Below are positions 1 to 64,000 of a stretch of DNA of 64,000 bases, one piece after another. Under the pieces are notes generated by a model that ran no database searches, was not told the DNA's origin, and worked only from the letters and a program-made list of their open reading frames with translations. The stretch comes from Thermococcus sp. 18S1 (GTDB lineage: Archaea; Methanobacteriota_B; Thermococci; Thermococcales; Thermococcaceae): positions 1,612,001 through 1,676,000 of the forward strand of contig NZ_SNUU01000001.1 of assembly GCF_012027645.1 (NCBI RefSeq). Reading direction: 5' to 3'. A program made the position numbers and the translations under genes. Within the stretch, counting starts at the first letter, position 1; every line of letters starts with the position of its first letter.

Positions 1-476
1 CCGGGAAGAACGAATATCCTGACTCCTTCATGCTCGATGTAGGCACCCGGAGCGGCCCCCTCCCTGTTCTCAAGGGGCTCTGCACCCTCCGGCAGGTAGG
101 CCATTTTCCTCCTGCCCTCGTTGAGCTCGGGGTCGTCTATCAGGCCTTTCTCGTAGAGCTCGTGGTAGAACTCTTTGATTCTCTCAAGGCACGGCTCGCA
201 GAGGACAAACTTTCTTCCCAATGCCTCCGCAACGGCCAGCATTGTAACGTCGTCGTGGGTAGGTCCAAGGCCGCCTGAGATGATCAGAACCTCCGGTTTC
301 CTGTCAAGAATTTCCCTAATGACACCCTTAATTTCCTCGACGTCGTCGCCAACCGTCGTCTTTCTCCTCACCCAATAGCCCTTCTCGGTGAGCTTCTGAG
401 CAATAAAGGTGGAATTGCTGTCCACGGTGTTTCCCGTGAGCAGTTCATCGCCAATCGTCAGTATCTCGGCGAACAT
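1..476 (-). CDS. CinA/MoaB-like competence-damage domain protein, 3' part cut by window edge
   Basis: The frame starts at an ATG whose complement lies at 474-476 and runs off the left edge, so only about 158 N-terminal residues are visible. It opens [20 protein letters not shown], the start of the molybdopterin-binding (MoCF, MoaB/MogA-like) fold, followed by [10 protein letters not shown], the diagnostic motif of CinA-type proteins. In bacteria CinA couples this domain to nicotinamide-nucleotide amidase or ADP-ribose pyrophosphatase activity; archaeal members often hold only the MoCF domain and their substrate is unsettled. It is divergent from the GAPDH gene. Family assignment is firm; the reaction is not. 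Confidence 0.85.
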
Positions 477-569
477 TCCAACCACCGGTAGACTTTCCGG
501 CAGACTGGCTTATAACCCCAGCGGAAATCCTTTGCACGGAGATGTAAAAATCGGGCTCCCTCAACGGCA

Positions 570-590
570 GTTTTCACCACGAGTGAAAAC
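570..590. promoter_or_regulatory. Palindromic operator, variant of the Thermococcales glycolytic motif, upstream of gap
   Basis: A perfect 8-bp inverted repeat GTTTTCAC with a 5-bp spacer CACGA and GTGAAAAC. The spacing and inner CAC-N5-GTG match the known TATCAC-N5-GTGATA motif bound by TrmBL1/Tgr; the outer bases differ. The TATA-like TTTAAGTAT follows at 595-603. In T. kodakarensis, sites upstream of the TATA box of gluconeogenic genes mediate activation, and this position fits that arrangement. Binding by TrmBL1 is inferred. Confidence 0.7.
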
Positions 591-601
591 AACGTTTAAG
601 T

Positions 602-619
602 ATTTTATCGCGGTAAAAT
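602..619. promoter_or_regulatory. Second near-palindrome between TATA box and gap start
   Basis: ATTTTATCGCGGTAAAAT is self-complementary apart from one mismatched pair (16 of 18 bases). It begins within the TATA region and ends about 14 bases before the gap ATG, so it would overlap the expected transcription start. This could be a second operator, or chance in an A+T-rich promoter. Confidence 0.35.
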
Positions 620-633
620 TCTCCGGTGGTAGC

Positions 634-1638
634 ATGAAGGTGAAGGTTGGAGTCAATGGATACGGAACAATTGGAAAGCGCGTCGCCTACGCGGTCACGA
701 AGCAGGACGATATGAAGCTCATAGGCGTCACCAAGACGAAGCCGGACTTTGAAGCGTATCGTGCAAAGGAGCTCGGAATCCCGGTCTATGCAGCCAGCGA
801 GGAGTTTTTGCCGAGGTTCGAGAGGGCCGGCTTTGATGTCGCCGGAACGCTGGACGACCTCCTCAACGAGGTTGACGTCATAGTTGATGCCACCCCTGGC
901 GGAATGGGGGCGAAGAACAGGGCCCGCTATGAGAAGGCCGGCGTTAAGGCCATCTTCCAGGGCGGCGAGAAAGCAAGCACCGCGGAGGTCTCCTTCGTGG
1001 CCCAGGCGAACTATGAGAAGGCCCTCGGCAAGGACTACGTCCGCGTCGTTTCCTGCAACACGACGGGTCTGACGAGGACGCTCTCGGCCATTCAGGAGTA
1101 CATCGACTATGTTTACGCGGTCATGATTCGCCGCGCGGCTGACCCGAACGATACCAAGCGCGGCCCGGTGAATGCCATAACGCCGAGCGTCACCGTTCCT
1201 TCTCACCACGGTCCGGACGTCCAGACTGTCATTCCGATTAACATCGAGACCTCAGCCTTTGTCGTTCCAACGACGCTCATGCACGTTCACAGCGTAATGG
1301 TCGAGCTAAAGAAGCCGATTGAAGCCAAGGACGTCGTCGATATCTTCGAGAACACCACGCGCGTTCTGCTCTTCGAGAAGGAGAAGGGCTTTGACAGCAC
1401 CGCCCAGCTCATAGAGTTTGCAAGAGACCTGCACCGTGAGTGGAACAACCTCTACGAGATTGCCGTCTGGAAGGAGAGCGTCAGCGTGAGGGGGAACAGG
1501 CTGTTCTACATTCAGGCCGTCCACCAGGAGAGCGACGTGGTTCCTGAGAACATCGACGCGATAAGGGCCATGTTCGAGCTGGCCGACAAGTGGGAGAGCA
1601 TAAGGAAGACGAACGAGAGTCTGGGGATTTTGAAGTGA
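634..1638 (+). CDS. gap: Archaeal glyceraldehyde-3-phosphate dehydrogenase, phosphorylating (type II)
   Basis: 334 residues, the normal length for archaeal GAPDH. The N-terminus [16 protein letters not shown] is the NAD(P)-binding Rossmann motif, and the catalytic cysteine is C141 in SCNTTGL. An upstream in-frame extension exists, but the ATG at 634 follows GGTGGT with correct spacing and gives the family N-terminus. In Thermococcales, glycolytic oxidation of glyceraldehyde-3-phosphate is done by GAPOR and GAPN, while this enzyme works in gluconeogenesis. The palindromic site at 570-590 agrees with TrmBL1-type control. Monocistronic. Confidence 0.97.
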
Positions 1639-1677
1639 TGCCGCAAGCCTTTTACATTTCTTCTCCTACTTCCTCCG

Positions 1678-2508
1678 GTGACCGATGTGGAGTGCAGGGC
1701 ATTTAAGGTGGATGCATTTACCGACACACCGCTTAAGGGAAATCCCGCGGCGGTGGTTCTCGACTGCCCGGAACTTGATAGGGATACAATGCTAGCCATT
1801 GCGGGAGAGCTTAACCTCTCCGAAACGGCCTTCGTCTGGCAGGAGAGGAACGGCTTCCGGGTGAGGTTTTTCACCCCGGGGGATGAGATTCCCCTATGCG
1901 GCCACGCCACGGTTGCAACCTTCTACCTGCTCTGGCGTCTTGGTATGGCGGTTGAGGGCATCAACAGGATGTTCTCCAAGGCTGGAGAAATCGACGTCCT
2001 CATCAAGGACGGGAGGGTGTGGCTCAAACAGCTGAAGCCGGAGGTAATTGGAGAGCTTGATATTGAGGCTCTGAAGGAAATTCTCGGCACAGAGAACTTG
2101 GTTGGCCCAGCGTTGGCAATGACGACGGGAACCCCTGAGGGCGTCGTTGGAATTCCAACGTTTGAAGAGCTGATGGGACTTGAGCCCGACATGGGGAGGC
2201 TCGCTAGATTCTCCCGGGAAAACGGCGTTATCGGTGTCTACGTTTACACGCTCGACTCCCGGTTCGACGCCGCGGGAAGGTTCTTTGCTCCCGCCGTGGA
2301 AGTTCCTGAAGACCCCGTTACCGGAACGGCCAGCGGAATCCTGGCTGGCTATTTGAGGCTCACGGGAAAGCTCGTAAAGGATAGATACATCTTTGAGCAG
2401 GGACACGCTCTGAGGCGCGAGGGCAGGGTGTACGTTGAGTTTGAAGGTGAACGTCCTTGGGTCGGCGGAGAGGCGAGGATAAGCCTTGAGGGCAGGCTCA
2501 GGCTCTGA
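1678..2508 (+). CDS. PhzF family epimerase/isomerase-like protein
   Basis: 276 residues if the GTG at 1678 is used; a GTG at 1687, preceded by GGTGA at 1677-1681, is at least as good and gives 273. PhzF hallmarks are present: FTDTPLKGNPAAVV near the N-terminus, the LSETAF segment carrying the catalytic-type glutamate, CGHATVAT, and EDPVTGTASG near the C-terminus. The family has the diaminopimelate epimerase fold; PhzF itself isomerises an anthranilate derivative, but most archaeal members have no known substrate. It starts about 40 bp after gap and may share its transcript. Confidence 0.88.
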   Translation: MTDVECRAFKVDAFTDTPLKGNPAAVVLDCPELDRDTMLAIAGELNLSETAFVWQERNGFRVRFFTPGDEIPLCGHATVATFYLLWRLGMAVEGINRMFSKAGEIDVLIKDGRVWLKQLKPEVIGELDIEALKEILGTENLVGPALAMTTGTPEGVVGIPTFEELMGLEPDMGRLARFSRENGVIGVYVYTLDSRFDAAGRFFAPAVEVPEDPVTGTASGILAGYLRLTGKLVKDRYIFEQGHALRREGRVYVEFEGERPWVGGEARISLEGRLRL

Positions 2509-2559
2509 CGGGCTGTTTCATTTTTCATGATTGGGTGGATTTGATGGAAAAAGAAAGGC

Positions 2560-3666
2560 TCAGACGAGAGAAGCGACCGAATATATGAACACCAGGAAAA
2601 ACAGCACACCTGCAAAGTAAGCTATTCCGTGGGGAATCCGGACGCACTTCGGGGGATGGACGTCCCTTGTCTTGAGATACATCGCCACCGGCAGGATTCC
2701 CGCGTAGAGAAGGCCGCCGAATGTTCCAGCGAGCCAGAGGGCACTGATGAAGCTCTTGAGCCCTGCGAAGTATATCAGCAGCGGCGGAAGAACTGTGAGC
2801 AGCCATGCAGCCCTCTTGTCGAGATTAAACGCCTCGCGGAGGTTGTCCATCTGGGCAAAGCCTATCCCAATGTAGCTGGTGCTTATGGCCGCCAGCGGAA
2901 GGAGGAGCCCGAGAATCTTCCCAAGGGAACCGTAGTAGCTTTCCAGGGCCGAAGTTGCCAGCTGCGGTGTGTCCGCTCCGAGTGCACCGACGAAGGCAAG
3001 AACAAAGAGAGCGTAGAAGCCCATCGGCACAAGGTAGCCAATGAGGACGGCCTTTTTGGTCTTCTCCGCGCTTCCAAGCCCCTTGTACATCTCGGGAACA
3101 ACCATATGACTGACGTAGGCGAATATGGCAACGCCGATTCCGGAGACGATTGCAGATGGGTCTACGGTGGCCATGTTAATGGGGTCTGCCTTCGGGAGCA
3201 TCAGTACAACCGCAATCGCCAGCGCACCGAGCAGGAGGAAGTTGAGCATCAGCTCGGCCTCTCCCGAGGCCTTGAGCCCCATGAAAACTATCCAGCTCAT
3301 GACCAGCCAGAAGATTACGGCCGCCACTGTACCGTTGATCCCCGTGAGGGATGAGATTATGTCACCGCTTCCGGCAATGTAGGCTATGAGGGCTCCGTAG
3401 CTAAGAACCGAGATACTCGCCAGCATGAGCCAGCCACCGGCCTTTCCAAGGGTCTCCCTCGCCAGAGATGTCATTGTGCCGCCCCTGTGAACCGCAAGCT
3501 CCAGCACGAACAGGGCCGTCAGCAGAGTGAGGAATCCCACCGCGATTATAACAGCGATTCCGGCAAAGCCTGCCTCTCGAAGTGCATACGGCAGACCCAG
3601 AACGCCCGCCCCGATTTGAGTCCCAATAAGAATCGCACTTGCCTCGGCCAGAGTGAGTCTCTTCAT
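2560..3666 (-). CDS. Amino acid permease, APC superfamily (aromatic/AAAP type)
   Basis: 368 residues from the ATG at 3666, chosen because GGTGGT lies just upstream; an in-frame GTG nine bases earlier lacks this. Eleven hydrophobic segments are visible. TM1 carries IGTQIGAGVLGLPYA, the broken-helix substrate/ion site typical of the tryptophan/tyrosine permease and related APC families, which import amino acids with H+ or Na+. Converges with the PhzF gene. A TATA-like GCTTAAATCC lies upstream on the minus strand. Substrate is not determinable here. Confidence 0.85.
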   Translation of the reverse strand: MKRLTLAEASAILIGTQIGAGVLGLPYALREAGFAGIAVIIAVGFLTLLTALFVLELAVHRGGTMTSLARETLGKAGGWLMLASISVLSYGALIAYIAGSGDIISSLTGINGTVAAVIFWLVMSWIVFMGLKASGEAELMLNFLLLGALAIAVVLMLPKADPINMATVDPSAIVSGIGVAIFAYVSHMVVPEMYKGLGSAEKTKKAVLIGYLVPMGFYALFVLAFVGALGADTPQLATSALESYYGSLGKILGLLLPLAAISTSYIGIGFAQMDNLREAFNLDKRAAWLLTVLPPLLIYFAGLKSFISALWLAGTFGGLLYAGILPVAMYLKTRDVHPPKCVRIPHGIAYFAGVLFFLVFIYSVASLV

Positions 3667-3769
3667 GAGCACCACCGATGATTGAAGCAGTATTCATGGA
3701 TTTAAGCTTTGTCTGGAAAGGGCTGTTCTGTGGTGAATTAAAAGAACGAGGGTAGAACAGGGGAGCACA

Positions 3770-4054
3770 TTAGAGTCCAAGTTTTTTCAGGACTTCCTCA
3801 GGACCTACGCCCCTCACCAGCAGGTCCTTCTCCCTGCCCGTCTCTCCTCGCAGGATGCTGACCTCCGCACCAAGGAGCTTCGAGAGGAACTTCACAAGCT
3901 CTTTATTCGCCTTTCCCTCAACCGGTGGGGCTTTTATTTTGACCTTCAGCCGTCCACGCCACTCATCTATCCCCTCGATTTCGTTCTTCTTGGCCTTTGG
4001 CTGGACATAGACTAGGAGAAGCGTTCCGTCCTTGGTCTCTTTCAGGAACTTCAC
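3770..4054 (-). CDS. DUF167 (YggU) family protein
   Basis: 94 residues from a GTG at 4054 preceded by GGAGGG. The small alpha/beta fold of DUF167 is recognisable from the VYVQPKAKKNEI, KIKAPPVEGKANKELVKFLSKLLG and GETGREKDLLV segments, separated by usual distances. The longer upstream frame is inside the preceding DUF402 gene and is not used. The stop of that gene and this GTG are separated by one base, so the two are translationally coupled. The family's biochemical role is unknown. Confidence 0.9.
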   Translation of the reverse strand: MKFLKETKDGTLLLVYVQPKAKKNEIEGIDEWRGRLKVKIKAPPVEGKANKELVKFLSKLLGAEVSILRGETGREKDLLVRGVGPEEVLKKLGL

Positions 4055-4055
4055 G

Positions 4056-4556
4056 TCAATCCCTCCAGTCGTACTCCCACACGATATCAGGCGGGAACTC
4101 CTTCCGTTTAATTTTTTCGAGGATTTCCCTCGCAACGCGGTAGGCGAAGTCGAAGGTCTCCTTATCAATCACGCCGTAGTTGAGTGCCATCTCAAGCTCG
4201 TCCTCGTCCAGGAGAAAAGTTTCTCCGCTCGGAAAGACGAAGATGTCAAGGAAGAGGTCGAGCATCTCAAGGGTGTTTCCTTCACGCCTCGTGTATGCCA
4301 GGACATCGATGTAAAGCCCCTTGAACTCGCCGTTTTCACCGTAGACCTTCAGGATGTCGTAGTTCTCCCCGATGAAGGCGAAGTAGAGCATGTGGTAGCC
4401 GTTTTTGATGACCTCAACGCCGTTCACCCTGAGGGGGGCGAGCATGCCCTCGAAGCGGGATCTGGCGACTATAACATCTCCCAAATCAGCGACTACCTCA
4501 TCATCACGCTCAAGAAGCCTGTTCGGAAGGCGGCGGTAGAGGAGATGGATTTTCAT
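4056..4556 (-). CDS. DUF402 domain protein
   Basis: 166 residues from the ATG at 4556, which has GGTG seven bases upstream. The central region with YIDVLAYTR, LDLFLDIFVFP and LLDEDELEMAL matches the DUF402 barrel, which occurs in proteins such as FAU-1 and in nucleoside diphosphate phosphatases, with acidic residues binding a metal. Only the DUF402 domain is present, with no S1-like RNA-binding domain, so it resembles the short archaeal members. First gene of a two-gene unit with DUF167. Function inferred only at family level. Confidence 0.75.
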   Translation of the reverse strand: MKIHLLYRRLPNRLLERDDEVVADLGDVIVARSRFEGMLAPLRVNGVEVIKNGYHMLYFAFIGENYDILKVYGENGEFKGLYIDVLAYTRREGNTLEMLDLFLDIFVFPSGETFLLDEDELEMALNYGVIDKETFDFAYRVAREILEKIKRKEFPPDIVWEYDWRD

Positions 4557-4593
4557 AAGAGACACCAGAAAGGGTATTAGAGAGAAGAAGAAC

Positions 4594-6306
4594 TCACTCC
4601 CCGAAAATCAGCTCCCTGAGCTTCTCCGGCAGTTCTTCAATCTTCACCCTCACCTGCTCCCTCGTGTCGCGGTCGCGGATCGTAACGGTGTTGTCCTCGG
4701 GCGTCTGGTTGTCGATGGTGACGCAGTAGGGGGTGCCTATCTCATCGTAGCGCATGTAGCGCCTGCCGACGGTGTCTTTCTCGTCGTAGACCGCTATGAA
4801 ACCTGCCTTCTGGAGCGTCCTGAAGACGTCGTAGGCTATGCTCTTCAGCGGCTCCTTGGCGACGAGCGGAAGAACCGCGACCTCAATCGGCGCCATGTCC
4901 TTCTTGAGTCTGAGGTAGGTTCTGTCTTCCTCGATGACGAGGCTGTTCTCAAGGAGCAGGTAGAACGGCCTGTCTATTCCAAAGCTCGGCTCAAGGACGT
5001 GGGGGACTATCTTCTCGCCCGTTATCTTCTCCTCGACCTCCTTGATTATGAAGTCGTCCTTCTCCAGCTCGTAGCCTTCGATGGTTATCCTGCCGTCCTT
5101 CTCAAGGACTTCAACCAGGTTCCTCAGCTTCTCCTCGTCCCAGCTCTGGATGAGCTCGTTTATCCTCTTGGCGTCCTTCTTCAGCTTGGGCCCGACGCGC
5201 TTCATGTTGAGGCTCACTTTGAGGCGCCTGACTATCTTGGGCTCGTCGTAGTGGATGAGGACGGTTAAATCCGCTCCACTCATCTTCATGTGCTTGCTGA
5301 GGTCGTAGTCGCCGCGGTAGGCTATGCCGACGCACTCCACCCATCCGAAGCGCTCGCTGTGTATCTCAACGTCCCAGGTGTCGCTTGAGTAGTGTGCCCT
5401 CTCCTCCGGCAGCTGCTGGCGGAAGCGTATGGCCTTCTCGGGGATGCCGATGTCGAGGAGCGTTCTCTTGACCATGACCATGTAGTAGGCGAAGAATGTG
5501 TTCAGGACGTAGCCCTTCTTAACAGCCTCCTCGGCGGTTATCTCGATTATTCCGAGGTTCTTGAGCTGGTGCTCTATCGGGTAGAGGCGCAGAACCTCGC
5601 CCTTGACCTCGTCGAAGTGCGGATGCTCGGTCTCCTTGGGGTTGAAGAATATCTCCGCCTCTGCCTGCGTGAACTCCCTGAGCCTCAACATCCCCTGTCT
5701 GGGCGAAATCTCGTTGCGGTATGCTTTTCCAATCTGGAAGACACCGAAGGGAAGCTTGTTTCTCGCGAAAGCGTTGAGGCGCCTGAAGTTCACGAAGATG
5801 CCCTGGGCCGTTTCGGGCCTCAGGTAGCCCTTCTGGTCGCCGTAGGGGCCGATCTTGGTTTCGAACATGAGGTTGAAGTACCAGACCTCGCCGAGCTCAC
5901 CGCCGCACTCCGGGCAGCGGATGTCGTGCTCGCGGATGAGTTCAGTTAGGTGCTCGGCGCTCATGCCCTCTGTGTCTATTCCAAGGGCCTCCTCCACTAT
6001 GTGGTCGGCCCTAAACCTTGCGCCGCACTTCTTACACTCGACCAGTGGATCAACGAACTTTTCAACGTGACCGCTCGCGATGAAGACCCTCTCGGGGGTT
6101 ATATCCGGTGTTTCCAGTTCGAAGAAACCCTCCCTCTGGAAGGCCTCGCGTATCTTCCGCTCGATTTTCCTCTTTATCGTCGCACCGAGCGGACCGTAGT
6201 CGTAGAATCCGCGTGAACCGCCGTAGATTTCAAAGCTGCCCCATGCAAAGCCCCTTCTCCTCATCAAATCCTGAAGAATCTCGTATCTGTCGGGCTTCTC
6301 TCCCAT
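4594..6306 (-). CDS. glyS: Glycyl-tRNA synthetase, archaeal/eukaryotic type
   Basis: 570 residues, a single-chain class II synthetase forming the alpha2 enzyme that charges tRNA-Gly. Motif 1 to 3 regions are visible: GFYDYGPLGATIKR, FQIGKAYRNEISPRQGMLRLREF (motif 2) and EPSFGIDRPFYLLLE (motif 3). Between them lies a zinc-ribbon-like insert with CKKCGA and CPECGG. The C-terminal anticodon-binding domain contains PIEVAVLPLVAK and AYDVFRTLQKAGF. The ATG at 6306 follows GGTGGTGAG. Its promoter faces away from the LSm gene. Confidence 0.98.
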   Translation of the reverse strand: MGEKPDRYEILQDLMRRRGFAWGSFEIYGGSRGFYDYGPLGATIKRKIERKIREAFQREGFFELETPDITPERVFIASGHVEKFVDPLVECKKCGARFRADHIVEEALGIDTEGMSAEHLTELIREHDIRCPECGGELGEVWYFNLMFETKIGPYGDQKGYLRPETAQGIFVNFRRLNAFARNKLPFGVFQIGKAYRNEISPRQGMLRLREFTQAEAEIFFNPKETEHPHFDEVKGEVLRLYPIEHQLKNLGIIEITAEEAVKKGYVLNTFFAYYMVMVKRTLLDIGIPEKAIRFRQQLPEERAHYSSDTWDVEIHSERFGWVECVGIAYRGDYDLSKHMKMSGADLTVLIHYDEPKIVRRLKVSLNMKRVGPKLKKDAKRINELIQSWDEEKLRNLVEVLEKDGRITIEGYELEKDDFIIKEVEEKITGEKIVPHVLEPSFGIDRPFYLLLENSLVIEEDRTYLRLKKDMAPIEVAVLPLVAKEPLKSIAYDVFRTLQKAGFIAVYDEKDTVGRRYMRYDEIGTPYCVTIDNQTPEDNTVTIRDRDTREQVRVKIEELPEKLRELIFGE

Positions 6307-6340
6307 TACTCACCACCTGAAAACCGAGTCGGGGACTTTC

Positions 6341-6410
6341 ATAAAAACCTTTTGGGAGTGTCGTTGTCTAATCGCCAACGCCCCGCCAGCGGACGGAAAG
6401 AGTTATAAAC
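6341..6410. promoter_or_regulatory. Divergent promoters of glyS and the LSm-L37e operon
   Basis: On the minus strand AGGTTTTTATG (TATA core at 6341-6348) lies about 35 bases before the glyS start. On the plus strand GGAAAG (BRE-like) and TTATAAAC at 6403-6410 lie about 50 bases before the LSm ATG. Both fit archaeal BRE/TATA spacing. Confidence 0.6.
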
Positions 6411-6460
6411 CGTTTCCCTCGTTATCGTTACGAGCTTTGATTATTTGGAGGTGCGTGAAA

Positions 6461-6691
6461 ATGGCGGAAAGACCACTCGACGTTATCCACAAGTCCCTCG
6501 ACAAGGATGTCCTCGTGCTCCTCAAGAGGGGTTCGGAGTTCAGGGGCAGGCTCATCGGTTACGACATCCACCTGAACGTCGTCCTTGCGGACGCCGCCCT
6601 CATCCAGGAGGGCGAGGAAGTTAAGAGGTACGGTAAAATCGTCATCAGGGGAGACAACGTTCTCGCCATCTCCCCGGTTGAGCTTGAGTGA
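6461..6691 (+). CDS. Sm-like archaeal protein (LSm)
   Basis: 76 residues, the normal size. The Sm1 motif runs through LLKRGSEFRGRLIGYDIHLNVVL and Sm2 includes KIVIRGDNVLAISP. Archaeal LSm proteins form heptameric rings that bind U-rich RNA and tRNA-derived RNAs. The ATG at 6461 follows GGAGGTG. It is followed 25 bp later by L37e, a pairing conserved across Euryarchaeota. Confidence 0.97.
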   Translation: MAERPLDVIHKSLDKDVLVLLKRGSEFRGRLIGYDIHLNVVLADAALIQEGEEVKRYGKIVIRGDNVLAISPVELE

Positions 6692-6716
6692 AGTCGTGGC
6701 TTAGCGAGGTGATACC

Positions 6717-6908
6717 ATGGGAGCGGGAACCGAACCAAAGGGCAGGAGGAACCACACTCCAACTCACATTAGATGCAGGCGCTGCGGAAGACGCGCCTTC
6801 AACGTTCAGAAGGGCTACTGCGCCTCGTGCGGCTTCGGCAGGAGCAGGCGCATGAGGAAGTACAGCTGGTCCCACAAGTGGAGGAAGAAGAGGAACCTCG
6901 CCTACTGA
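6717..6908 (+). CDS. rpl37e: 50S ribosomal protein L37e
   Basis: 63 residues, strongly basic, with a zinc ribbon formed by CRRC and CASC. The start [12 protein letters not shown] is typical of L37e. GGTGATACC sits just upstream of the ATG. Second gene of the LSm operon; a component of the large ribosomal subunit buried in rRNA. Confidence 0.97.
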
Positions 6909-7030
6909 ACCTCCTTTTATTTTCTCTACTTTAACAGTCCCACGACTTTTTTTGCGATATGTGTTCCTGGTCGGTCACCGCAATCCTTATTAACTTCAAC
7001 GTTAGCTTTACCGTTTAGAGGGACGTCTTA

Positions 7031-8431
7031 ATGCTGCGCTTCAACGAGAACCAGCGCCGTCTCTGGAAGCTGGCGTGGCCGGCAATAATGGGCAACATCT
7101 CCCAGACGCTTCTCAACCTAGTGGACATGATGATGGTCGGTCAGCTCGGGGCTTTGGCCTTAGCCGCCGTCGGCCTCGGTGGCCAGGTGAGCTGGTTCAT
7201 GATGCCCATCATGGCGGCTGTCGCAACGGGAACCCTCGCGCTGGTGGCGAGGTTCGTTGGGGCGAAGGACGAGGAGAGCGCCGTTCTTGCACTGGAGCAG
7301 AGCCTCTATCTGGCGTTTCTCCTGGGAATCCCCGTCATGCTCTTCGGGTGGGTCTTTGGCGACGACATACTGAGGATAATGGGGGCAAAACCCGACGTTG
7401 TTGCCTTGGGTTACGAGTACATCAAGGTCCTCTTCGCTTTCTATCCGATTCGATTCGCAGGCTTTACAGCCTTCTCGGCCCTTAGGGGTGCCGGGGACAC
7501 GAAGACACCCATGAAGCTCGGCATCCTTATGAACGTGGTAAACGCGGTTCTCGATTACCTCCTCATATTCGGAAAGCTAGGTTTTCCCAAGCTTGGTCCC
7601 GTGGGTGCCGCCTGGGCGTCGGGCATAGGAATCACCACATCGTTCCTAATCGGTCTCTACCTCCTCTGGAGCGGGAGGCTCGTGCTGAGGTTCCGGCCGA
7701 GCTGGAGCTTCCACCTGGACATGGCGGGAAGGATACTCCGCATAGGAATCCCCACCATGGTCGAGCGCGGGATATTCAGCTTTTACAACTTCATATACAT
7801 GAGCATAGTCACGCGCTTTGGAACAGTAGCCCTTGCCTCCCATCAGGTTGGCCTCCGCGTGGAGAGCATAGCCTACATGCCGGCCTTCGGCTTCAACGTC
7901 GCCACCTCCGCCCTCGTAGGCCAGGGCCTTGGAGAGGGGAACCCGGAGAAGGCTGAGCGCACCGTTTATGAAGCTCTCAAGATGGTCGGCGTCTTCATGG
8001 CGGTCATGGCGTTCGTGCTTATAGCATTCCCGCGCTATCTAGTCATGCCCTTCATAAGCCCGAGCGACCCGAACTACGGCGAGGTCATGAGGCTGGCGAG
8101 CATATACCTCATAATAGTTGGAATAAGCGAGATTCCTCTCGGCTGGCTCTTTGTCCTCGGCGGTGCACTGAGGGGAGCAGGGGACACCAAGACGCCGATG
8201 TACATCACCGCCGTCAGCAAGCTCCTCTTCCGCATAGTGCCCGCATACATCCTTGGATTCGGCTTTACAATACCTCCCTTCGAGATACTGGGCATAACCT
8301 TCCCAGGCTTCACCTTTGAGGGACTCGGTGTCATAGCCGCGTGGATAGCGATGAGCCTCGAAACGTTCACAACCGCGGCCCTCTTCTGGTGGGCGTTCAA
8401 GAGAGGGAAGTGGAAATACGTGAAGGTGTAA
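7031..8431 (+). CDS. MATE family multidrug/Na+ antiporter
   Basis: 466 residues with 12 predicted membrane segments in two six-helix halves. Each half carries the MATE repeat: LRGAGDTKTPM occurs twice (positions about 149 and 382), the expected internal duplication. Early WPAIMGNISQTLLNLVDMMMVG is the TM1 signature. MATE proteins export cationic drugs or metabolites in exchange for Na+ or H+. Short A+T-rich promoter region; no operon partner on the same strand. Confidence 0.93.
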   Translation: MLRFNENQRRLWKLAWPAIMGNISQTLLNLVDMMMVGQLGALALAAVGLGGQVSWFMMPIMAAVATGTLALVARFVGAKDEESAVLALEQSLYLAFLLGIPVMLFGWVFGDDILRIMGAKPDVVALGYEYIKVLFAFYPIRFAGFTAFSALRGAGDTKTPMKLGILMNVVNAVLDYLLIFGKLGFPKLGPVGAAWASGIGITTSFLIGLYLLWSGRLVLRFRPSWSFHLDMAGRILRIGIPTMVERGIFSFYNFIYMSIVTRFGTVALASHQVGLRVESIAYMPAFGFNVATSALVGQGLGEGNPEKAERTVYEALKMVGVFMAVMAFVLIAFPRYLVMPFISPSDPNYGEVMRLASIYLIIVGISEIPLGWLFVLGGALRGAGDTKTPMYITAVSKLLFRIVPAYILGFGFTIPPFEILGITFPGFTFEGLGVIAAWIAMSLETFTTAALFWWAFKRGKWKYVKV

Positions 8432-8438
8432 AAACAGA

Positions 8439-9533
8439 TCAAAGCGCCGAGACGTTGAAGAGAACCTCCATGAGCCGGCCGAAGAGATAGCTCAGGAATG
8501 CCGCTCCCAGGCCCGTCGCCACCATCTCGGCAACCTTCTTTCTGATCGAGATTCCGGAGAGGAGTGATATCAGGGTCGCCACTATTGCTAATGCAGAGCC
8601 TGCCAGCAGTATCGAGAAGGGAAGGGCCGTCAGCGAGCTAGACGCGAGGAAGTACGGCGTGACCGGGAAGGCAACACCGACCAGATAAGAGAGGCCTGTG
8701 TAGAGCGCAGCCCTTATCTCGTTCTCCTCTGCCTCCGGAAGGAGGAGCTGCATTATCGCATCGCTGTTGTCGGCGAGCTCCCTTGCCACGTCCCTTGCAA
8801 CCTCTTCAGGCATTCCTCCCTCGACGAGCTTCTCCACGAGCTCTTCGGCCGCCCTTTCAGGCGAAACCCTGAAGAGAACCTCCATCCTGTCGCGGATGGA
8901 TTCCTTAATCTGCCTCTGGGAGCGGACGGAGACGAAGGTGCCTATAGCCATCGAGAGCGCACCGGCTACGCCGACTATGAGGCCGCTTATTCCAACGAGT
9001 TGCGGGTTGTTCGGATACACAGCGGAAAGACCCGTGACGGCACCGAGGATTTCAACCAGCCCATCGTTCATGCCTAACACTAGGTCGCGGGTGTTCTCGA
9101 CGTGGAAGCGCTCCTTGCTCTCGTAGAAGAACTTCTCGTGCTCCAGCTCGTCCAGTATAACGTCCTTTATTTCATTCATCTCCTCTTCGCTGAACCTGTC
9201 GGCGTAGGTCGTGAGGTACTTGAAGTACTTCTGTATCGCACTGTTCTCCCCCATTTCAAGAAGAGAAGCAACCGAACCCGGTCCAAGGAGTCTTCTGAGG
9301 AGCTTGACGCTGAATATTGTGAGCCTCTTCACGGAAGGCTTCGGGACTTCTCCACCGTGCTGCTTTATGAAGTTGTGCCAGAACTTGGCGTGCTTTGACT
9401 CTATATTGGAGAGCCTCAGAAATTCCTTCTTTATCTCCTCGTCTTTTTCTATCTTCGCAAGCTGGGCATAGAGAACCGAGTCGGCGTATTCGTCTTTATA
9501 AAAGCCTCTGGCGAGCTTGATCATCTCGTCCAT
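8439..9533 (-). CDS. Ferritin-like domain fused to VIT1/CCC1-type iron transporter (MbfA-like)
   Basis: 364 residues. The first about 140 form a rubrerythrin-like di-iron four-helix bundle with E-x-x-H-type ligands in SNIESKHAKFWHNFI and ILDELEHEKFFYESKERF. The rest is a membrane domain with GMNDGLVEILGAVTGLSAV, the DUF125/VIT signature, and four to five further hydrophobic segments. Related ferritin-VIT fusions (MbfA) export iron or protect against iron and peroxide. Convergent with the MATE gene. Iron/manganese handling is inferred from the family. Confidence 0.88.
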   Translation of the reverse strand: MDEMIKLARGFYKDEYADSVLYAQLAKIEKDEEIKKEFLRLSNIESKHAKFWHNFIKQHGGEVPKPSVKRLTIFSVKLLRRLLGPGSVASLLEMGENSAIQKYFKYLTTYADRFSEEEMNEIKDVILDELEHEKFFYESKERFHVENTRDLVLGMNDGLVEILGAVTGLSAVYPNNPQLVGISGLIVGVAGALSMAIGTFVSVRSQRQIKESIRDRMEVLFRVSPERAAEELVEKLVEGGMPEEVARDVARELADNSDAIMQLLLPEAEENEIRAALYTGLSYLVGVAFPVTPYFLASSSLTALPFSILLAGSALAIVATLISLLSGISIRKKVAEMVATGLGAAFLSYLFGRLMEVLFNVSAL

Positions 9534-9576
9534 TCACTCACCCCCAAAGAAGAAGGATGATTATGGTTAAAACGGT

Positions 9577-9621
9577 ATTGGAACCGCTGCGATTGGAACC
9601 TCAAACCGCATTGTTTATATA
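9577..9621. promoter_or_regulatory. Promoter of dac with tandem 9-bp repeats
   Basis: ATTGGAACC occurs at 9577-9585 and again at 9592-9600, 15 bases start to start, just upstream of the TATA box TTTATATA at 9614-9621. The first copy also sits inside CGGTATTGGAACCG, a 4-bp inverted repeat. Position upstream of BRE/TATA is where archaeal activators bind. No known factor can be named. Confidence 0.45.
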
Positions 9622-9669
9622 TTGTGAGGATTTTATAAAATGGGTGGGAATTGTAATGGGGTGTTCGTG

Positions 9670-10470
9670 ATGTTCGAGAACATTGATAGCTTCGATGAAG
9701 CCTTTGAAAAACTCCTCGAAGAGCTTGAATTCGATCTCTCGAATCCCTTCGAGGACGTTAAAAAGGTCCTGTGCATCGAACCCCACCCGGACGATTGTGC
9801 AATAGGCCTCGGAGGCACCATAAAGAAGCTAACCGATGCCGGAATAGAGGTGGTTTACCTCTGCATGACCGACGGCTCAATGGGAACCCTTGACGACGAC
9901 CTGAGCTCCCACGAGCTCGCTCTCATTCGGCGGCGCGAGGAAGAGGAGAGTGCAAAAATACTTGGCGTCGAGAAAATCATTTGGATGGGGTATAGAGACA
10001 CCGAGCTCCCCTACACGAGGGAGGTCAGAAAAGACCTGGTAAAGGTAATCCGCGCCGAGAAGCCGGACGCGGTTCTCGCCCCGGACCCCTGGCTCCCCTA
10101 CGAGGCGCATCCGGACCACAGGAGGACGGGCTTCCTGGCCCTCGACGCCGTGGCCTTCTCCCAGCTCCCCAACTTCGGAAGCACGGACTTGGCGGCCGGT
10201 CTGAAACCCCACCAGGTCGAGGTCTTCGGCTTCTACTACACGGCGAAGCCCAACTACTTCGTGGAGGTAACCAGCGTCATGGAGCTGAAGCTTAGGGCGA
10301 TACGGGCCCACAGAAGCCAGTTCACCGATGACGTTTGGGAGAAATGGGAGCCCTTCTTGAGGACGGTGGCGCTCTACTACGGTAAAAAGGCGGGAGTGAA
10401 ATACGCCGAGGGGCTGCGCTTCATGCCCGGCATGTTCCTGCACATAACGCCCTTTGCGGAGCTGATTTAG
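9670..10470 (+). CDS. dac: Diacetylchitobiose deacetylase (PIG-L/LmbE family)
   Basis: 266 residues from the ATG at 9670, which follows GGGGTG with six-base spacing. The LmbE zinc motif EPHPDD gives ligands H39 and D42, and H150 in AHPDHR is the third, at the same mutual spacing as in characterised Pyrococcus Dac. In T. kodakarensis this enzyme removes the acetyl group from the non-reducing GlcNAc of GlcNAc2 and also deacetylates GlcNAc, feeding GlmA. GlmA and GlmD lie 8-12 kb downstream in the same locus, which supports the assignment over other PIG-L deacetylases. Confidence 0.92.
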
Positions 10471-10916
10471 CCCAGCTCCATCTTCACCATTATCTCAAGC
10501 TCCTTCAGGAACTTCTCGAGGGGCATTGTATCGAGGCCGAACTGCCTGATGGATTCGTACCTCTTGGGATCGTCGGTAACGAGTAAGCTTCCAGTGCTGA
10601 TCGCTGTCGCTGCAGTAAGTATGTCCTCAAGGTCGAGCATTTTGCCCTTCTGGAGGAGCTGAGCCTCTATCTTGGCGGCTTTGGTGAGTATCTCATCGTT
10701 CAGGGGGATTATCGTGTAGATGTCCCGCAGGATCTCCAGCTCCCTCTCGACGTTTTTCCGGAGGTACGCCCTGACCGAGAGGTAGCGGTAGAGCGTGATG
10801 ACTGAGAGCGAGACGGTGAACTTGGCCAGCGTTATCTCCAGCTGCCTCTTTCTGCTGGCGGTGTGCATCTTTAGGAGCGTCCGGCTGTCGAAGGTTATCT
10901 CCGCTGGTAGCGGCAT
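10467..10916 (-). CDS. PIN-domain protein, VapC-type toxin candidate
   Basis: 149 residues. PIN-like acidic residues are seen in [11 protein letters not shown] near the N-terminus, [10 protein letters not shown] in the middle and [10 protein letters not shown] near the end. VapC toxins are Mg2+-dependent RNases that cut tRNA or rRNA. Starts three bases after the upstream VapB-like gene with GGGGAG before its ATG, and its stop overlaps the dac stop by four bases on the opposite strand. Slightly longer than many VapC proteins. Confidence 0.85.
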
Positions 10917-10919
10917 GAT

Positions 10920-11129
10920 TCAACTCCCCTTCTTCTTTTCGAGCAGGTTGATGAGCATCTCGGCCTCTTCGTCGTCCATTATGACGTTGTCAACCTTCTT
11001 GTCAAGCTCGACGAGGTGCCAGGTCTCTATGAGCTTCTGGAGCACCTCATCGTAGGAGCGGGCCTCAAGCTTGTCCTTGAGGAGCTTTATCTTCCTCCAC
11101 GTGCTCTCATCAACTGCTATCGTTTTCAT
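10920..11129 (-). CDS. VapB-type antitoxin candidate
   Basis: 69 residues beginning MKTIAVDESTWRKIKLLKDK, a short strand followed by helices as in AbrB/RHH-like VapB proteins of archaea, then LEARSYDEVLQKLIETW and an acidic tail ending LLEKKKGS. Start at 11129 follows GGGAG and lies inside the last 20 bases of the beta-glycosidase gene, so the pair may be cotranscribed with it. Assignment rests on position next to the PIN gene and the family pattern. Confidence 0.8.
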   Translation of the reverse strand: MKTIAVDESTWRKIKLLKDKLEARSYDEVLQKLIETWHLVELDKKVDNVIMDDEEAEMLINLLEKKKGS

Positions 11130-12582
11130 CTCCCAATCCCTCCGTGACAATTCTTCTATAGGTCTCCACGCTCTTCCTACGCGGGATTCTCTCCTTGGTT
11201 ATCAGGTCAACCTCGTAGAGGCCGAAGCGTATCTTGAACCCCATCGCCCACTCGTAGTTGTCCGTCAGGGCCCAGTGGAAGTAACCCCTGACGTCGGCAC
11301 CGTTCTCAATCGCCCTGAACAGCTCTCTCACATGGCTGACGATGTACCGCGGCCTCAGTATGTCCTTGGAGTCAGCTATGCCGTTTTCGGTTATATAGAC
11401 CGGCTTTCCGTACTCCGCAGCTATCATCGTCGAGTCGTATATACCTTTCGGATAGACTTCCCAGCCAAAGTCGCTGGTCGGATTGTTGTCCGGGGAGACG
11501 CTGCTCGGATTTCCGGAATAGCCGTATCCCTCTGCACCCACGAAGCTGACCATAGGAAGTTCCTTGAACTTTGGCTCGACCCATTTCACGACCTCTCTGG
11601 TGTAGTAGTTGTTTCCTATCCAGTCGTTTCTGGCCAGGTGGTCGATCTTAATCTGCTCCCAGTTCAGGTCAAGGTCTACCCTTCCCTCGTTCAGGGCATC
11701 GAGGAAGAGCCTGTTGTGGAAGTAGTCGTAGTTTTCAGCAGCTTTGACGTCCCGCTCGTCATTCGGGTTCAGGGGGTAGGCGGGGATTATGTTGAGGATT
11801 ATCCCGACAGGGGCCTTTGAAAACTCCTTTATCGCATCGTATGCCCTCGCGTGTGCCACCATCTGGTGAATTATGACCTTCTTCGCCGCGTTGGGGTTCA
11901 GTATCCCGGGCGGCCAGCCGACGTAGGGGGCGAGGTAGCCAAGCTCAACGGTAACCATCGGCTCGTCAAAGGTGGCCCAGAAGTCAACGAGATCAGAGAA
12001 CTTCCAAGCGACATATGCCGAGAATTTGGCGAACTCGACTATGCTCCTCTCGTCAACCCAGCCCCTGGCGTGGGCCCCTTCAAAATCTCTCCTCACCTCA
12101 ATGGGGTCGTGTATCCATATCGGCAGCGTCTGGTGGTTGAGCGTCACGAACGTTGAAAAGCCGAGCTTTTTGAGGTTCTTCAGCACCGCCCGATAGTGGG
12201 CCACTGCGGGCTGGTTGGCCAGTTCATCAAGTCTCTCCAGAGTTTCCTTCTCTATCCTGATTCCCTTTATCAGCCCATAGGAATCCCTTCTAATCTCGGC
12301 CTCAACGCTGAATGTTGGGCACGGGAATATCCTGCTCCACTCTATTGTAAGCTGATATGCGTTTAAGCCCAGATCCTTTGCCAATCTGTGGTCAATCTCG
12401 TAGAGTTCGTAGTTATTTATGCCGTCCTCGGGCAGATCCCCGCTTACGAGGTCGTTTTTGATGTTGAAGGGGTCCCTGACCCAGTGCCACCAGTCACTTC
12501 TTGTATCAACGTTCCTCCTGAGCGGATCACCCATCTCGAACTGAAAAGCCGATTGAACGACACCCCAGTGAAATTCCGCCAT
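11110..12582 (-). CDS. GH1 beta-glycosidase
   Basis: 490 residues from the ATG at 12582 after GGTGG. GH1 features include FHWGVVQSAFQFE at the start, LTIEWSRIFP, the acid/base region WATFDEPMV and the nucleophile region PVYITENGIAD. The catalytic glutamates are kept, but the asparagine that usually precedes the acid/base (NEP) is aspartate here. The gene is divergent from a sugar ABC transporter and belongs to the chitobiose locus, as does the beta-glycosidase of the corresponding T. kodakarensis cluster. Likely cytoplasmic hydrolysis of imported beta-linked oligosaccharides. Confidence 0.93.
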   Translation of the reverse strand: MAEFHWGVVQSAFQFEMGDPLRRNVDTRSDWWHWVRDPFNIKNDLVSGDLPEDGINNYELYEIDHRLAKDLGLNAYQLTIEWSRIFPCPTFSVEAEIRRDSYGLIKGIRIEKETLERLDELANQPAVAHYRAVLKNLKKLGFSTFVTLNHQTLPIWIHDPIEVRRDFEGAHARGWVDERSIVEFAKFSAYVAWKFSDLVDFWATFDEPMVTVELGYLAPYVGWPPGILNPNAAKKVIIHQMVAHARAYDAIKEFSKAPVGIILNIIPAYPLNPNDERDVKAAENYDYFHNRLFLDALNEGRVDLDLNWEQIKIDHLARNDWIGNNYYTREVVKWVEPKFKELPMVSFVGAEGYGYSGNPSSVSPDNNPTSDFGWEVYPKGIYDSTMIAAEYGKPVYITENGIADSKDILRPRYIVSHVRELFRAIENGADVRGYFHWALTDNYEWAMGFKIRFGLYEVDLITKERIPRRKSVETYRRIVTEGLGDENDSS

Positions 12583-12789
12583 TAGTTCCACCTACGGCAT
12601 TTATAGATTTTGATATTTTTATAATTTTCCTACTTGTTCTGTCGAAACATGAACTACATTATATGCCCCCGCCGTTACCGTTTTCATGTACTACAATGTG
12701 CACCGTATACCCACCCTGTTCACCAAAAAGCTTATATAGATTTGGCTAGTGTTATAAAATTGACATTATTTATAATGAGGTGGGAAACT
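12583..12789. promoter_or_regulatory. Divergent control region between beta-glycosidase and transporter operon
   Basis: Two TATA boxes are seen: on the minus strand ATTATAAAAAT at about 12615-12624, and on the plus strand TTATATAG at 12732-12739. Between them lie two imperfect copies of CATGnACTACAnT, at 12648-12660 and 12685-12697, 37 bases apart. They are good candidates for a shared operator serving both genes. Confidence 0.5.
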
Positions 12790-14595
12790 ATGAAAAGATA
12801 CCTCGCCTTAGTACTGGCAGCTCTTCTGTTGGTAAGCATCTGGAGCTTTGCCTCCGTGAGTGCTGAAGACTTCCCGCGAAGTGAAACTATATACACCGCC
12901 AACAGTGCTCCCCCGACCAGCGCCAATCCGTTCCAGGGCGGCAACATAATAGGCATAGACGGTCTCGTTTTTGAGCCCCTCTTCATGCTGAACTTCATGA
13001 CGACGGAGCTCAAGCCCTGGCTCGCCGAGTACGGGAAGTGGGTGGACAGCACCACCTACGAGGTGAAGCTCCGCGAGGGAACTACGTGGCAGGACGGGAA
13101 GCCCCTGACCGCCGAGGACGTAAAGTTCTCCTTCGAGTACTACGAAAAGCTCGGACTGAAGAAGTTCGATGGTCTGAGCGAAATCAAGGTGGTTGACGAC
13201 AGAACCGTCCGCTTTATATTCTCCGGCCAGCCCAACGTGTGGGTCTGGGACCAGAACCTCTACTCGGTCCTCATAATACCAAAGCACATCTTCGAGAACC
13301 TCGACCCCGAGAAGGTTAAGACAATGACCTTCACCGGCGACGACAAGAAATACCTCGTCGGTTCCGGTGCTTACAAGCTCAAGGAGGTCGTCGAACAGCA
13401 GAAGTCCATCCTTGAGAGGAACGAGGACTGGTGGGGAGCGAAGTACTTCAACAAGCCCGCCGCCAAGTACATCATCCAACTCTACGTTTCGAGCAACGAT
13501 CAGGCAGCAAACATGTTCCTCAAGGGCGACCTCGATGTTGCCACCTACTACCTCGATATAGCCGAGCTCAAGAAGCAGAACCCGAACATCGTCAGCTGGC
13601 TCGACAAGGAGCCCTACTTCCCGCCGGTCGTTCCAGTGGTTCTCTACTTCAACACCGAAAAGCCTCCCATGAACATGCCCGCCTTCAGAAAGGCCATAGC
13701 AATGGCCATCAACCCGGAGCAGATCGTCCAGCAGGGGCCGATAAGCGCGGTTCCGGACCAGACTCCGCTCGGACCCATCATGCAGGGCTGGAAGGACAAG
13801 ATCGGTGCCAATGACCTCATCAACGAGTACGGATGGAAGTACGGAGACCTTCAGGGTGCCATGAAGATACTCGACCAGCTGGGCATTAAGGACACCGATG
13901 GTGATGGTATCAGGGAGTACAACGGAAAGCCAATTGAGCTGCACTTCGTCACCTGTTCCGGCTGTTCGGACTGGATACAGGCGGGCGAGATAATCGCCAA
14001 CCAGCTCAAGCCCCTCGGAATAAAAGTGGTCATAGACAAAGGTGACTGGACCAACTTCTTCATGGCCAAGCTCAACAGCGGCGACTTTGACCTAGCTCTC
14101 CACTGGGCCGGAACCTTCAAACCGGACCCGTACAGCGTCTACTACAACCTCATGTACTATAAGAACGAGACTGACAAGGGAGGCGCCAATTTCGGCAACT
14201 ACCACAACGAGAGGGCCAATGAACTCCTCCAGAAGCTCGCAGCGACGCCCAACGCTGATGAACAGATAACGTATCTCAAGGAGCTGACCCAGATATGGCT
14301 CCAGGACGTTCCGGCGGTTCCCGTCTACACTGGAACGGTCTTCTACGAGGCCAACACCCAGTACTGGAAGAACTGGCCCAACGAGAAGAACCCATACGGC
14401 GTTCCGATATTCTGGCCCGGCTTTGGAACCTGGGGTACCGCGCTGGCGATGCTCGGAGTCCAGCCCGCCCAGGCACCCACGACAACCACTCCAAGCGGAA
14501 CCACAACGACGACAACAAGCGGAGGAGGAATCTGCGGTCCTGCAGCCCTGCTGCTGCTGGCGGTAGTGCCTCTCCTTGTGAAGAGGAGGCGTTAA
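12790..14595 (+). CDS. ABC transporter substrate-binding protein (family 5) with CGP-CTERM tail
   Basis: 601 residues from the ATG at 12790, preceded by GAGGTG; the longer upstream frame runs through the promoter. A signal peptide MKRYLALVLAALLLVSIW..SVSA opens it. The body has family 5 (Opp/Dpp) traits such as WQDGKPLTAEDVKFSFEYY. A Thr-rich linker at about 565-580 precedes GGGICGPAALLLLAVV and an RRR end, the CGP-CTERM anchoring/sorting signal seen in Thermococcales. With the following four genes it forms an importer, probably for chitooligosaccharides judging from GlmD, GlmA and Dac nearby. Confidence 0.93.
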   Translation: MKRYLALVLAALLLVSIWSFASVSAEDFPRSETIYTANSAPPTSANPFQGGNIIGIDGLVFEPLFMLNFMTTELKPWLAEYGKWVDSTTYEVKLREGTTWQDGKPLTAEDVKFSFEYYEKLGLKKFDGLSEIKVVDDRTVRFIFSGQPNVWVWDQNLYSVLIIPKHIFENLDPEKVKTMTFTGDDKKYLVGSGAYKLKEVVEQQKSILERNEDWWGAKYFNKPAAKYIIQLYVSSNDQAANMFLKGDLDVATYYLDIAELKKQNPNIVSWLDKEPYFPPVVPVVLYFNTEKPPMNMPAFRKAIAMAINPEQIVQQGPISAVPDQTPLGPIMQGWKDKIGANDLINEYGWKYGDLQGAMKILDQLGIKDTDGDGIREYNGKPIELHFVTCSGCSDWIQAGEIIANQLKPLGIKVVIDKGDWTNFFMAKLNSGDFDLALHWAGTFKPDPYSVYYNLMYYKNETDKGGANFGNYHNERANELLQKLAATPNADEQITYLKELTQIWLQDVPAVPVYTGTVFYEANTQYWKNWPNEKNPYGVPIFWPGFGTWGTALAMLGVQPAQAPTTTTPSGTTTTTTSGGGICGPAALLLLAVVPLLVKRRR

Positions 14596-14639
14596 CCCTT
14601 TTTCTTCCTTTTGCCAATTTATAATCGGGAGGGAAAACA

Positions 14640-15632
14640 ATGGGGTTCAGGAGGTATCTCGCCAGAAAAACCTTCGTTTACGCGATAACTTTCCTGTTTG
14701 CGGTAACCCTTAACTGGCTTCTGCCCAGGCTCATGCCGGGCAACCCTATAGAGGCTATGATAGACTCTACCCTCAACCTCTCACCCGGGGAGAGGGAGAT
14801 TCTGATTAAATTTTATGAGGAACTTTACGGGCTTAACGAGCCCCTCTGGCAGCAGTTTGTTAACTTCTGGGTAAGACTCTTCCACGGTGATTTGGGGTAC
14901 AGCCTTCTCTATAAGGCCCCCGTATGGGATTTAATCAAGCACGCCCTTCCGTATGATATCGTTCTCCTGTTGCCGGCCATAGCACTCAGCTGGATTGTGG
15001 GCAACTGGCTGGGTGCGATAGCGGGTAAGAATAAGAGGTACGACCGCTACATGATGCCTCTATTTTATTTCCTCGCCAGTATGCCCTACTTCTGGTTTGC
15101 CATGCTCCTCGTTTACTTCATAGGAGTCAGGGCAGGCTGGCTTCCCTATCAGGGTGCCTACGACCCTTCTCTGCTTCCCAGCTTCTCGTGGGAGTTCATA
15201 AAGAGTTTCATCTCCCACTGGATACTTCCCTTCCTTAGCCTGTTCATAGTTATGATAGGAAGCTGGGCTATAGGGATGCGCAACATGATAATCTACGAAC
15301 TTGAGGCGGACTACGTTCGCTACCTGGAGTCCCTTGGGGCCAGTGAAAAGCTAATGACCAAGCATGCGTACAGAAACGCCATTCTCCCCCAAGTTACAGG
15401 ACTGGCACTTCAGCTCGGTCTGATGGTTGCGGGAGCGATAGCTACCGAGATAGTATTCAACTATCCGGGGATAGGAATACTCCTGATGAACGCTGCGCTG
15501 AGTCAGGATTACTTCCTTCTCCAGGGGGCGTTCCTCATGGTCGTTATCTCGGTTCTGGCTGCGAACTTCATCATAGACATAGTCTACGCCTTCATTGACC
15601 CACGCGTCAGAACGAGCTACACGGAGGGTTAA
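14640..15632 (+). CDS. ABC transporter permease, DppB-like
   Basis: 330 residues, six membrane segments. The N-terminus RRYLARKTFVYAITFLFAVTLNWLLPRLMPGNP is typical of the first Opp/Dpp permease (shown here as a run over residues 4-36). The EAA-type ATPase-contact loop is visible as YVRYLESLGASEKLMTKHAYRN. Follows the binding-protein gene by 44 bp with GGGAGG before the ATG. Confidence 0.95.
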   Translation: MGFRRYLARKTFVYAITFLFAVTLNWLLPRLMPGNPIEAMIDSTLNLSPGEREILIKFYEELYGLNEPLWQQFVNFWVRLFHGDLGYSLLYKAPVWDLIKHALPYDIVLLLPAIALSWIVGNWLGAIAGKNKRYDRYMMPLFYFLASMPYFWFAMLLVYFIGVRAGWLPYQGAYDPSLLPSFSWEFIKSFISHWILPFLSLFIVMIGSWAIGMRNMIIYELEADYVRYLESLGASEKLMTKHAYRNAILPQVTGLALQLGLMVAGAIATEIVFNYPGIGILLMNAALSQDYFLLQGAFLMVVISVLAANFIIDIVYAFIDPRVRTSYTEG

Positions 15633-15634
15633 AG

Positions 15635-16573
15635 ATGGGCAAAAAGGACAGACTCTACAAGTTCAAACTCGCCATGAAGAACAACAAGTTCCGATTCGGC
15701 TTTGGGATACTCGTATTCTTCGTGATATTTGCTATAATCGGCCCTCTGTTCACTGTGTTCTCAAGCGATGGGCTATACTACGAGACCATACCCGGGACGA
15801 ACATCACGGTGGCGACCTACTCCACCAAGACCCTTCCGCCGATGAGCAGGGAGGTTCTCACAACGTACACCGGCAGGCAGGTGGAGGTTCTCCACATCCT
15901 TGGAACGGACAAGCTCGGAAAGGACCTCTATGCTCTCCTCGTCTACGGTCTGAGGACCAGCCTCTGGGTGGCGGTGCTGGCGGCGGCGATTGGGACCGCA
16001 CTTGGAATCACCATAGGCTTCATCGCGGGCTACAAGGGCGGACTGACCGACGAACTGCTCATGATGTTCGTCAACATAATGCTGGTTATCCCATCGATAG
16101 TGCTGCTCATACTGGTCGCGGCATATCTTGAAGCCAGAAGCCCCGAGGTTCAGGCGGTTATCATAGGCCTAACCGGCTGGCCCTGGGTGGCCAGAGCCGT
16201 TCGCTCCCAGACCCTCTCGCTGAAGAACCGCGAGTTCGTGAACCTGGCGAGGATAGTTGGCCTCAGCGACCTCAGGATAATCTTCGAGGAGATAATGCCC
16301 AACATGATTTCCTACATCTTCATGGTCGGAATCCTGCAGTTCAGCGGCGCGATACTTGCCTCGGCGACGCTCGACTTCATAGGCCTCGGTCCAACGACGG
16401 CTGTATCGCTGGGAACGATACTCCAGAAGGCGATAGCCCACAACGCCCTCCAGTTCGGCTGGTGGTGGTGGTTCATTCCGCCAGGGCTGATAATCACCCT
16501 CATCATCACGGCGTTGTTCTTCATCAACCTGGGTATGGAAGAGGTGTTCAATCCAAGGCTGAGGAGGGAATGA
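15635..16573 (+). CDS. ABC transporter permease, DppC-like
   Basis: 312 residues with a TM near residues 20-40, an extracytoplasmic segment to about 85, and the DppC signature ILGTDKLGKDLYALLVYGLRTSL. The EAA loop appears as FVNLARIVGLSDLRIIFEEIMPN. Two bases separate it from the previous stop, so it is coupled to DppB. Confidence 0.95.
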   Translation: MGKKDRLYKFKLAMKNNKFRFGFGILVFFVIFAIIGPLFTVFSSDGLYYETIPGTNITVATYSTKTLPPMSREVLTTYTGRQVEVLHILGTDKLGKDLYALLVYGLRTSLWVAVLAAAIGTALGITIGFIAGYKGGLTDELLMMFVNIMLVIPSIVLLILVAAYLEARSPEVQAVIIGLTGWPWVARAVRSQTLSLKNREFVNLARIVGLSDLRIIFEEIMPNMISYIFMVGILQFSGAILASATLDFIGLGPTTAVSLGTILQKAIAHNALQFGWWWWFIPPGLIITLIITALFFINLGMEEVFNPRLRRE

Positions 16574-16574
16574 C

Positions 16575-17540
16575 ATGCTCACCGTTGAGAACCTTAAAAT
16601 TTACTACGCAACCCCCGTCGGCCACGTAAAGGCCGTTGACGGCGTCAGCTTTGATGTCAAGGAGGGGGAGGTCTTCGGCATAGCCGGCGAGAGTGGCTGT
16701 GGAAAATCAACCCTCGTGCACTCCCTCATCCTCAGGAAGCCGCCGATGGTTCACATGGGTGGAAAGGCGCTCTTCAAGGGCAGGGACCTGATGAGGCTGA
16801 GCGAGGAAGAGGCAAGGAGAATACGCTACACCGAGCTGTCAATCATCCCACAGTACGCGATGAACGCCCTGAACCCGACCAAGAAAATCAGGGACATAGT
16901 CTGGGATCTGGCAAGGGAACACGGCCACACGGACAGAGAAGAGGTCGAGAAGCTCCTCCGCGAGAGGCTGGCTATGGTGAAGCTCAGTCCCAATGTGGCG
17001 AACATGTACCCCGTCGAGCTGAGCGGTGGAATGCGCCAGCGCGCCACCATGGTCGTCTCAACGCTTCTCAACCCTGACCTGCTCATAGCGGACGAGGTAA
17101 CCTCAGCCCTTGACGTCACGACCCAGCGCGTCGTCATTGAGCTACTCCACCACTTCATGGAGGAGGGCATAGTCAAGTCGATAATCTTCGTCACCCACGA
17201 CCTGGCGATACTCGACAAGATAGCCGACAGGATAATGGTGATGTACGCGGGTAAGGTCGTCGAAATCGGACCCACGGAGGAGATAATCAACAACCCGGTT
17301 CATCCATACACCCGGCTTCTCCTCAACTCCCTTCCCAGAATGGGAGTGCAGTACAGGAGGCAGAAGCTGAGCGGTATTCCGGGATATCCGATAAGCCTGC
17401 TCAACCCTCCGAAGGGCTGCCGCTTCTACACCCGCTGTCCCTACGCCCTCGAGAAGTGCCCCAGTGAGGAACCGCCGCTCCTGAGCGTTGGAAGGGAACA
17501 CTACGTTGCCTGTCACGTCGCCGGGGGTGAGGGCCAATGA
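16575..17540 (+). CDS. ABC transporter ATP-binding protein, DppD-like
   Basis: 321 residues. Walker A is GESGCGKST, the signature is LSGGMRQR, Walker B is LLIADEVTSALD, and the H-loop is FVTHDLAI. The C-terminal Opp/Dpp extension holds cysteines in CRFYTRCPYALEKCP and VACHVAG; such cysteines bind an iron-sulfur cluster in some Dpp ATPases. One base separates it from the DppC stop. Confidence 0.95.
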   Translation: MLTVENLKIYYATPVGHVKAVDGVSFDVKEGEVFGIAGESGCGKSTLVHSLILRKPPMVHMGGKALFKGRDLMRLSEEEARRIRYTELSIIPQYAMNALNPTKKIRDIVWDLAREHGHTDREEVEKLLRERLAMVKLSPNVANMYPVELSGGMRQRATMVVSTLLNPDLLIADEVTSALDVTTQRVVIELLHHFMEEGIVKSIIFVTHDLAILDKIADRIMVMYAGKVVEIGPTEEIINNPVHPYTRLLLNSLPRMGVQYRRQKLSGIPGYPISLLNPPKGCRFYTRCPYALEKCPSEEPPLLSVGREHYVACHVAGGEGQ

Positions 17541-18499
17541 GTCTCCTCAAGGTCGAGAGGCTGACTAAGATATTCCGCTCCGGCCTCGTTGGCAGCTTTG
17601 AAATTCGAGCCGTTGACGACGTCAGCTTCGAGATTAAGCCCGGGGAGATAGTTTCCCTCGTCGGTGAGAGCGGGAGCGGAAAGACCACCGTCGGAAAGCT
17701 CATCCTCAGGCTGATAAAGCCAACCTCGGGAAGGATACTCTTCGAGGGTCGTGACATAACCGAGCTGAGCAAGAAGCAGCTGAGGAGGGAGTACTACAAG
17801 GACGTCCAGGCGGTGTTCCAGGACCCCTTTGCGAGCTTCAATCCCCTCCATGAGGTTGACAGGGCCTTTGACCTGGTCTTTCGGTCGTTCTTCCCGGACG
17901 TTGGTCGGGACGAGCGTGATGAGATGATAAACAGTGCGCTGACTCAAGTCGGCCTGAATCCGAGCGAGGTACGCGGCAAGTTCCCGCACCAGCTCAGCGG
18001 CGGGCAACTGCAGCGCATACTCATAGCGAGGGCCCTCCTCGTGAAGCCGAAGCTCCTAATAGCCGACGAGGCGGTTTCAATGCTTGACGCCTCAACGAGG
18101 ATTGACATCCTCAACCTCCTCGGCGACTTCAGGGACAGGTACGGGACTTCAGTTCTCTTCGTTACGCATGACCTGGCGCTCGGCTACTACATCAGTGACT
18201 CGACGATAATCATGTACCGCGGAACCATCGTCGAGATGGGGGACACGGAGAGGGTGTTCCACAACCCGCTGCATCCATACACCCAGATGCTCCTGGAGAG
18301 CGTTCCCGATTTGAACGTCAAGTGGGAGTTCAGGGGAATCGAGCCAGAGAAGGAGGAGCGCGGCATCTACGAGATAGCCGGCTGTCGCTACGCGCCGAGG
18401 TGTCCGAAGGCCAAGGACGTTTGTTTCAAGGTTCGCCCCGAGCTCCGCGAGGTTGAGAAGAACCACTGGGTTGCCTGTCATCTCTACGGGGGTGGTTGA
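17537..18499 (+). CDS. ABC transporter ATP-binding protein, DppF-like
   Basis: 320 residues. Walker A GESGSGKTT, signature LSGGQLQR, Walker B LLIADEAVSMLD, H-loop FVTHDLAL. The C-terminus has CRYAPRCPKAKDVCF and VACHLYG, matching the cysteine pattern of its partner. The ATG overlaps the DppD stop as ATGA, so the two ATPases are made together. Confidence 0.95.
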   Translation: MSLLKVERLTKIFRSGLVGSFEIRAVDDVSFEIKPGEIVSLVGESGSGKTTVGKLILRLIKPTSGRILFEGRDITELSKKQLRREYYKDVQAVFQDPFASFNPLHEVDRAFDLVFRSFFPDVGRDERDEMINSALTQVGLNPSEVRGKFPHQLSGGQLQRILIARALLVKPKLLIADEAVSMLDASTRIDILNLLGDFRDRYGTSVLFVTHDLALGYYISDSTIIMYRGTIVEMGDTERVFHNPLHPYTQMLLESVPDLNVKWEFRGIEPEKEERGIYEIAGCRYAPRCPKAKDVCFKVRPELREVEKNHWVACHLYGGG

Positions 18500-19480
18500 A
18501 TGCACGCGACTCTGAGGGAGATAAGGAAAACCCCGGAGGGAATACTCGTCGCCCAGAATGCCTTCGAGGACTTCGTAACATCTCACGACTTCCGGTTACC
18601 GAGGGAGATAGTTTACACTGGTTGCGGCAGTTCACACTTCCTGTCGCAGCCGCTGGCCATGGCAACCACCCGCCTCGGGGGCAGGGGGTTCAGTGCCCCC
18701 TGCTCCGAACTTCTGTATTCGCGTGAATGGTATCCGGTAGGAAACCCCGAACTTCTCGTTGCCATATCACGCTCCGGCGAGACCACCGAGGCCATAAAAG
18801 CCCTCGGTGCCCTGAACGTTCCCAGGTTCGCCCTCACCGCCTACGAGAGCACCCTCTCAAGGAGAGCTGATTATGCCCTAATCGTCCCGGCCCACGAGGA
18901 GAGCGTCGTCATGACCCACTCCTTCACGGCCTTCTACTTCGCATTCCTGCAGCTTCTCCTCCGTTCGTACGGGTGGGAAACCTACGACGCGGAACTCGTC
19001 TCGGAGCTAACAAAGGAGATTCTAAGGAGCGAGGACTACATCAGGGAAATCGTCAGCGACTTAGACTTCAGAAACGTCATCTTCCTCGGCTCGGGGATAC
19101 TCTATCCGGTGGCCCTTGAGGCCATGCTGAAGATGAAGGAGATGGCCCTCTTCTGGAGCGAGGCTTATCAGACCTTTGAGGTCAGGCACGGCTTCAAGTC
19201 CATAGCAGACGAAGGAACCCTCATAGTTCTGCTCGTGGACGAGCCCTTTGACTGGCACGAAAAGCTCACGGAGGAATTCCAGGGGCAAAAAGCGAGGGTT
19301 CTCACCATTGGAAGGCGCGACACCGGGGCAGACTACTTTATCGAGGTTCCGGAGCTGAGCCCACCGGCCAACGTGGTTCTCTACCTGCCGGTTATCCAGC
19401 TCCTCGCCTACTACAAGGCCGTTGGGCGCGGACTCAACCCGGACAGGCCGAGGTTTCTGAGCAAGGTGGTGAAGTGGTGA
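18500..19480 (+). CDS. glmD: SIS-domain glucosamine-6-phosphate deaminase, archaeal type
   Basis: 326 residues, two SIS domains: residues about 30-160 with [10 protein letters not shown] and [14 protein letters not shown], and about 190-310 with [20 protein letters not shown]. There is no glutaminase domain, so it is not GlmS. The T. kodakarensis homologue converts glucosamine-6-phosphate to fructose-6-phosphate and ammonia. It starts directly after the DppF stop and is followed by GlmA, the order known from chitin-degrading Thermococcales. Confidence 0.92.
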
Positions 19481-19485
19481 TGGTT

Positions 19486-21834
19486 ATGAAGGTTGAGCAC
19501 GACGGCAGGGTCTACGTTATCGACGGCGAGAGGGTCGTAATCTACGGCGGAACGCTCCAGTTCTTCCGCGTTCCGAGGAGACACTGGCGCGACAGGCTGG
19601 AAAAAATGAAGAGGCACGGCCTCAACACGGTTGACACCTACGTCGCCTGGAACTGGCACGAGCCCGCTAAGGGGGAGCTCGACTTCACCGGCGAGACGCA
19701 CCCCCAGAGGGACTTGGTGGGCTTCCTCGAGCTGGCGGATAAAGTCGGCCTGAAGGTCATCATAAGGCCCGGCCCATACATCTGCGGCGAGTGGAGGAAC
19801 GGCGGAATCCCCGACTGGCTCATCGACGAGCACCCCGAGATACTCGCTAAGGGGCCAGACGGGGCCCTGCCGCGGGACATCTATTACCCGCCGGTTACCT
19901 ACCTCCACCCGACCTACCTGGGGGCCGTCTCGGAATGGTACGACGCTGTCCTGCCGGTAATCCGGGACTACCTCCACACCAACGGCGGGCCTATAATAAG
20001 CGTCTCGATAGACGACGAGCCCTCCTACTGGGAGACGATATTCCAGCCGTTCCTTACCGATTACAACGATGTCGTCGTTAAGCCCGGCGGCCTCTGGGAG
20101 GGATGGCTCAGGGAAAACTACTCCCTTGAAACTCTCGCGGAGCGGTACGGGGAAGAAATCTCGGACTACGATGAGGTTAAACCCCCGACCGACCCATCGG
20201 AGCCCCTCACAAAGCTCCTCGACTGGCACCACTTCAAGATATGGATGACCAACCGCTACGTTGAGACCCTCTACGGCCACCTGAGGCGCTACGCTGACGT
20301 CCCGATAAGCATACTCGACCCCTACCTCCTCCTGGCGGCGTGGAGGCACTTCTACCGCCACGTAAGGGAGAGGAACCTCGATATCCACCTCTGGACGGAG
20401 TTCTGGTACTCATTCTACCGCTCCTTCGACTTCAAAGAGGACAGGCTCGGGCACATCTACTACAAGACCGGAATCTACCGCTTCTATCAGAAGAGGCTTG
20501 GAACGCCGCCGCTGAGCATAGAGACCCAGGTCTCGCTGGCCCACACGATAGAGCCGGACGAGGCCGAGCTGCTCTACGCCCTCCTTCCGGCCCTCGGAAT
20601 CCACAACATCAACTACTACCTCTACGCAGGCGGGGAGAATCCAGAAGGCTACGAATCCCACAACGGGGCAACCTGGGACGTTTATTCGCCAATAGGTCTT
20701 GATGGAAGCGAGAGGCCGCACGTCGAGCCGATTAGGTGGCTCGGCGAGTTTCTGAGGGGCAACCCAGGTTTCGTGGAGAGCCGGCTTAGGTCGAGGGTGG
20801 CCTTCGGGAGTTACGAGCCCTACGAGCCCCTCGCTATATGGGGGCTCAGAGGCGGCCTTAAGGAGAACGTCAACCTCAACGAGTACCTCCTTGGCGAGCG
20901 TGGGCTTCTGACCCTCTTAGCCATGAGCAACGTCCCCTTCGACGTCCTCGACCTTGAGGAGGCGAGCGTCGAGGAGATGTTGGCGTACGACCAGCTCTGG
21001 GTCTACAGCCTCGACTTCATGGCCCGGGACGTTCAGGACAAGCTCGTGGAGTTCGTTGAGCGGGGCGGCAACCTCGTGATACTCCCTATGCTCCCCTACC
21101 TCGACGAGGACATGAAGCCGTACTCTGCCCTGGCCGACTATCTCGGTGTTGAGGTCGAATCGGCCAAGGCGAGGGACAACTTCAGGCTAATCCCCTTCGT
21201 CAGCGTTTCCTCGGACGGGATTGACAGGATGATAACGAGGAACGTTGTCAGAGAGGTCAGAGGTGGAACGCCTATAGCCTTCGCCAGCGGCAAGCCCGTT
21301 GGGGCACTCGTTCGGAAGGGAAGGGGCAGCGCGGTGGTGCTCGGCTTCAGGCTCCAGTACTTCAGCAGCCACCATGACCTCCACAGAAAGTTCGTTGGAA
21401 AGCTGCTGACACTTCAAGGGGTTAGAAGGGACTTTGAGGTCACCAACGGTGATATAATAGCGATTCCCAGGGAAAACTACCTCGTCCTCGTCAATCCGCG
21501 CGGCCACAGGGTATTCGGAAAGGTTCGGTACATGGGAATTGAGATTCCAGAGCTCATGGACGGGATAGAGATGGGGAAGCGCGGCGTTCTCTTCCTGCCC
21601 TTTGGGGTGAGGTACGGCAACGTCGAGGTCGTCTACTCCACGGCGACCGTCCTCGGCAGGGACGGAGACGTGCTTCACCTCCGCAACCATCTTTCCGGCC
21701 TAAGCGAGGTGGCGCTGAGAAACGTTGAGGAGGTCAGGGCCGTTGGTGGCACGATAGTGGACGAATCCCTCTCAGGGGGTGTTCTGACGGTTCTCGTAGA
21801 GCATGAGCCCGGGAACTTCGAGCTGGAGTTCTGA
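19486..21834 (+). CDS. glmA: Exo-beta-D-glucosaminidase, GH35-type
   Basis: 782 residues from the ATG at 19486; ATG 19480 (overlapping the GlmD stop) and GTG 19474 are alternatives and GGTGGTGA precedes all of them. From ATG 19486 the acid/base glutamate is E178 in SIDDEPSYWE and the nucleophile E346 in LSIETQVS, one residue short of the positions I recall for the T. kodakarensis enzyme. The N-terminal TIM barrel contains TYVAWNWHEP and RPGPYICGEWRNGG; beta-rich domains follow. It removes GlcN from deacetylated chitobiose and chitosan oligomers. No signal peptide, so it acts inside the cell. Confidence 0.93.
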   Translation: MKVEHDGRVYVIDGERVVIYGGTLQFFRVPRRHWRDRLEKMKRHGLNTVDTYVAWNWHEPAKGELDFTGETHPQRDLVGFLELADKVGLKVIIRPGPYICGEWRNGGIPDWLIDEHPEILAKGPDGALPRDIYYPPVTYLHPTYLGAVSEWYDAVLPVIRDYLHTNGGPIISVSIDDEPSYWETIFQPFLTDYNDVVVKPGGLWEGWLRENYSLETLAERYGEEISDYDEVKPPTDPSEPLTKLLDWHHFKIWMTNRYVETLYGHLRRYADVPISILDPYLLLAAWRHFYRHVRERNLDIHLWTEFWYSFYRSFDFKEDRLGHIYYKTGIYRFYQKRLGTPPLSIETQVSLAHTIEPDEAELLYALLPALGIHNINYYLYAGGENPEGYESHNGATWDVYSPIGLDGSERPHVEPIRWLGEFLRGNPGFVESRLRSRVAFGSYEPYEPLAIWGLRGGLKENVNLNEYLLGERGLLTLLAMSNVPFDVLDLEEASVEEMLAYDQLWVYSLDFMARDVQDKLVEFVERGGNLVILPMLPYLDEDMKPYSALADYLGVEVESAKARDNFRLIPFVSVSSDGIDRMITRNVVREVRGGTPIAFASGKPVGALVRKGRGSAVVLGFRLQYFSSHHDLHRKFVGKLLTLQGVRRDFEVTNGDIIAIPRENYLVLVNPRGHRVFGKVRYMGIEIPELMDGIEMGKRGVLFLPFGVRYGNVEVVYSTATVLGRDGDVLHLRNHLSGLSEVALRNVEEVRAVGGTIVDESLSGGVLTVLVEHEPGNFELEF

Positions 21835-21847
21835 CCCACTGCCTCCT

Positions 21848-22993
21848 TCACACCTTTCTATTTTGGGATCTGATGGCATCTATGACTTCTTCAAACGGCG
21901 CATCCGTCTTGAGGGCCACTGGCGAGAAGTGCGTTCTCGTTGCGGAGTAGCCTTTCCCGCGGAGGGTCTCGATTATATCCGCGAGCTTCCCGACCTGAAG
22001 GTTGTTCCTCCTAGCTAAAGCGTGGGTGTCATAGTGGAACGGAACGTCCAGCTCCTCCGCAAGGATTTCGAGGAACGGAAGAGTCTTCCTGTGAGCGAGA
22101 GGATAATCACCGGCCAAGCTCAGCATTTCGTCAACGAATTCCTGAGTCTTGAGGGGGCCGAGCCACAGCGGGCCGTAGGCCGGAAGTCCCTCCGGGATGA
22201 ACGCCTTCTCGTACTCGAAGCGGCCGTTGGCCTCCTGCCGGAGGTAGCCGAGGTTTGAGAGGCTCTCGTCGGCTTTCCTTGCACCGCTCTTAAGCCTCAG
22301 AAATGCCCTGAAGTAGTGGTCGCGGTAGTATGCCAACAGGACATCCACACCGAGGTCGTACTTGGCGGCGTACCTGACAACGGTTCCGATGAGTATCCTC
22401 AAACCCGCCTCGTGGCAGAGCTCGCCCCTTATCGGCTCCGCCAGGTACTTCCTGCGGCAGGCGTGTCTGTAGGCGCCGCAGAGGACGCCGGTGTCGGTGG
22501 CGGTGACCGCTAAAATTCCCTTTCTCCTGACGCTCCTCAGTGCCGTATCGAGGAACTCAACCGGCGAGCCGAAGGGGTCGAGGTCGAGGAAATCAAAGTA
22601 CCGGAACTTTTCGGCCATGAGTCTGTTGGCGTCGTCGAGGTTGGCTATAACCCTCTTTTCCCCTTCGAATGAGAGCCTCTTCTCACCTATCCTCTCCCCA
22701 TCGACGCCGAGGTTCAGCCGGACGTTTTTCAGGATCAGGTTGAAGGCATCGGGATTTATGTCGTTGAGCCAGACCTCCTCAGCCGGCGTTTCAAGGGCAT
22801 AGCGGATGCCCCGGATTCCAGTGGCAGAGAGGGCATCGAGAACGGTCCTCGGTTTGAGCACTCCAACCGCTAGAACGCTTATATCGCGGTTTAATGCCAT
22901 GACCGGGTTGTAGAAGACGGGAGCGTCGTATATCCTCTCCGCCTTCGGAACAAGGATTTTTGCAAGACCCTCGCGCACCTCGACGAACTCCAT
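21848..22993 (-). CDS. trm1: tRNA (guanine-26-N2) dimethyltransferase Trm1
   Basis: 381 residues from the ATG at 22993, which has GGTGGGAG upstream; the frame before it runs into the L35Ae gene. SAM-binding [18 protein letters not shown] and the Trm1 active-site DLDPFGSP are present, followed by [10 protein letters not shown]. It makes m2G/m2,2G at position 26 of tRNA. Faces GlmA convergently and follows L35Ae. Confidence 0.95.
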
Positions 22994-23039
22994 TCTCCCA
23001 CCGGAGAAAGAAAAGGTTGGGAGGTTTAAAGGGTTGCGC

Positions 23040-23306
23040 TCAAAGGATTTCGACGTAGTCACCTACCGCCTGTCCCGGCAGGCCTGGCTTGAAGTAGGCC
23101 TTGACCTCGCCCCTGTTGCCGTGGGGTTTGAGAATCTTGCCAAACATCTTCCTGCCGGTCGGCGTCCTCCAGACGACCTTCCTGCCTATGAGCCTTGAAG
23201 CCGCGTTCCTGTCGTCGATGCCGAGGGGCTTCAGAATCATGTGGTGGTTGTCCTGGTGCTCCTTGGTCCCGGCGTAGGCAAGGACGAGAGCCTTTCCCCT
23301 GGCCAT
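23040..23306 (-). CDS. rpl35ae: 50S ribosomal protein L35Ae
   Basis: 88 residues from [13 protein letters not shown], with GGTGGG before the ATG. The barrel motifs [18 protein letters not shown] and [22 protein letters not shown] are those of L35Ae. The reading upstream of this start has no ribosome binding site. Confidence 0.95.
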
Positions 23307-23347
23307 CGTCCCCACCTCCACCAGAGGGGGTTCGCCCGGCGGCATTT

Positions 23348-24016
23348 TTAAGTTTTATCCCCTCCAACGAAGGCTGAGAGCCCCTCGTCTATCTCCAGGA
23401 TTTCCCGGAGGGACTTGATCTTGAGGAAGTTCTGCCTCTCAAAGAGCAGAGCCACGTCGCTCTTGTATGGGGAAGCCTTCTGGACAAGGAGCGTGTTGTT
23501 ATCCAGTATGTATGTGAACCTGCCCGGACTGTCGTCCACCCAGACGAAGGGCTCGTCCGGATAAAGCTCCCTCAGGTTTTCAAACTTCTTCAGCATGTCC
23601 TTGGTGCCTTTGAAGGTTATCACTTCATCGAATTCGTCGTACCAGTTTGTCCTTTTCATGAAGATGACCTTCCCGCCGGGGTATGTGTGCTCGCCGGAGA
23701 AGCTGATGACGTAGCGCCCGCGTTTTCTCAGCGTTCGGATGACGTTCCTGGAGTGGGGAAAGTCCTTAATGTATCTGGGCATGAGCTTGTAGTACTCGTG
23801 TATAGTTCCCTGTGCCACCAGCTCGTGTATAACACCGAGGTACTGGTATGTGAGCCGACCCTTGATGAACAGGGCAAGGGCCTTGTAGTAATCCTCATAC
23901 AGGTCGCTCTCGATGACCGCTGGGACTGTCTTTTCGATGGCTATGCGGAGGGCCTTCTCAACCGCGCCCGTGCTGTCCACGAGGGTCCCGTCGAAGTCAA
24001 ATAGATAAACCGCCAT
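23348..24016 (-). CDS. HAD superfamily hydrolase
   Basis: 222 residues. Motif I is [10 protein letters not shown] at the N-terminus; motif II may be ISFSGE near residue 107; motif III and IV lie around MKRTNWYDE and [10 protein letters not shown]. The middle holds a helical cap. HAD enzymes use the first aspartate as nucleophile, mostly as phosphatases. No partner suggests a substrate. Confidence 0.8.
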
Positions 24017-24136
24017 ACACCTAGTACTCTCCCATGATTATAACTTTTTCTTGAAACGGGGAACTTCGATTTTCGAGGGTGGTCTGCCGAAAGGGTTTTA
24101 TTGCACCGGCGATTACAAATGCCCGGTGATTAAAAG

Positions 24137-25183
24137 ATGAGGATTAACAGGCTTAAGGAGTTCATATCCGAAAACGAGCTCGATGGAGTTCTAATTACTG
24201 GGAAAGAGAACCTCTTTTACTTCACCGGCAGTTCTCCGGTTCTCGGCGGCTACCTCGTCGTCACCCCTGACGATGCCATCTTCATCGTCCCTGAGCTGGA
24301 GTACGAGGAGGCGAAGGAGACTTCAAATGTGCCCGTCGAGAAGTTCAAGACCGGAAAGGAGCTTTATGAGAGGCTTTCCTCCTTCAAGCTGAAGAAGCTT
24401 GGCATAGAGGGCAGAACGAGCTTCTCGACCCTCCAGACACTCAGAGAGAAGGTGGGCGCCGCGGATTTCGTCTCAGTCGATGACGTGGTGAAGGAACTCC
24501 GTATAATCAAGACTCCAGAGGAGATTGAAATCATAAAGGCCGCCTGCAAGATAGCGGACATGGCCATGATGGCGGCGCTTGAGGAGATAAGCGAGGGCAA
24601 GCGCGAGAGGGAGATAGCGGCGAAGATGGAGTACGTCATGAAGATGAACGGCGCCGAGAAGCCGGCCTTCGACACAATAATAGCCAGCGGCTGGAGGGCG
24701 GCCCTGCCGCACGGTCTGGCCAGCGATAAGAGGATAGAGAAGGGTGACTTGGTCGTCATCGATGAGGGAGCACTTTACAGGCACTACCACTCGGACACGA
24801 CCAGGACCATAGTCGTAGGAAGCCCCAACGAAAAGCAGAAGGACATCTACTACGCCGTCCTTGAGGCCCAGAGGAAAGGCGTCGAGGCGGCCAGGCCCGG
24901 CATGACGGCCAAAGAACTCGACACCCTCGTCAGGGATGTCATCAAAGAGTACGGTTACGGCGACTACTTCATACACTCAACCGGCCACGGCGTCGGCCTT
25001 GAGATACACGAGTGGCCGAGGGTTAGCCAGTTCGATGAGACGGAACTCAAACCAGGAATGATCATAACCATCGAGCCCGGAATATACCTGCCCAAGTTCG
25101 GCGGCGTCCGCATTGAGGACACCATCCTCATCACGGAGAACGGCGCTGAGAGGCTCACCAAGACCGAGAGGGAACTCATCTGA
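24137..25183 (+). CDS. pepQ: Xaa-Pro dipeptidase (prolidase)
   Basis: 348 residues. The five metal ligands of M24 peptidases are D209, D220, H284, E313 and E327, exactly the numbering of P. furiosus prolidase. Context motifs are VVIDEGALYRHYHSDTTR, HSTGHGVGLEIHEWP and TIEPGIYLPKFGG. The N-terminal half is the creatinase-like regulatory domain. It splits dipeptides ending in proline using Co2+ or Mn2+. Confidence 0.97.
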   Translation: MRINRLKEFISENELDGVLITGKENLFYFTGSSPVLGGYLVVTPDDAIFIVPELEYEEAKETSNVPVEKFKTGKELYERLSSFKLKKLGIEGRTSFSTLQTLREKVGAADFVSVDDVVKELRIIKTPEEIEIIKAACKIADMAMMAALEEISEGKREREIAAKMEYVMKMNGAEKPAFDTIIASGWRAALPHGLASDKRIEKGDLVVIDEGALYRHYHSDTTRTIVVGSPNEKQKDIYYAVLEAQRKGVEAARPGMTAKELDTLVRDVIKEYGYGDYFIHSTGHGVGLEIHEWPRVSQFDETELKPGMIITIEPGIYLPKFGGVRIEDTILITENGAERLTKTERELI

Positions 25184-25280
25184 TTCCCCCCACTTTTTTC
25201 TAACGTCCAGTAACTTTTAAAAGCACTTCTGCGTAGGTTATCTTAAGAAAAATTGGAAAATCCCTGCGGATGGTGGTACC

Positions 25281-25487
25281 ATGGTGGTGGGCGACGTCGA
25301 AGGGGGGATGGAGAAGGTCGGGAACGTCGGCCTGGATATGCCCGCAATGCCCAGTCCCAAGTCCGGAATGGGGCTCGTGGAGGTCATCATCCAGATTCTG
25401 AGGGAGAACGAGATACGGATGAGCTTCAAAGACTTCAGGATGGACGGCGAGGTGAGGTTCAGGTTCGAGCCCCTCCACAAGGAGTGA
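25281..25487 (+). CDS. Small protein of unknown function
   Basis: 68 residues beginning MVVGDVEGGMEKVGNVG, with GGTGGTACC before the ATG. The first half is Gly/Met/Pro-rich, the second half LVEVIIQILRENEIRMSFKD looks like a short alpha/beta unit. A TTTTAAAA promoter-like box lies about 70 bp upstream. Thirteen bases separate it from the next gene, so the pair is an operon. I do not recognise a family. Confidence 0.7.
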   Translation: MVVGDVEGGMEKVGNVGLDMPAMPSPKSGMGLVEVIIQILRENEIRMSFKDFRMDGEVRFRFEPLHKE

Positions 25488-25500
25488 GCGCGGTGGTCCT

Positions 25501-25908
25501 ATGGACCTCCATCCTCTTTTCAGAATAGCCCTCGGCTTTCAGAACGCTATCTGCTGCGGCTCCGTCACCGTGGCCGTGGGAGACGACTCCTTCACCCTAA
25601 CCCGGGATGAGATCATAATCGATATCCACGACCCGGAAAAGATGAAGAAGCTGATGGATGCCCTCTCACCGATAATGGGATCCGGCGAGGGCGGTATGAA
25701 GGAAAAGATGAAAATGATGAATGAGATGAAGCTCTACGCAGAGGACCTCGCCTCCCAGGGCAAGACGGCTATCATAAAATATCGGGGAAATGAGGTCATG
25801 CGAATGGGGGCGGGGGCAAACTCCATTCTTATGAATGCGTTTGGGATGAGGCACATTGAGATAAAGTACCGGCCCGATACCCTGAGGATGATGAAGGAAT
25901 TCATGTGA
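25501..25908 (+). CDS. Methionine-rich protein of unknown function
   Basis: 135 residues starting MDLHPLFRIALGFQNAICCG. Residues 60-80 are Met/Lys-rich (MKEKMKMMNEMKL), and two cysteines are adjacent near residue 18. No membrane segment. Its partner upstream is the 68-residue protein and pelota follows 48 bp later with its own promoter-like sequence. Function unknown. Confidence 0.75.
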   Translation: MDLHPLFRIALGFQNAICCGSVTVAVGDDSFTLTRDEIIIDIHDPEKMKKLMDALSPIMGSGEGGMKEKMKMMNEMKLYAEDLASQGKTAIIKYRGNEVMRMGAGANSILMNAFGMRHIEIKYRPDTLRMMKEFM

Positions 25909-25956
25909 TGTGGCAGGTTTTTAAACCGTCGCCCGTACTCTGAACGGGGTGAGAAG

Positions 25957-27030
25957 GTGCAGATAATCCACCAGGACGTCAAGGAGGGCAAGGTGAAGGT
26001 TAAGGCCGAGACGCTCGATGATCTCTGGCACCTGTACCACATCATCGACCCGGGCGATGTTGTTTATGCCAAGACCCTCAGGAAGCAGAGCCAGCGCGCC
26101 GATTCCCTCAGGGCAGAGAAGGTTGAGGTGATTCCCGTCTTTCTTGGCGTTAAGGCGGAGAAGATAAACTTCCACAAGTTCGCCAACCAGGTCCGCGTTA
26201 CCGGGCCTATAGTTTACGCCAGCAGGGACGACGTCCCCCTCGGCAAGTACCACACGATAGCCATAGAGGAAGGCACGGTCGTTACCATTCAGAAGCCCCG
26301 CTGGAAGGAGCACCACATCGAGCGCCTTAAGGAAGCCGTGGAGGCTTCAAAGCGCGCCCGCGTCATGATAGTCGTCATAGACGACGGCGAGGCGGACATG
26401 GCAATAATCAGGGAGTACGGCGTCGAGATACTCAAGGGAATACGCTACAACCTCGGCGGGAAGAGGTACAGCACCAACCGCGAGAGCGAGGAGAAGAAGT
26501 TCTTCCACGACGTGGCGAAGAGCATGGAGGAGATAATAAACCGCGAGGGCATAGAGAGGGCAATAGTTGCCGGCCCCGGCTTCGTCAAGGAGGACTTCTA
26601 CAAGTTCCTGCGCGAGAATTATCAAGAGCTGGCAAAGAAGGTTGCCATCGAGGACACGAGCGTGACCGGAAGGACGGGCATCTACGAGGTCATCAAACGA
26701 GGAACAGTCGACAAGGTCTACCACGAGAACCGCGTTGCTAAAGAGGTTCAGCTCGTCGAGAAGGTGCTTGAGAACGTGGCGAGGAGCAACGGCCTGGCCG
26801 CTTACGGTCTTAAAGAGGTCGAGGAGGCAGTGAACTACGGAGCCGTTGAGACGCTCTTGGTTCTCGACGAACTCCTCAAAGGAGAGCACAGGGAGAAGAT
26901 AGAGGAGCTCATGGACGCGGTTCGCTATTCAAGGGGCGAGGTGGTCGTGGTAAGCTCGGAGCACGAGGGCGGCGACAAGCTGAAGGCCCTCGGAGGCCTG
27001 GCGGCGCTGCTGAGGTTCAGGGTGAAGTGA
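25957..27030 (+). CDS. pelA: mRNA surveillance protein pelota (Dom34)
   Basis: 357 residues from a GTG at 25957 with GGTGAG upstream. The N-terminal Sm-like domain includes DDLWHLYHIIDPGDVVYAKT. The central and C-terminal eRF1-like domains contain VAGPGFVKEDFYKFL and YGLKEVEEAVNYGAVETLLVLDE. With aEF1A and ABCE1 it rescues and splits stalled ribosomes. Its 3' end overlaps the next convergent gene by 14 bases. Confidence 0.97.
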   Translation: MQIIHQDVKEGKVKVKAETLDDLWHLYHIIDPGDVVYAKTLRKQSQRADSLRAEKVEVIPVFLGVKAEKINFHKFANQVRVTGPIVYASRDDVPLGKYHTIAIEEGTVVTIQKPRWKEHHIERLKEAVEASKRARVMIVVIDDGEADMAIIREYGVEILKGIRYNLGGKRYSTNRESEEKKFFHDVAKSMEEIINREGIERAIVAGPGFVKEDFYKFLRENYQELAKKVAIEDTSVTGRTGIYEVIKRGTVDKVYHENRVAKEVQLVEKVLENVARSNGLAAYGLKEVEEAVNYGAVETLLVLDELLKGEHREKIEELMDAVRYSRGEVVVVSSEHEGGDKLKALGGLAALLRFRVK

Positions 27031-28027
27031 GTTCGTTGCTGTACAGCTCCACGTAGGGGTCGCTCTTAAACGTTGGAAACTCCCTTTCTTCCCCGTTTTC
27101 AATTAGGATGCGCTTCCTATCGGCGGTGAATTCGCCGAGTTCAAATGCAATAATTCCATTTTTGTTGAATTCTGTAATCAAGGAACCGACATTCCCGGGG
27201 GGAACTATCGCTATCACCGTGCCTGTGGACGAAACGCCCCATGGATCGAGGCCGTAGAAGTCGAGGACCTTCCTTACAAGGGGATCCAGGTAGAGCTTCT
27301 CGGCGTGAACTGTGAAGCCGACCCCGGAGTTGCCTGCTATCTCGTGGAGGGCAGTTAAACCGCCCTCAGTGGCATCGTGCATGCCCCTGACAAAGGGTCT
27401 GGCCGCGAGGGCATCTGGAACAGCGGTTTCGAAGCGGTAGAGTCCCCTGAGGAGCTGAATTTCCCGGAAAGAGAGGAGCTTTCTGAGCTCATCCTCCCGG
27501 AAGTACGCCGCGGAGACCGCGAACTCAAGGCCGACCTTGCCGGTCACGATTATCCGGTCGCCAGGCTTTGCAAGCGGAAGCCTCAGCCGGTCTTTCTCCA
27601 CAAGTCCCATTGCTGTGGTCGTTGAGGTGGGCTCGGCTACGCTCGGATAAACGCCGGTATGGCCCCCGATTATCGCGCTCCCGTACTTCCGGCACTCCGC
27701 GTTTAAGTCTCGCATCGTCTTTTCGAGAAAACCCTTCTCGCTTCCAGGTGGGAGGAGGATATCAACCACCAGCCACCTCGGCCTCGCCCCGAAAACCGCC
27801 ACGTCGCTGGCTGCGAAGTGGTACGAAAAGAATCCGAAGGTTTCCCCGGGAACGCCGAGGGTGGGGTCGGTGGCGACCACGAGGTAGTGGTCGCGGTCAT
27901 ATTCAAGGACTGCAGAGTCAAAGCCCTCCCTGGGTCCGTATACAACTTTCATATCCTCCACGCCCAGGTTGGGGAATACAACATCGTGCAGGATGTCGTT
28001 TCGTATCTTTCCGGGAGGGAGCCTCAT
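27017..28027 (-). CDS. PurM/AIR synthase-like ATP-utilising protein
   Basis: 336 residues with the PurM/SelD/ThiL/HypE layout: an N-terminal ATP-binding half with FGFFSYHFAASDVAVFGARP and IIGGHTGVYPSVAEP, and a C-terminal half with RGMHDATEGGLTALHEIAGNSGVG. The family makes acyl-phosphate or phosphoanhydride intermediates. It is not a convincing PurM, SelD or HypE: no Sec/Cys loop of SelD, no C-terminal PxxCG tail of HypE. Its ATG is in ATGA overlap with the upstream PP-loop gene, so the two probably act in one pathway. Confidence 0.8.
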   Translation of the reverse strand: MRLPPGKIRNDILHDVVFPNLGVEDMKVVYGPREGFDSAVLEYDRDHYLVVATDPTLGVPGETFGFFSYHFAASDVAVFGARPRWLVVDILLPPGSEKGFLEKTMRDLNAECRKYGSAIIGGHTGVYPSVAEPTSTTTAMGLVEKDRLRLPLAKPGDRIIVTGKVGLEFAVSAAYFREDELRKLLSFREIQLLRGLYRFETAVPDALAARPFVRGMHDATEGGLTALHEIAGNSGVGFTVHAEKLYLDPLVRKVLDFYGLDPWGVSSTGTVIAIVPPGNVGSLITEFNKNGIIAFELGEFTADRKRILIENGEEREFPTFKSDPYVELYSNELTSP

Positions 28028-28824
28028 TTTCCTTTCCCTCCAAACATTGAGGTAACACTCTCCACCTCCCGGAGGGTCCCCTCGTCACAGTCCCAGCACA
28101 TTATCTCAAAGCTTGGCACCCGGACGCTCACGCGGACCTTCCTCGCCCGGGCGATTTTGCTCACCTCGTAGTTCACCCTGAATGCCAGATCCATGAGCTC
28201 CTCAGTGACGACCTCCTCACGGTCGATATACTGGAGCGGGCACCCCTCCCGCCACTGCCGCCGCCTCGCGTGCTCGTACATGCGGTATGGTCTTATTCCA
28301 ACCTCATCCGCGAGGGCCTCAACTTCCTCAGCAGTATGCTTGATTAGGGGCCTGAAGAATGGAATCCCTATCCTTGGTATATCGCAGAGCCTAATATCCC
28401 CCGCGCACTGATCCAGGAGGGCACCTATTATCTTATCGTTGGCGTTGTCGCCCTTGGCAAGGACGTCAAAGCCGTTGTTGACCGCGAACCATTTGGCGTT
28501 CCAGAGCATGGCTTTCTTACAGTTTATGCAGATCGGCCCTTTTCTTCCAACTGCTTCACGGAGAAGTCCGTTGGTAACGTCAACGAGGTAGTGCTCGACT
28601 CCAAGCCTCTTGGTGAACCCCATCGCCCAGTTGAGCGTTTCCCTCCAGCTCCAGCGGTGGAAGAAAGTCAGAGCGGAGACCTCAAGCCCGGCCTCCTTGA
28701 GGATGTAGAGGGCCAGTGAACTGTCTTTTCCTCCAGAGAACATGACAAGTATGCGCTTTTCATAAAGTCCATGTTCCTTGGAAAATCTGGCTATCTCCTC
28801 AACGACACTCTCTATGCCCCTCAT
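28024..28824 (-). CDS. PP-loop ATPase, TtcA/ExsB-like
   Basis: 266 residues. The pyrophosphatase loop is MFSGGKDSSLALYIL at about 28-42. Cysteines occur in CINCKKAMLW (positions near 100), at CDIP and in the C-terminal MCWDCDEG. Members of the superfamily adenylate a substrate, often tRNA or a carboxylate, for thiolation or amidation. Cotranscribed with a PurM-like kinase. The cysteine pattern suggests metal binding or sulfur transfer; the target is unknown. A TATA-like GATTTTTAAG lies at about 28845-28855 on the minus strand. Confidence 0.8.
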   Translation of the reverse strand: MRGIESVVEEIARFSKEHGLYEKRILVMFSGGKDSSLALYILKEAGLEVSALTFFHRWSWRETLNWAMGFTKRLGVEHYLVDVTNGLLREAVGRKGPICINCKKAMLWNAKWFAVNNGFDVLAKGDNANDKIIGALLDQCAGDIRLCDIPRIGIPFFRPLIKHTAEEVEALADEVGIRPYRMYEHARRRQWREGCPLQYIDREEVVTEELMDLAFRVNYEVSKIARARKVRVSVRVPSFEIMCWDCDEGTLREVESVTSMFGGKGK

Positions 28825-28842
28825 GAGGTGAGATAAAAAAGG

Positions 28843-28862
28843 AGGCTTAAAAATCTAAGCCT
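28843..28862. terminator. Seven-base inverted repeat after DUF4870 gene, overlapping next promoter
   Basis: AGGCTTA at 28843-28849 and TAAGCCT at 28856-28862 form a small hairpin at the stop of the DUF4870 gene, and its centre is also the TATA region for the PP-loop gene. Either reading is possible and the signal is weak. Confidence 0.3.
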
Positions 28863-29224
28863 CAGACGTTAACCTTTCCCATCCACTCCTCGGCCAGGTT
28901 GCCGACGATGGGGAACTTGTAGCGCTCGCCCTGGTAGGCCTTCACCATGCCAAGAATCCAGAGGACAAAGCCCACGATTCCCAGGAGCCAGGCGAGGATG
29001 CCCCCGATGTACGGAATGAAGCTGAGGATCACCTGGAGCACAGTGATGCCGATGAAGGTTATCGTCGACTGCATAGCATGGAAACGGACGAAATCACTCT
29101 CCTTCTCGAGCACCAGGAATATTATCCCCGTAATCCACCAGGCGATATAAGCAAGCAGCCCCTCGAGGTTCTCGTCCATACCGAGGGACGTCTTCTTGGG
29201 TTCTTCAGGTGGAGTCTCCTCCAT
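28862..29224 (-). CDS. DUF4870 membrane protein
   Basis: 120 residues from MEETPPEEPKK, after GGAGGTG. An acidic N-terminus is followed by three hydrophobic segments: LLAYIAWWITGIIFLVLE, TFIGITVLQVILSFIPYIG and ILAWLLGIVGFVLWILGMV. This is the Tic20-like DUF4870 layout, with the characteristic FVRFHAMQS between TM1 and TM2. Role unknown. Confidence 0.88.
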   Translation of the reverse strand: MEETPPEEPKKTSLGMDENLEGLLAYIAWWITGIIFLVLEKESDFVRFHAMQSTITFIGITVLQVILSFIPYIGGILAWLLGIVGFVLWILGMVKAYQGERYKFPIVGNLAEEWMGKVNV

Positions 29225-29371
29225 GATAACACACCTCCGAAATTCAACTTGTTGTATTCTCTCCAATCCCTTAAATACCTTTCCGAAGTGTTAAATTCTG
29301 TATCTCCCGGGAACACCCTGCCGGGGCGGCTCTGAACCCCGGGATTTCTGATTTCGAACTCTCTGATTTTG

Positions 29372-29434
29372 TTAGGCCCACCAAAGCTTTTTAAGGTCAT
29401 CGAGGGATTGGAATATCGAATTAGGAAAGCCTAA
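29372..29434 (+). promoter_or_regulatory. feo promoter with DtxR/IdeR-like iron operator
   Basis: TTAGGAAAGCCTAA at 29421-29434 is a 5-4-5 inverted repeat and, extended by one base, agrees at 13 of 15 positions with the first part of the bacterial DtxR/IdeR consensus (TTAGGTTAGCCTAAC). A further TTAGG half site lies at 29372-29376. The TATA-like CTTTTTAAGG at 29386-29395 puts the transcription start near 29420, so the palindrome would be at the start site. This predicts iron-dependent repression of feoABC by a DtxR-family protein. Confidence 0.7.
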
Positions 29435-29445
29435 CGGTGATGCTC

Positions 29446-29673
29446 ATGATTGTACCTTTAAACACACTCAGGCCCGGGGACAGGGGTATCGTGGTGAACA
29501 TCCTGGGCGGCCCCACCGCGAGGCAGCGGCTTGTGGGCATGGGCCTCACCCCCGGAGCGACGGTTCAAATAATCGAGTCCCACCAGTACGGCCCGATAAT
29601 CATCTCCGTTGGCGGCGTGCGCTTCGCTATTGGCAAGGGAATGGCGGCGAAGGTCATGATACGGAAACTGTGA
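29446..29673 (+). CDS. feoA: FeoA-domain protein, iron transport
   Basis: 75 residues from the ATG at 29446, with GGTGATG upstream. The SH3-like FeoA fold shows as LRPGDRGIVVNILGG, RQRLVGMGLTPGATV and VRFAIGKGMAAKVMIR. FeoA is a cytoplasmic partner of FeoB. Overlapping spacing with FeoB (10 bp) shows an operon under the iron operator upstream. Confidence 0.95.
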   Translation: MIVPLNTLRPGDRGIVVNILGGPTARQRLVGMGLTPGATVQIIESHQYGPIIISVGGVRFAIGKGMAAKVMIRKL

Positions 29674-29683
29674 GGTGGCCGTC

Positions 29684-31660
29684 ATGATGAAGGTCATTGC
29701 TCTTGCAGGGAACCCCAACGTCGGAAAAACAACGATATTCAACGCACTGACCGGGCTGAGGCAGCACGTCGGCAACTGGCCGGGTGTCACTGTCGAAAAG
29801 AAGGAGGGAATCCTGGAGTATAAGGGCCAGAAGTTTCTCGTGGTTGACCTCCCCGGAACGTACTCACTCACTGCCCATTCCATCGACGAACTCGTCGCGA
29901 GGGACTTTCTCCTGAAGGGGAGCGCCGATGTGGTCGTGAACGTCATTGACGCAACTGCCCTCATGAGGAACCTCTTCCTCACCATGGAGATACTCGAGAT
30001 GGGCCTCAACAACGTTATCATAGCCCTCAATAAGATAGACCTGGCTGAGAAGCACGGTATCGAGGTAAACGTGAAGAGGATGGAGGAGGTTCTCGGCGTT
30101 CCGGTCGTGGCGATGAGCGCAAAGGAAGGCGCCGGCCTCGACGAGCTGAAGGAGAAGATACACCAGATGGCCAACGGGATGCTGAAGGAGAGGCCGGTGA
30201 TTCCCAGGTACGACCCGGAGGTCGAGAGGGAGATAGAGCACATAACCGCGGTTCTCAGGGATACCGAGCTGGGGGCGGAATACAACCTTCGCTGGCTTGC
30301 GATAAAGCTCCTTCAGCGCGACGACGGGGTCATAAAGCTCGTCCTCCGGCACCTCGGGAGTGAGAAGCTCGACGAGATTATGGGTCACATAGCGGAGGTT
30401 GAAGAGCGCTACAAGCGCGCGATGGACCTTATAATAGCCAGCCAGAAGTACGAGTTCATCGACAGGCTCATGCACCGCTTTGTGCGGTACACGAAGGTGG
30501 AGGGCGAGAGCTTCAGCGACCAGCTTGACAGGTTCCTCACCCACCCCATCTACGGCCTCCTCGTGCTCTTCGGCGTCTTCTACCTCATGTTCAAATTCGT
30601 GTTTGCCGTCGGGCTGCCCCTCCAGGGATACCTCGACGAGGCTTTCACGGCTTTCGGAGAATGGCTCGCGCCACATATAGCACACGAGGCTCTGAGAGGC
30701 CTCTTAGTCGATGGAATCATAGCGGGTGTCGGTTCCGTGCTCAGCTTCTTCCCGCTCGTCTTCCTGCTGTTCCTGGCACTCTCCGTCCTTGAGGACGTTG
30801 GATACATGGCCAGGGCGGCGGTGGTTATGGAGCGTATCATGAGGAAGTTCGGCCTGCCGGGTAAAAGCTTCATCCCGCTGGTGCTCGCCTTCGGATGCAA
30901 CGTCCCCGCCGTGATGGCTACCAGAACGCTCGATGACGATAGGGACAGGCTGCTGACGATGCTCGTCAACCCACTGATACCCTGCAGCGCCAGGCTGAGC
31001 GTCATAAGCTTCCTGGCGGGGGCTTTCTTTGCCAGCCACCAGGCGCTCATCGCGGTGAGCATCTACGCCACTGCAGTGCTGCTTGCCCTCCTCATGGCCT
31101 GGCTCCTGAGCAGGTTCGTTATCAAGGGGGAGGAGAGCCCGTTCATCATCGAGCTGCCGGAGTACCTCATCCCATCGTGGAAGACGGTGACGCTCCACTC
31201 ATGGGAGCGGAGCAAGGAGTTCATAAAGAAGGCGGGAACCATAATCCTGCTCGGCTCGATGGCCATCTGGTACCTCAGCAGCTATCCGGTGCAGATGGGC
31301 ACGGGAGGAAGCTACGCGGAGAGGCTCGGTATGTTTTTCGAGCCGTACATGCGTCTCATGGGCCTCGACTGGAAGGCGGCGGTTAGCCTGCTGTTCGGGA
31401 TAATCGCGAAAGAGAACGTCATATCGACCTACGGAATAATCTACGGAAGCGAGGAGGCCATAGTGGGGGCAATGACACCGCTCCAGGCCTACGTGCTTGC
31501 AATGGTGACGACACTCTACATACCCTGCATAGCCACCATAGCCGCCATAAGGGCCGAAGGCAACTGGAAATGGGCCGCATTCACCGTGGCTTACATGATC
31601 GGCCTCGCGTCTCTCGTTGGAATCCTGATATGGAACGTAGGAACGGCGCTGGGCTACTGA
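29684..31660 (+). CDS. feoB: Ferrous iron transporter FeoB
   Basis: 658 residues. The N-terminal G domain has GNPNVGKTT (G1), DLPGTYSL (G3) and NKIDLAEK (G4). A membrane domain follows from about residue 285 with two Gate motifs, VLAFGCNVPAVMATRTL and LYIPCIATIAAI, each with the conserved cysteine. ATG 29684 follows GAGGTGG. It moves Fe2+ across the cytoplasmic membrane. Confidence 0.97.
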   Translation: MMKVIALAGNPNVGKTTIFNALTGLRQHVGNWPGVTVEKKEGILEYKGQKFLVVDLPGTYSLTAHSIDELVARDFLLKGSADVVVNVIDATALMRNLFLTMEILEMGLNNVIIALNKIDLAEKHGIEVNVKRMEEVLGVPVVAMSAKEGAGLDELKEKIHQMANGMLKERPVIPRYDPEVEREIEHITAVLRDTELGAEYNLRWLAIKLLQRDDGVIKLVLRHLGSEKLDEIMGHIAEVEERYKRAMDLIIASQKYEFIDRLMHRFVRYTKVEGESFSDQLDRFLTHPIYGLLVLFGVFYLMFKFVFAVGLPLQGYLDEAFTAFGEWLAPHIAHEALRGLLVDGIIAGVGSVLSFFPLVFLLFLALSVLEDVGYMARAAVVMERIMRKFGLPGKSFIPLVLAFGCNVPAVMATRTLDDDRDRLLTMLVNPLIPCSARLSVISFLAGAFFASHQALIAVSIYATAVLLALLMAWLLSRFVIKGEESPFIIELPEYLIPSWKTVTLHSWERSKEFIKKAGTIILLGSMAIWYLSSYPVQMGTGGSYAERLGMFFEPYMRLMGLDWKAAVSLLFGIIAKENVISTYGIIYGSEEAIVGAMTPLQAYVLAMVTTLYIPCIATIAAIRAEGNWKWAAFTVAYMIGLASLVGILIWNVGTALGY

Positions 31661-31669
31661 GGTGTTGGA

Positions 31670-31936
31670 ATGCTGGAGAGGGTCCTGGAACTGCTGGAGA
31701 AGGGGAGGAGCATAGACGAGATAGCCCGGGAGCTGGACGTTCCGAGGGACGAGGTCGTCGGCGCCATGGAGGTGCTGGCCGACCTCGGCTACCTGGAACT
31801 GGTGGAGGCGGGCGACTCATGCGCCGCCTGCCCCCTCAAGAGCGTTTGTCCCGGTTCCTGCTTCCGCTTCAGGGGGAAGGTGTATCAGATCTCCGGGTTC
31901 AGGCTCGATAGGAAGAACGGTGCATCGAAACCGTAA
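31670..31936 (+). CDS. FeoC-like winged-helix protein with four-cysteine motif
   Basis: 88 residues. The first about 45 form a winged helix (LLEKGRSIDEIARELDVPRDEV). Then CAACPLKSVCPGSC supplies four cysteines as in the Fe-S cluster motif of FeoC. FeoC binds FeoB and may sense oxygen or iron. Nine bases after the FeoB stop, in the same operon. Homology is by pattern and position. Confidence 0.8.
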   Translation: MLERVLELLEKGRSIDEIARELDVPRDEVVGAMEVLADLGYLELVEAGDSCAACPLKSVCPGSCFRFRGKVYQISGFRLDRKNGASKP

Positions 31937-32125
31937 TGGGCCTTTGCGGAACTTATATTTTTTCCGCGATTAAACCCCGATTTTCGGTGCAAAACACCCC
32001 CGGGAAGACTTAAACCGGGATTTTTTTGAAATTTTCACCGCCAGTTAAACCTGCCACCGCCGGTTATATATTTTATGGCCGTAAAACATATAAAACCCTT
32101 TGTTGAAAGGGTAAACGGTGATACC

Positions 32126-33367
32126 ATGAAGGCAGTTATTCTTGCTGGCGGTTTTGGAACGAGGTTAAGGCCGCTTTCATCGACCAGACCCAAGCCCATG
32201 GTTCCGGTTCTTGGCAAGCCAAACCTTCAGTACCTCCTTGAGAGCCTGGAGAAAATCCAGGAGATCGATGAGATAATCCTGTCCGTCCACTACATGAGGG
32301 GAGAGATAAGGGAGTTCATCGACGAAAAGATGGCTGACTACCCCAAAACGATACGGTTCGTTAATGACCCGATGCCGCTCGAGACCGGCGGAGCGCTCAA
32401 GAACGTGGAAGATTATGTGGACGACGACTTCCTTGTCATCTACGGTGACGTTTTCACGAACTTCGACTTTAAAGAGCTCATCAAGGCCCACAAAGATAAC
32501 GACGGCCTCATAACAGTCGCGGTTACCAAGGTCTATGACCCGGAGAAGTACGGAGTCGTCGAGCTGGACGACGGAAACCAGGTCACCCACTTCGAGGAGA
32601 AGCCCCACAGGCCCCACACCAACCTCGTCGATGCGGGTATCTACATGGTTAACAAGAAGGTTCTGGAGGAGATTCCAAAGAACAAGGAAGTCTACTTCGA
32701 GCGCGAGGTTCTCCCGAAGTACGTGGCCAGGGGGCTTGTTTACGCTCACAAGATACCGCGCGGGTACTACTGGATCGACCTTGGAACCCCGGACGACCTC
32801 TTCTACGCCCACCAGGTCGCGATGGACGAGATAGCCAAGGAGAACGGCTACTTTGTCATCAAAGAGGGCGCCGAAGTCCCGGAGGACGTTGAGATACAGG
32901 GACCGGTTTACATCGACGAGGGAGTCAAGATAGGCCACGGCGTCAAGATAAAGGCGTACACGTACATAGGCCCGAACACCGTTGTCGAGGACAGGGCCTA
33001 CTTCAAGCGCGCCATACTCATAGGCAACGACATCGTCAAGGAGCGCTCCGAGATAAAGGACAGCATCCTCGGAGAGGGCGTCGTCATTGGAAAGAACGTC
33101 ATACTCAAGGAGACCGCAGTCGTCGGCGACTACGCCAAGATTTACGACAACCTGGTCATCTACGGAGCCAAGGTGCTGCCGTGGAAGAAGGTCGAGGAGT
33201 ACGAGGCATACATCAAGATAAAGCTTGACCCGACCAAGGTCAGGCCCGGCGTCACTCCGGACCGCTGCCCGCTCGGCCTTCCTGAGTGTATTTACACCAA
33301 ATTCAGGGCCATAGCTGGAGAAAAGCCACCCTGTGATGAGTGTATAGAGAACCAGTGGCTCTTCTGA
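32126..33367 (+). CDS. Sugar-phosphate nucleotidyltransferase with left-handed beta-helix domain
   Basis: 413 residues from MKAVILAGGFGTRLRPLS, preceded by GGTGATACC. The nucleotidyltransferase signature GGFGTRLRP-STRPKPMVPV, then LVIYGDVF and DAGIYMVN, cover residues 1-235. A hexapeptide-repeat domain follows (VEIQGPVYIDEGVKIG and similar). The last 36 residues hold CPLGLPEC and CDEC, a possible metal site that ordinary GDP-mannose or dTDP-glucose pyrophosphorylases lack. It makes an NDP-sugar; which one is not clear. Confidence 0.9.
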   Translation: MKAVILAGGFGTRLRPLSSTRPKPMVPVLGKPNLQYLLESLEKIQEIDEIILSVHYMRGEIREFIDEKMADYPKTIRFVNDPMPLETGGALKNVEDYVDDDFLVIYGDVFTNFDFKELIKAHKDNDGLITVAVTKVYDPEKYGVVELDDGNQVTHFEEKPHRPHTNLVDAGIYMVNKKVLEEIPKNKEVYFEREVLPKYVARGLVYAHKIPRGYYWIDLGTPDDLFYAHQVAMDEIAKENGYFVIKEGAEVPEDVEIQGPVYIDEGVKIGHGVKIKAYTYIGPNTVVEDRAYFKRAILIGNDIVKERSEIKDSILGEGVVIGKNVILKETAVVGDYAKIYDNLVIYGAKVLPWKKVEEYEAYIKIKLDPTKVRPGVTPDRCPLGLPECIYTKFRAIAGEKPPCDECIENQWLF

Positions 33368-33448
33368 GTTCTTTTTACACTTTCCCTCTGGTTTTCAGCC
33401 ATTAACTTTTTATCCCTAAACCCTTTACTTAATCAAAGGTGGAAGTCC

Positions 33449-34096
33449 ATGTCGGAGTTCTACACGAAGAGGAAGCTGAGCTGTAGGGAGGATGTCGCTC
33501 TGGCGCTGGCAATATTCGTGGTTTTTCTGGACTTTGTAAACGCAATAGTGCACAACAGCGACACCCAGCTCAGAACCTCGATATTCGCTCTGATTGTCCT
33601 GCTGTTCGCTCTCTCCGTCAGGAAGTTCTACCCCAACCCGAGCAGGAAGATATGGCCCTGGATAAGCCCGATATATGACAACGGCGTCATGATAATCGTT
33701 GCGATATTCTTCCTCTTCCACGTGACGCTCCTCAACGTTCCCATACTCAACGTTGACCTCTACAACGTCTACGAGAACGGCGACATCATCGGCCACTCCC
33801 TTGGCGGCCTGATGATGTGGACGATATTCGCCAAGGTGGCTCTCGAATACTCCAGGCTCAACAACAAGGGCTGGAGCGCTAAGACGATCGTCAAATACTC
33901 GATGGCGGCGCTCCTCGTAATCGGCGTCCTGTGGGAGTTCATAGAGCTCGCCGCCTCGCTCACCATACTGCCCCACGTGGACGAGCCGATAAACAACAAG
34001 ATCCGGGACATCATAATGGAGTACATCGGCGCCGGACTGATGACGATAGCGGTGCTGAAAACCAAGTATCCCTTCGATATGGGAGAATGGGAGTGA
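33449..34096 (+). CDS. Multi-pass membrane protein of unknown function
   Basis: 215 residues from the ATG at 33449 after GGTGG. Five hydrophobic segments are visible, near residues 17-35, 43-57, 80-97, 113-128 and 150-170. A conserved-looking GDIIGHSLGGLMMW and LWEFIELAASL occur in the second half, similar in style to DUF2238/YjdF-like membrane proteins. It directly precedes the CRISPR trailer. Confidence 0.8.
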   Translation: MSEFYTKRKLSCREDVALALAIFVVFLDFVNAIVHNSDTQLRTSIFALIVLLFALSVRKFYPNPSRKIWPWISPIYDNGVMIIVAIFFLFHVTLLNVPILNVDLYNVYENGDIIGHSLGGLMMWTIFAKVALEYSRLNNKGWSAKTIVKYSMAALLVIGVLWEFIELAASLTILPHVDEPINNKIRDIIMEYIGAGLMTIAVLKTKYPFDMGEWE

Positions 34097-34112
34097 GCTC
34101 CCTTTGATTTTG

Positions 34113-34812
34113 TTTCTTGGTTCATGGGGGTCTTATTGCAACATGGACAATGCCACCATCGAGCACGAGGTCTGGATCGCCTTTCAATTCTCCTAGAGTC
34201 TTATTGCAACCGTAGAGAAGCTCGGCAAGCAGTACAAGCTGAAGCCGTTTCAATTCTCCCAGAGTCTTATTGCAACAGTCAATCTTTGCTTACCAGCGCC
34301 TACTCGCAGAAAACTTTCAATTCTCCCAGAGTCTTATTGCAACTCAACAATACCTGTAAAGGTCGAGTTCAGTAAAGAACTTTCAATTCTCCCAGAGTCT
34401 TATTGCAACAGGGGGTAAACGGAACCCCGGTTATCCCAGTCTATCACTTTCAATTCTCCCAGAGTCTTATTGCAACATGGAATTGGAAGTTTACGCGGTC
34501 ACTAGCTACAAAACTTTCAATTCTCCCAGAGTCTTATTGCAACTCGTGGGCGGGTGCTTTGCATCAAGCACAAGAACCGCCCTTTCAATTCTCCCAGAGT
34601 CTTATTGCAACTTCATGGTCTTGGTTCTCTTTTACCTCGTTGGACATACTTTCAATTCTCCCAGAGTCTTATTGCAACGTTGGCCGAGGTAAAAATCAAA
34701 CACGGCCCCACAGTGCTTTCAATTCTCCCAGAGTCTTATTGCAACCCCAATCGACCCAGATGCCCTCGCTGAGGTTCCGATTCTTTCAATTCTCCCAGAG
34801 TCTTATTGCAAC
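34113..34812 (-). CRISPR. CRISPR array, 10 good repeats plus one decayed terminal repeat
   Basis: On the plus strand the 30-base repeat begins CTTTCAATTC, has CTCCCAGAGT in the middle and ends CTTATTGCAAC. Copies start at 34181, 34247, 34314, 34380, 34447, 34514, 34582, 34649, 34716 and 34783. Spacers are 36-38 bases. The 34181 copy has one change (CCTAG), the 34247 copy begins with G, and a further copy at 34113-34142 keeps only its last 13 bases. Known Thermococcales crRNAs carry the tag ATTGAAAG, so transcription is from the minus strand; the decayed end is the trailer. No cas gene lies in the window. Confidence 0.97.
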
Positions 34813-34930
34813 AGGGCAGTTTTTTGCCCCGTTTCTCCAATGGAGTTTAATGGGCGCTTTGATATAAAACCTTTTTGCAGAAAGCCCCCTTTGGGTTCCC
34901 CGATCCGGTCTCCAAGAAGCGCGGCCGCTG
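34813..34930 (-). promoter_or_regulatory. CRISPR leader and promoter
   Basis: On the minus strand a TATA box TTTATATC (34861-34868) lies about 50 bases before the first repeat, with the expected start near 34838. Two small symmetrical elements lie between: CTCCAATGGAG at 34835-34845 and a 5-bp hairpin GGGCA/TGCCC at 34814-34829 touching the first repeat. These may mark the site used for spacer integration. Confidence 0.6.
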
Positions 34931-35287
34931 CGGGATGAACACGGGCAGAAAACGCATCACGGCACCCTGTTAATGGGGGCAGTGTATGTGTCGGAGACTT
35001 CCCGACCCCATACGGCCCGTTAAATCGGCCGCAGTCATTTTGAATGTCCACATTTTCAAGAAGAACAGATTTTCACGGAGGAACAGTTCCAGCCAGCGTT
35101 CTAATGTCTCCACCCCAAAATTCGAAGAAAATTCGTCATATTCAAAAAGTGTTAGGATTACCGGATGTTACATTTCTGGAACTGCGAGAACAGGATTCCC
35201 GGACCCATGCGGGGGTTTGTTCAGGATAAAACGACATAACGTGTCCGGAAATCCAGAAAAGGGAAAAATCAGCGTGATGGGAACGAA
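34931..35287. other. Gene-free stretch downstream of dacZ and upstream of the CRISPR leader
   Basis: No reading frame here looks coding. The only structure I see is an imperfect hairpin at 34984-35013 (GTATG..TCGG with CCGA..CATAC). A small RNA is possible but not supported by a clear promoter. Confidence 0.4.
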
Positions 35288-36091
35288 TCAGTACCTTATC
35301 CTTGGGTTGTACTCCAGGAGCATGAGGCCGTTTTTGAATATCCTTATCGTACCGCTCTCGGAGAGGCTTATTGCCATCGCCTTGGTGAGCTTCGTTATTC
35401 CCGCGGCCGCTATGTGCCTGCTCCCCAGGCCCGGTGGAAGCATGAGGTCTATGACCTTCGGCTCGACCTCCAGGTAGCGGCCGGCGGCCGCTATCCTGCC
35501 GTCGTCGCGTACTATGAACGCCCCGTCCAGCTGGGCGAACTCCTTGATGATCTCCTTACTCTCCCTGTCCAGAACGTTGACCCTGTGTCCCTTGAAAGGG
35601 TTCGGGATGAGCTGGTGGGAGTGCCTGAGAACGCGTCTGGTGTCGCCGATGACGAATATCGTTCCAACGGGCGTTCCTTCGCGGCCTTCCACGCTCAGTT
35701 CAATTGTTATCTCAAGCAGCCGCTGGAGCACGCTCTGGTTCTGGGCAAAGAATCCCCTCATGGCAGATATGCTTTTTTTGACGGTCTTTATCCCTATCAT
35801 CTCCCGGGTGACGTAGACAAAGGAGTCGCCCTCCCCGAGGATGTCGTGTTCTATAAGAAACGCGGATATGAGGTTCAGGATGTTGTTAAGGTCGAGGTTC
35901 TGGGGTATCGAGACCCGCTTGACTGTCTCCTCCTCGACGTCGAATGAGGAACCGACTATGACTATTGTAACACCCGCGTCCCGAAGCCTCTCTGGGTCGA
36001 TATCCTCAAGAATGACAAGGGCCTTGCCCCCAAGCTCCCGCACAATCCCTATCGCGCTGTTTATTAAAACATCAGGAATCTCCCGCCCCAT
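35288..36091 (-). CDS. dacZ: Diadenylate cyclase (DacZ-type, DisA_N domain)
   Basis: 267 residues from the ATG at 36091, after GGTGAG; upstream residues of the frame are in the leader. The DAC domain is C-terminal: LDGAFIVRDDG is the DGA motif and GSRHIAAAGI the RH motif, which bind ATP for cyclic di-AMP synthesis. The first half, with QNLDLNNILNLISAFLIEH, is the archaeal-specific N-terminal domain. In Euryarchaeota c-di-AMP is linked to osmotic control. Divergent from UbiX. Confidence 0.93.
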   Translation of the reverse strand: MGREIPDVLINSAIGIVRELGGKALVILEDIDPERLRDAGVTIVIVGSSFDVEEETVKRVSIPQNLDLNNILNLISAFLIEHDILGEGDSFVYVTREMIGIKTVKKSISAMRGFFAQNQSVLQRLLEITIELSVEGREGTPVGTIFVIGDTRRVLRHSHQLIPNPFKGHRVNVLDRESKEIIKEFAQLDGAFIVRDDGRIAAAGRYLEVEPKVIDLMLPPGLGSRHIAAAGITKLTKAMAISLSESGTIRIFKNGLMLLEYNPRIRY

Positions 36092-36196
36092 GCTCACCAA
36101 CCGTCTTGGGATATTCGTGAGGACATAAAAACTTACCGCCCGTGGGCGTCCAGAAAACGTTAAAACGGGCAGCACGTAGTTTCATTGGTGTGAGAA

Positions 36197-36730
36197 ATGA
36201 AGGTGGTAGTCGCGATAACAGGGGCCAGCGGTGCGATATACGGGCTCAGGCTCATCGATGTGCTCAGGGAAAAGGGACACGAGGTCATCACCGTCGCCTC
36301 GAAGACAGGCCTCGCGGTACTCCGGCACGAGACCGGCGCGGATTTCAAGCCGGACTACATGGATGACGACCTCTTCGCCCCCATAGCGTCCGGCTCACAT
36401 CCCTTCGACGCCGTGGTGATAGCCCCGTGCTCCATGAAGACCCTTTCGGCAATCGCGAACGGCTACGCTGACAATCTGATCGCCCGGGCCGCAGACGTGG
36501 CGCTGAAGGAGAGGAGGAAGCTTATCCTGCTCGTCAGGGAGACGCCGTTGAATTTGATACATCTGCAAAACATGGTGCGCGTTACTCAAGCTGGCGGGAT
36601 AATTATGCCAGCCTCCCCAGGATTTTACACAAAGCCCAAAACTTTAGACGATATGGTAAACTTTATAATTGGAAAAATCTTAGACCTTCTTAGCATTGAG
36701 AACGATGTATACCCCCGGTGGAGGAGTTAA
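36197..36730 (+). CDS. ubiX: Flavin prenyltransferase UbiX
   Basis: 177 residues. FMN-binding [13 protein letters not shown] at the start, [27 protein letters not shown] in the middle (residues 76-102) and [15 protein letters not shown] are UbiX hallmarks. It prenylates FMN to make the cofactor of UbiD-type decarboxylases. No UbiD is present in the window. One base separates its stop from the Lrp-family start. Confidence 0.95.
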
Positions 36731-36731
36731 C

Positions 36732-37214
36732 ATGGTTCAGCTCGATGACCTTGACAGGGCAATCCTCCGCATTTTGAAGGAAGATGCCAGGCTGACCATC
36801 TCCGAGATAGCTGAGAGACTGAACAGGCCGGAATCCACCATCCACTTCAGGATTAAAAAGCTCCAGGAGCGCGGCATCATAGGCAAATACACAATCGTTC
36901 TCGGGGAGGACCTTCAGCCGAAAGCCCTGGCGATCGTTTACATACAGGCCGAAACTCCCATAATCGAGGATTTCCTGGAGAGATATATCAGGCACATAAT
37001 GAAAACGCTCTCACTCCTCCCCAATGTCCTGACCGTTGCCAGGAGCGGCAAGGACGGTGTCGTTGCCCTCGTCGGCGAGGAGAGCCCCGAGAAACTGAAC
37101 CGCTTTGTCGATGAAACCATTAAGGTTCTTCCAACGCTCAAGAGGGTCGAGGTCATCCCGATAGACGAATTCGGCAAGGGTAAAGGCCTTGTGGGCTTTC
37201 TGGTGGGTGTCTGA
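36732..37214 (+). CDS. Lrp/AsnC family transcriptional regulator
   Basis: 160 residues. The N-terminal winged helix LDDLDRAILRILKEDARLTI..IAERLNRPESTIHFRIKKL is classic Lrp. The C-terminal RAM-like domain from residue 75 is present. GGAGGAG precedes the ATG. It sits between UbiX and a CYTH protein, and may regulate this operon; its effector is unknown. Confidence 0.92.
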   Translation: MVQLDDLDRAILRILKEDARLTISEIAERLNRPESTIHFRIKKLQERGIIGKYTIVLGEDLQPKALAIVYIQAETPIIEDFLERYIRHIMKTLSLLPNVLTVARSGKDGVVALVGEESPEKLNRFVDETIKVLPTLKRVEVIPIDEFGKGKGLVGFLVGV

Positions 37215-37726
37215 TGGAGATAGAGGTAAAGTTCCGCATCGACTTCAATCAGGCCAGGGCCGCCATAGAATCCCTCGGTGCGGACTTCGTGCGGGAGGAG
37301 CTCCAGGAGGATCTCTATTTCTCCCTTCATCCCCATGAGCTTCTTCGGGTTCGGAGAATCTCGAACCTCGGAAGGTCCTTCTTGACGTACAAGCGCATAG
37401 CCGACCCGGGGCGAAACGAGGAGTTCGACGAGATCGAAGTGGAGGTTTCGGACTTCGACGGGATCGTTGAGATTCTGAAGCGCCTCGGGTTCAGGGAGGA
37501 TATCTGGATCAGAAAACGCCGCCTCGTTTATCAGCTGGATGGCGTTACCTTCGAGCTGAACGAGGTGGAAGGACTGGGCGCTTTTCTGGACATCGAGGTA
37601 ATCTCGGACAACGTGGAAGAAGCCAAGCGCAGGATATGGGAAATCGCGGGGAGGCTCGGCCTCACCGAGGAGGACGTTGAGCCGAGGCTCTATCAGGAGC
37701 TGATCCGGGAAGTTAAGGGAAAATAA
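37214..37726 (+). CDS. CYTH domain protein (class IV adenylate cyclase/triphosphatase type)
   Basis: 170 residues with the CYTH EXEXK motif EIEVKF at the N-terminus, then LLRVRRI, FLTYKR, EFDEIEVEV and RKRRLVY, with metal and triphosphate-binding charges alternating along the tunnel strands. Archaeal members hydrolyse triphosphates or form cAMP; activity cannot be chosen here. The ATG overlaps the Lrp-gene stop (TGATGG). Confidence 0.92.
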   Translation: MEIEVKFRIDFNQARAAIESLGADFVREELQEDLYFSLHPHELLRVRRISNLGRSFLTYKRIADPGRNEEFDEIEVEVSDFDGIVEILKRLGFREDIWIRKRRLVYQLDGVTFELNEVEGLGAFLDIEVISDNVEEAKRRIWEIAGRLGLTEEDVEPRLYQELIREVKGK

Positions 37727-37742
37727 AACGGCAAGCTCAAAA

Positions 37743-38936
37743 TCAGCGTGCCGTGGCCACGATTTTGATGATATCGTTGAACTCCAGCTCGTAGTCTTCC
37801 CCAACGCGCCTGTGGGTTCTCGCGTTCACCGCGTAGAGGAAGGTCTTCCCGAGGTCGGTGTGCACCTTGTACGCCAGGGCCCTGGGTGTTGAACCCTTCG
37901 GAAGCAGGTGGACGTGGGGCAGGACGTTTCCGAACTGGTCCGTGAGCTTGTGCTCGTCCTCCACTGGGTAAGCAGGGATGAGCTTCAGGAGCTCAAACGT
38001 TGCCCGGTTTATTACCTCCTGGACTCCCGTTGAGCCGAAGCGGTCGAGGACCTTCTCCTTTATGAGCATGAGCGCCTTCTCCTGCTTTCCGCTCATCGGC
38101 TTAAGGATTTTGAAGTCGCTCGAACCGGGCACGTAGTCGATGAATCCCGCCTTCGCCGCCTTTCTCAGCGTCAGCTCCGCCGCCGCACTCGTCGGGACGA
38201 CTATATACCCCCTGTTCTTCCCCTTCTTTATCAGGCGCTCTATCTGGGCATCGGCCGCCGCGTCCGCCTTGTTGGCCGCTATGATAATCGGCTTGTTTAT
38301 CTTCCTCAGCTCGCGGACGAAGGCCAGCAGGTCCTCGTCGCTCCACTTGGTCGGGTCGTTGTCCAGGCCGAGCTTGTGGATGGCCTCGAAGGCATCCTCC
38401 TCGCTCACACCGATTCCCGTCAGCTGGTCGGCTATGGCCTGGGCGAGCTTGAGGTGCTGGAGCTTTATCCTCTTCGCGAACTTCTCCCAGTTCTTGTGGA
38501 GGATGCCGTATATCCAGTAGTCTATCTCCCTCTCGAGGAACTCTATGTCCTCCACGGGGTCGTGGTGGTCGGTCGGCTGTCCCTCTGCGTCGGTCTTTCC
38601 GGTAACATCGACGACGTGGATTAAAGCCGATGCCATTCTGAGGTCATCGAGGAACTTGTTGCCCAGTCCGCGCCCCTCGTGGGCACCAGGGACGAGTCCG
38701 GCAACGTCAATCATCTTTATCGGGATGAGAGCCTTCCCATCACGGTACTCATAGTTCTGGGGGTTTGGCTGGCAGCCGAGCTCTTTGCAGGGGTGATCCG
38801 TTATCGCGTAGGTGACCCCAACGTTCGCGTCTATCGTAGTGAACGGATAATTGGCGATGTCAACGTCAACAAGCGTAGCGGCCGAGAAAAAGGTTGATTT
38901 CCCAACGTTTGGCTTTCCAACAACACCTATCTCCAT
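37743..38936 (-). CDS. YchF/OLA1-related GTPase, archaeal type
   Basis: 397 residues from the ATG at 38936 after GGTGGTGAG. G1 is GKPNVGKST, G3 is DVAGLVPGAHEG, and the G4 position reads ANKADAA, so GTP is more likely than ATP. A helical insert spans about 140-215 and a C-terminal TGS domain follows (STPRALAYKVHTDLGKTFLYAVN). These proteins bind ribosomes or tRNA. Convergent with the CYTH gene. Confidence 0.93.
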   Translation of the reverse strand: MEIGVVGKPNVGKSTFFSAATLVDVDIANYPFTTIDANVGVTYAITDHPCKELGCQPNPQNYEYRDGKALIPIKMIDVAGLVPGAHEGRGLGNKFLDDLRMASALIHVVDVTGKTDAEGQPTDHHDPVEDIEFLEREIDYWIYGILHKNWEKFAKRIKLQHLKLAQAIADQLTGIGVSEEDAFEAIHKLGLDNDPTKWSDEDLLAFVRELRKINKPIIIAANKADAAADAQIERLIKKGKNRGYIVVPTSAAAELTLRKAAKAGFIDYVPGSSDFKILKPMSGKQEKALMLIKEKVLDRFGSTGVQEVINRATFELLKLIPAYPVEDEHKLTDQFGNVLPHVHLLPKGSTPRALAYKVHTDLGKTFLYAVNARTHRRVGEDYELEFNDIIKIVATAR

Positions 38937-39046
38937 GCTCACCACCGCCCTAACTTCGCGCGAGGGTTTTAAGGGGTTGCGGTCGAGGAAGAACTTAAGA
39001 ACGAAAGATATTTATTCTGGACAATCGTATTAAGGTCGGTGGTTGA

Positions 39047-41110
39047 ATGGGAAAGGCTCTCCCGGTTCTGCTGGTACTCATCCTCGTAGCTTCCACCAGC
39101 GGAGTAGGGGCCTTTGAATTTGAACTCGATGGTCTAATGGACGAATCCTATGTGATCGACCTGACGGAAATAAACGGCACGATATACGCGCTTGCGGCGG
39201 CATCCAGCTCGGGTTACGCCTGCAACGGCTATGTAAGCCTCATCACCATATCAGAGGATGGCAAACTTCAGAACTGGACGCTCCTGCCGAACATCAGCAC
39301 CGACGTTGAGCTGTGGCCCTGGTTTGGGATGGAGAGGGTCAGGAACACGCTCCTCCTTGCAGGCTCGGGATGTAACAGCATGAACCCGAAAATCGTTCAG
39401 TCGTGGCACGTCTTCGTAAACGGTTCTTTCGGATACCGGGGAACCGCCCACGCGGGACTGCTGGCAAGCCCCGTGGTGCTCAACGACACCGTTTACTCAC
39501 TAGTCTTCCACCCGCTACTCGGGTCCTCCCTCGTGATTCTGGGCACAGGACTTCCCAAGGAACTCATAGCGTTTCCCAATCTCACACTCTCATCCCTTGC
39601 CACCGACGGCCGGCTCATATACGCTGGGGGTGTTGATCGAAACGGTTCCACCATACTTCTCGAAGTGTCCCCAAAGGGGCGTCCAGTAAGGGCCCTCCGC
39701 TTTCCTATCACCGCCACAGGGGACGCGGTTGTAAGGGTGGCCTATGTGGAGGAGCCCATCCTCCTGATTGGAATGTTAAACGGCACGTACATGATCCAGC
39801 CCTGGGAAGGAAGGGCGGTCTTTTTTGAGGGGGTAAGCCTCTTCGATGTGGAAACAAACGGTGATGACCTCCTGCTCGTCGGGGTTAAAGGCTCCAGAGG
39901 GGCCGTTGTGAAGGTCCATGGGGACAAAGCACTCCTCTACACGGGGGAAAGGCTGCTGGTAACAATATCTGGGGACATTCTCGGAGGTGGCGGAAACGGA
40001 ACTATGTACGTGGCCACTCTGGACAGATTCCTGTCCCAATCGAAAGCCTCGGAAATCAGGGTTCTTAGTTTAAACGTGACTTCTGAGATTGTAACTCCCA
40101 AAATCCTGCGTGGACTCGGGAACATCGGGGTCGGGTTGCGTGGAAAGCTCAGGAGGGCGGAGGGCACCCTCGAGATATGGCCCAATCCCCTCGATGCCAA
40201 TGTCTACATCAACGGGGAGCATGTGGGCAACGGTTCGGTGAAAGTCACCCTTCCCGCGGGCGTTTATAACCTCACCGCGGTCGCGTACAACTGGCCCGCC
40301 TACCGCTATGAGGGGACGGTGAGGGTTGTCCCCGGAAAGACGATCTTCGTTGAGGCTCCACTTGAGTGGTACCGAGGCTGGCTTCTTGTGGGCGGAACCC
40401 CTTACGCCACGGTCTACGTTGATGGGGAGGCCATGAAGAACATCCCCGCCAATTCAACGGCAAACATCACCGTGGATGCAGGCAACCACACGGTAAGGGT
40501 ACGGCTTGACGGCTATCGGGATTTCGTAACGAACATCACCGTTGAGCCCTTTCACACGGTCCATCTAAACGTCACCCTCGAGCCCGTGGCCGTGCTGTAC
40601 CTCATCTCAAACGTCCCGGGAACGAAGGTTTACATCAACGGCACCTACTACGGAGAGATAAGGAACAACGAGCTGAGGATCGAACTGCCGCCTGGAGAAT
40701 ACCTCCTAACGGCGGGAAGATGGGGGTACCTCAACTACACCGAAAAGCTCAACCTAACTGCCCCGTCCATAACCCTGGGGGAAATACGCCTGAGGCCCGC
40801 CTTTGGTTTCCTCAACGTTACCAGCGACCCCCCAGGTGCGACCGTGATAGTCGATGGAAAGAACAGGGGTAAAACGCCCCTCTTCATAAGCATACTCCAG
40901 GGAACCCACGAGCTCGAAGTGGTCAAAGAGGGCTACGAGGCTTACACCGCCAACGTCACAGTGTTGGCAGAAAGACAGAGGATAGTCAGGGTAAGCCTGA
41001 GACACAAATCCCGGATGCACATAATCATTACGGCGTTTGCCATTGGAGCAGGTGTGGTTCTGCTGGCACTCTACATCACGAAAGGGAAGAAGCTGCGCCA
41101 CCACCCTTGA
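39047..41110 (+). CDS. Secreted PEGA-repeat protein with C-terminal membrane anchor
   Basis: 687 residues. A signal peptide MGKALPVLLVLILVASTSG opens it. Residues 25-355 look like a beta-propeller-like sensor domain with many N-glycosylation sites. At least three to four PEGA-type repeats follow, e.g. NVYINGEHVGNGSVKVTLPAG, TVYVDGEAMKNIPANST and TVIVDGKNRGKTPLF, each with a short VDG/ING turn. A TM (IIITAFAIGAGVVLLALYI) and KGKK tail end it. Surface-exposed. A TATA-like ATATTTATTC lies upstream. The accessory island begins right after its stop. Confidence 0.85.
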   Translation: MGKALPVLLVLILVASTSGVGAFEFELDGLMDESYVIDLTEINGTIYALAAASSSGYACNGYVSLITISEDGKLQNWTLLPNISTDVELWPWFGMERVRNTLLLAGSGCNSMNPKIVQSWHVFVNGSFGYRGTAHAGLLASPVVLNDTVYSLVFHPLLGSSLVILGTGLPKELIAFPNLTLSSLATDGRLIYAGGVDRNGSTILLEVSPKGRPVRALRFPITATGDAVVRVAYVEEPILLIGMLNGTYMIQPWEGRAVFFEGVSLFDVETNGDDLLLVGVKGSRGAVVKVHGDKALLYTGERLLVTISGDILGGGGNGTMYVATLDRFLSQSKASEIRVLSLNVTSEIVTPKILRGLGNIGVGLRGKLRRAEGTLEIWPNPLDANVYINGEHVGNGSVKVTLPAGVYNLTAVAYNWPAYRYEGTVRVVPGKTIFVEAPLEWYRGWLLVGGTPYATVYVDGEAMKNIPANSTANITVDAGNHTVRVRLDGYRDFVTNITVEPFHTVHLNVTLEPVAVLYLISNVPGTKVYINGTYYGEIRNNELRIELPPGEYLLTAGRWGYLNYTEKLNLTAPSITLGEIRLRPAFGFLNVTSDPPGATVIVDGKNRGKTPLFISILQGTHELEVVKEGYEAYTANVTVLAERQRIVRVSLRHKSRMHIIITAFAIGAGVVLLALYITKGKKLRHHP

Positions 41111-41144
41111 AGAACTCGTCAGGACCTGCTCGAAGAAGGGATGA

Positions 41145-41387
41145 AGGACCTCTTCAAGTGATACTCAACATCAGTCCATAAGTCAGCAGCTACAAGCTTT
41201 TGAGCAGACAAAGAACCAAAAGAAGAAAGAGGAGTGCTTTAAGGTCGCAGAAGGTGGAGAGATAAAGCTCAACGTTGCAAAGAAGAGCATTTGGGAGGAT
41301 TTTTAACTATGGGCGCAGAAGAGGTTGAGATCCTCAGGGCCATCGCCGGCACTATCGAGGAGATTGAAGAGGACATTGATTAGATAA
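41145..41387 (+). pseudogene. Decayed small gene at the left edge of the island
   Basis: An open frame without a proper start codon (ATA at 41178 where a start would be expected) reads SQQLQAFEQTKNQKKKEECF, continues through EIKLNVAKEEHLGGF and MGAEEVEILR, then goes out of frame near 41340 and ends at 41385. The alternative frame downstream reads IAGTIEEIEEDID, which fits the preceding sense better. Just upstream, RQDLLEEGMKDLFK followed by a stop at 41159 looks like the tail of another lost gene. I read this as remains of an integrated element. Confidence 0.5.
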
Positions 41388-41414
41388 CCGAAAAGGAAGC
41401 TGAAGCTACAGCGA

Positions 41415-41774
41415 TTGAAAGCACTGAAGGAAAGACGGAAAAACCAAGGCGTTGTTTCGGCTGGTGACGTTTTCCAGGAACTCGCCAAAGAGCTCGGAGT
41501 GAAAACTCCTGCCACCGAGGCCAATGCTGAAAATGGGGAGGTTACTTCAGAAGAAGCAGAAGAGCGTCCACGAAAAAAGCGCCGCTACATTGGCAAGAGC
41601 GCAAGAATCAACGCCGAGCTGATGAAAGAAGCACTGAGAGAACTTAAGAAGGCCTACGCCCGGAGCTACCAGCCCGAGGTCGTTGATTCAATAGAGGGAG
41701 CAGTCCTGCTGCTGAAGGTCATCATTGCGGAGAACGAAGATGTGTTTCCGGGGGTGATAAAAGGGAAAGAGTGA
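41415..41774 (+). CDS. Small charged protein of the island, unknown function
   Basis: 119 residues from a TTG, with no clear ribosome binding site; the true start may be lost. Highly charged, with GDVFQELAKELGVK early, a Glu-rich stretch at 40-52, a basic RPRKKRRYIGKSARINAELM segment and a helical tail. It could be a DNA-binding protein of a plasmid or virus. Its last 87 bases overlap the opposite-strand membrane gene, so one of the two ends is probably not native. Confidence 0.5.
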   Translation: MKALKERRKNQGVVSAGDVFQELAKELGVKTPATEANAENGEVTSEEAEERPRKKRRYIGKSARINAELMKEALRELKKAYARSYQPEVVDSIEGAVLLLKVIIAENEDVFPGVIKGKE

Positions 41775-42152
41775 AAAATTATCTCCTCGATCTACGTCTT
41801 TTTCTAAACTCTTCAAGGTTTCCCTGTTTAATGCGTAGATCTCTTCTTCTATGACTTCAATGTTAGAGTGAAGTTCTCCAAGCGTGTTATTAATCTCATC
41901 AAGTTTGGATACAATCTTATTTTCAGACTCCCTTTGAAACGGCGCCATAAATATGAGAAACCCCACAGAGAAGAAACCAGAGGCCATATATTCATAAATG
42001 CCCCCCTCCGTTGAGATACCAAGCCCAATAAGTATCAAAACAACCCCCACTATCCTATCTGGAATCCGGCTCGCAAATCGCTCTATAAACAAGATTATAA
42101 AAACCAAAATTATTGAAAACCCCAATATTCCCCCAACCATTGATAACTCCAT
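41688..42152 (-). CDS. Membrane protein with C-terminal coiled coil
   Basis: 154 residues from the ATG at 42152 after GGTGGTG. Three hydrophobic segments (GILGFSIILVFIILFIE, IVGVVLILIGLGIS, ASGFFSVGFLIFMAPF) are followed by a heptad-like stretch KLDEINNTLGELHSNIEVIEEEIYAL. The last 30 residues overlap the opposite gene and look less native. Unknown function. Confidence 0.65.
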   Translation of the reverse strand: MELSMVGGILGFSIILVFIILFIERFASRIPDRIVGVVLILIGLGISTEGGIYEYMASGFFSVGFLIFMAPFQRESENKIVSKLDEINNTLGELHSNIEVIEEEIYALNRETLKSLEKDVDRGDNFSLFPFYHPRKHIFVLRNDDLQQQDCSLY

Positions 42153-42187
42153 TCACACCACCTCACGGCAGCCGGCCGACCTCATGG

Positions 42188-42640
42188 TCATGCTCTTTCT
42201 TCGAATGGTACGTCAAGGGTTCCGATCGGAGTGTCAATATGAAGCGTTCCTTTAACCCTCCAATCCACGTCTCCCCTCTTCAGAGCGCTCCAAATTGTCT
42301 TCAAGGCCCCTCCATAATCCAGGGTGAACTCACTGGACACGTATCTAATGCTACGTGCTGGAATGTCTACGGACCTATCAATGTAGCCATATCCAAGGAA
42401 CTCTCCATTCCCATAAAGCTCGTATTCTATCCTGTCCAGAGTGGCAGTCACGTCATTGGGATTGTAGATTCTGAACACGATCTCCAACTTTGCTCCTGTC
42501 AGCCCGATACTTGCAACCCTGACATCGGACAGTGTTATTTCACAATTCTGTAATGCGGCCCTCTTCTCGTATTCAGAATAAACATAGAGGCCACCCAAGA
42601 GAATAACCACTACCACTATAGCCCCTAACCATTTCCCCAT
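42188..42640 (-). CDS. LEA type 2 / WHy-domain membrane-anchored protein
   Basis: 150 residues from MGKWLGAIVVVVILLGG after GGAGG. One N-terminal TM anchors an LEA14-like beta-sandwich: LEIVFRIYNPNDVTATLDRIEYELYGNG and IPARSIRYVSSEFTLDY (residues about 53-80 and 95-111). Such domains occur in stress and secretion proteins. Same direction as the coiled-coil membrane gene 35 bp downstream. Confidence 0.8.
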   Translation of the reverse strand: MGKWLGAIVVVVILLGGLYVYSEYEKRAALQNCEITLSDVRVASIGLTGAKLEIVFRIYNPNDVTATLDRIEYELYGNGEFLGYGYIDRSVDIPARSIRYVSSEFTLDYGGALKTIWSALKRGDVDWRVKGTLHIDTPIGTLDVPFEERA

Positions 42641-42777
42641 GTAGACCTCCCTCCGCTCTTTCTTAGTAGGCAATATTGTAATTACGAGCAACTATAAGAG
42701 TGTTTCGCCACTCAAACTAATGTGGATGTGCCCAAAGGATTTTTATTCCGGATCTTCACATAGTATGCGGTGATATC

Positions 42778-43965
42778 ATGCGGAGGAAGGCCCTGGCCCT
42801 GAGCCTCTTAGTAATTTTATTGGCCTCAGTCGTCAGTGGCTGCATCGGCGGCGGAGGAACAAAGACCATTACAGTTACCAAAACCATCGGGCCAGAAGAA
42901 GACACGAGCACGCCAACAAGCTCGGCAAGTCCAAGTTCAATGGCTACTGAGACGCATACGACAACAAGCGAAGCTATGGCTACCGAAACTGTCACACCCC
43001 CGGAAGACAAAAACGTAATTCAAGCGGACTGCAGTGAAGATTCATGGAAGAACGACTATGAACAAGCGATTGTATGCGGAGTCCAAGAGGGGTTCAGAGA
43101 TTTAGTTGTACCTAGTGATTTTGGAGTTCACACTAACAACAAAACTAAGGTACCATTAGAGTTTGCAGAGTTTTTGGGGAACAAAATATATCTTGACGTT
43201 AAGAAAGAGAACCAAAGCATGATTCAAGGAGAGTACTTCGGCATACAGACCCCCATTGAGTTGCTGATGCATCGAAAAGGGACTTACGCTGATTTTGCTA
43301 TAGCCGGAGCCTATGTATTCCTGTATGAAGGCTTAGATACTTATGTCATCTATATAAAGACTGAAAAGGGCATTGGGCTATTTCCAGGCTTCAGATTCAA
43401 AGAAAAATACTACGACAGAATCTTCGTCGTGTACTGGCCATACCTTATTCCCATAACCCTCGGCGGAACAGTAGAATTACTAAATATTGCTGGTGACCCC
43501 GTGCAAGAAATAAAACTCTACCATCTATGGCGTGATGGGGGAAGCGTCAAAGCCAAACTTGAAACAAGCGTAGAACCCGGCCCCCTAATCCCCGCGTACT
43601 TAACCTCCGCCAGCTCAGACTACTTCGATAATCAAGGATGGGTGAAGCTCGACATGATGGAGAAGCTTCCAGAAGTCCTACAGCAGGATAACCCTCAATG
43701 TAAGTATGTCGAGAGCACAGATGACATCTACTACCGGAACCTCAAAGAATACGAGGTTAACGTGCCCTTAATGCTTTACCTCTATAGTAAGACCTATCAA
43801 GACCAATGGACCGATATCCTTGCCAAGGCCGCCTATGAATACCTGAAACAGCAGGGGTTCGACGTGCAAAAATGCAGGAAATTCACGCTTCTCGATGTCT
43901 CTCCGTCGGTCTTCGTGAAAGGAGGCATGTACATCAGAATCTACGCGGAAATGCCTGAATCATAA
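42778..43965 (+). CDS. Lipoprotein of unknown function
   Basis: 395 residues. MRRKALALSLLVILLASVVSGC is a lipoprotein signal with lipobox ending at C22 (given here as residues 1-22). A Gly run, then a Thr/Ser-rich linker to about residue 75, tether a globular domain of about 320 residues with no recognised fold. GGTGATATC precedes the ATG. Surface-displayed. The G+C of the body is lower than in the flanking core genes. Confidence 0.8.
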   Translation: MRRKALALSLLVILLASVVSGCIGGGGTKTITVTKTIGPEEDTSTPTSSASPSSMATETHTTTSEAMATETVTPPEDKNVIQADCSEDSWKNDYEQAIVCGVQEGFRDLVVPSDFGVHTNNKTKVPLEFAEFLGNKIYLDVKKENQSMIQGEYFGIQTPIELLMHRKGTYADFAIAGAYVFLYEGLDTYVIYIKTEKGIGLFPGFRFKEKYYDRIFVVYWPYLIPITLGGTVELLNIAGDPVQEIKLYHLWRDGGSVKAKLETSVEPGPLIPAYLTSASSDYFDNQGWVKLDMMEKLPEVLQQDNPQCKYVESTDDIYYRNLKEYEVNVPLMLYLYSKTYQDQWTDILAKAAYEYLKQQGFDVQKCRKFTLLDVSPSVFVKGGMYIRIYAEMPES

Positions 43966-44053
43966 CCTCGCTTCTACTTTTTTACAAACGTTTGCAGTAA
44001 TAATTCCGCAAGTTATTTAATATTCAATACCCTAAGCAATCTCAGGTGAGAAA

Positions 44054-44410
44054 ATGCCAATTGCGATCCCCATGGAGGACCTCCCACGCGAGACCCTAAA
44101 CAGAATGAGCAAGAGAGAGCTAAATAAACTCATCAAAGACCTAACACTCGACGCTGAAACCTCGGCAAGCGAAATCCTCCAGCTTTCAACTCCGAGAGAA
44201 ATAATAGAAGTCAGCGAAGGCCTTGGCGTCCCACTGGCTACAAAGGAAGAACAACTCCAGGAGATCCTTGAGATAATAGAAGAATACCGGAGGGAATACG
44301 GCCCCAAAGAAGAACTTGAAAAACTCGCCGAAACCAGCCCACACCTCAGCATAATCCTCGAAACCTGGAACCACTACGAGGAACTCCTCCACAAGGAGGG
44401 ACTCCTGTGA
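44054..44410 (+). CDS. Helical protein, antitoxin candidate for TumE-like gene
   Basis: 118 residues after GGTGAG. Composed of predicted helices, including MSKRELNKLIKDLTL, TPREIIEVSEGLGV and ILEIIEEYRREYG. No helix-turn-helix is obvious. It is coupled to the next gene by a GTGA overlap, the arrangement of toxin-antitoxin pairs. Role inferred from position. Confidence 0.65.
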   Translation: MPIAIPMEDLPRETLNRMSKRELNKLIKDLTLDAETSASEILQLSTPREIIEVSEGLGVPLATKEEQLQEILEIIEEYRREYGPKEELEKLAETSPHLSIILETWNHYEELLHKEGLL

Positions 44411-44919
44411 GCAGAATCCCCTTAGTGGTGGCCATTTTTGAGGATAGACACTCAAGAGCCCTCCCACCCCGAAACAAAGCTTTTAAGCTTCTCCTGAGCA
44501 ACGCAACCTTTCTAAAAAACATCGAACGCCGATTAGCCCGTTACGGGATAATCCAAGAGGTTACCTTTAAACCACGACCGCCCGCCACACCCGACGACAA
44601 CCTGGAGTACCAGGCCAAAATAACGTTCACAACCGGCCACGTTCTCTACATCATCGACCGCTTCATTGAACACGACTGCAATGGAAAAACCATATTCCAG
44701 CGCAAATTCTCAGCCTACCTAAGAGATACCCTCGGTCATGAACTCGTCGGATGGGACAACTTCCACGACGAACCAACCTTCCAATCCTGGCCCCTCCACA
44801 TGCACGGCAGAGGCCACACAGAACCGATACCAAGCAAAGAACAGAGCCTTCCTGAGGTAATGCAAACCGTAATAACCAAATACATAACCCCCTACATCCT
44901 CGGCGGGCACATACGCTGA
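44407..44919 (+). CDS. TumE (DUF6516)-like toxin candidate
   Basis: 170 residues from GTG 44407. The C-terminal half has HVLYIIDRFIEHDCNGKT, FSAYLRD, then WDNFHDEPTFQSWPLHMHGRG, which resembles the R-x-DN-x-PHH....fPHH-x-H core of TumE-type proteins, whose members are toxins of HTH-antitoxin modules. Here several histidines are kept and the spacing is close. The N-terminal 60 residues are longer than usual. The match is by eye. Confidence 0.55.
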   Translation: MSRIPLVVAIFEDRHSRALPPRNKAFKLLLSNATFLKNIERRLARYGIIQEVTFKPRPPATPDDNLEYQAKITFTTGHVLYIIDRFIEHDCNGKTIFQRKFSAYLRDTLGHELVGWDNFHDEPTFQSWPLHMHGRGHTEPIPSKEQSLPEVMQTVITKYITPYILGGHIR

Positions 44920-45106
44920 AGTCTGAAACTCTAAATCCGGATAATTCTTAGTATCAGGTAAAAGTCATTCCCTGCCAAATTTTTCGCAAACCTTATTTAA
45001 GGAGAAGTTCACCTTACAAAGGAAGACAACGATGGATCGGAAGCCCCATGCCAAGCACTCTTGCAAAATTAATTTAAAGTTTGAAAATCTATACAAAGTG
45101 ATAACA
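44920..45106 (+). promoter_or_regulatory. Promoter region of the nuclease module
   Basis: Two possible TATA boxes are seen: CTTATTTAAG near 44989-44998 and AATTTAAAG near 45072-45080. The first would start a transcript near 45020 and allow the ATG at 45032; the second suits the ATG at 45107. Confidence 0.45.
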
Positions 45107-46273
45107 ATGCCGTCCGACCAAACGCTTGGACAAAAGACGTATATTAATGACATCAAGACAAGAGGTAGCCTCTATGAATGGCTAGAAACCAATATGTCTC
45201 GCAGTTACAGGGAAATCCTCGAAGAGCAAAAATTAGAACCCGACCAGAACCTTGTTAAGACGTATGTTGTTGAGTCGAACATTTCACCTAAATTCCTCCA
45301 ATACATTCTCAGAGGCCTCTTTAGCTCAATTCGAGTGGTTCCCCTTGAAGATTACCAGTTATATAGAATAGATGTCGAAGATAAGGAAAAGAGACTCCAA
45401 GTCCACTTCTTCTTAGACGCTAAAGACACGAGATTCTGGAGAGTATTCACCCTCGACAAGGCACAGGATGTGGACAATACCTATAACAAGTTTGTTAATC
45501 AAATAAAATCAAGACTAGATAAACTATGGCTATCAAACAAACTTTTGGAAAAGTTTCTAGATAGTTCCTTTAAAGATACATACCTCAGGAGCATATCCAT
45601 TAAACACGATGAGACTCCCCTCAGCACTGAGGAGGAAAAGAGGGAAAACAAAGTTAGCAAGTTGAGAATTGATGGTTCGGGCGAATTAGTTAACGACCTC
45701 CTTAAGATCATTGAAGGTCATGACAAGTTCCAATACATGGTACGACTAACAAAAATTGGAATCAAACTCGTTGAGAAAGAAGACAGAGACAAGTTTGTTT
45801 TGGAGGATCTGTACTATTGGGGCAAATTTACAGTAAAAGGAACATCCTTTGATGAGCATTTAGAGTTCGTTGACAATGTCGTGCACACATACAGAGATAA
45901 CCTAAAGTATATAGAGGACTCACTCATCGATTACTCATCATTGGATTGGGAGAAAAAGATTCCACTAGTGTATGAGTTCAAAAAAGAAATCTCTGACTTG
46001 GAGCTTTTCGTAAAAGCCATTACGACACCCAAAGAACCCTTCAGGATTTGGGGCCTCGCAAAACAAGTAGAAAAGGACATGTACGTTATAATCGGAACCG
46101 ACCTCCACAATGGCGATAGTTTCTCCCTAGAAGTTACTCCCTGGTGGGCAAGATTATACTTACCAAAAGGCTCCTGCGGAAACACCGCGCTAAGACTTCT
46201 TGCAAACATCCAACAGTCGTATGATGCCAAAACTTACCTTGAGGTGCCCCAATATGGAGTCGAGATTAGATAA
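45107..46273 (+). CDS. Unknown protein, first gene of nuclease module
   Basis: 388 residues from ATG 45107 (GTGATAAC just before); an in-frame ATG at 45032 would add 25. No family is recognised. Visible stretches are KTYVVESNISPKFLQYILRG near the start, RLQVHFFLDAKDTRFWRVF, a helical charged middle, and YVIIGTDLHNGDSFSLEVTPWW near the end. No membrane segment and no NTP-binding loop. Its last 20 bases overlap the next gene, which is a PD-(D/E)XK nuclease, so the two products are made together. A target-recognition or regulatory role is possible. Confidence 0.8.
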   Translation: MPSDQTLGQKTYINDIKTRGSLYEWLETNMSRSYREILEEQKLEPDQNLVKTYVVESNISPKFLQYILRGLFSSIRVVPLEDYQLYRIDVEDKEKRLQVHFFLDAKDTRFWRVFTLDKAQDVDNTYNKFVNQIKSRLDKLWLSNKLLEKFLDSSFKDTYLRSISIKHDETPLSTEEEKRENKVSKLRIDGSGELVNDLLKIIEGHDKFQYMVRLTKIGIKLVEKEDRDKFVLEDLYYWGKFTVKGTSFDEHLEFVDNVVHTYRDNLKYIEDSLIDYSSLDWEKKIPLVYEFKKEISDLELFVKAITTPKEPFRIWGLAKQVEKDMYVIIGTDLHNGDSFSLEVTPWWARLYLPKGSCGNTALRLLANIQQSYDAKTYLEVPQYGVEIR

Positions 46274-47633
46274 ATTTCTCCAACCCAAACATGGAGGCGC
46301 CCCAATCCGCTCTCTTGAAGAGCTAACCAAATTTCAGAAAGCACACACTAAGCTAATGAATATCATCCTGAACCTTGCGACACCCATCCCCAATTTCCCT
46401 AGTCGCCTCTACAAAAAAGGATATAGGATAGTACAAGGCAGCATAGAACCGCATATCCGTTTTAAACAAACCAAACTCAATGGGAAAGGTGTAACTCCCG
46501 ATATACTCTTGCCAAATTATGAGAAGGAACACATAATCACCTTTGAATGTAAAAGCTTTCAAGCAAATCCTGAACAGCTACAAAAATACCTATATCTAGC
46601 AGAACATCCAAAATTGATACTCGACCAGGCAGTGATACCCTTCAAAGAGCTCCCCACTCACCTCAAAGTAGACGTCTCATACATCTCCCACAAGGACATA
46701 ACCAACAACGAGGTTCTCTCCAATGGAAAAGGGATTCAAATCCTCCGCATTGTGGAAGTCAATCCTCCAGATAGCTCCGATGACCCAAATAATCCTATTG
46801 TGAGAAAAATTGAGTTAGTGAAAGGGGAATATAAAAATCCTGAGTTGAATTCAGTCTTCCCAATAAAGTGGAGACTAAAAGAAAAACCCTCCTACGTGCT
46901 ATTCCCGTTTGACCCAAGCCAAGACGCTGAAATATTTCAAATTCACATCATAAACAAGCTAATTGAGTTTGCAACATTAGGGCAAGAATTCCCAACAAAA
47001 GGCATGGTTTTCAACAAAGACATCGTCATCACAAGTGGGACAACAATCAAAAAAGAAGAACTACTCGTGGAGGATCCTAAAGAGCAAGACGAAAAATGGG
47101 AACAACTACTGAACACCCTTGAAAAGATAGCTCCCGGCAAATATGAAGTAGAAAACGAGAAAATCAAAATCCTAGAAGATATCTTACTCCTAAAAGCAGG
47201 CAATGCCCTAGACGAGATGAGAGCCGAGTTAATCCTACTAATAGGACTCGACGTTGATATGAGCACTTTAACAGAACGGGAATTCAGCCCCGGAGAACTC
47301 GCGTACGAATTATACGCCTCAGGGCCATACTCAATATACCAGTTCTTCCACAGGGAATACAAAGACCTGATTCGCAAAAGAGTTGATGCTTCACTAAAAA
47401 GACTCTCAACAGGTCCATTAAAAGGATACCTCAAAAAACCACCGAAACGAGGCAAACGCAAACGTGTCTGGAGAATAAAAATCATAGATAAAAAACAGCT
47501 CTCCGCATTCAGAGACACCTGTGAGAAAGCCGCACGCGAATTAGAAAGCAAATTCAAGACGCGATACATCGACGAATACATAAAAATCTTCCTCACACCT
47601 CAAACAGACACCCAAGAAGATAAGAAGAGGTGA
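46254..47633 (+). CDS. PD-(D/E)XK nuclease domain protein
   Basis: 459 residues from ATG 46254, which has GAGGTG seven bases upstream. Near residues 85-110, GVTPDILLP and then IITFECKSF give the D...E-x-K core of the nuclease fold. The C-terminal half has helices and a basic region KPPKRGKRKRVWRIKI at about 398-413, suited to nucleic-acid binding. Domain between about 200 and 380 is unrecognised. It overlaps the upstream unknown gene and lies four bases before an HEPN-type gene. Defence function is inferred. Confidence 0.75.
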   Translation: MESRLDKFLQPKHGGAPIRSLEELTKFQKAHTKLMNIILNLATPIPNFPSRLYKKGYRIVQGSIEPHIRFKQTKLNGKGVTPDILLPNYEKEHIITFECKSFQANPEQLQKYLYLAEHPKLILDQAVIPFKELPTHLKVDVSYISHKDITNNEVLSNGKGIQILRIVEVNPPDSSDDPNNPIVRKIELVKGEYKNPELNSVFPIKWRLKEKPSYVLFPFDPSQDAEIFQIHIINKLIEFATLGQEFPTKGMVFNKDIVITSGTTIKKEELLVEDPKEQDEKWEQLLNTLEKIAPGKYEVENEKIKILEDILLLKAGNALDEMRAELILLIGLDVDMSTLTEREFSPGELAYELYASGPYSIYQFFHREYKDLIRKRVDASLKRLSTGPLKGYLKKPPKRGKRKRVWRIKIIDKKQLSAFRDTCEKAARELESKFKTRYIDEYIKIFLTPQTDTQEDKKR

Positions 47634-47637
47634 GTTA

Positions 47638-48252
47638 ATGCCCGACCAAGACAAAGGAGACGCTAAAATCATCGAACCACTGACGAAGTTCCATGAGAGG
47701 CGTTGATTGTGGAGAAACAGTTACTTAGAATGTATATTTATGAACTGCATCTCCAAGTAAGATTTGCCCAATATGCATATAATCAGATGGTAAAGAACAT
47801 CCTTTCGCCCTCTGAAGGCTCCCTTCTCAAAGTGTTCTATCATGCTCATGCGTTCCTTATCCATGTCTCAAATATCTCTAAAATACTTGAACCCAAAAAA
47901 AGAGAAAAAACGGAAAGAAATCTTAGAAGAGCTAGGTCTCTCTGAGGAAGAATTAGAACTCCACCGGGCTCTGCGCTTGAGGAATCATCTTGAGCACTAT
48001 GATGAGAGATTAGAGACTTGGTTCAAAGGATCAAAAGCTCACAACTACGCTGATATGAACATTGTGCCTAGGTCCGCTATTGTAGGAATTGACCCTAAAG
48101 ATTTCCTTAGAAATCTCGATCCTGAAACACTTCATTTCATATTTCAGGCAGAAGATTACGATCTACAGAAACTCAAAGCGGAAGTAGATTTAATCAAAGA
48201 AAGATGCGAAGCTTGGTTGGATAGAGAAGATATGAAATGGATAGCGAGGTAA
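47638..48252 (+). pseudogene. HEPN-domain RNase gene, reading frame broken twice
   Basis: ATG 47638 with GAGGTGA before it begins MPDQDKGDAKIIEPLTKFHE and stops at 47704-47706. The sense continues in a second frame from TTG 47703 (RMYIYELHLQVRFAQYAYNQ), and returns to the first frame after the A7 run at 47895-47901, where one base fewer gives PKKEKKRKEILEELGL. The last part carries RNHLEH, the R-x4-H motif of HEPN RNases. The two shifts compensate. Alternatives: TTGA re-initiation at 47703 plus slippage at A7, or sequence error. Confidence 0.65.
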
Positions 48253-48329
48253 AGCAATAAGTACCAAAGAAAACATTTCTAATGAGGCCTAGAATCTTGG
48301 AATTGTGTCATTTACCATTTTTCTAAGAG

Positions 48330-48874
48330 TTATTCAGCACCCTCAAAACTACCGTTTATCTCCTGCTGAACAAGTGCAACTTTTTCTTCTATCTCTTTTA
48401 ATTTTGAACTTAACTCATCTAAATCTTTGAACTTTTCAATGGGCAAATTAGCGAGTTCAACAAGCTCCGGATCAATACCCTCCAAGCCTTTAGAGAAGTC
48501 TGTGTTCTCAATCTTTGTTATTATCCCTTGGAACTCCTCAAGTTCATGGACATATTTTTTTCCAACTTCCTAAGTTCTCTCTGGAGTTGCTCGAACCTCA
48601 TGTTAAATTCTCTCCAGACAAAAAGTTCTTCGGCCAAAAGCAAATATAGGTGTAACAGAATGGCTCTCTCCCGACCGAGAATTTCAATTCGGGCTTTTGT
48701 TTTGTTAATCTCATGTTTTTGAACCTCTATTTTCTCCTGAACGGTTTCGATTTCATTCCAGAGAATATTTGCAACTTCGACAGCCTTCTTTTTTATTTCT
48801 TGTAGTTCCTTGGGCTCATGGTCGTCACGAGCTTTTTTAATTCCCATTTTCTCGAGAATGCCAAGAATCTTCAT
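48330..48874 (-). pseudogene. Coiled-coil gene interrupted by a frameshift at an A7 run
   Basis: From ATG 48874 a frame of 117 residues ends at 48521, but the next frame continues to a stop at 48330-48332. Adding one A to the A7 run (plus-strand T7 at 48555-48561) joins LRKLEKK to YVHELEEFQGIITKIE and on to KLKEIEEKVALVQQEINGS, a single protein of about 181 residues. It is helical and heptad-rich throughout. The disrupted state may be real, an error, or corrected by slippage. No domain recognised. Confidence 0.6.
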
Positions 48875-48917
48875 ATAAACTCACCCAATTCATTTTAGAT
48901 TTTGAAAATTATAAAGA

Positions 48918-49211
48918 TCAAACATGACAATAGATCCTCACCATCGCTTTGTCTCTAGGATTATATCCTGGCCTATTGCCCTCAAAGTGTTCGTCAGTTA
49001 CTGTTAGACCGGATATTTTGGATATCCGAAATAGTTTCCATCCGACCGGCTTGCCTGACTCGCTATATCCCCCAATCTGATATGCTCTTAAGACTTCATT
49101 TCCTGCTGTGCTTACGCCATAGCAAAAGGGTTCTACTATGCGAATACCTCCTTTGTAATAAAACTTAATAATTCTCCTTGACTGTATTGCAGAACAAATA
49201 ACGGGCTCCAT
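48918..49211 (-). CDS. Stand-alone WYL-like domain protein
   Basis: 97 residues from ATG 49211. AIQSRRIIKFYYKGG at the start, RIVEPFCYGVSTAGNEVLRAYQ in the middle and WKLFRISKISGLTVTDEHFEG fit the WYL fold with its R-x-x-x-F/Y-Y and EP-x-x-Y/G pattern. WYL domains usually follow a helix-turn-helix and sense ligands in regulators of CRISPR and phage-defence loci. Here no DNA-binding domain is attached. Confidence 0.7.
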   Translation of the reverse strand: MEPVICSAIQSRRIIKFYYKGGIRIVEPFCYGVSTAGNEVLRAYQIGGYSESGKPVGWKLFRISKISGLTVTDEHFEGNRPGYNPRDKAMVRIYCHV

Positions 49212-49377
49212 CTTTCTCCCCTCTGGTTCTTAACAATAGCAGTTTATCGTACAAACTGTGACATTATCCCTTAAATAATTTCCATACGTAATCTTTACGC
49301 TCGGTTTTAGTGTCGAAGTTTTACTCCCCTTACGCGACTCCAACGCAGGAGAAGCCCAACTTTCACAGGAGGACCTC

Positions 49378-50484
49378 TTGAAACAGTCACTTAACGGTAA
49401 ACCTTATGAACATGAAGCCGAGGTAAGAAAAACCTTAATATACATCGTGGGTTCTATATTCAAAATAATGGCTCGCGATGACATCTTTCCGGATATGATT
49501 GAACGACGCCATGTGGTTCTACAGATCATCGCAAGTGCAATTTTTATGGCTATAGCAGTGAGCATTATTTCAAGTTCACTTGTAGAGATTATGAATATCG
49601 TCAATATATCACTCGGGCTTAGGATTGCCCTTTCTATCTTGATAATAGTTGGTTCAACACTATGGCTAACGAATTACTACCTAGGTGAAACTATTACTAT
49701 CGATTTTTCAATGCCTCTGTTAGTAAATAAAGACACTGGAGAGTTTTATCCACTTGATTATTTTCCTGCATTCAAAGCATTTGAAGTTAGCAAGATATTC
49801 AAACAAAAAGCATTAGCCCTGACCAATAACATCAACATTAATGATCCTAATATCCGAGACTTAATTGAATGGATTTTGTTAAGATACATCCTAGAAATAC
49901 ACTCAACAAAAATAGTGAGTCCAATAGTTGGGAGGGCATCTCCAGTCTTGTCTCCAAGTCCTATGTCCTTTGTGGACATATCTAGAGCATTTGAAGATAA
50001 TATCTTTGTAAAAGAAGCCAAAAATTATTGGCAAGATAACGAATTTCATGCCCTCATACCTACAGGAGTTGTTATAAAAAGAGGAACCCCTGAAAATAAC
50101 ACAATCAGTGCGGAGAGTGCGGTTATACTTCGGGGAAAATTATTAACTCCACTAGATTTTCTCTCAATAACTGCCACCGTTGTCGGGATCCAATTTGAAG
50201 CTCCTATGTCGTTGTTGTACTTGATCGGATGTACTCCGAGGGCTTTTGTTATTGGTGAAACCAAAATTATCTGCAAAGAGCGGGAAATTAGTGGAAAAGA
50301 AGCAGAAGAACTGATGAAATGGGCAGAAATTAGATGCATAGTGACAGTTAGATACAAAATGCGAGGATGGCTGTTTTTTCATCCAAAATTCCGAGACTGG
50401 TATCATTGGGCACAAGATTTAGTTTCACATGCAAAGACACATTTTGACTTTGAGACGTACCTTGAAGAAAGAAACAAAAGATGA
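49378..50484 (+). CDS. Two-TM membrane protein of unknown function
   Basis: 368 residues from a TTG with AGGAGG five bases upstream, a strong ribosome site that decides the start. Two hydrophobic helices lie at about 46-72 and 80-100 (VVLQIIASAIFMAIAVSII and IALSILIIVGSTLWL). The remaining 260 residues appear cytoplasmic. No family recognised. Island codon usage. Confidence 0.7.
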   Translation: MKQSLNGKPYEHEAEVRKTLIYIVGSIFKIMARDDIFPDMIERRHVVLQIIASAIFMAIAVSIISSSLVEIMNIVNISLGLRIALSILIIVGSTLWLTNYYLGETITIDFSMPLLVNKDTGEFYPLDYFPAFKAFEVSKIFKQKALALTNNININDPNIRDLIEWILLRYILEIHSTKIVSPIVGRASPVLSPSPMSFVDISRAFEDNIFVKEAKNYWQDNEFHALIPTGVVIKRGTPENNTISAESAVILRGKLLTPLDFLSITATVVGIQFEAPMSLLYLIGCTPRAFVIGETKIICKEREISGKEAEELMKWAEIRCIVTVRYKMRGWLFFHPKFRDWYHWAQDLVSHAKTHFDFETYLEERNKR

Positions 50485-50592
50485 TTCCAAAGAGACAATG
50501 CAATTAAGACAATCAATGAACAAAACAGCGGTAGCAGATGAAGCCAAAGAACCACTCGCGAAGAGGGAATAAAGAGGAAACTCATCGTATCA

Positions 50593-50979
50593 CTATTTTT
50601 CTATCGGTGTCTTTGATAATAATCTCCTTGGTGTTCCCCTTCCGCCGTAGATCTCCATGAAGTACCACAACTTCAGCCCCGAGATCTTTAAGGTCCACAT
50701 TGGCCCAACGTCGAGAATCACCGCAATAACCTCATCGAAGTACTCAACGTAATCCAGAACTTGACCGACTAAACGCTGAAGCCTGCTCCTGCTCTCCGCA
50801 ATCTTGATTTCAATGCCCACAGAGTCCCCGATAGCGATGTCAATCTTTTGATCCCCAACAGGATACTGCCTCTTAACGCTACTACCAAGCCTTGCCCTCA
50901 GGAATTGGTATAATTGCTTCTCCAGGTCCTCCTCATCTCTCACAGTCTCTGGCTGGAAGTCTTCAAGAAGGTCCAACAC
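50593..50979 (-). CDS. Small PD-(D/E)XK-like nuclease protein
   Basis: 128 residues from GTG 50979; in-frame sequence without stop continues about 60 bases upstream, so the start is uncertain. EEDLEKQLYQFL supplies the first helix, KIDIAIGDSVGIEIKIAES the D...E-x-K core, and QRLVGQVLDYVEYFDEVIAVI the following helix and strand, as in Mrr/VRR-type and archaeal nuclease-like proteins. Alone on its strand. Confidence 0.7.
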   Translation of the reverse strand: MLDLLEDFQPETVRDEEDLEKQLYQFLRARLGSSVKRQYPVGDQKIDIAIGDSVGIEIKIAESRSRLQRLVGQVLDYVEYFDEVIAVILDVGPMWTLKISGLKLWYFMEIYGGRGTPRRLLSKTPIEK

Positions 50980-51044
50980 ATCCGGCTCACTAAGCTCATT
51001 GTCTTCCTCGTGGAAATCTGGTGGCTCATCTTCTTCTCTGTATC

Positions 51045-51146
51045 GTGCTCACCTACCGGGAGATGGAGGAAGAGAAGCAACGTCGCGGCATCTCCAGGCC
51101 GGAGTTCGTTCTTGATATGTGGAGTGCCTACAAAAGCCCGAGGTGA
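51045..51146 (+). pseudogene. C-terminal gene fragment at the right edge of the island
   Basis: An open stretch reading VLTYREMEEEKQRRGISR and PEFVLDMWSAYKSPR before a stop at 51144-51146 has coding character but no start and no plausible upstream part. It overlaps the beginning of the minus-strand frame before the nuclease gene. I read it as the tail of a gene cut by insertion or deletion of the island. Confidence 0.4.
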
Positions 51147-51343
51147 GTTCTATGAGAATTCCAGCGAGAGGCCCTGAACGTCCAGGGAATTGAGATAGTT
51201 TAATACCCCCCGAAAACTATAACTCCTCCTTTGCACCAATTCTTTTGGTGGAAACCTATGCGAATATCTGGTGCTGGAGTAGAGAAACCTCCTACCTGCC
51301 ACCGTGCCGGGTTGAGGTGGGGCGTGGCTTCCGAGGTGGGAGC

Positions 51344-52327
51344 ATGACAGCGGAAGCCGGGGAAAAGCCCAGGATAACGGTCATCGCGTACTCACGGGAC
51401 AAGTTCCTCAGCAGAAAGGCGGAAAGCATCGAGGAGGCCCTCTCCGTAAGCGGCTATGATGTTGTGTGGGTGAACGTGGACACAGTCTCCATCGTACCCG
51501 AACTGAGGGAGGCACTGGGAATCCACGAAACGCCGATGAAGGCCCTGAGGCGGGCAAGCGACAGGGCGAGGGTGATGGTATTCCCGGATTACCTCTTTCT
51601 CCTTCTCCACCAGGTCTACGAGATAGACGGAGGGCTGAAGAGGGAGAGGATGGGCATCATCCTGAAGGGCAACCTCGTTATAACCATCCAGGAGACCCCG
51701 GGGGACGTTTTCGACCCGATACGGGAAGGCATCCGCAAGGGGGAGGGACTCCTCCGCGAACACGGTGCCGATTTTCTGCTCTTCGCGATTCTTGAGGCGA
51801 TAGTCGAAAACTACGTGCCGATAATCGAGCGCATAAGTTCCCAGATGGAGGAGCTCGAGGCGCGGATACTTTCGAGGGTGGACGAGGGGGTTCTGCGCAG
51901 GATACACGGAATAAGACGGGAAATACTCTTCATGCGCCGCACGATATTTCCCCTCCTGGAGGCGTTCAGGAAGCTGAGGCTCGAGGGTGGGGATTTCTTC
52001 AGCGAGGACACCAAGCCATTCATAGACGAACTCCACGACCACGTCCTCGAAGTTCTTGAAATCCTCGAGGGGCAAAGGGAACTCGCCAACAGCCTCGTCG
52101 AGCTCTACTACTCCACGCTCTCCATGAAAACGAACGACATCATCAGAATCCTCACGGTAGTCTCGACTGTGTTCATCCCGCTGACCTTCATAACCGGCCT
52201 CTACGGCATGAACTTCCGCTACATGCCGGAGCTGACCTGGCGCTACAGCTATCCAGCCGTTCTGATGGTCATGCTCGGAATCGCCCTCGGCATGCTCGCC
52301 TACTTCAGGAGAAAAGGGTGGATTTAG
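51344..52327 (+). CDS. corA: CorA family Mg2+/metal transporter
   Basis: 327 residues from ATG 51344 after GAGGTGGGAG; the upstream frame is leader. A long cytoplasmic alpha/beta funnel domain precedes two C-terminal membrane helices, with the YGMNF selectivity motif after TM1 ([14 protein letters not shown]). CorA pentamers conduct Mg2+ or Co2+/Ni2+. The stop overlaps the convergent racemase stop by four bases. Confidence 0.95.
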
Positions 52328-53019
52328 AGCTCCTCAAGGCCAAGGGCGAGCCTCACGGCCTTCTCGGCTATCACGTCGAGCGGATCGATCAGGGGGACGC
52401 TCAGGTCCTCCGGTCTCAGGGCAACGCTGACCTCCGTGCAGCCTGCTATGATTCCATCAACCCTGCGTTCGAGCCTCCTGGCCACCTCCAGGAGGAGCCT
52501 TCTACCCATGTCGATGTTCCCTGCCTTGACCCCTTCGTAGATTCCCCTCATAACGAGCCCCTGGTCGTTTTCTCCGGGAACAGCTATGCCAACGCCCCTG
52601 CCGAGGAGCGCGCGGTGGTAAACCAGTCCCTTTATGGTGCCGTCCGTTGCCAGAAGACCGACCCTGCGCAGGCCGAGGCGCTCTATCTCATCAGCCGTCG
52701 CCTCGATCATGCTGACGAGCGGAATCTTTACCGCTTTCTGGATGGTCTCGGCGAAGAAGTGCGCAGTGTTGCATGGCATTATTATGAAGTCCGCCCCCCA
52801 GCTCTCGAGCTTTTTAGCCCCCTCCACCAGAGCTGGCCTCGGGTCTTCCCCGTTTCCCAGAATGAACGCGGTCCTGTCCGGAATTTTGGGGTTGTTGTAG
52901 ATGATTATCCTTGGGTGGTCCTGGTCCCTCTTTGCCGGGGTCTTCTCGACTATCCTTCTGAAGAGGTCGGCGGTCGCCAGAGGCCCCATGCCCCCGAGGA
53001 TGCCGATGACCCTCTCCAT
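52324..53019 (-). CDS. Aspartate/glutamate racemase family protein
   Basis: 231 residues from ATG 53019 after GGAGGAG. Both catalytic cysteines of the PLP-independent racemases are present: MPCNTAHF and AGCTEVSV. The N-terminus [19 protein letters not shown] is the aspartate racemase signature. It starts two bases after the cupin gene's stop region, so the two are cotranscribed. Substrate is probably aspartate. Confidence 0.93.
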
Positions 53020-53021
53020 AT

Positions 53022-53366
53022 TCACTCCTCCAGCCAAACGGAGTCATCTCCGCGGTAGTTCAGCTTCACCACGAAGAGCCTGAAGGGCTCATCCCGCTCG
53101 TTGACCACCCAGTGGATGGTTTTGGGCTTTACCAGGAAGATGTCGCCGGGCTTTGCGAGGTATTCAGTCTCGCCGATGCCGAGCCTTGCCTCGCCGCTCA
53201 TTATGTAGAACAGCTCGTACTGGTGGAGATGATAGTGCTTCTTGACGGTCTGTCCGGGCTTGACCTCCACTATCTGTGTGTATGAGCCCTCGGGCAGTTC
53301 GCCCTCGAAGAGCGGAAGCTTCCTGTAGGTACCCCTGTCTATGAGGTTTTTGATTTCGGCCTTCAT
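53022..53366 (-). CDS. Cupin-domain protein
   Basis: 114 residues from [14 protein letters not shown]. Cupin motif 1 is [19 protein letters not shown] with two histidines and a glutamate; motif 2 is [17 protein letters not shown]. The metal-binding set HxH...E...H is complete. Such single-domain cupins act in sugar-nucleotide isomerisation or as sensors. Upstream partner of the racemase. Confidence 0.9.
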
Positions 53367-53496
53367 GCCCCATCCCCCGAATAAATGACACCCAAGGTTG
53401 AAAAGCTTTATCCTTTCGACCCCCATCGAAATGTTCAAAAGACTTTTATAGTTCCGAAACCCAGACACTGATGGACAACTACAGGCGGTGATGGCT

Positions 53497-54864
53497 ATGG
53501 AGAAACTGGAAAAAGCCCTCCGCTGGGCGGAGGAGAACCTGAAAGCGGACTACGTGGAACTCCGCTATGAAGACCTCAGAAAGACGACACTTGCCCTCAA
53601 AGACGGCGTTTTTACCAGCTTTACAGGGAAGCTGAACAGAGGCGTTGCCATCAGGGTCTTGGCCGATGGGGCGTGGGGGTTCGCCTCAACCAGCGACCTC
53701 TCAAACCTCGAGAGGAAAATCGAGGAGGCCTACAAGCTGGCTAAAGCGGCCGCCGAGACCAAGAGAGAAAAGATAGAGCTGGCGGAGATAAAGCCGGTCG
53801 AGGACTTCGTGAAGAGCAAAATGAAGGTCAAGCCGGGAGAGGTTGACATAGAGGAGAAGGTCGCGCACCTCAGGGAGCTGGAGAAGCTTTTGAAGGAGGA
53901 CGAGGCCGTTAAGAGCGTTCAGGTTCGCTACGAGGACGGCGGCGGGCAAAAAATCCTCCTCACCAGCGAGGGGACGCGCATAGAGTGGGACTACAACTAC
54001 CTCTATCAGGGAACCTACGTCACCGGAAAGGCCGACGGAAAGCTGGCCATGGCCAGGGACAGCATCGGGGCTGTTGATTACGGCTGGGAGCTCATGACGG
54101 AGCACGAGCCAAACGAGAAGGTCACCGAGAGACTGCTGAGGAAGATGCACAGCCAGCTGAAAGGAGTAGCCCCGAAGCGCGGCGAGTTCCCAATCGTTGC
54201 GGGCCCGATAGTCGTCGGCATAATTGCACACGAGGCGCTGGGACACCTCGCGGAGGCAGACCTCACGATAAACTCGCCCTTCAAGGACCTCATCGGCAAG
54301 CAGATAGCCCCGGAGTACGTTACCATGAGTGAGCGCTACGTTGAGGGCGGCTTTGGAAACGACCGCTATGATGACGAGGGTGTTCCGGTGAGGGACATAC
54401 GCATCATCGAGAACGGAATCCTGAAGGAGATAATGCTCAACCGCGAGTACGCGGCAAAGTGGGGCATGGAGCCGAACGGCCACGCGAGGGCCGAGAGCTA
54501 CCGCTATCCGCCGATAATCAGGATGAGGAACACCATATTCGAGCCCGGAGACCACAGCTTCGAGGAGCTCATCGAGGACATCAAGTTCGGCTACTACGTC
54601 GTTGACTTCCGCGGCGGCCAGGCCCAGCTCAACAGCGCCTTCCAGGTCGGCGTCCAGGAGGGCTACGTCATCAGGAACGGTGAAATCGCCGAGTCGATAA
54701 GGGACACCTCAATCACAGGAGTTGCCATCGAGGCGCTGAAGAAGATAAGCGCGGTCGGCAAGGACTTCGGCCTTGAGGTCGGCTTCTGCGGAAAGGGACA
54801 GACGGCCTTTGTAAGCTCCGGTGGACCTCACATGCGCTTCGACGGAGGAATCCTCATCGGGTGA
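53497..54864 (+). CDS. tldD: TldD-type metalloprotease subunit
   Basis: 455 residues from ATG 53497 after GGTGATG. The zinc motif is H245-E246-A-L-G-H250 (HEALGH), with a downstream cysteine in GFCGKGQTAFVSSGGP near the end. TldD/TldE heterodimers cleave unfolded peptides. TldE follows ten bases later, so the pair forms an operon. Confidence 0.95.
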   Translation: MEKLEKALRWAEENLKADYVELRYEDLRKTTLALKDGVFTSFTGKLNRGVAIRVLADGAWGFASTSDLSNLERKIEEAYKLAKAAAETKREKIELAEIKPVEDFVKSKMKVKPGEVDIEEKVAHLRELEKLLKEDEAVKSVQVRYEDGGGQKILLTSEGTRIEWDYNYLYQGTYVTGKADGKLAMARDSIGAVDYGWELMTEHEPNEKVTERLLRKMHSQLKGVAPKRGEFPIVAGPIVVGIIAHEALGHLAEADLTINSPFKDLIGKQIAPEYVTMSERYVEGGFGNDRYDDEGVPVRDIRIIENGILKEIMLNREYAAKWGMEPNGHARAESYRYPPIIRMRNTIFEPGDHSFEELIEDIKFGYYVVDFRGGQAQLNSAFQVGVQEGYVIRNGEIAESIRDTSITGVAIEALKKISAVGKDFGLEVGFCGKGQTAFVSSGGPHMRFDGGILIG

Positions 54865-54874
54865 GGTGGTGAAG

Positions 54875-56200
54875 ATGGAGGAACTCATAAGATACGGCGA
54901 GAAGTTTTTCGACGAGCTTGAGATTGCCGTTTACCGCTCCAAGGATGTGAGCGCCAACGTCGAGCTCAACGAGATTTCGATGGCCTCCACGAGGAGCGGG
55001 GCGGTCACGATACTCCGCGGAATCAAGGACAAGCGTCTCGGGCTGGCCATAATAGACAGCGACGAGCCGGCCAGGATAAGGGAGGCCATAGAGCAGGCGG
55101 CGAAGATGGCAAAGCTGAACAGCAGGGACGAGAAGTGGGTCTCCCTGCCCGAGCCGGGCAAATACAGGGAGAAGCCGAAGCCCAACTACGGGCTGAAGGA
55201 GGCCTCCCCGGATCAGCTCGTTGAGATGCTCGTCCGCGGCATAAAGCTCGCCCGCGAGAAGGACGAGAACGTCATCGTGGCGGGCGGAGAGGGTGGTGTC
55301 TCGTGGGAGGAGCGCCACATTGTCAACTCCCACGGAATAGACGTATTCCAGGAAGGCGGTGCGGCCTTCTTCTTCCTCGAGCTGGTTGGGAGGAAAGGAG
55401 GCACTGTCACCCCCGGAATCTTCGACTTCGATGCAAGAAGGGACCTCAACCTGGACGTTGACGGAGTCGTCGAGAGGGCGGTTCAGAAGGTTAAGTGGGC
55501 GTACAGCGTCAAGGCAAGCAAAAACGAGGAAGTTCCGATAATACTCGGCCCCTGGGCGATAGCGGGACTCTTCAGCTTCGCCCTCTTCCCGGCCTTCAGC
55601 GGTGAGCGTCTGGTTAAGGAGACGACGCCCCTTGCAGGAAAGGTCGGGGAGCAGATAGCCAGCGACGTGCTCACTATATACGACGACCCGTTCCACGAGC
55701 TCTCCATACAGCCGGTGGTGGCGGACGGAGAGGGAGTTCCGACGAGGAAGAACGTCCTCATCGAGAACGGGACCTTCAAGGGCTTCGTCTGGGACAACTA
55801 CTGGGCGAAGGTTCACGGCACCGAGAGCACCGGGAACGGCAAGCGCGACCTGAACAGCGGGGGAATAAACATCGGGTTCCACAGCATGGTTATCGAGAAC
55901 GGAAAGCGCTCTCTGGAGGACATGATATCCGAAATCGAGCACGGCTACTTCGTGGACGGCTTCCAGGGTGCACACTCAAGCAACCCGGACAACGGAAACT
56001 TCGCGGTAACTGCGAACCCGGCGTTCCTCATCGAAGACGGAGAAGTCGTCGGTTCCAGCGTCTTCCTCATTGCGGGCAACGTCTACGAACTGCTGAAGGG
56101 GGCGAGCGAAGTTTCGAAGGAGCAGACGGTAATGCCCTTCATGACGACCATCATAACGCCCTTCGTGAAGTTCGAGAACGTGAAGATAGCGGGGAAGTGA
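54875..56200 (+). CDS. tldE: TldE/PmbA-type subunit
   Basis: 441 residues from ATG 54875 after GGTGGTGAAG. Same fold as TldD but without the HExxxH zinc motif, as expected for PmbA/TldE. AVYRSKDVSANVELNEISMAS and IGFHSMVIENGKRSLEDMI match the family. It completes the peptidase with TldD. Confidence 0.95.
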   Translation: MEELIRYGEKFFDELEIAVYRSKDVSANVELNEISMASTRSGAVTILRGIKDKRLGLAIIDSDEPARIREAIEQAAKMAKLNSRDEKWVSLPEPGKYREKPKPNYGLKEASPDQLVEMLVRGIKLAREKDENVIVAGGEGGVSWEERHIVNSHGIDVFQEGGAAFFFLELVGRKGGTVTPGIFDFDARRDLNLDVDGVVERAVQKVKWAYSVKASKNEEVPIILGPWAIAGLFSFALFPAFSGERLVKETTPLAGKVGEQIASDVLTIYDDPFHELSIQPVVADGEGVPTRKNVLIENGTFKGFVWDNYWAKVHGTESTGNGKRDLNSGGINIGFHSMVIENGKRSLEDMISEIEHGYFVDGFQGAHSSNPDNGNFAVTANPAFLIEDGEVVGSSVFLIAGNVYELLKGASEVSKEQTVMPFMTTIITPFVKFENVKIAGK

Positions 56201-56272
56201 CCCCCTTTCCAACTTTTTGGATGTTTTATCGGGAAAACAACTTCTTTTTAAAGCCTGTTCTCCCACAAAACA

Positions 56273-57268
56273 CTACTTCATGACTTTAAAGTCAATCGCG
56301 ATGTTGAACTGCCTCGGTGCGTAGGGGCGGACTTTTCTCTCCTCCAGGAACTCGACAGTGAAGCCGAGCTCTTTTGCGGCCGCTTTTATCTTCGCCTCGT
56401 GCTCGGAGAACAGGTCTTCCTCCGGGCCGAAGCCATAGTAATGGATCACCCCGCCGCCTCTAACGCTCAGCATAGCCTCCCCAAGAAAGCGGTCTGCGAA
56501 CTTGGGGAGGTTCATTATCACGCGGTCGACCTCAACCTTGCCCGCCACCTTCCGCACGTCCCCAAGGATAGGCACGACGTTGTCAGCCTTGTTCAGCCTG
56601 ATGTTCTCCTCAAGGTAGCGAACCGCCCAGGGGTTGATGTCGCAGGCGAAGACGAGCTTTGCCTTCTTGGCCAGAAGCACCGCGTACGGCCCGACGCCGG
56701 CGAACATGTCGAAGATAACCTCCCCAGGGCGCGTCTTCTCGAAAATCCTCATCCGCTCCGTGGCCAGGCGGGGGGAGAAGTAAACCTTGGCAACGTCGAG
56801 CTTCAGCCTTATCCCGTTCTCGCGGTGGAGGGTTTCAGTTCTCCTCTCGCCAGCCAGGTGAATCAGCTCCCTTACGCGGTATTCCCCGGAAACCTTGCTC
56901 CCCTTGGCGAAGACGGCCTTTATGTGGCGGTGAACCTTGAGGATGGCCTCCCCGATCGCTTTTCCGTAGGGCATCAGCTCCTCGGGGAGCTCGATTATCG
57001 CTATATCGCCGATTATGTCGAAGGAGCTCGGGAGGAGTCCCCTAACCTCGTCCGGAACTTCGACGACCTCGCGGTAGCTGTGGGGCCTTCTCTCAAGCCT
57101 CTCGAAGTCTGCTTCAACGAGCTCAAAACCCTCCACGGCTTCAGTAACCGGGAAGAGTATAAACTCGCCCTCCCGTTTGACGGCGTATCCTTTAGCCAGG
57201 ACGCCGAGTTCGACCAGTTTTCTTCTGACTTTCTCAGCCTCCCGTTTGGGGACTCTGACCGCGAGCAT
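56273..57268 (-). CDS. trm5: tRNA (guanine-37-N1) methyltransferase Trm5, archaeal
   Basis: 331 residues from ATG 57268 after GGAGTGAT. The N-terminal D1-like domain (about 1-70), a D2 domain, then SAM-binding VIFDMFAGVGPYAVLLA and the active-site NLP motif in MNLPKFADRF. It makes m1G37 next to the anticodon. The length fits the Trm5b/c type. The tRNA-Glu gene is just upstream on the same strand. Confidence 0.93.
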   Translation of the reverse strand: MLAVRVPKREAEKVRRKLVELGVLAKGYAVKREGEFILFPVTEAVEGFELVEADFERLERRPHSYREVVEVPDEVRGLLPSSFDIIGDIAIIELPEELMPYGKAIGEAILKVHRHIKAVFAKGSKVSGEYRVRELIHLAGERRTETLHRENGIRLKLDVAKVYFSPRLATERMRIFEKTRPGEVIFDMFAGVGPYAVLLAKKAKLVFACDINPWAVRYLEENIRLNKADNVVPILGDVRKVAGKVEVDRVIMNLPKFADRFLGEAMLSVRGGGVIHYYGFGPEEDLFSEHEAKIKAAAKELGFTVEFLEERKVRPYAPRQFNIAIDFKVMK

Positions 57269-57348
57269 AACTATCACTCCATCCCACTGCCCTTAAATGG
57301 TCCGGTAAAGAGTTTTGAATCCAGAAGAGCCTTGGCAAAAGTTTCTTA

Positions 57349-57426
57349 TGGTGCCCCGGCCGGGATTTGAACCCGGGGCGCGGGCTCGAAAGGCCCGCAT
57401 GTTTGACCGGGCTACACCACCGGGGC
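57349..57426 (-). tRNA. tRNA-Glu (anticodon TTC)
   Basis: Read on the minus strand, GCCCCGG and CCGGGGC pair as acceptor stem, followed by discriminator A and an encoded CCA. The anticodon stem CGGGC/GCCCG encloses loop CTTTCGA, anticodon TTC. The T stem CCGGG/CCCGG encloses TTCAAAT. 78 bases with CCA, no intron. A TATA-like ATTTTTAAAC lies about 25-30 bases before the 5' end. Confidence 0.95.
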
Positions 57427-57488
57427 TCGATATTAGGGAAGGGCGAGCGTTTAAAAATCTTTCGTATGCGGGAAAGCTGCCGGCAAAC

Positions 57489-57496
57489 TTTTTAAA
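57489..57496 (+). promoter_or_regulatory. TATA box of the trm10-like gene; leaderless transcript predicted
   Basis: TTTTTAAA ends 21 bases before the ATG at 57518, so transcription should begin at or within a few bases of the start codon. No ribosome binding site precedes the ATG, which agrees with a leaderless mRNA. Confidence 0.6.
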
Positions 57497-57517
57497 CCTC
57501 CACCCGACCCTCAACCG

Positions 57518-58636
57518 ATGGCCATGAAAACACTCGCCGATGTTTTCAGGGAGGCATTGAAAGAGAAAGGTATCGAGAGCTTCGGGGTGCTCTCCAAGAG
57601 GTTCAGAAAGTCAGAGAATAAGCTTCAGGACGTGGCAGTGGAGATAATCAACGGAAAGGGGGCAGTATTCCGCGTTCCTGAGAAAACCATAGTGGCCTGG
57701 GATCTGAACGGCAACCGCGTTGAGGGCTCTAATTACGCCTACGCCCCACTGTGCATGAAGGAGAAGTTTGAGCCTGTTCTGACACCCGAAGAGCTACGTT
57801 CGAAGCTCCCTGAGTGGCCCTACTTCATAATCGACCTCTACCATTGGGACAAGCACACGCAGAAGGAGAAGGGCAAGGTCTGCCTGCAGGTGAGCCAGAG
57901 CTACGGCCTGATGAGGGACTACTTCACCGGAAGGGAGCTCGCCGTAACGTGGGCGAACGACGAGTTCAAGAGGATGTTCAAGGGCCCCATCGACAGGATA
58001 ACCCCCTACGCCGGGCCGACGGCGGAGTTTTTGGAGAAGAACAGCATCGACGAGGTGGTCCTCCTCGACCCCTGGGCTGAGGAGGTTCTGAGCGAGAAGG
58101 ATTTCGACGTCGGGGCCTTTATAATCGGCGGCATCGTCGACACCGGCGGGAACAAGAAAAAGACCACGCCCAAGATAGGCGAGGAGCTTGAGCGGGCAGG
58201 AATAAGGGTACGCAGGAGGAAAATCGTTCTCAAAGGCGACATCGTTGGCGTCCCCGACAGGATAAACCGCATCCTCGGCATAATTCTCAAGATGATGGTG
58301 GAAGGAAAGTCAATGGACGAAGCGGTTTACGAGTTCCAGGAACCCCTCCATGCCCGCTGGCGCCTGAGGAAGGAGCTTCCCAAGCGTGCAATCAGATACA
58401 AGGTGAACGGCAAGACCTACAGGGTGGTCGAGAAGGAGCTGTTCGATGAGTACTCCAGGTGGCTCAAAATCCGCTGGGAGGACTTCGTGAAGGTGCTGAG
58501 GGAGCTCGACCTGATAGCGCTCGAGCGGAAGAGGATACACCACCTAAACAAGATCTCCAATCCAAGAATAATAAACGGAAAGCTCTATAGAGTAATTCTC
58601 CTCAAGAAGGCCGCGATGCTGTGCTATAACTGCTGA
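57518..58636 (+). CDS. Archaeal Trm10-type tRNA (position 9) methyltransferase
   Basis: 372 residues (370 if ATG 57524). The SPOUT core shows as VLLDPWAEEVLS, AFIIGGIVDTGG and TTPKIGEELERAGI, the region that contains the SAM knot in Trm10, followed by PDRINRILGIILKMM. The T. kodakarensis homologue methylates A9 and G9 of tRNA. An N-terminal extension of about 150 residues and a basic C-terminus probably bind tRNA. Located between tRNA-Glu/Trm5 and ValRS. Confidence 0.8.
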   Translation: MAMKTLADVFREALKEKGIESFGVLSKRFRKSENKLQDVAVEIINGKGAVFRVPEKTIVAWDLNGNRVEGSNYAYAPLCMKEKFEPVLTPEELRSKLPEWPYFIIDLYHWDKHTQKEKGKVCLQVSQSYGLMRDYFTGRELAVTWANDEFKRMFKGPIDRITPYAGPTAEFLEKNSIDEVVLLDPWAEEVLSEKDFDVGAFIIGGIVDTGGNKKKTTPKIGEELERAGIRVRRRKIVLKGDIVGVPDRINRILGIILKMMVEGKSMDEAVYEFQEPLHARWRLRKELPKRAIRYKVNGKTYRVVEKELFDEYSRWLKIRWEDFVKVLRELDLIALERKRIHHLNKISNPRIINGKLYRVILLKKAAMLCYNC

Positions 58637-58683
58637 GGCTTTCTTTTATCCTGTGTAGAAATCGGAGAATGAAAAGAAAGGGG

Positions 58684-61356
58684 TCAGAAGAACACTACCA
58701 CCGCATCTCCAACAACCGCCGTTTCAACCTCTTCACCCTCGCTGAAGACGGCCTTCCTGAGCACGATGTCATCCTTGCTCAGCTCGACCTTCTGGCCCTC
58801 CACCTCAAACTCGACCTTTCCGGCCTCCTTGAGGGCCTTAGCGACTTCCCTGGCATTCTCCTTGAGGTAGGCAGTGATCTTCGGCACGAGTTTGCCGTAG
58901 CGCGGTCCGACCGTTCTGAAGTTGGGCTTTATCTCGGTGATGCGCTCTTCGAGCTCGGGCTCGCCCTGAATTATCTCCAGCCTCTCGATGTTCATGGTTC
59001 CTGCAATGTCCTTCTCGATGGCCTTCAGGGCCTCGTAGGAGTCAGTGGCGTAGATGGCCACGTGCTTGAGCTTGGCGTTGAGGGCAAGGCCGTGGCTGTT
59101 CTTGTAGCGCCTCATGGCACCGACTATCTCACGGGCGAGCTCGCCGAGCCTCTCGGCTTCCTCGCTTATCCTGCCCTCGTCGTACTTCGGCCACTCGAGG
59201 AGGTGCACGCTCTTGGCACCGATGTGGGCCTTGAACATCTCCTGGTAGAGCTCCTCGGTTATGTGCGGGGCCAGCGGGGCGAGGAGGAGCATTATGTTGT
59301 AAAGCAGCTCGTAGAGTGCCGCTTTCGCCTTCAGCTTGCTCTCCTCGTCGTCGCCGTAGAGGCGGTGCTTGATCATTTCGAGGTAATCGTCGGCCACCTC
59401 GTGCCAGACGAATGTCATCAGCTCCCTGGTGAGCAGGTTGAAGCGGTAGCGCTCCATCTCCTCGGTGGCGAACTTGATGACGCGGTGCAGCCTTGAGAGT
59501 ATCCACCTGTCAATCGGCTCAAGCTCCTCCGGAGCGCTGCTCGGGTCGAAATCGCTCAGGTGCCTCTCGGCGAAGCGGTAGATGTTCCAGACCTTCTGGA
59601 GGAAGCGGTAGTTGTAATCGACGGTCTCCCACTTGAACGGGTGATCCTCTCCGGGCGGAGCGAGGGCGGTCCAGAGGCGGAGCGCATCGGCGCCGTACTT
59701 CGGAATGACCTCGTCCGGGGCAACGACGTTGCCGTAGCTCTTGCTCATCTTCCTACCGTCCGGTCCGGCCACCATTCCGTTGATGAGGACATCGTCCCAG
59801 GGCTTCTCGCCGGTGAGGACGTGGGTTCTGAATATCGTGTAGAATGCCCACGTTCTGATGATGTCCGTTCCCTGCGGCCTGAGCGCGGTCGGGAAGTTGT
59901 GCTCGAACCAGCGCTTTCCTTCCTCGTCTCCCCTGATGGCGTCGTGCCACCTGCTTATGATCAGCGCCGTCAAACTTGAGTCGACCCAGCAGTCGAGGAC
60001 GTCCGTGACGGGCTCAAGCTCGGCACCGCAGACCGGGCACTTCTCCACCGGAGGTTTATCGAAGCGCGGGTCAACTGGTAGGTCTTCTTCCTTGGCAGGA
60101 ACCACGTGGCCGTTCTTACAGACCCAGAAGGGGATCGGTGTGCCGAAGACACGCTGCCTGCTGATGACCCAGTCCCAGTCCATCGAGTCCGCCCAGTCCT
60201 TCAGGCGGAGGAACATGTCGCTCGGGTACCAGTTGATCTGCTCCGCCACCTTAACGATCTCGTCCGTGAAGTCTTTGACCTTGATGAACCACTGCTTCTT
60301 GGGGAGCAGCTCGATGGGTGCCATACAGGAGCTTCTCTCGGTGTGTCTCAGCACGCGGTGGTGGACCTTCTTCTTGTCGTAGAGCAGGCCCATCTTTTCG
60401 AGGTCCTCGGCTATCGCCTTCCTCGCCTCCTCTGTCTTCAGTCCCTTGTACGGCCCGGCGTTCTCGTTCATGGTGCCGTCCTCGTTGATCGCTATGATAA
60501 CCGGAAGGTTGTAGCGCTTCTGCCAGACGACGTCCTGCTCGTCACCGTAGGTACAGTTGTAGACTGCGCCGGTTCCGAATTCGGGGTCAACGTCCTCATC
60601 GGCTATAACCGGCACTTCCCTCTCGAATATAGGCAACTTTACCTTCTTGCCCACAACGTCCTTGTAGCGCTCGTCCTCCGGGTGGACGAAGACGGCAACA
60701 CAGGCGGGCATGAGCTCGGGCCTCGTGGTGGCTATCGGGACGTGGCCGCTTCCATCCGCCAGCGGGAGCTTGATGTAGTAGAGGTAGCCGTCCTCCTCGA
60801 CGTAGCCGACTTCAGCCTTGGCCAGACTCGTCCTGCAGCGCGGGCACCAGTAGACCGGGTGCTCGGAGCGGTAGAGCATGCCCTTCTTGTAGAACTCGAG
60901 GAGGGACTTCTGAACGGCCGCTTTGTACCAGTCGTCCATTGTGTGGTACTCCAAGTCCCAGTCGGCTGAGTAGCCTATCCTGATGAACTGGTTGCGCATG
61001 GCCTCGATGGCCTGCCAGGTCCATTCAACGCACTTCTTGAGGAAGAGCTCGGGCTGGTCTTTGCTTATTCCAAACTCCTTTTCGACCTTCAGCTCGGTCG
61101 GGAGACCGTGGTTGTCGAAGCCCTGCGGGAAGAGCACGTTGTAGCCGGTCATTCTTTTATATCTCGCGATGATGTCAATCCAGGTGTGGCTGAGCACGTG
61201 ACCGAGGTGGAGCGTTCCGCTCGTGAACGGGGGCGGAGTGTCTATCGCGTAGCTCGGCCTCTTCTCGTCGAGCTCGTACTTGTAGATTTTCTCATCCAGC
61301 CAGAACTTCTGCCACTTCGGTTCAATCTCGTTCGGGTCGTAGGTCTTAGGAAGCAT
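58684..61356 (-). CDS. valS: Valyl-tRNA synthetase
   Basis: 890 residues from ATG 61356 after GGTGATG. Class I motifs: HIGH as HLGH in SGTLHLGHVLSHTWID, and KMSKS in GRKMSKSYGNV. The editing (CP1) domain contains VPIATTRPELMPACVAVFVHP. Zinc-like CPRC and CPVC pairs are present. A coiled C-terminal tail typical of long ValRS is short, as in archaea. Confidence 0.98.
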   Translation of the reverse strand: MLPKTYDPNEIEPKWQKFWLDEKIYKYELDEKRPSYAIDTPPPFTSGTLHLGHVLSHTWIDIIARYKRMTGYNVLFPQGFDNHGLPTELKVEKEFGISKDQPELFLKKCVEWTWQAIEAMRNQFIRIGYSADWDLEYHTMDDWYKAAVQKSLLEFYKKGMLYRSEHPVYWCPRCRTSLAKAEVGYVEEDGYLYYIKLPLADGSGHVPIATTRPELMPACVAVFVHPEDERYKDVVGKKVKLPIFEREVPVIADEDVDPEFGTGAVYNCTYGDEQDVVWQKRYNLPVIIAINEDGTMNENAGPYKGLKTEEARKAIAEDLEKMGLLYDKKKVHHRVLRHTERSSCMAPIELLPKKQWFIKVKDFTDEIVKVAEQINWYPSDMFLRLKDWADSMDWDWVISRQRVFGTPIPFWVCKNGHVVPAKEEDLPVDPRFDKPPVEKCPVCGAELEPVTDVLDCWVDSSLTALIISRWHDAIRGDEEGKRWFEHNFPTALRPQGTDIIRTWAFYTIFRTHVLTGEKPWDDVLINGMVAGPDGRKMSKSYGNVVAPDEVIPKYGADALRLWTALAPPGEDHPFKWETVDYNYRFLQKVWNIYRFAERHLSDFDPSSAPEELEPIDRWILSRLHRVIKFATEEMERYRFNLLTRELMTFVWHEVADDYLEMIKHRLYGDDEESKLKAKAALYELLYNIMLLLAPLAPHITEELYQEMFKAHIGAKSVHLLEWPKYDEGRISEEAERLGELAREIVGAMRRYKNSHGLALNAKLKHVAIYATDSYEALKAIEKDIAGTMNIERLEIIQGEPELEERITEIKPNFRTVGPRYGKLVPKITAYLKENAREVAKALKEAGKVEFEVEGQKVELSKDDIVLRKAVFSEGEEVETAVVGDAVVVFF

Positions 61357-61498
61357 GGACATCACCTTTTCGGTTTTTTGAAGATGGGTTACCCTCAGAA
61401 GAGAGCCTTAAAAATCTTAGCAACGCCGGTGGTGCCGGAGTAAGGGCTAACCAAGAAGCGCGGAACGCGTGGAATTCAAAGGTCGAAATCAGCGTTAC

Positions 61499-61554
61499 GG
61501 TGGACGATAGGCACCACCAGGGTATAGAAATGAGCCCGAAGTTTAAAAAGTTTG
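61499..61554 (-). repeat. Copy A of a promoter/leader block upstream of valS
   Basis: On the minus strand, ACTTTTTAAACTTC (TATA) is followed about 27 bases later by GGTGGTGCCTATCGTCCAC. A second block at 62732-62786 has the same order and spacing with GGTGATGCCTATCGTTCAC. The core CGATAGGCAYCACC (plus strand) is shared. A short frame from the GTG reads MPIVHRNADFDL and stops. It may be the abandoned 5' end of a duplicated gene, or a conserved control element. Confidence 0.5.
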
Positions 61555-61576
61555 GGGTTAAAAAATGAAAGAAGCC

Positions 61577-62695
61577 TCATTCTTGGTTGAATTTTGACAG
61601 CAACAGCAGGGAAAAGGCGGAGGCAAGGGCGAGTATTCCCGCCGTTTCGTACGCCACTTCGAGACTGAAGGAAGAAGCCAGTGCCCCGACGAAGATGTTC
61701 GCAGCCGCCATGAAGCCGCTGGAGATGGTGCTCATTGCCGAATTGACCGTTGACCTGGTTTCGGACGGAATGAAACGGTTCTTCACGACCGCCATCACTG
61801 GAAACCTGGCCCCCAGTGTGACCTCAATGGCAAAGAGCAGGAAAACGCTGAGTGCGAGGTTCTCCATGATGCCGAGGAGGAGTATCCCGAGTCCCCACAG
61901 TGCGGTCAATGTGGCTAATGCCCTAGGCGTGGGACCGATTTTCTTTGAAATCAATGCTCCACCGGAGGTTGACAGCACCATCAGGGCAAAGAGCGGACCC
62001 ATGTACGTCTCCGGAAGTCCCCTGCTGGAGAGCAGTATCATCCAGAAAGTGAAAAACGCTCTGGCGGAGAAGCTGAGGAGGAATGAGGCCGCCAAAAGTA
62101 AGTGAATCGCCCTGTTGCTCCTGAGCTCGCGAAGGCCTTCCCTTAGCACCTCGGCGTAGCTCTTTTTCCGGGTTCCATAGTTGTCCGGCAGCAGGAGATA
62201 AGCGGTGAGAGCCGATGCTATCGAGAGCACTCCCGCGGCCAGCACGGGCAGGTTCGGTGCGAGTGATGCCAGATAGCCCGCGGAAAGGCCACCGGCAAAC
62301 CGAACCGGCCCCGAGAGGGCCCTGACCCTGCCGAGAACGTCTTTGACCCTGCTCCCGTCTCCAAGGGAATCGTACAGCCAGGGTATCATCGTCCCGCTGA
62401 CCAGCGCCGCCCCGAGTCCCGTCATCGCTGAACCCAGGAGAATCATCGGAAGGTTCCCTGACAGCGCTATTACCAAGAGGCCGGTGCCGAAGAGAGCACT
62501 CCCCGCTGCGTACGTTTTCACCCTGCCGTACCGGTCCGCGAAACCGCCCGTTGGAAAGTCCGTTAGGAGCTGAACGATCTCAGAAACGCCCTGAACCAGG
62601 CCAATCTCCGAAAAACTGAGGCCGGCAGTTTTAAGCCACAGGCTCAGGTAGGGGCCCAATACCGCCGAGCCCAGAGAGCTCAGCAGTGCCGTCAC
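61577..62695 (-). CDS. MFS transporter, start uncertain
   Basis: 372 residues from a weak GTG at 62695, with 10-12 membrane segments. The MFS signature is GGFADRYGRVK after TM2. In-frame sequence upstream (GGGKRGLEWRYT) looks native but has no ATG/GTG/TTG before a stop. An ATG at 62748 in another frame begins MPIVHGRRK; removing one A from AAA at about 62716-62718 would join MPIVHGRRK to RGLEWRYT. So the gene either starts unusually or has a one-base insertion. Substrate unknown. Confidence 0.85.
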   Translation of the reverse strand: MTALLSSLGSAVLGPYLSLWLKTAGLSFSEIGLVQGVSEIVQLLTDFPTGGFADRYGRVKTYAAGSALFGTGLLVIALSGNLPMILLGSAMTGLGAALVSGTMIPWLYDSLGDGSRVKDVLGRVRALSGPVRFAGGLSAGYLASLAPNLPVLAAGVLSIASALTAYLLLPDNYGTRKKSYAEVLREGLRELRSNRAIHLLLAASFLLSFSARAFFTFWMILLSSRGLPETYMGPLFALMVLSTSGGALISKKIGPTPRALATLTALWGLGILLLGIMENLALSVFLLFAIEVTLGARFPVMAVVKNRFIPSETRSTVNSAMSTISSGFMAAANIFVGALASSFSLEVAYETAGILALASAFSLLLLSKFNQE

Positions 62696-62731
62696 CGTGT
62701 AGCGCCATTCCAGACCGCGCTTTCCTCCTCC

Positions 62732-62786
62732 CGTGAACGATAGGCATCACCCCTGTACAAAAGGAGGCAGAAATTTAAAAATTTTG
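62732..62786 (-). repeat. Copy B of the promoter/leader block, upstream of MFS gene
   Basis: TATA-like AATTTTTAAATTT (near 62771-62783 on the minus strand) followed by GGGGTGATGCCTATCGTTCAC, parallel to the block at 61499-61554. The ATG inside it would be close to the transcription start, suggesting leaderless translation. Confidence 0.5.
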
Positions 62787-62788
62787 GG

Positions 62789-63535
62789 CTACTTCACCGC
62801 CACCAGCCAGTACCGCCGGTCGTTGGGCCTCAGCTCGTGGAGGTCCCCGTAGATTTTGACCCGCCTGAAGTGCTTCTCGGCCAAAAGCCTCATCTCTCGT
62901 GGGGTGTAGATGTTGAGCTCATCGTCCACCATGAAGGCCCTAACGCTCCCATCGGGCTTCACTATCTGCACGAGCCTCTTGAAGTGGAGCTTTTGTGTCG
63001 CCGGCCCTACCTCGCGCCAGTCGGTTATGATTAACCGCTCGTCGCCCTTCCGTTCGTCCCACACTATCGGGCCGTCCCTTCCGCCGTAATACCAGCACGG
63101 AAAGTCGGCGATGAAAATTCCGCCCGGTTTCAGGGCCCGTTTTACAGAATTAAACAATTGTTGAATTGCAGAATCATCGAAGTACATAATGGACGAGAAG
63201 AACATCGTCACGGCGTCAAATTCCTCCTCAAAATCAATTTTGAGCGCGTCTCCTCGAATGAATTCTATCTTCAGTCCCTCTCCTTCGGCCTTTCTTCTCG
63301 CGACCGCGAGCATCTCCTCATGGAGGTCGAGGCCGGTAACCTGATACCCGCGCCTCGCGAGTTCGAGCGTTGGGATTCCCGTTCCGCAGGCAAGGTCCAA
63401 GATTTTCCGTACCCCTCGCTCGGCTTCATTCTCGAAGAGCCCCTCCACGAAGTCTATTTCTTTCCCAATTCGCTCGGCCCTTCTCTTGTAAATCGCGTCG
63501 TAGTACTCGGCAAGGGCTGTGTAGAGCTCATGCAT
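62789..63535 (-). CDS. SAM-dependent class I methyltransferase
   Basis: 248 residues. SAM motif I is ILDLACGTGIPTLELA, acidic motif II is VTGLDLHEEML, and motif III is FIRGDALKI. KPGGIFIADFPCWYYGG follows. Small-molecule type, substrate unknown. The promoter A+T stretch lies at 63536-63570. Confidence 0.92.
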   Translation of the reverse strand: MHELYTALAEYYDAIYKRRAERIGKEIDFVEGLFENEAERGVRKILDLACGTGIPTLELARRGYQVTGLDLHEEMLAVARRKAEGEGLKIEFIRGDALKIDFEEEFDAVTMFFSSIMYFDDSAIQQLFNSVKRALKPGGIFIADFPCWYYGGRDGPIVWDERKGDERLIITDWREVGPATQKLHFKRLVQIVKPDGSVRAFMVDDELNIYTPREMRLLAEKHFRRVKIYGDLHELRPNDRRYWLVAVK

Positions 63536-63584
63536 AATACCACCAAAAATATGGATATATTTTCAAACAAAAGATTTTCGGCAC

Positions 63585-63986
63585 TCAGAACTCGATGGGC
63601 CACATGTTGGTGTACAGAAGGAACCGCGTATGCCCGTCGGTGCTCTCCTTGACCTTCCTAACCGGCACCCTCTTTGTGGAATCCTCCCCCTCTCCCGCCC
63701 CCAAGGCCTTAACGTAAAGGATCACCCTCTTCGGCGGTTCTTTGACCTCCGTTTCTATCCTCACCTCTCGTTCCCGCATTTCACCACCTCTGGTCAGCAC
63801 GGTCACGACGAGGTTCTCTTCTCCCTCGATTTCCCACGAATAGCTCCTGCCCACCGGTATTCTGGCTTTGATTACAAGCACGTTGCGCCTGGCCTTCCCA
63901 CGTCCGAAGATGCCCATGCTGAACGACACCCCAAGCGCGAGCAGGAGAAGCGGAGGGGCCAGGTAGTACAGCTCCCCAAAATCCAC
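63585..63986 (-). CDS. Membrane-anchored protein of unknown function, may extend past the window
   Basis: 133 residues from a GTG at 63986 with GGGAG upstream; no stop is seen between it and the window end. One N-terminal hydrophobic helix YLAPPLLLLALGVSFSMGI is followed by a basic GRGKARR and a beta-rich domain (SYSWEIEGEENLVVTVLT). No family recognised. Confidence 0.65.
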   Translation of the reverse strand: MDFGELYYLAPPLLLLALGVSFSMGIFGRGKARRNVLVIKARIPVGRSYSWEIEGEENLVVTVLTRGGEMREREVRIETEVKEPPKRVILYVKALGAGEGEDSTKRVPVRKVKESTDGHTRFLLYTNMWPIEF

Positions 63987-64000
63987 CCCTCTCCCGGTGA

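Follow-up and report, generated by a model that had tools for sequence, protein, structure and literature searches.

Several described systems invite comparison with the gene pair analyzed here. Nucleases of the RecB and HsdR types carry a characteristic QxxxY motif. TBP-like lobes occur in the N-terminal part of RnlA and, in RNase HIII, serve to bind double-stranded nucleic acid (PMC3710099, PMC7221094), and EndoMS/NucS is a clamp-stimulated PD-(D/E)XK-type repair nuclease (PMC8228993). We analyzed a 64,000-nucleotide stretch of the genome of Thermococcus sp. 18S1 (the window), which contains two overlapping genes, gene 1 and gene 2. The domains of the modeled gene 1 protein may bear a weak fold-level likeness to RnlA. 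Unlike RnlA/LsoA (RNase LS), however, gene 1 has no HEPN domain at its C-terminus, and its partner is a PD-(D/E)XK protein rather than RnlB. Gene 2 has the D ... (D/E)xK ... QxxxY core in common with HsdR_N and RecB-type nucleases, but the module has no helicase, methylase, or specificity subunit, and the likeness falls below family cut-offs. With EndoMS/NucS, compared by feature, the shared property is a nuclease combined with a sliding-clamp interaction, as predicted for three bacterial copies of gene 2; EndoMS/NucS is a core repair gene, whereas genes 1 and 2 form a two-gene module that travels as mobile cargo. The same pair is found on the 58-kb element of Methanocaldococcus jannaschii (MJ_RS09135/MJ_RS09130; 51% and 36% identical by tblastn), with the same 20-base overlap. 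Both genes are annotated there as hypothetical, and we found no functional report on them in the literature searched. PHROGs v4 holds a family for each protein (phrog_22469 for gene 1, phrog_27163 for gene 2), neither with an assigned function, and does not link the two into a module. The family thus appears to be undescribed in the libraries and literature searched, with its members already in databases as hypothetical proteins.

Both open reading frames are intact in the window (Table 1). Relative to the copy in another Thermococcales genome (G021), gene 1 has a dN/dS of 0.05/1.10 and gene 2 of 0.07/0.68. Among three close Thermococcus copies the Nei-Gojobori ratio is approximately 0.05 (gene 1) and 0.10-0.13 (gene 2), with synonymous sites approaching saturation in some pairs. 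These low values indicate that both are real genes under purifying selection. The pair lies in an island with a GC content of 0.37-0.48, against approximately 0.56 around it. The flanking genes are 10.2 kb apart in the window and approximately 0.9 kb apart in the close relative G034, and alignment places the insertion at approximately 41091-51201 of the window; the spacing in G061 is likewise approximately 0.9 kb. Because the island is missing from G034, we regard it as acquired. At its right edge, a G034 gene that reads as a metallo-beta-lactamase-fold protein (LSHCHYDHTGG) is intact (L039, 2098-2974), and scraps of it are kept at 51202-51330 of the window.

Table 1. Positions of the gene pair and of neighboring features in the window
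Feature	Position	Strand	Remark
Acquired A+T-rich island	41091..51201	.	absent in relatives G034 and G061
Toxin-antitoxin-like pair: 118-aa unknown-family protein and 170-aa TumE-family toxin	44054..44919	+	PF20126 E 5e-6; island cargo, outside module
Gene 1, 388 aa, partner protein	45107..46273	+	open reading frame, ATG 45107
Gene 1 C-terminal domain, residues ~287-380, predicted b-a-b-b-b-b-a, best-conserved part	45965..46246	+	
Gene 2, 459 aa, predicted PD-(D/E)XK nuclease with C-terminal extension	46254..47633	+	ATG 46254
Gene 1/gene 2 overlap, 20 bases	46254..46273	+	
Gene 2 nuclease core D83 ... E98-C-K100 ... Q108-L-x-x-Y112 (QxxxY)	46500..46589	+	
22-codon stub of deleted MazE/AbrB-like gene	47638..47706	+	flank of module, not HEPN start
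HEPN-like sequence split in two frames (47703-47945; 47842-48252)	47703..48252	+	frames change near A7 run; bystander

The island carries other cargo. The TumE-family pair sits just upstream of gene 1, and its own reading frames overlap by 4 bases. A 97-aa WYL-domain fragment at 48921-49211 (PADLOC WYL model, E 6e-6) is probably a truncated regulator. A second small PD-(D/E)XK-like protein, with a weak match to the sce7726 family, is encoded at 50593-50979; over the first 97 residues it shares 78% identity with a frame located 2 kb upstream of the pair at another locus (L011), which indicates that these two islands share more than the pair.

The gene 1-gene 2 pair occurs at 11 places in archaea and bacteria, the window copy included: five Thermococcales genomes, the M. 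jannaschii extrachromosomal element, plasmids of Halobacterium, Lysinibacillus, and Metabacillus, and two IMG/VR contigs. In all 11, gene 1 precedes gene 2 and the reading frames overlap by 4-50 bases. Direct search recovered relatives of gene 2 in G021 (87% identical) and G024 (76% identical) and weaker matches in more genomes, two of which are diverged pairs. Profile searches with both proteins found gene 1 in 5 of 94 Thermococcales genomes and gene 2 in the same five, and no further copy of the pair in 115 genomes of the phylum. A translated search of plasmids found the pairs of M. jannaschii, Halobacterium hubeiense, Lysinibacillus irui, and Metabacillus; both IMG/VR pairs (L028 and L035) adjoin prophage genes. 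None of 50,697 phage records matched the pair. With the single gene 2 protein as query, pattern scans of genome and viral contigs returned nothing; alignments of gene 1 were required. One weak match (L010, in G081) was rejected as chance, as the genes around it resemble a CRISPR type III locus and it did not recur in the profile search. Across copies the two proteins co-evolve tightly, with their pairwise identities correlated at r = 0.97 (Mantel p = 1e-4), and in every pairwise comparison gene 1 is the better conserved of the two. Such statistics are limited by the small number of copies. The original prediction, made from the window alone, was of an undescribed unit, comprising a large unknown protein and a nuclease, whose genes overlap by 20 bases within an A+T-rich island. 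This much stands: the overlap and the island are as described, G034 has no island at this place, the order is conserved elsewhere, and no PADLOC system corresponds to the unit. A known housekeeping pair, which would have spoken against it, was not found for genes 1 and 2, and comparison across Thermococcales genomes revealed a sporadic distribution.

Gene 2 had been read as a PD-(D/E)XK nuclease, and alignment of the 11 copies shows a conserved PD-(D/E)XK core. D83 is present in 10 (Glu in Metabacillus), E98 in 10 (Asp in Halobacterium), and K100 in all 11; Q108 and Y112 of the QxxxY motif follow the catalytic residues in every copy, and the exceptions in the core are conservative. By sequence, gene 2 is hence a predicted nuclease with the catalytic D and (D/E)xK of the PD-(D/E)XK class. 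Matches of individual members to Pfam were all below threshold, several of them to nuclease families (HSDR_N_2, PDDEXK_4, and VRR_NUC, E 0.02-0.05), three members matched phrog_27163, and a profile search of PDB sequences found no relative. In PADLOC-DB 2.0.0, gene 1 members had no match, and gene 2 members matched only Cas8f (E 0.029, in one member). The structure model of gene 2 (pLDDT 42) was unusable and gave no significant match in the PDB. The window protein has a C-terminal extension of approximately 120 residues relative to shorter copies. QLSLF-type pentapeptides are a consensus sliding-clamp-binding signature, and three of the four bacterial gene 2 proteins carry QLSLF or QLSIF (QLS[LI]F) at the C-terminus, the strongest conserved block of those tails. 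A simple pattern for the PIP box found none in the archaeal copies.

Gene 1 proteins range from 354 to 429 aa. Residues invariant in the 11 copies include K51, E56, R109, D138, W141, G239, H251, Y262, F312, G316, D332, H334, C357, N359, R363, N367, I368, and D373, and cluster in the C-terminal domain, which carries GTDLHNGD and CGNT-x-x-R-x-x-x-N-I. No family in Pfam, NCBIfam, or PADLOC matched gene 1, and a profile search of PDB sequences found no relative; the phage family phrog_22469 matched it over residues 30-378 (E 3.5e-49) and matched all nine members tested. The C-terminus, which ends in the CGNT...NIQ...D domain, had no HEPN family match. A model built from five sequences had a mean pLDDT of 59. 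In this low-confidence model, the element order b-a-b-b-b-b-a appears in residues 51-132 and 287-371, and domain-sized matches had E-values from 4e-4 upward. Among PDB structures they included RnlA, AdoMetDC, and KA1 domains, and among viral models TFIID and RnlA-like proteins; for RnlA, TFIID, and AdoMetDC the range was E 4e-4 to 0.3. The model hints at TBP-like folds, a lead that falls short of a fold assignment. A two-lobed TBP duplication is not claimed, as profile comparison of the two halves gave a probability of 0.2%. Separately, a 146-aa protein of a haloarchaeal plasmid (L027, 7965-8405) has the gene 1 C-terminal domain and nothing else, and lies among small unannotated genes.

The neighborhoods of the pair are mobile and mixed, and only some are rich in defense genes. 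L007 is an integrated plasmid with an ATPase 96% identical to t26-14 of pT26-2, which is among the core genes of the pT26-2 plasmid family (PMC6972569), and a closely similar ATPase is encoded in L008; the pair is absent from pT26-2 itself. In M. jannaschii the pair lies among HsdR, EVE, ATP-dependent endonuclease, PIN, and VapC genes, on the Metabacillus plasmid near PemK/MazF, Fic, and DUF86 genes, and in the L035 prophage close to genes for an integrase and a RiboL-PSP HEPN protein. The last belongs to a prophage gene pair of its own, with a ParA-like ATPase (L035, 7342-8987), close to the nuclease module. Two further genes of L007 (gene 3, 134 aa; gene 4, 170 aa) were considered as fixed components; a relative of gene 3 follows the pair in L011 only, so they are not core. 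Among annotated or scanned neighbors, no methyltransferase recurs beside the pair, which sets it apart from restriction-modification systems of types I-III.

We lean, with modest confidence, toward reading the pair as a two-subunit DNA nuclease that mobile elements carry as cargo and that acts against other invading DNA, whether phage, virus, or plasmid. Its role in conflict between elements would probably be defense or exclusion, and the mobile elements and the toxin-antitoxin and restriction neighbors make a defense role plausible; the pair may equally be of some other use to mobile elements. The main rival, which we hold possible but rather unlikely, is a toxin-antitoxin or plasmid-addiction pair, in which gene 2 would be a DNA-cutting toxin and gene 1 its neutralizing partner. 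Such a pair would fit the order of the genes, as an upstream antitoxin overlapping its toxin is found in many type II systems, as well as the carriage on plasmids and prophages and the toxin-antitoxin genes near several copies. Antitoxins, however, usually diverge faster. The size of gene 1 and its better conservation argue against a simple antitoxin, and its many invariant D/H/C/N/R residues are more like those of a working enzyme or receptor.

A second alternative is that the pair does housekeeping work for mobile elements, for example as a nuclease in replication, recombination, or maturation, and takes no part in conflict. Copies with readable context are on mobile elements, a nuclease of replication or repair could likewise make use of the clamp-like tail seen in bacterial gene 2, and a lone gene 1 C-terminal-domain protein occurs on a haloarchaeal plasmid. 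Yet the carriers are unrelated (pT26-2-type plasmids, a methanogen element, Bacillaceae plasmids, and a prophage), and even among Thermococcales the pair is sporadic. This spread over unrelated carriers disfavors a core carrier function, and we consider this alternative quite improbable.

The original prediction also placed a HEPN RNase gene third in the operon, opened by an ATG four bases past the gene 2 stop. The ATG is there, at 47638, but it opens MPDQDKGDAKIIEPLTKFHERR followed by a stop (47638-47706). This stub is the N-terminus of a MazE/AbrB-like family, whole members of which follow the pair in L007 (9059-9469 and 9466-9888; PF04014), and G024 has a similar stub directly after gene 2 and another ahead of gene 1. 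The HEPN-like sequence begins at the stop of the stub. Its label comes solely from an RNHLEH (Rx4H) motif and its frame is broken; the split near the A7 run may be a sequencing error. Pfam, NCBIfam, and PADLOC gave no HEPN family match for 47703-48252, neither half had a relative in the 94 Thermococcales genomes, and the larger half had none among 72,556 plasmids. A check proposed beforehand was whether the gene order recurs: the two-gene order does so at ten further places, and the triplet with HEPN at none. A three-gene system in which the HEPN protein would be a second effector, an RNase beside the DNase, is therefore rejected as highly improbable. The motif does lie directly downstream on the same strand, but in a split frame, behind the stub of an unrelated gene, and in none of the other ten copies. 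In three Thermococcus genomes, MazE/AbrB-like N-terminal stubs (MTDQD...EPLAKFH) border the pair on one side or on both (in the window, at approximately 5439-5480 of L007, and at approximately 10466 and 7804 (minus strand) of L008), and in L011 whole MazE/AbrB-like copies flank the pair. These repeats could be recombination sites for cargo swapping or relics of operon regulators.

If the pair is a two-subunit nuclease module directed at invading DNA, we infer that it would work as follows: (i) the gene 1 and gene 2 proteins would form one complex; (ii) gene 1 would bind nucleic acid or a sign of infection, possibly via TBP-like folds, and control or place gene 2; and (iii) gene 2 would then cut DNA, in bacteria probably at the replication fork via a sliding-clamp tether. 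Since no methyltransferase recurs beside the pair, self and non-self would be told apart other than by ordinary cognate methylation, or the action would be suicidal once triggered. A bolder form, which we hold unlikely, is a new kind of cross-domain immune module, in which a TBP-like receptor would guide or license a clamp-tethered PD-(D/E)XK nuclease so that replicating foreign DNA is cut without a methylation mark.

The pair spans hyperthermophilic archaea to Bacillaceae and keeps its order, overlap, and co-evolution, which is how functional conflict modules behave. None of the family libraries searched gives it a functional name, and its partner protein, for which no activity is known, has over a dozen invariant residues. 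The Bacillaceae copies make the module testable at ordinary temperatures. If it is a defense system, it would contribute a novel nuclease partner and might reveal a new means of targeting replicating DNA.

Follow-up and report, generated by a model that had tools for sequence, protein, structure and literature searches.

HEPN proteins, as set out in the sections of the survey by Anantharaman et al. 2013 (PMC3710099) that bear on the domain, are helical bundles with an R-x4-H motif at the end of helix 3, a polar residue after the Arg, and a nearly invariant acidic residue in helix 1. Their genes are described there as occurring solitary, in prophages and in islands. Here we describe a HEPN-like gene in a 64,000-nucleotide stretch of DNA from Thermococcus sp. 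18S1 (the window). The protein it would encode, if read through a frame break, shares the motif, the polar residue, the acidic residue (E14 in the read-through) and, in a predicted model, the helix placement and the bundle, and the motif and helix placement seen here are consistent with those sections of PMC3710099. It differs from the domain as described there by a beta-rich stretch and a C-terminal helix, which follow the motif in the window family.

Three further comparisons frame this locus. Against HEPN-MNT toxin-antitoxin pairs the protein has middling structural scores (Z 6.2-6.8, below the 9.0 of the best unrelated bundle), and no nucleotidyltransferase partner was recognised next to its gene. 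The short ORF upstream has the start and the Shine-Dalgarno sequence of thermococcal double-AbrB-like regulators, but stops after 22 aa, without either AbrB-like domain. The frame break itself resembles the GeneTack singleton frameshifted genes, in the part of PMC3711429 that deals with them: there is one homologue-backed break and no cluster sharing the site. We see no essential difference from that class, which spans sequencing errors and recent indels. Our account is mostly a correction, and a largely ordinary one: the locus holds one break in a gene that was likely acquired, not a three-part recoded toxin.

The HEPN-like gene and its single frame break

The preliminary description had read a HEPN gene in three segments, with the first and last in one frame and the middle in another, and the open reading frames bear out this layout. 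Segment 1 (47638-47706, + strand, 22 aa) terminates at TGA 47704-47706. From 47703 to 47945 a second frame stays open, with candidate starts at TTG 47703 and GTG 47709, and the frame of segment 1 re-opens downstream and runs to a stop at 48250-48252. The RNHLEH motif (R-x4-H) is present in the last segment, as had been reported. Reading through gives a polypeptide, P0001, of 182 aa from TTG 47703 or 180 aa from GTG 47709.

The DNA pattern RNHxEHxDER retrieved 61 stretches from a genome-contig collection and five from a viral-contig collection, and 65 loci proved to be one protein family, mostly of ~165-185 aa where whole. A further candidate, L017, was a chance pattern match in another reading and was left out. 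A profile scan of the viral contigs gave three loci, all on contigs already found. The closest to the window are L067 (39% over 185 columns, E 1.6e-37), of which L069 is a near copy, and L037 (42% over 156 columns), with E-values that are valid for this small locus set only.

A profile built from 30 members, with the window excluded, matched both frames of the window gene. The first frame (47709-47945, + strand), which covers helices 1-2 of the predicted bundle and meets an early stop after 78 aa, scored 65.1 bits over profile positions 63-133. The second frame (47842-48252, + strand, counted from its first ATG), with RNHLEH at the end of predicted helix 3, scored 127.8 bits over positions 116-232, and the read-through scored 193.2 bits (best-domain scores; the E-values of such one- or two-sequence searches mean little). 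Because the two frames match adjacent, overlapping parts of one profile, they are neighbouring pieces of one protein. Their matches meet at 47895-47910 (+ strand), where an A7 run (47895-47901) is closely followed by an A6 run (47905-47910).

In an alignment of 25 rows, close relatives start MEKMVLRIFQRE, MDKHVLRIFQLE or MDNYLKRVFINE opposite the window's (V)EKQLLRMYIYEL, which places the start of the HEPN-like gene at GTG 47709; segment 1 has no counterpart in the alignment. The gene (47709-48252, + strand, 180 aa if read through) has a Shine-Dalgarno-like GAGAGG, read from the sequence, at 47695-47700 (+ strand), 8 nt before the GTG. Two compensating frame changes had been proposed, one near 47701 and one at the A7 run. 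Comparison with homologues at the protein level confirms a break at 47895-47910 and shows none near 47701, where the junction is a boundary between two genes. The TTGA at this junction reflects a 2-nt gap separating them, and the frame common to segments 1 and 3 is a coincidence. Within 47895-47910, A6 and A7 are equally good places for the break.

The family runs in one frame through the lysine-rich loop encoded here by A7/A6, and homologues are continuous where the window gene breaks, as expected for a pseudogene made by an indel. A close homologue with an uninterrupted frame had been named as what would overturn the three-segment reading. We found no close one, but distant homologues (25-40%) start at the equivalent of MEKQLLRMYIYEL and pass uninterrupted through the loop.

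Among the 65 loci, 52 scored clean and 13 were flagged. Four of those flagged were counted as unbroken: L054 (contig edge), L030 (divergent C-terminus), L038 (a stop apparently before the start codon) and L052 (a shift apparently beyond the core). Nine are damaged (L007, L008, L009, L010, L013, L019, L027, L049 and L059), although the lesion in L007 may be an edge effect, and many of the nine are draft or metagenome assemblies in which some lesions may be errors. A conserved recoding site was considered and rejected: the lesions are stops, frameshifts and missing ends at scattered places, only in L013 does the lesion fall in the same loop, where no A run is present, and no frameshift site conserved in homologues was found among the 65 loci.

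A 47-row, 240-column alignment was made from P0001 and 46 rows drawn from the 65 loci, omitting damaged, cut, duplicate and some redundant rows. In it, R93, N94, H95, E97, H98, D100, E101 and R102 are invariant, partly by selection, as the loci were retrieved by a pattern covering RNHxEHxDER. P0001 met no confident model in Pfam, NCBIfam or PADLOC, and none of the 47 aligned members met one in these libraries or in PHROGs; RNHxEHxDER marks a widespread small-protein family outside the four model libraries scanned. The read-through used as a query found no relative in the genome-contig collection, where the pattern later found some, and tblastn against plasmids and phages gave no match. A PDB sequence search with one protein returned a single weak match (ribosomal uS15, E 0.058), and one with the profile returned none.

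Two members have unusual contexts. L061 (1758-3095, - strand), from a metagenome-assembled Thermosipho genome, encodes a 446-aa protein with the HEPN-like domain at its N-terminus. The C-terminal part of the L065 homologue contains LSLIHISEPTRP, which we take to be a translated sequencing adapter and likely contamination.

Motif, predicted fold and the HEPN assignment

An AlphaFold2 model of the read-through, made with the 47-row alignment, is a helical bundle (pLDDT 91.8, pTM 0.88) with helices at residues 2-34, 40-62, 68-76, 87-97, 99-109 and 154-174. The RNHLEH motif occupies residues 93-98 and conforms to R-x4-6-H with a polar residue after the Arg. It lies at the end of helix 87-97, with a small beta part and a long helix after it. 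We counted 87-97, the fourth helix listed, as HEPN helix 3 and took 68-76 as a short connecting helix, so that in the model the motif would come at the end of helix 3 in a core of four helices.

None of the 62 Foldseek matches to the PDB reached E <= 0.001, and the one match at this threshold in a viral library was an uncharacterised Gordonia phage protein. When 195 chains were re-aligned (Z scores from VIA), 7ae6 scored 6.8 (121 aligned, 4.1 A), 6m6u 6.5 and 5yep 6.2, with unrelated bundles scoring up to 9.0. Of these, 6m6u is MntA-HepT, 5yep is SO_3166-SO_3165 and 7ae6 is a di-AMPylated HEPN, all small helical HEPN proteins with the same kind of motif as the window protein. The HEPN label is probable, on the strength of the motif and its predicted helix placement and not of a structural match.

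No adjacent MNT-type nucleotidyltransferase was evident by family match among ten window proteins scanned, eight of them gene neighbours. The homologous bacterial loci have no recurrent partner gene either: only two neighbour clusters occur in at least three loci (three each), in a comparison made without L009, L013, L054 and L059, where the gene could not be placed. Judged from motif and genomic settings, the most likely role of the protein, if intact, is that of a solitary HEPN RNase in conflicts with mobile elements, and by its motif the activity would probably be metal-independent.

Distribution and the low-GC island

Searches with the second-frame ORF in the other 60 of 61 genus genomes and with P0001 in the other 114 of 115 phylum genomes found no member of the family, so the gene shows no sign of conservation in its lineage; the intact relatives found all lie outside those 115 genomes. 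In a tree, the window sequence groups, on long branches, with sequences from Nitrospira, Proteobacteria and Acidobacteria in a supported set of nine. The gene lies in an island of low GC (~0.38-0.47 versus ~0.56 around it), and this, together with its absence from relatives, makes horizontal gain likely. The closest homologue, L067 (1953-2495, - strand), is carried by a phage and is flanked there by a tail-fibre-like gene on one side and a holin/amidase-like pair on the other (labels by reading). The site between tail-fibre-like and lysis-like phage genes is a usual place for cargo genes.

Upstream, the island holds an intact pair of overlapping genes. Gene A (45032-46273, + strand, 413 aa), the first of the pair, has no Pfam, PADLOC or NCBIfam match, and copies of it occur in G009 (90%) and G012 (85%). 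Gene B (46254-47633, + strand, 459 aa) has copies in the same two genomes (87% and 76%). As a unit, A-B (45032-47633) is kept in two other genus genomes with different downstream neighbours. Gene B also contains a stretch that, by reading, resembles a PD-(D/E)xK nuclease core.

Downstream, a coiled-coil-like gene (48330-48874, - strand) lies in two frames that meet at a T7 run (48555-48561), where the coding signal of its downstream frame begins. For its upstream part no homologue was found in the 114 other phylum genomes, so this second break, opposite in direction to that of the HEPN-like gene, is deduced from the layout of the ORFs and the coding signal.

The leader ORF upstream

By its sequence, segment 1 is a truncated IIEPLxKF leader: it has, cut short, the start "M..QD...IIEPLAKF" that is conserved in a thermococcal family of double-AbrB-like regulators, with GAGGTGA just upstream of its ATG. 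Positions 47638-47687 match the start of a 136-aa protein in G009 (84% over 50 bp), both halves of which we take by resemblance to be AbrB domains. The similarity of G012 to the window spans A, B and then segment 1, and ends at 47695, where the HEPN gene's own Shine-Dalgarno begins.

Among the fetched loci we listed 29 distinct ORFs with an IIEPLAKF-type start, which, as the loci were picked by similarity, is not a census. Seventeen are long (123-150 aa) and ten short (15-36 aa); of the remaining two, one is 73 aa and one is cut by the locus end. At E <= 0.1 a DNA search with 47612-47706 found matches, many of which are weak and short, in 30 of 115 genomes, and an exact pattern for the leader matched 9 of 61 genus genomes. 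The ten short ORFs (the window's 47638-47706 and those in L118, L119, L120, L121, L123, L125, L127, L096 and L115) have the start M...[IV][IV]EPLAK that is common to the full-length AbrB-like proteins, and most have a good Shine-Dalgarno. L125 and L127, from different genomes, have the ending IIEPLARLFC and the sequence downstream of it in common. Among the records listed by a literature search on Thermococcus with AbrB or leader peptides, none dealt with the IIEPLAKF start. Micro-ORFs of this recurrent thermococcal kind can be mistaken for the start of a gene.

The IIEPLAKF(H) start with its Shine-Dalgarno might conceivably be a stand-alone anchor micro-ORF, behind which unrelated cargo (here the HEPN RNase) recombines and is translated by coupling, with the A7 run as a switch that could toggle the toxic gene. 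We hold this to be improbable.

Explanations for the break

The explanation that we favour, and consider fairly probable, is a true slippage-type indel in a dispensable, acquired HEPN-like gene, which would now be a pseudogene. The gene would be solitary, horizontally acquired and part of the dispensable low-GC island, placed where the conserved A-B pair ends, immediately after the truncated AbrB-like leader ORF. Its frame would have been lost once, through an indel in the A7/A6 tract that encodes the lysine-rich loop between helices 2 and 3. Translation from GTG 47709 would then end after 78 aa, with helices 1-2 made but RNHLEH missing, so the protein should be inactive and the gene a recent pseudogene. 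The single break, the family, the start site and the unrelated origin of segment 1 are shown by the data; we infer from them that living cells carry the indel, that the gene no longer functions and that its intact product is an RNase. Inactivation was one of three options raised at the outset, and it is the best supported of them. That homologues also decay (nine of 65) counts in its favour. The island is, however, not decaying evenly, since genes A, B and 49378-50484 are intact, which counts against it.

Runs of A or T elsewhere in the genome bear on whether the break is a mutation or an error. Our sample was 864 kb (40 stretches of 20 kb, 800 kb in all, plus the 64-kb window) and contained no A/T run of at least eight. 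Of the 46 A/T7 runs outside the island, 13 sit deep within intact ORFs and are flanked on either side by coding signal, another 14 are close to the end of an ORF or have a weak signal on one flank, and 19 are in DNA with no recognisable coding; at none of the 46 was a confident frame shift seen. A stricter flank test scored nine of them as same frame, 37 as unclear and none as shifted, and for A/T6 runs outside the island the counts were 44 same, two shifted and 191 unclear. In the first 464 kb of the sample, 8 of 138 same-strand frame switches lack a start codon close to the stop. Within the island A/T7 occurs just twice (at 47895 and 48555), each time at a frame break, although both runs scored as unclear in the flank test and the native coding model scores island genes poorly. 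The difference between two of two broken runs in the island and none of 13 elsewhere (exact p ~0.01) argues against one uniform error rate. It separates the island from the genome but not mutation from error, because island genes differ in composition and selection.

We rank a sequencing or assembly error second, as possible but on the whole unlikely. In that case the A run in the living genome would differ in length, leaving the HEPN gene, and perhaps its neighbour too, intact. This would suit the one break of the gene, which falls at an A/T run of the greatest length found in the 864-kb sample, and a second break, in the adjacent gene, likewise at a run of seven. The gene is otherwise clean and keeps all family-invariant residues, which is also how an error would look. 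The portion of PMC3711429 on singletons moreover expects singleton frameshifts with BLASTP backing to stem from sequencing errors and not from genuine indels. Against an error, all 13 assessable coding A/T7 runs elsewhere are intact, and the record is one chromosome-sized contig (1,989,976 bases), rated 99.92% complete; no wave of frame breaks was seen.

Functional recoding or phase variation is distinctly improbable. Here slippage on the A tract, by the polymerase, by the ribosome or as slipped-strand mutation, would yield HEPN in some transcripts or cells and so gate a toxic RNase. The break is exactly at A7/A6, the remainder of the gene is conserved, and two consecutive genes break at runs of seven. 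There is also some precedent, in the passages of the sources that concern it: Pyrococcus replicative polymerases slip in vitro on a hairpin-bearing template (PMC4134008), and PMC5009743 records archaeal frameshifting in magnesium chelatase and in a few viruses. The site, however, is private to the window: homologues are single-frame there or damaged elsewhere, except L013, with its lesion in the same loop and no A run. Published thresholds for transcriptional slippage are ~nine A or T in many bacteria, and counterselection of A/T runs is evident at nine in a large share of bacterial genomes, according to the relevant section of PMC1088944, against seven here. Furthermore, the shift required is not of the common -1 kind, and the neighbouring gene requires the opposite direction. 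The suggestion of re-initiation plus slippage is unsupported. Should the A tract prove variable in vivo, this locus would offer a hyperthermophilic archaeon in which phase variation can be tested.

It is more improbable still that the 136-aa second-frame ORF from ATG 47842 is a functional, shortened HEPN protein. It is an open frame with the motif, but of the predicted bundle it would miss helix 1 and the greater part of helix 2, and its opening residues, as far as roughly the PKK stretch, fail to match those of the family. No homologue starting at the equivalent of ATG 47842 was seen among the 65 loci, some of which are cut by damage.

A gene in three segments, with segment 1 as the true HEPN N-terminus and re-initiation at TTGA, has almost nothing left in its favour: a good Shine-Dalgarno precedes ATG 47638 and 2 nt separate the stop from the next start, but segment 1 matches AbrB-like gene starts elsewhere and the HEPN family begins at GTG 47709, so that the family alignment refutes segment 1 as part of the protein. 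Translational coupling of the HEPN-like gene to the upstream micro-ORF, with no frame change within the HEPN gene involved, is possible.

Other features in the window

Further features were noted around the gene. A single CRISPR-DR6 match (34181-34210, - strand) scored 42.3 bits (cut-off 39), with no array reported. A short WYL-like protein (48918-49211, - strand; PADLOC WYL, E 6.3e-6) and a nuclease-like protein (50593-50979, - strand; sce7726 family, E 4.3e-5, below the cut-off) are encoded downstream of the HEPN-like gene. Upstream of the A-B pair, 44054-44919 may be a toxin-antitoxin pair, in which a small ORF precedes 44407-44919, a match to Pfam TumE (26.9 bits, cut-off 23.4).
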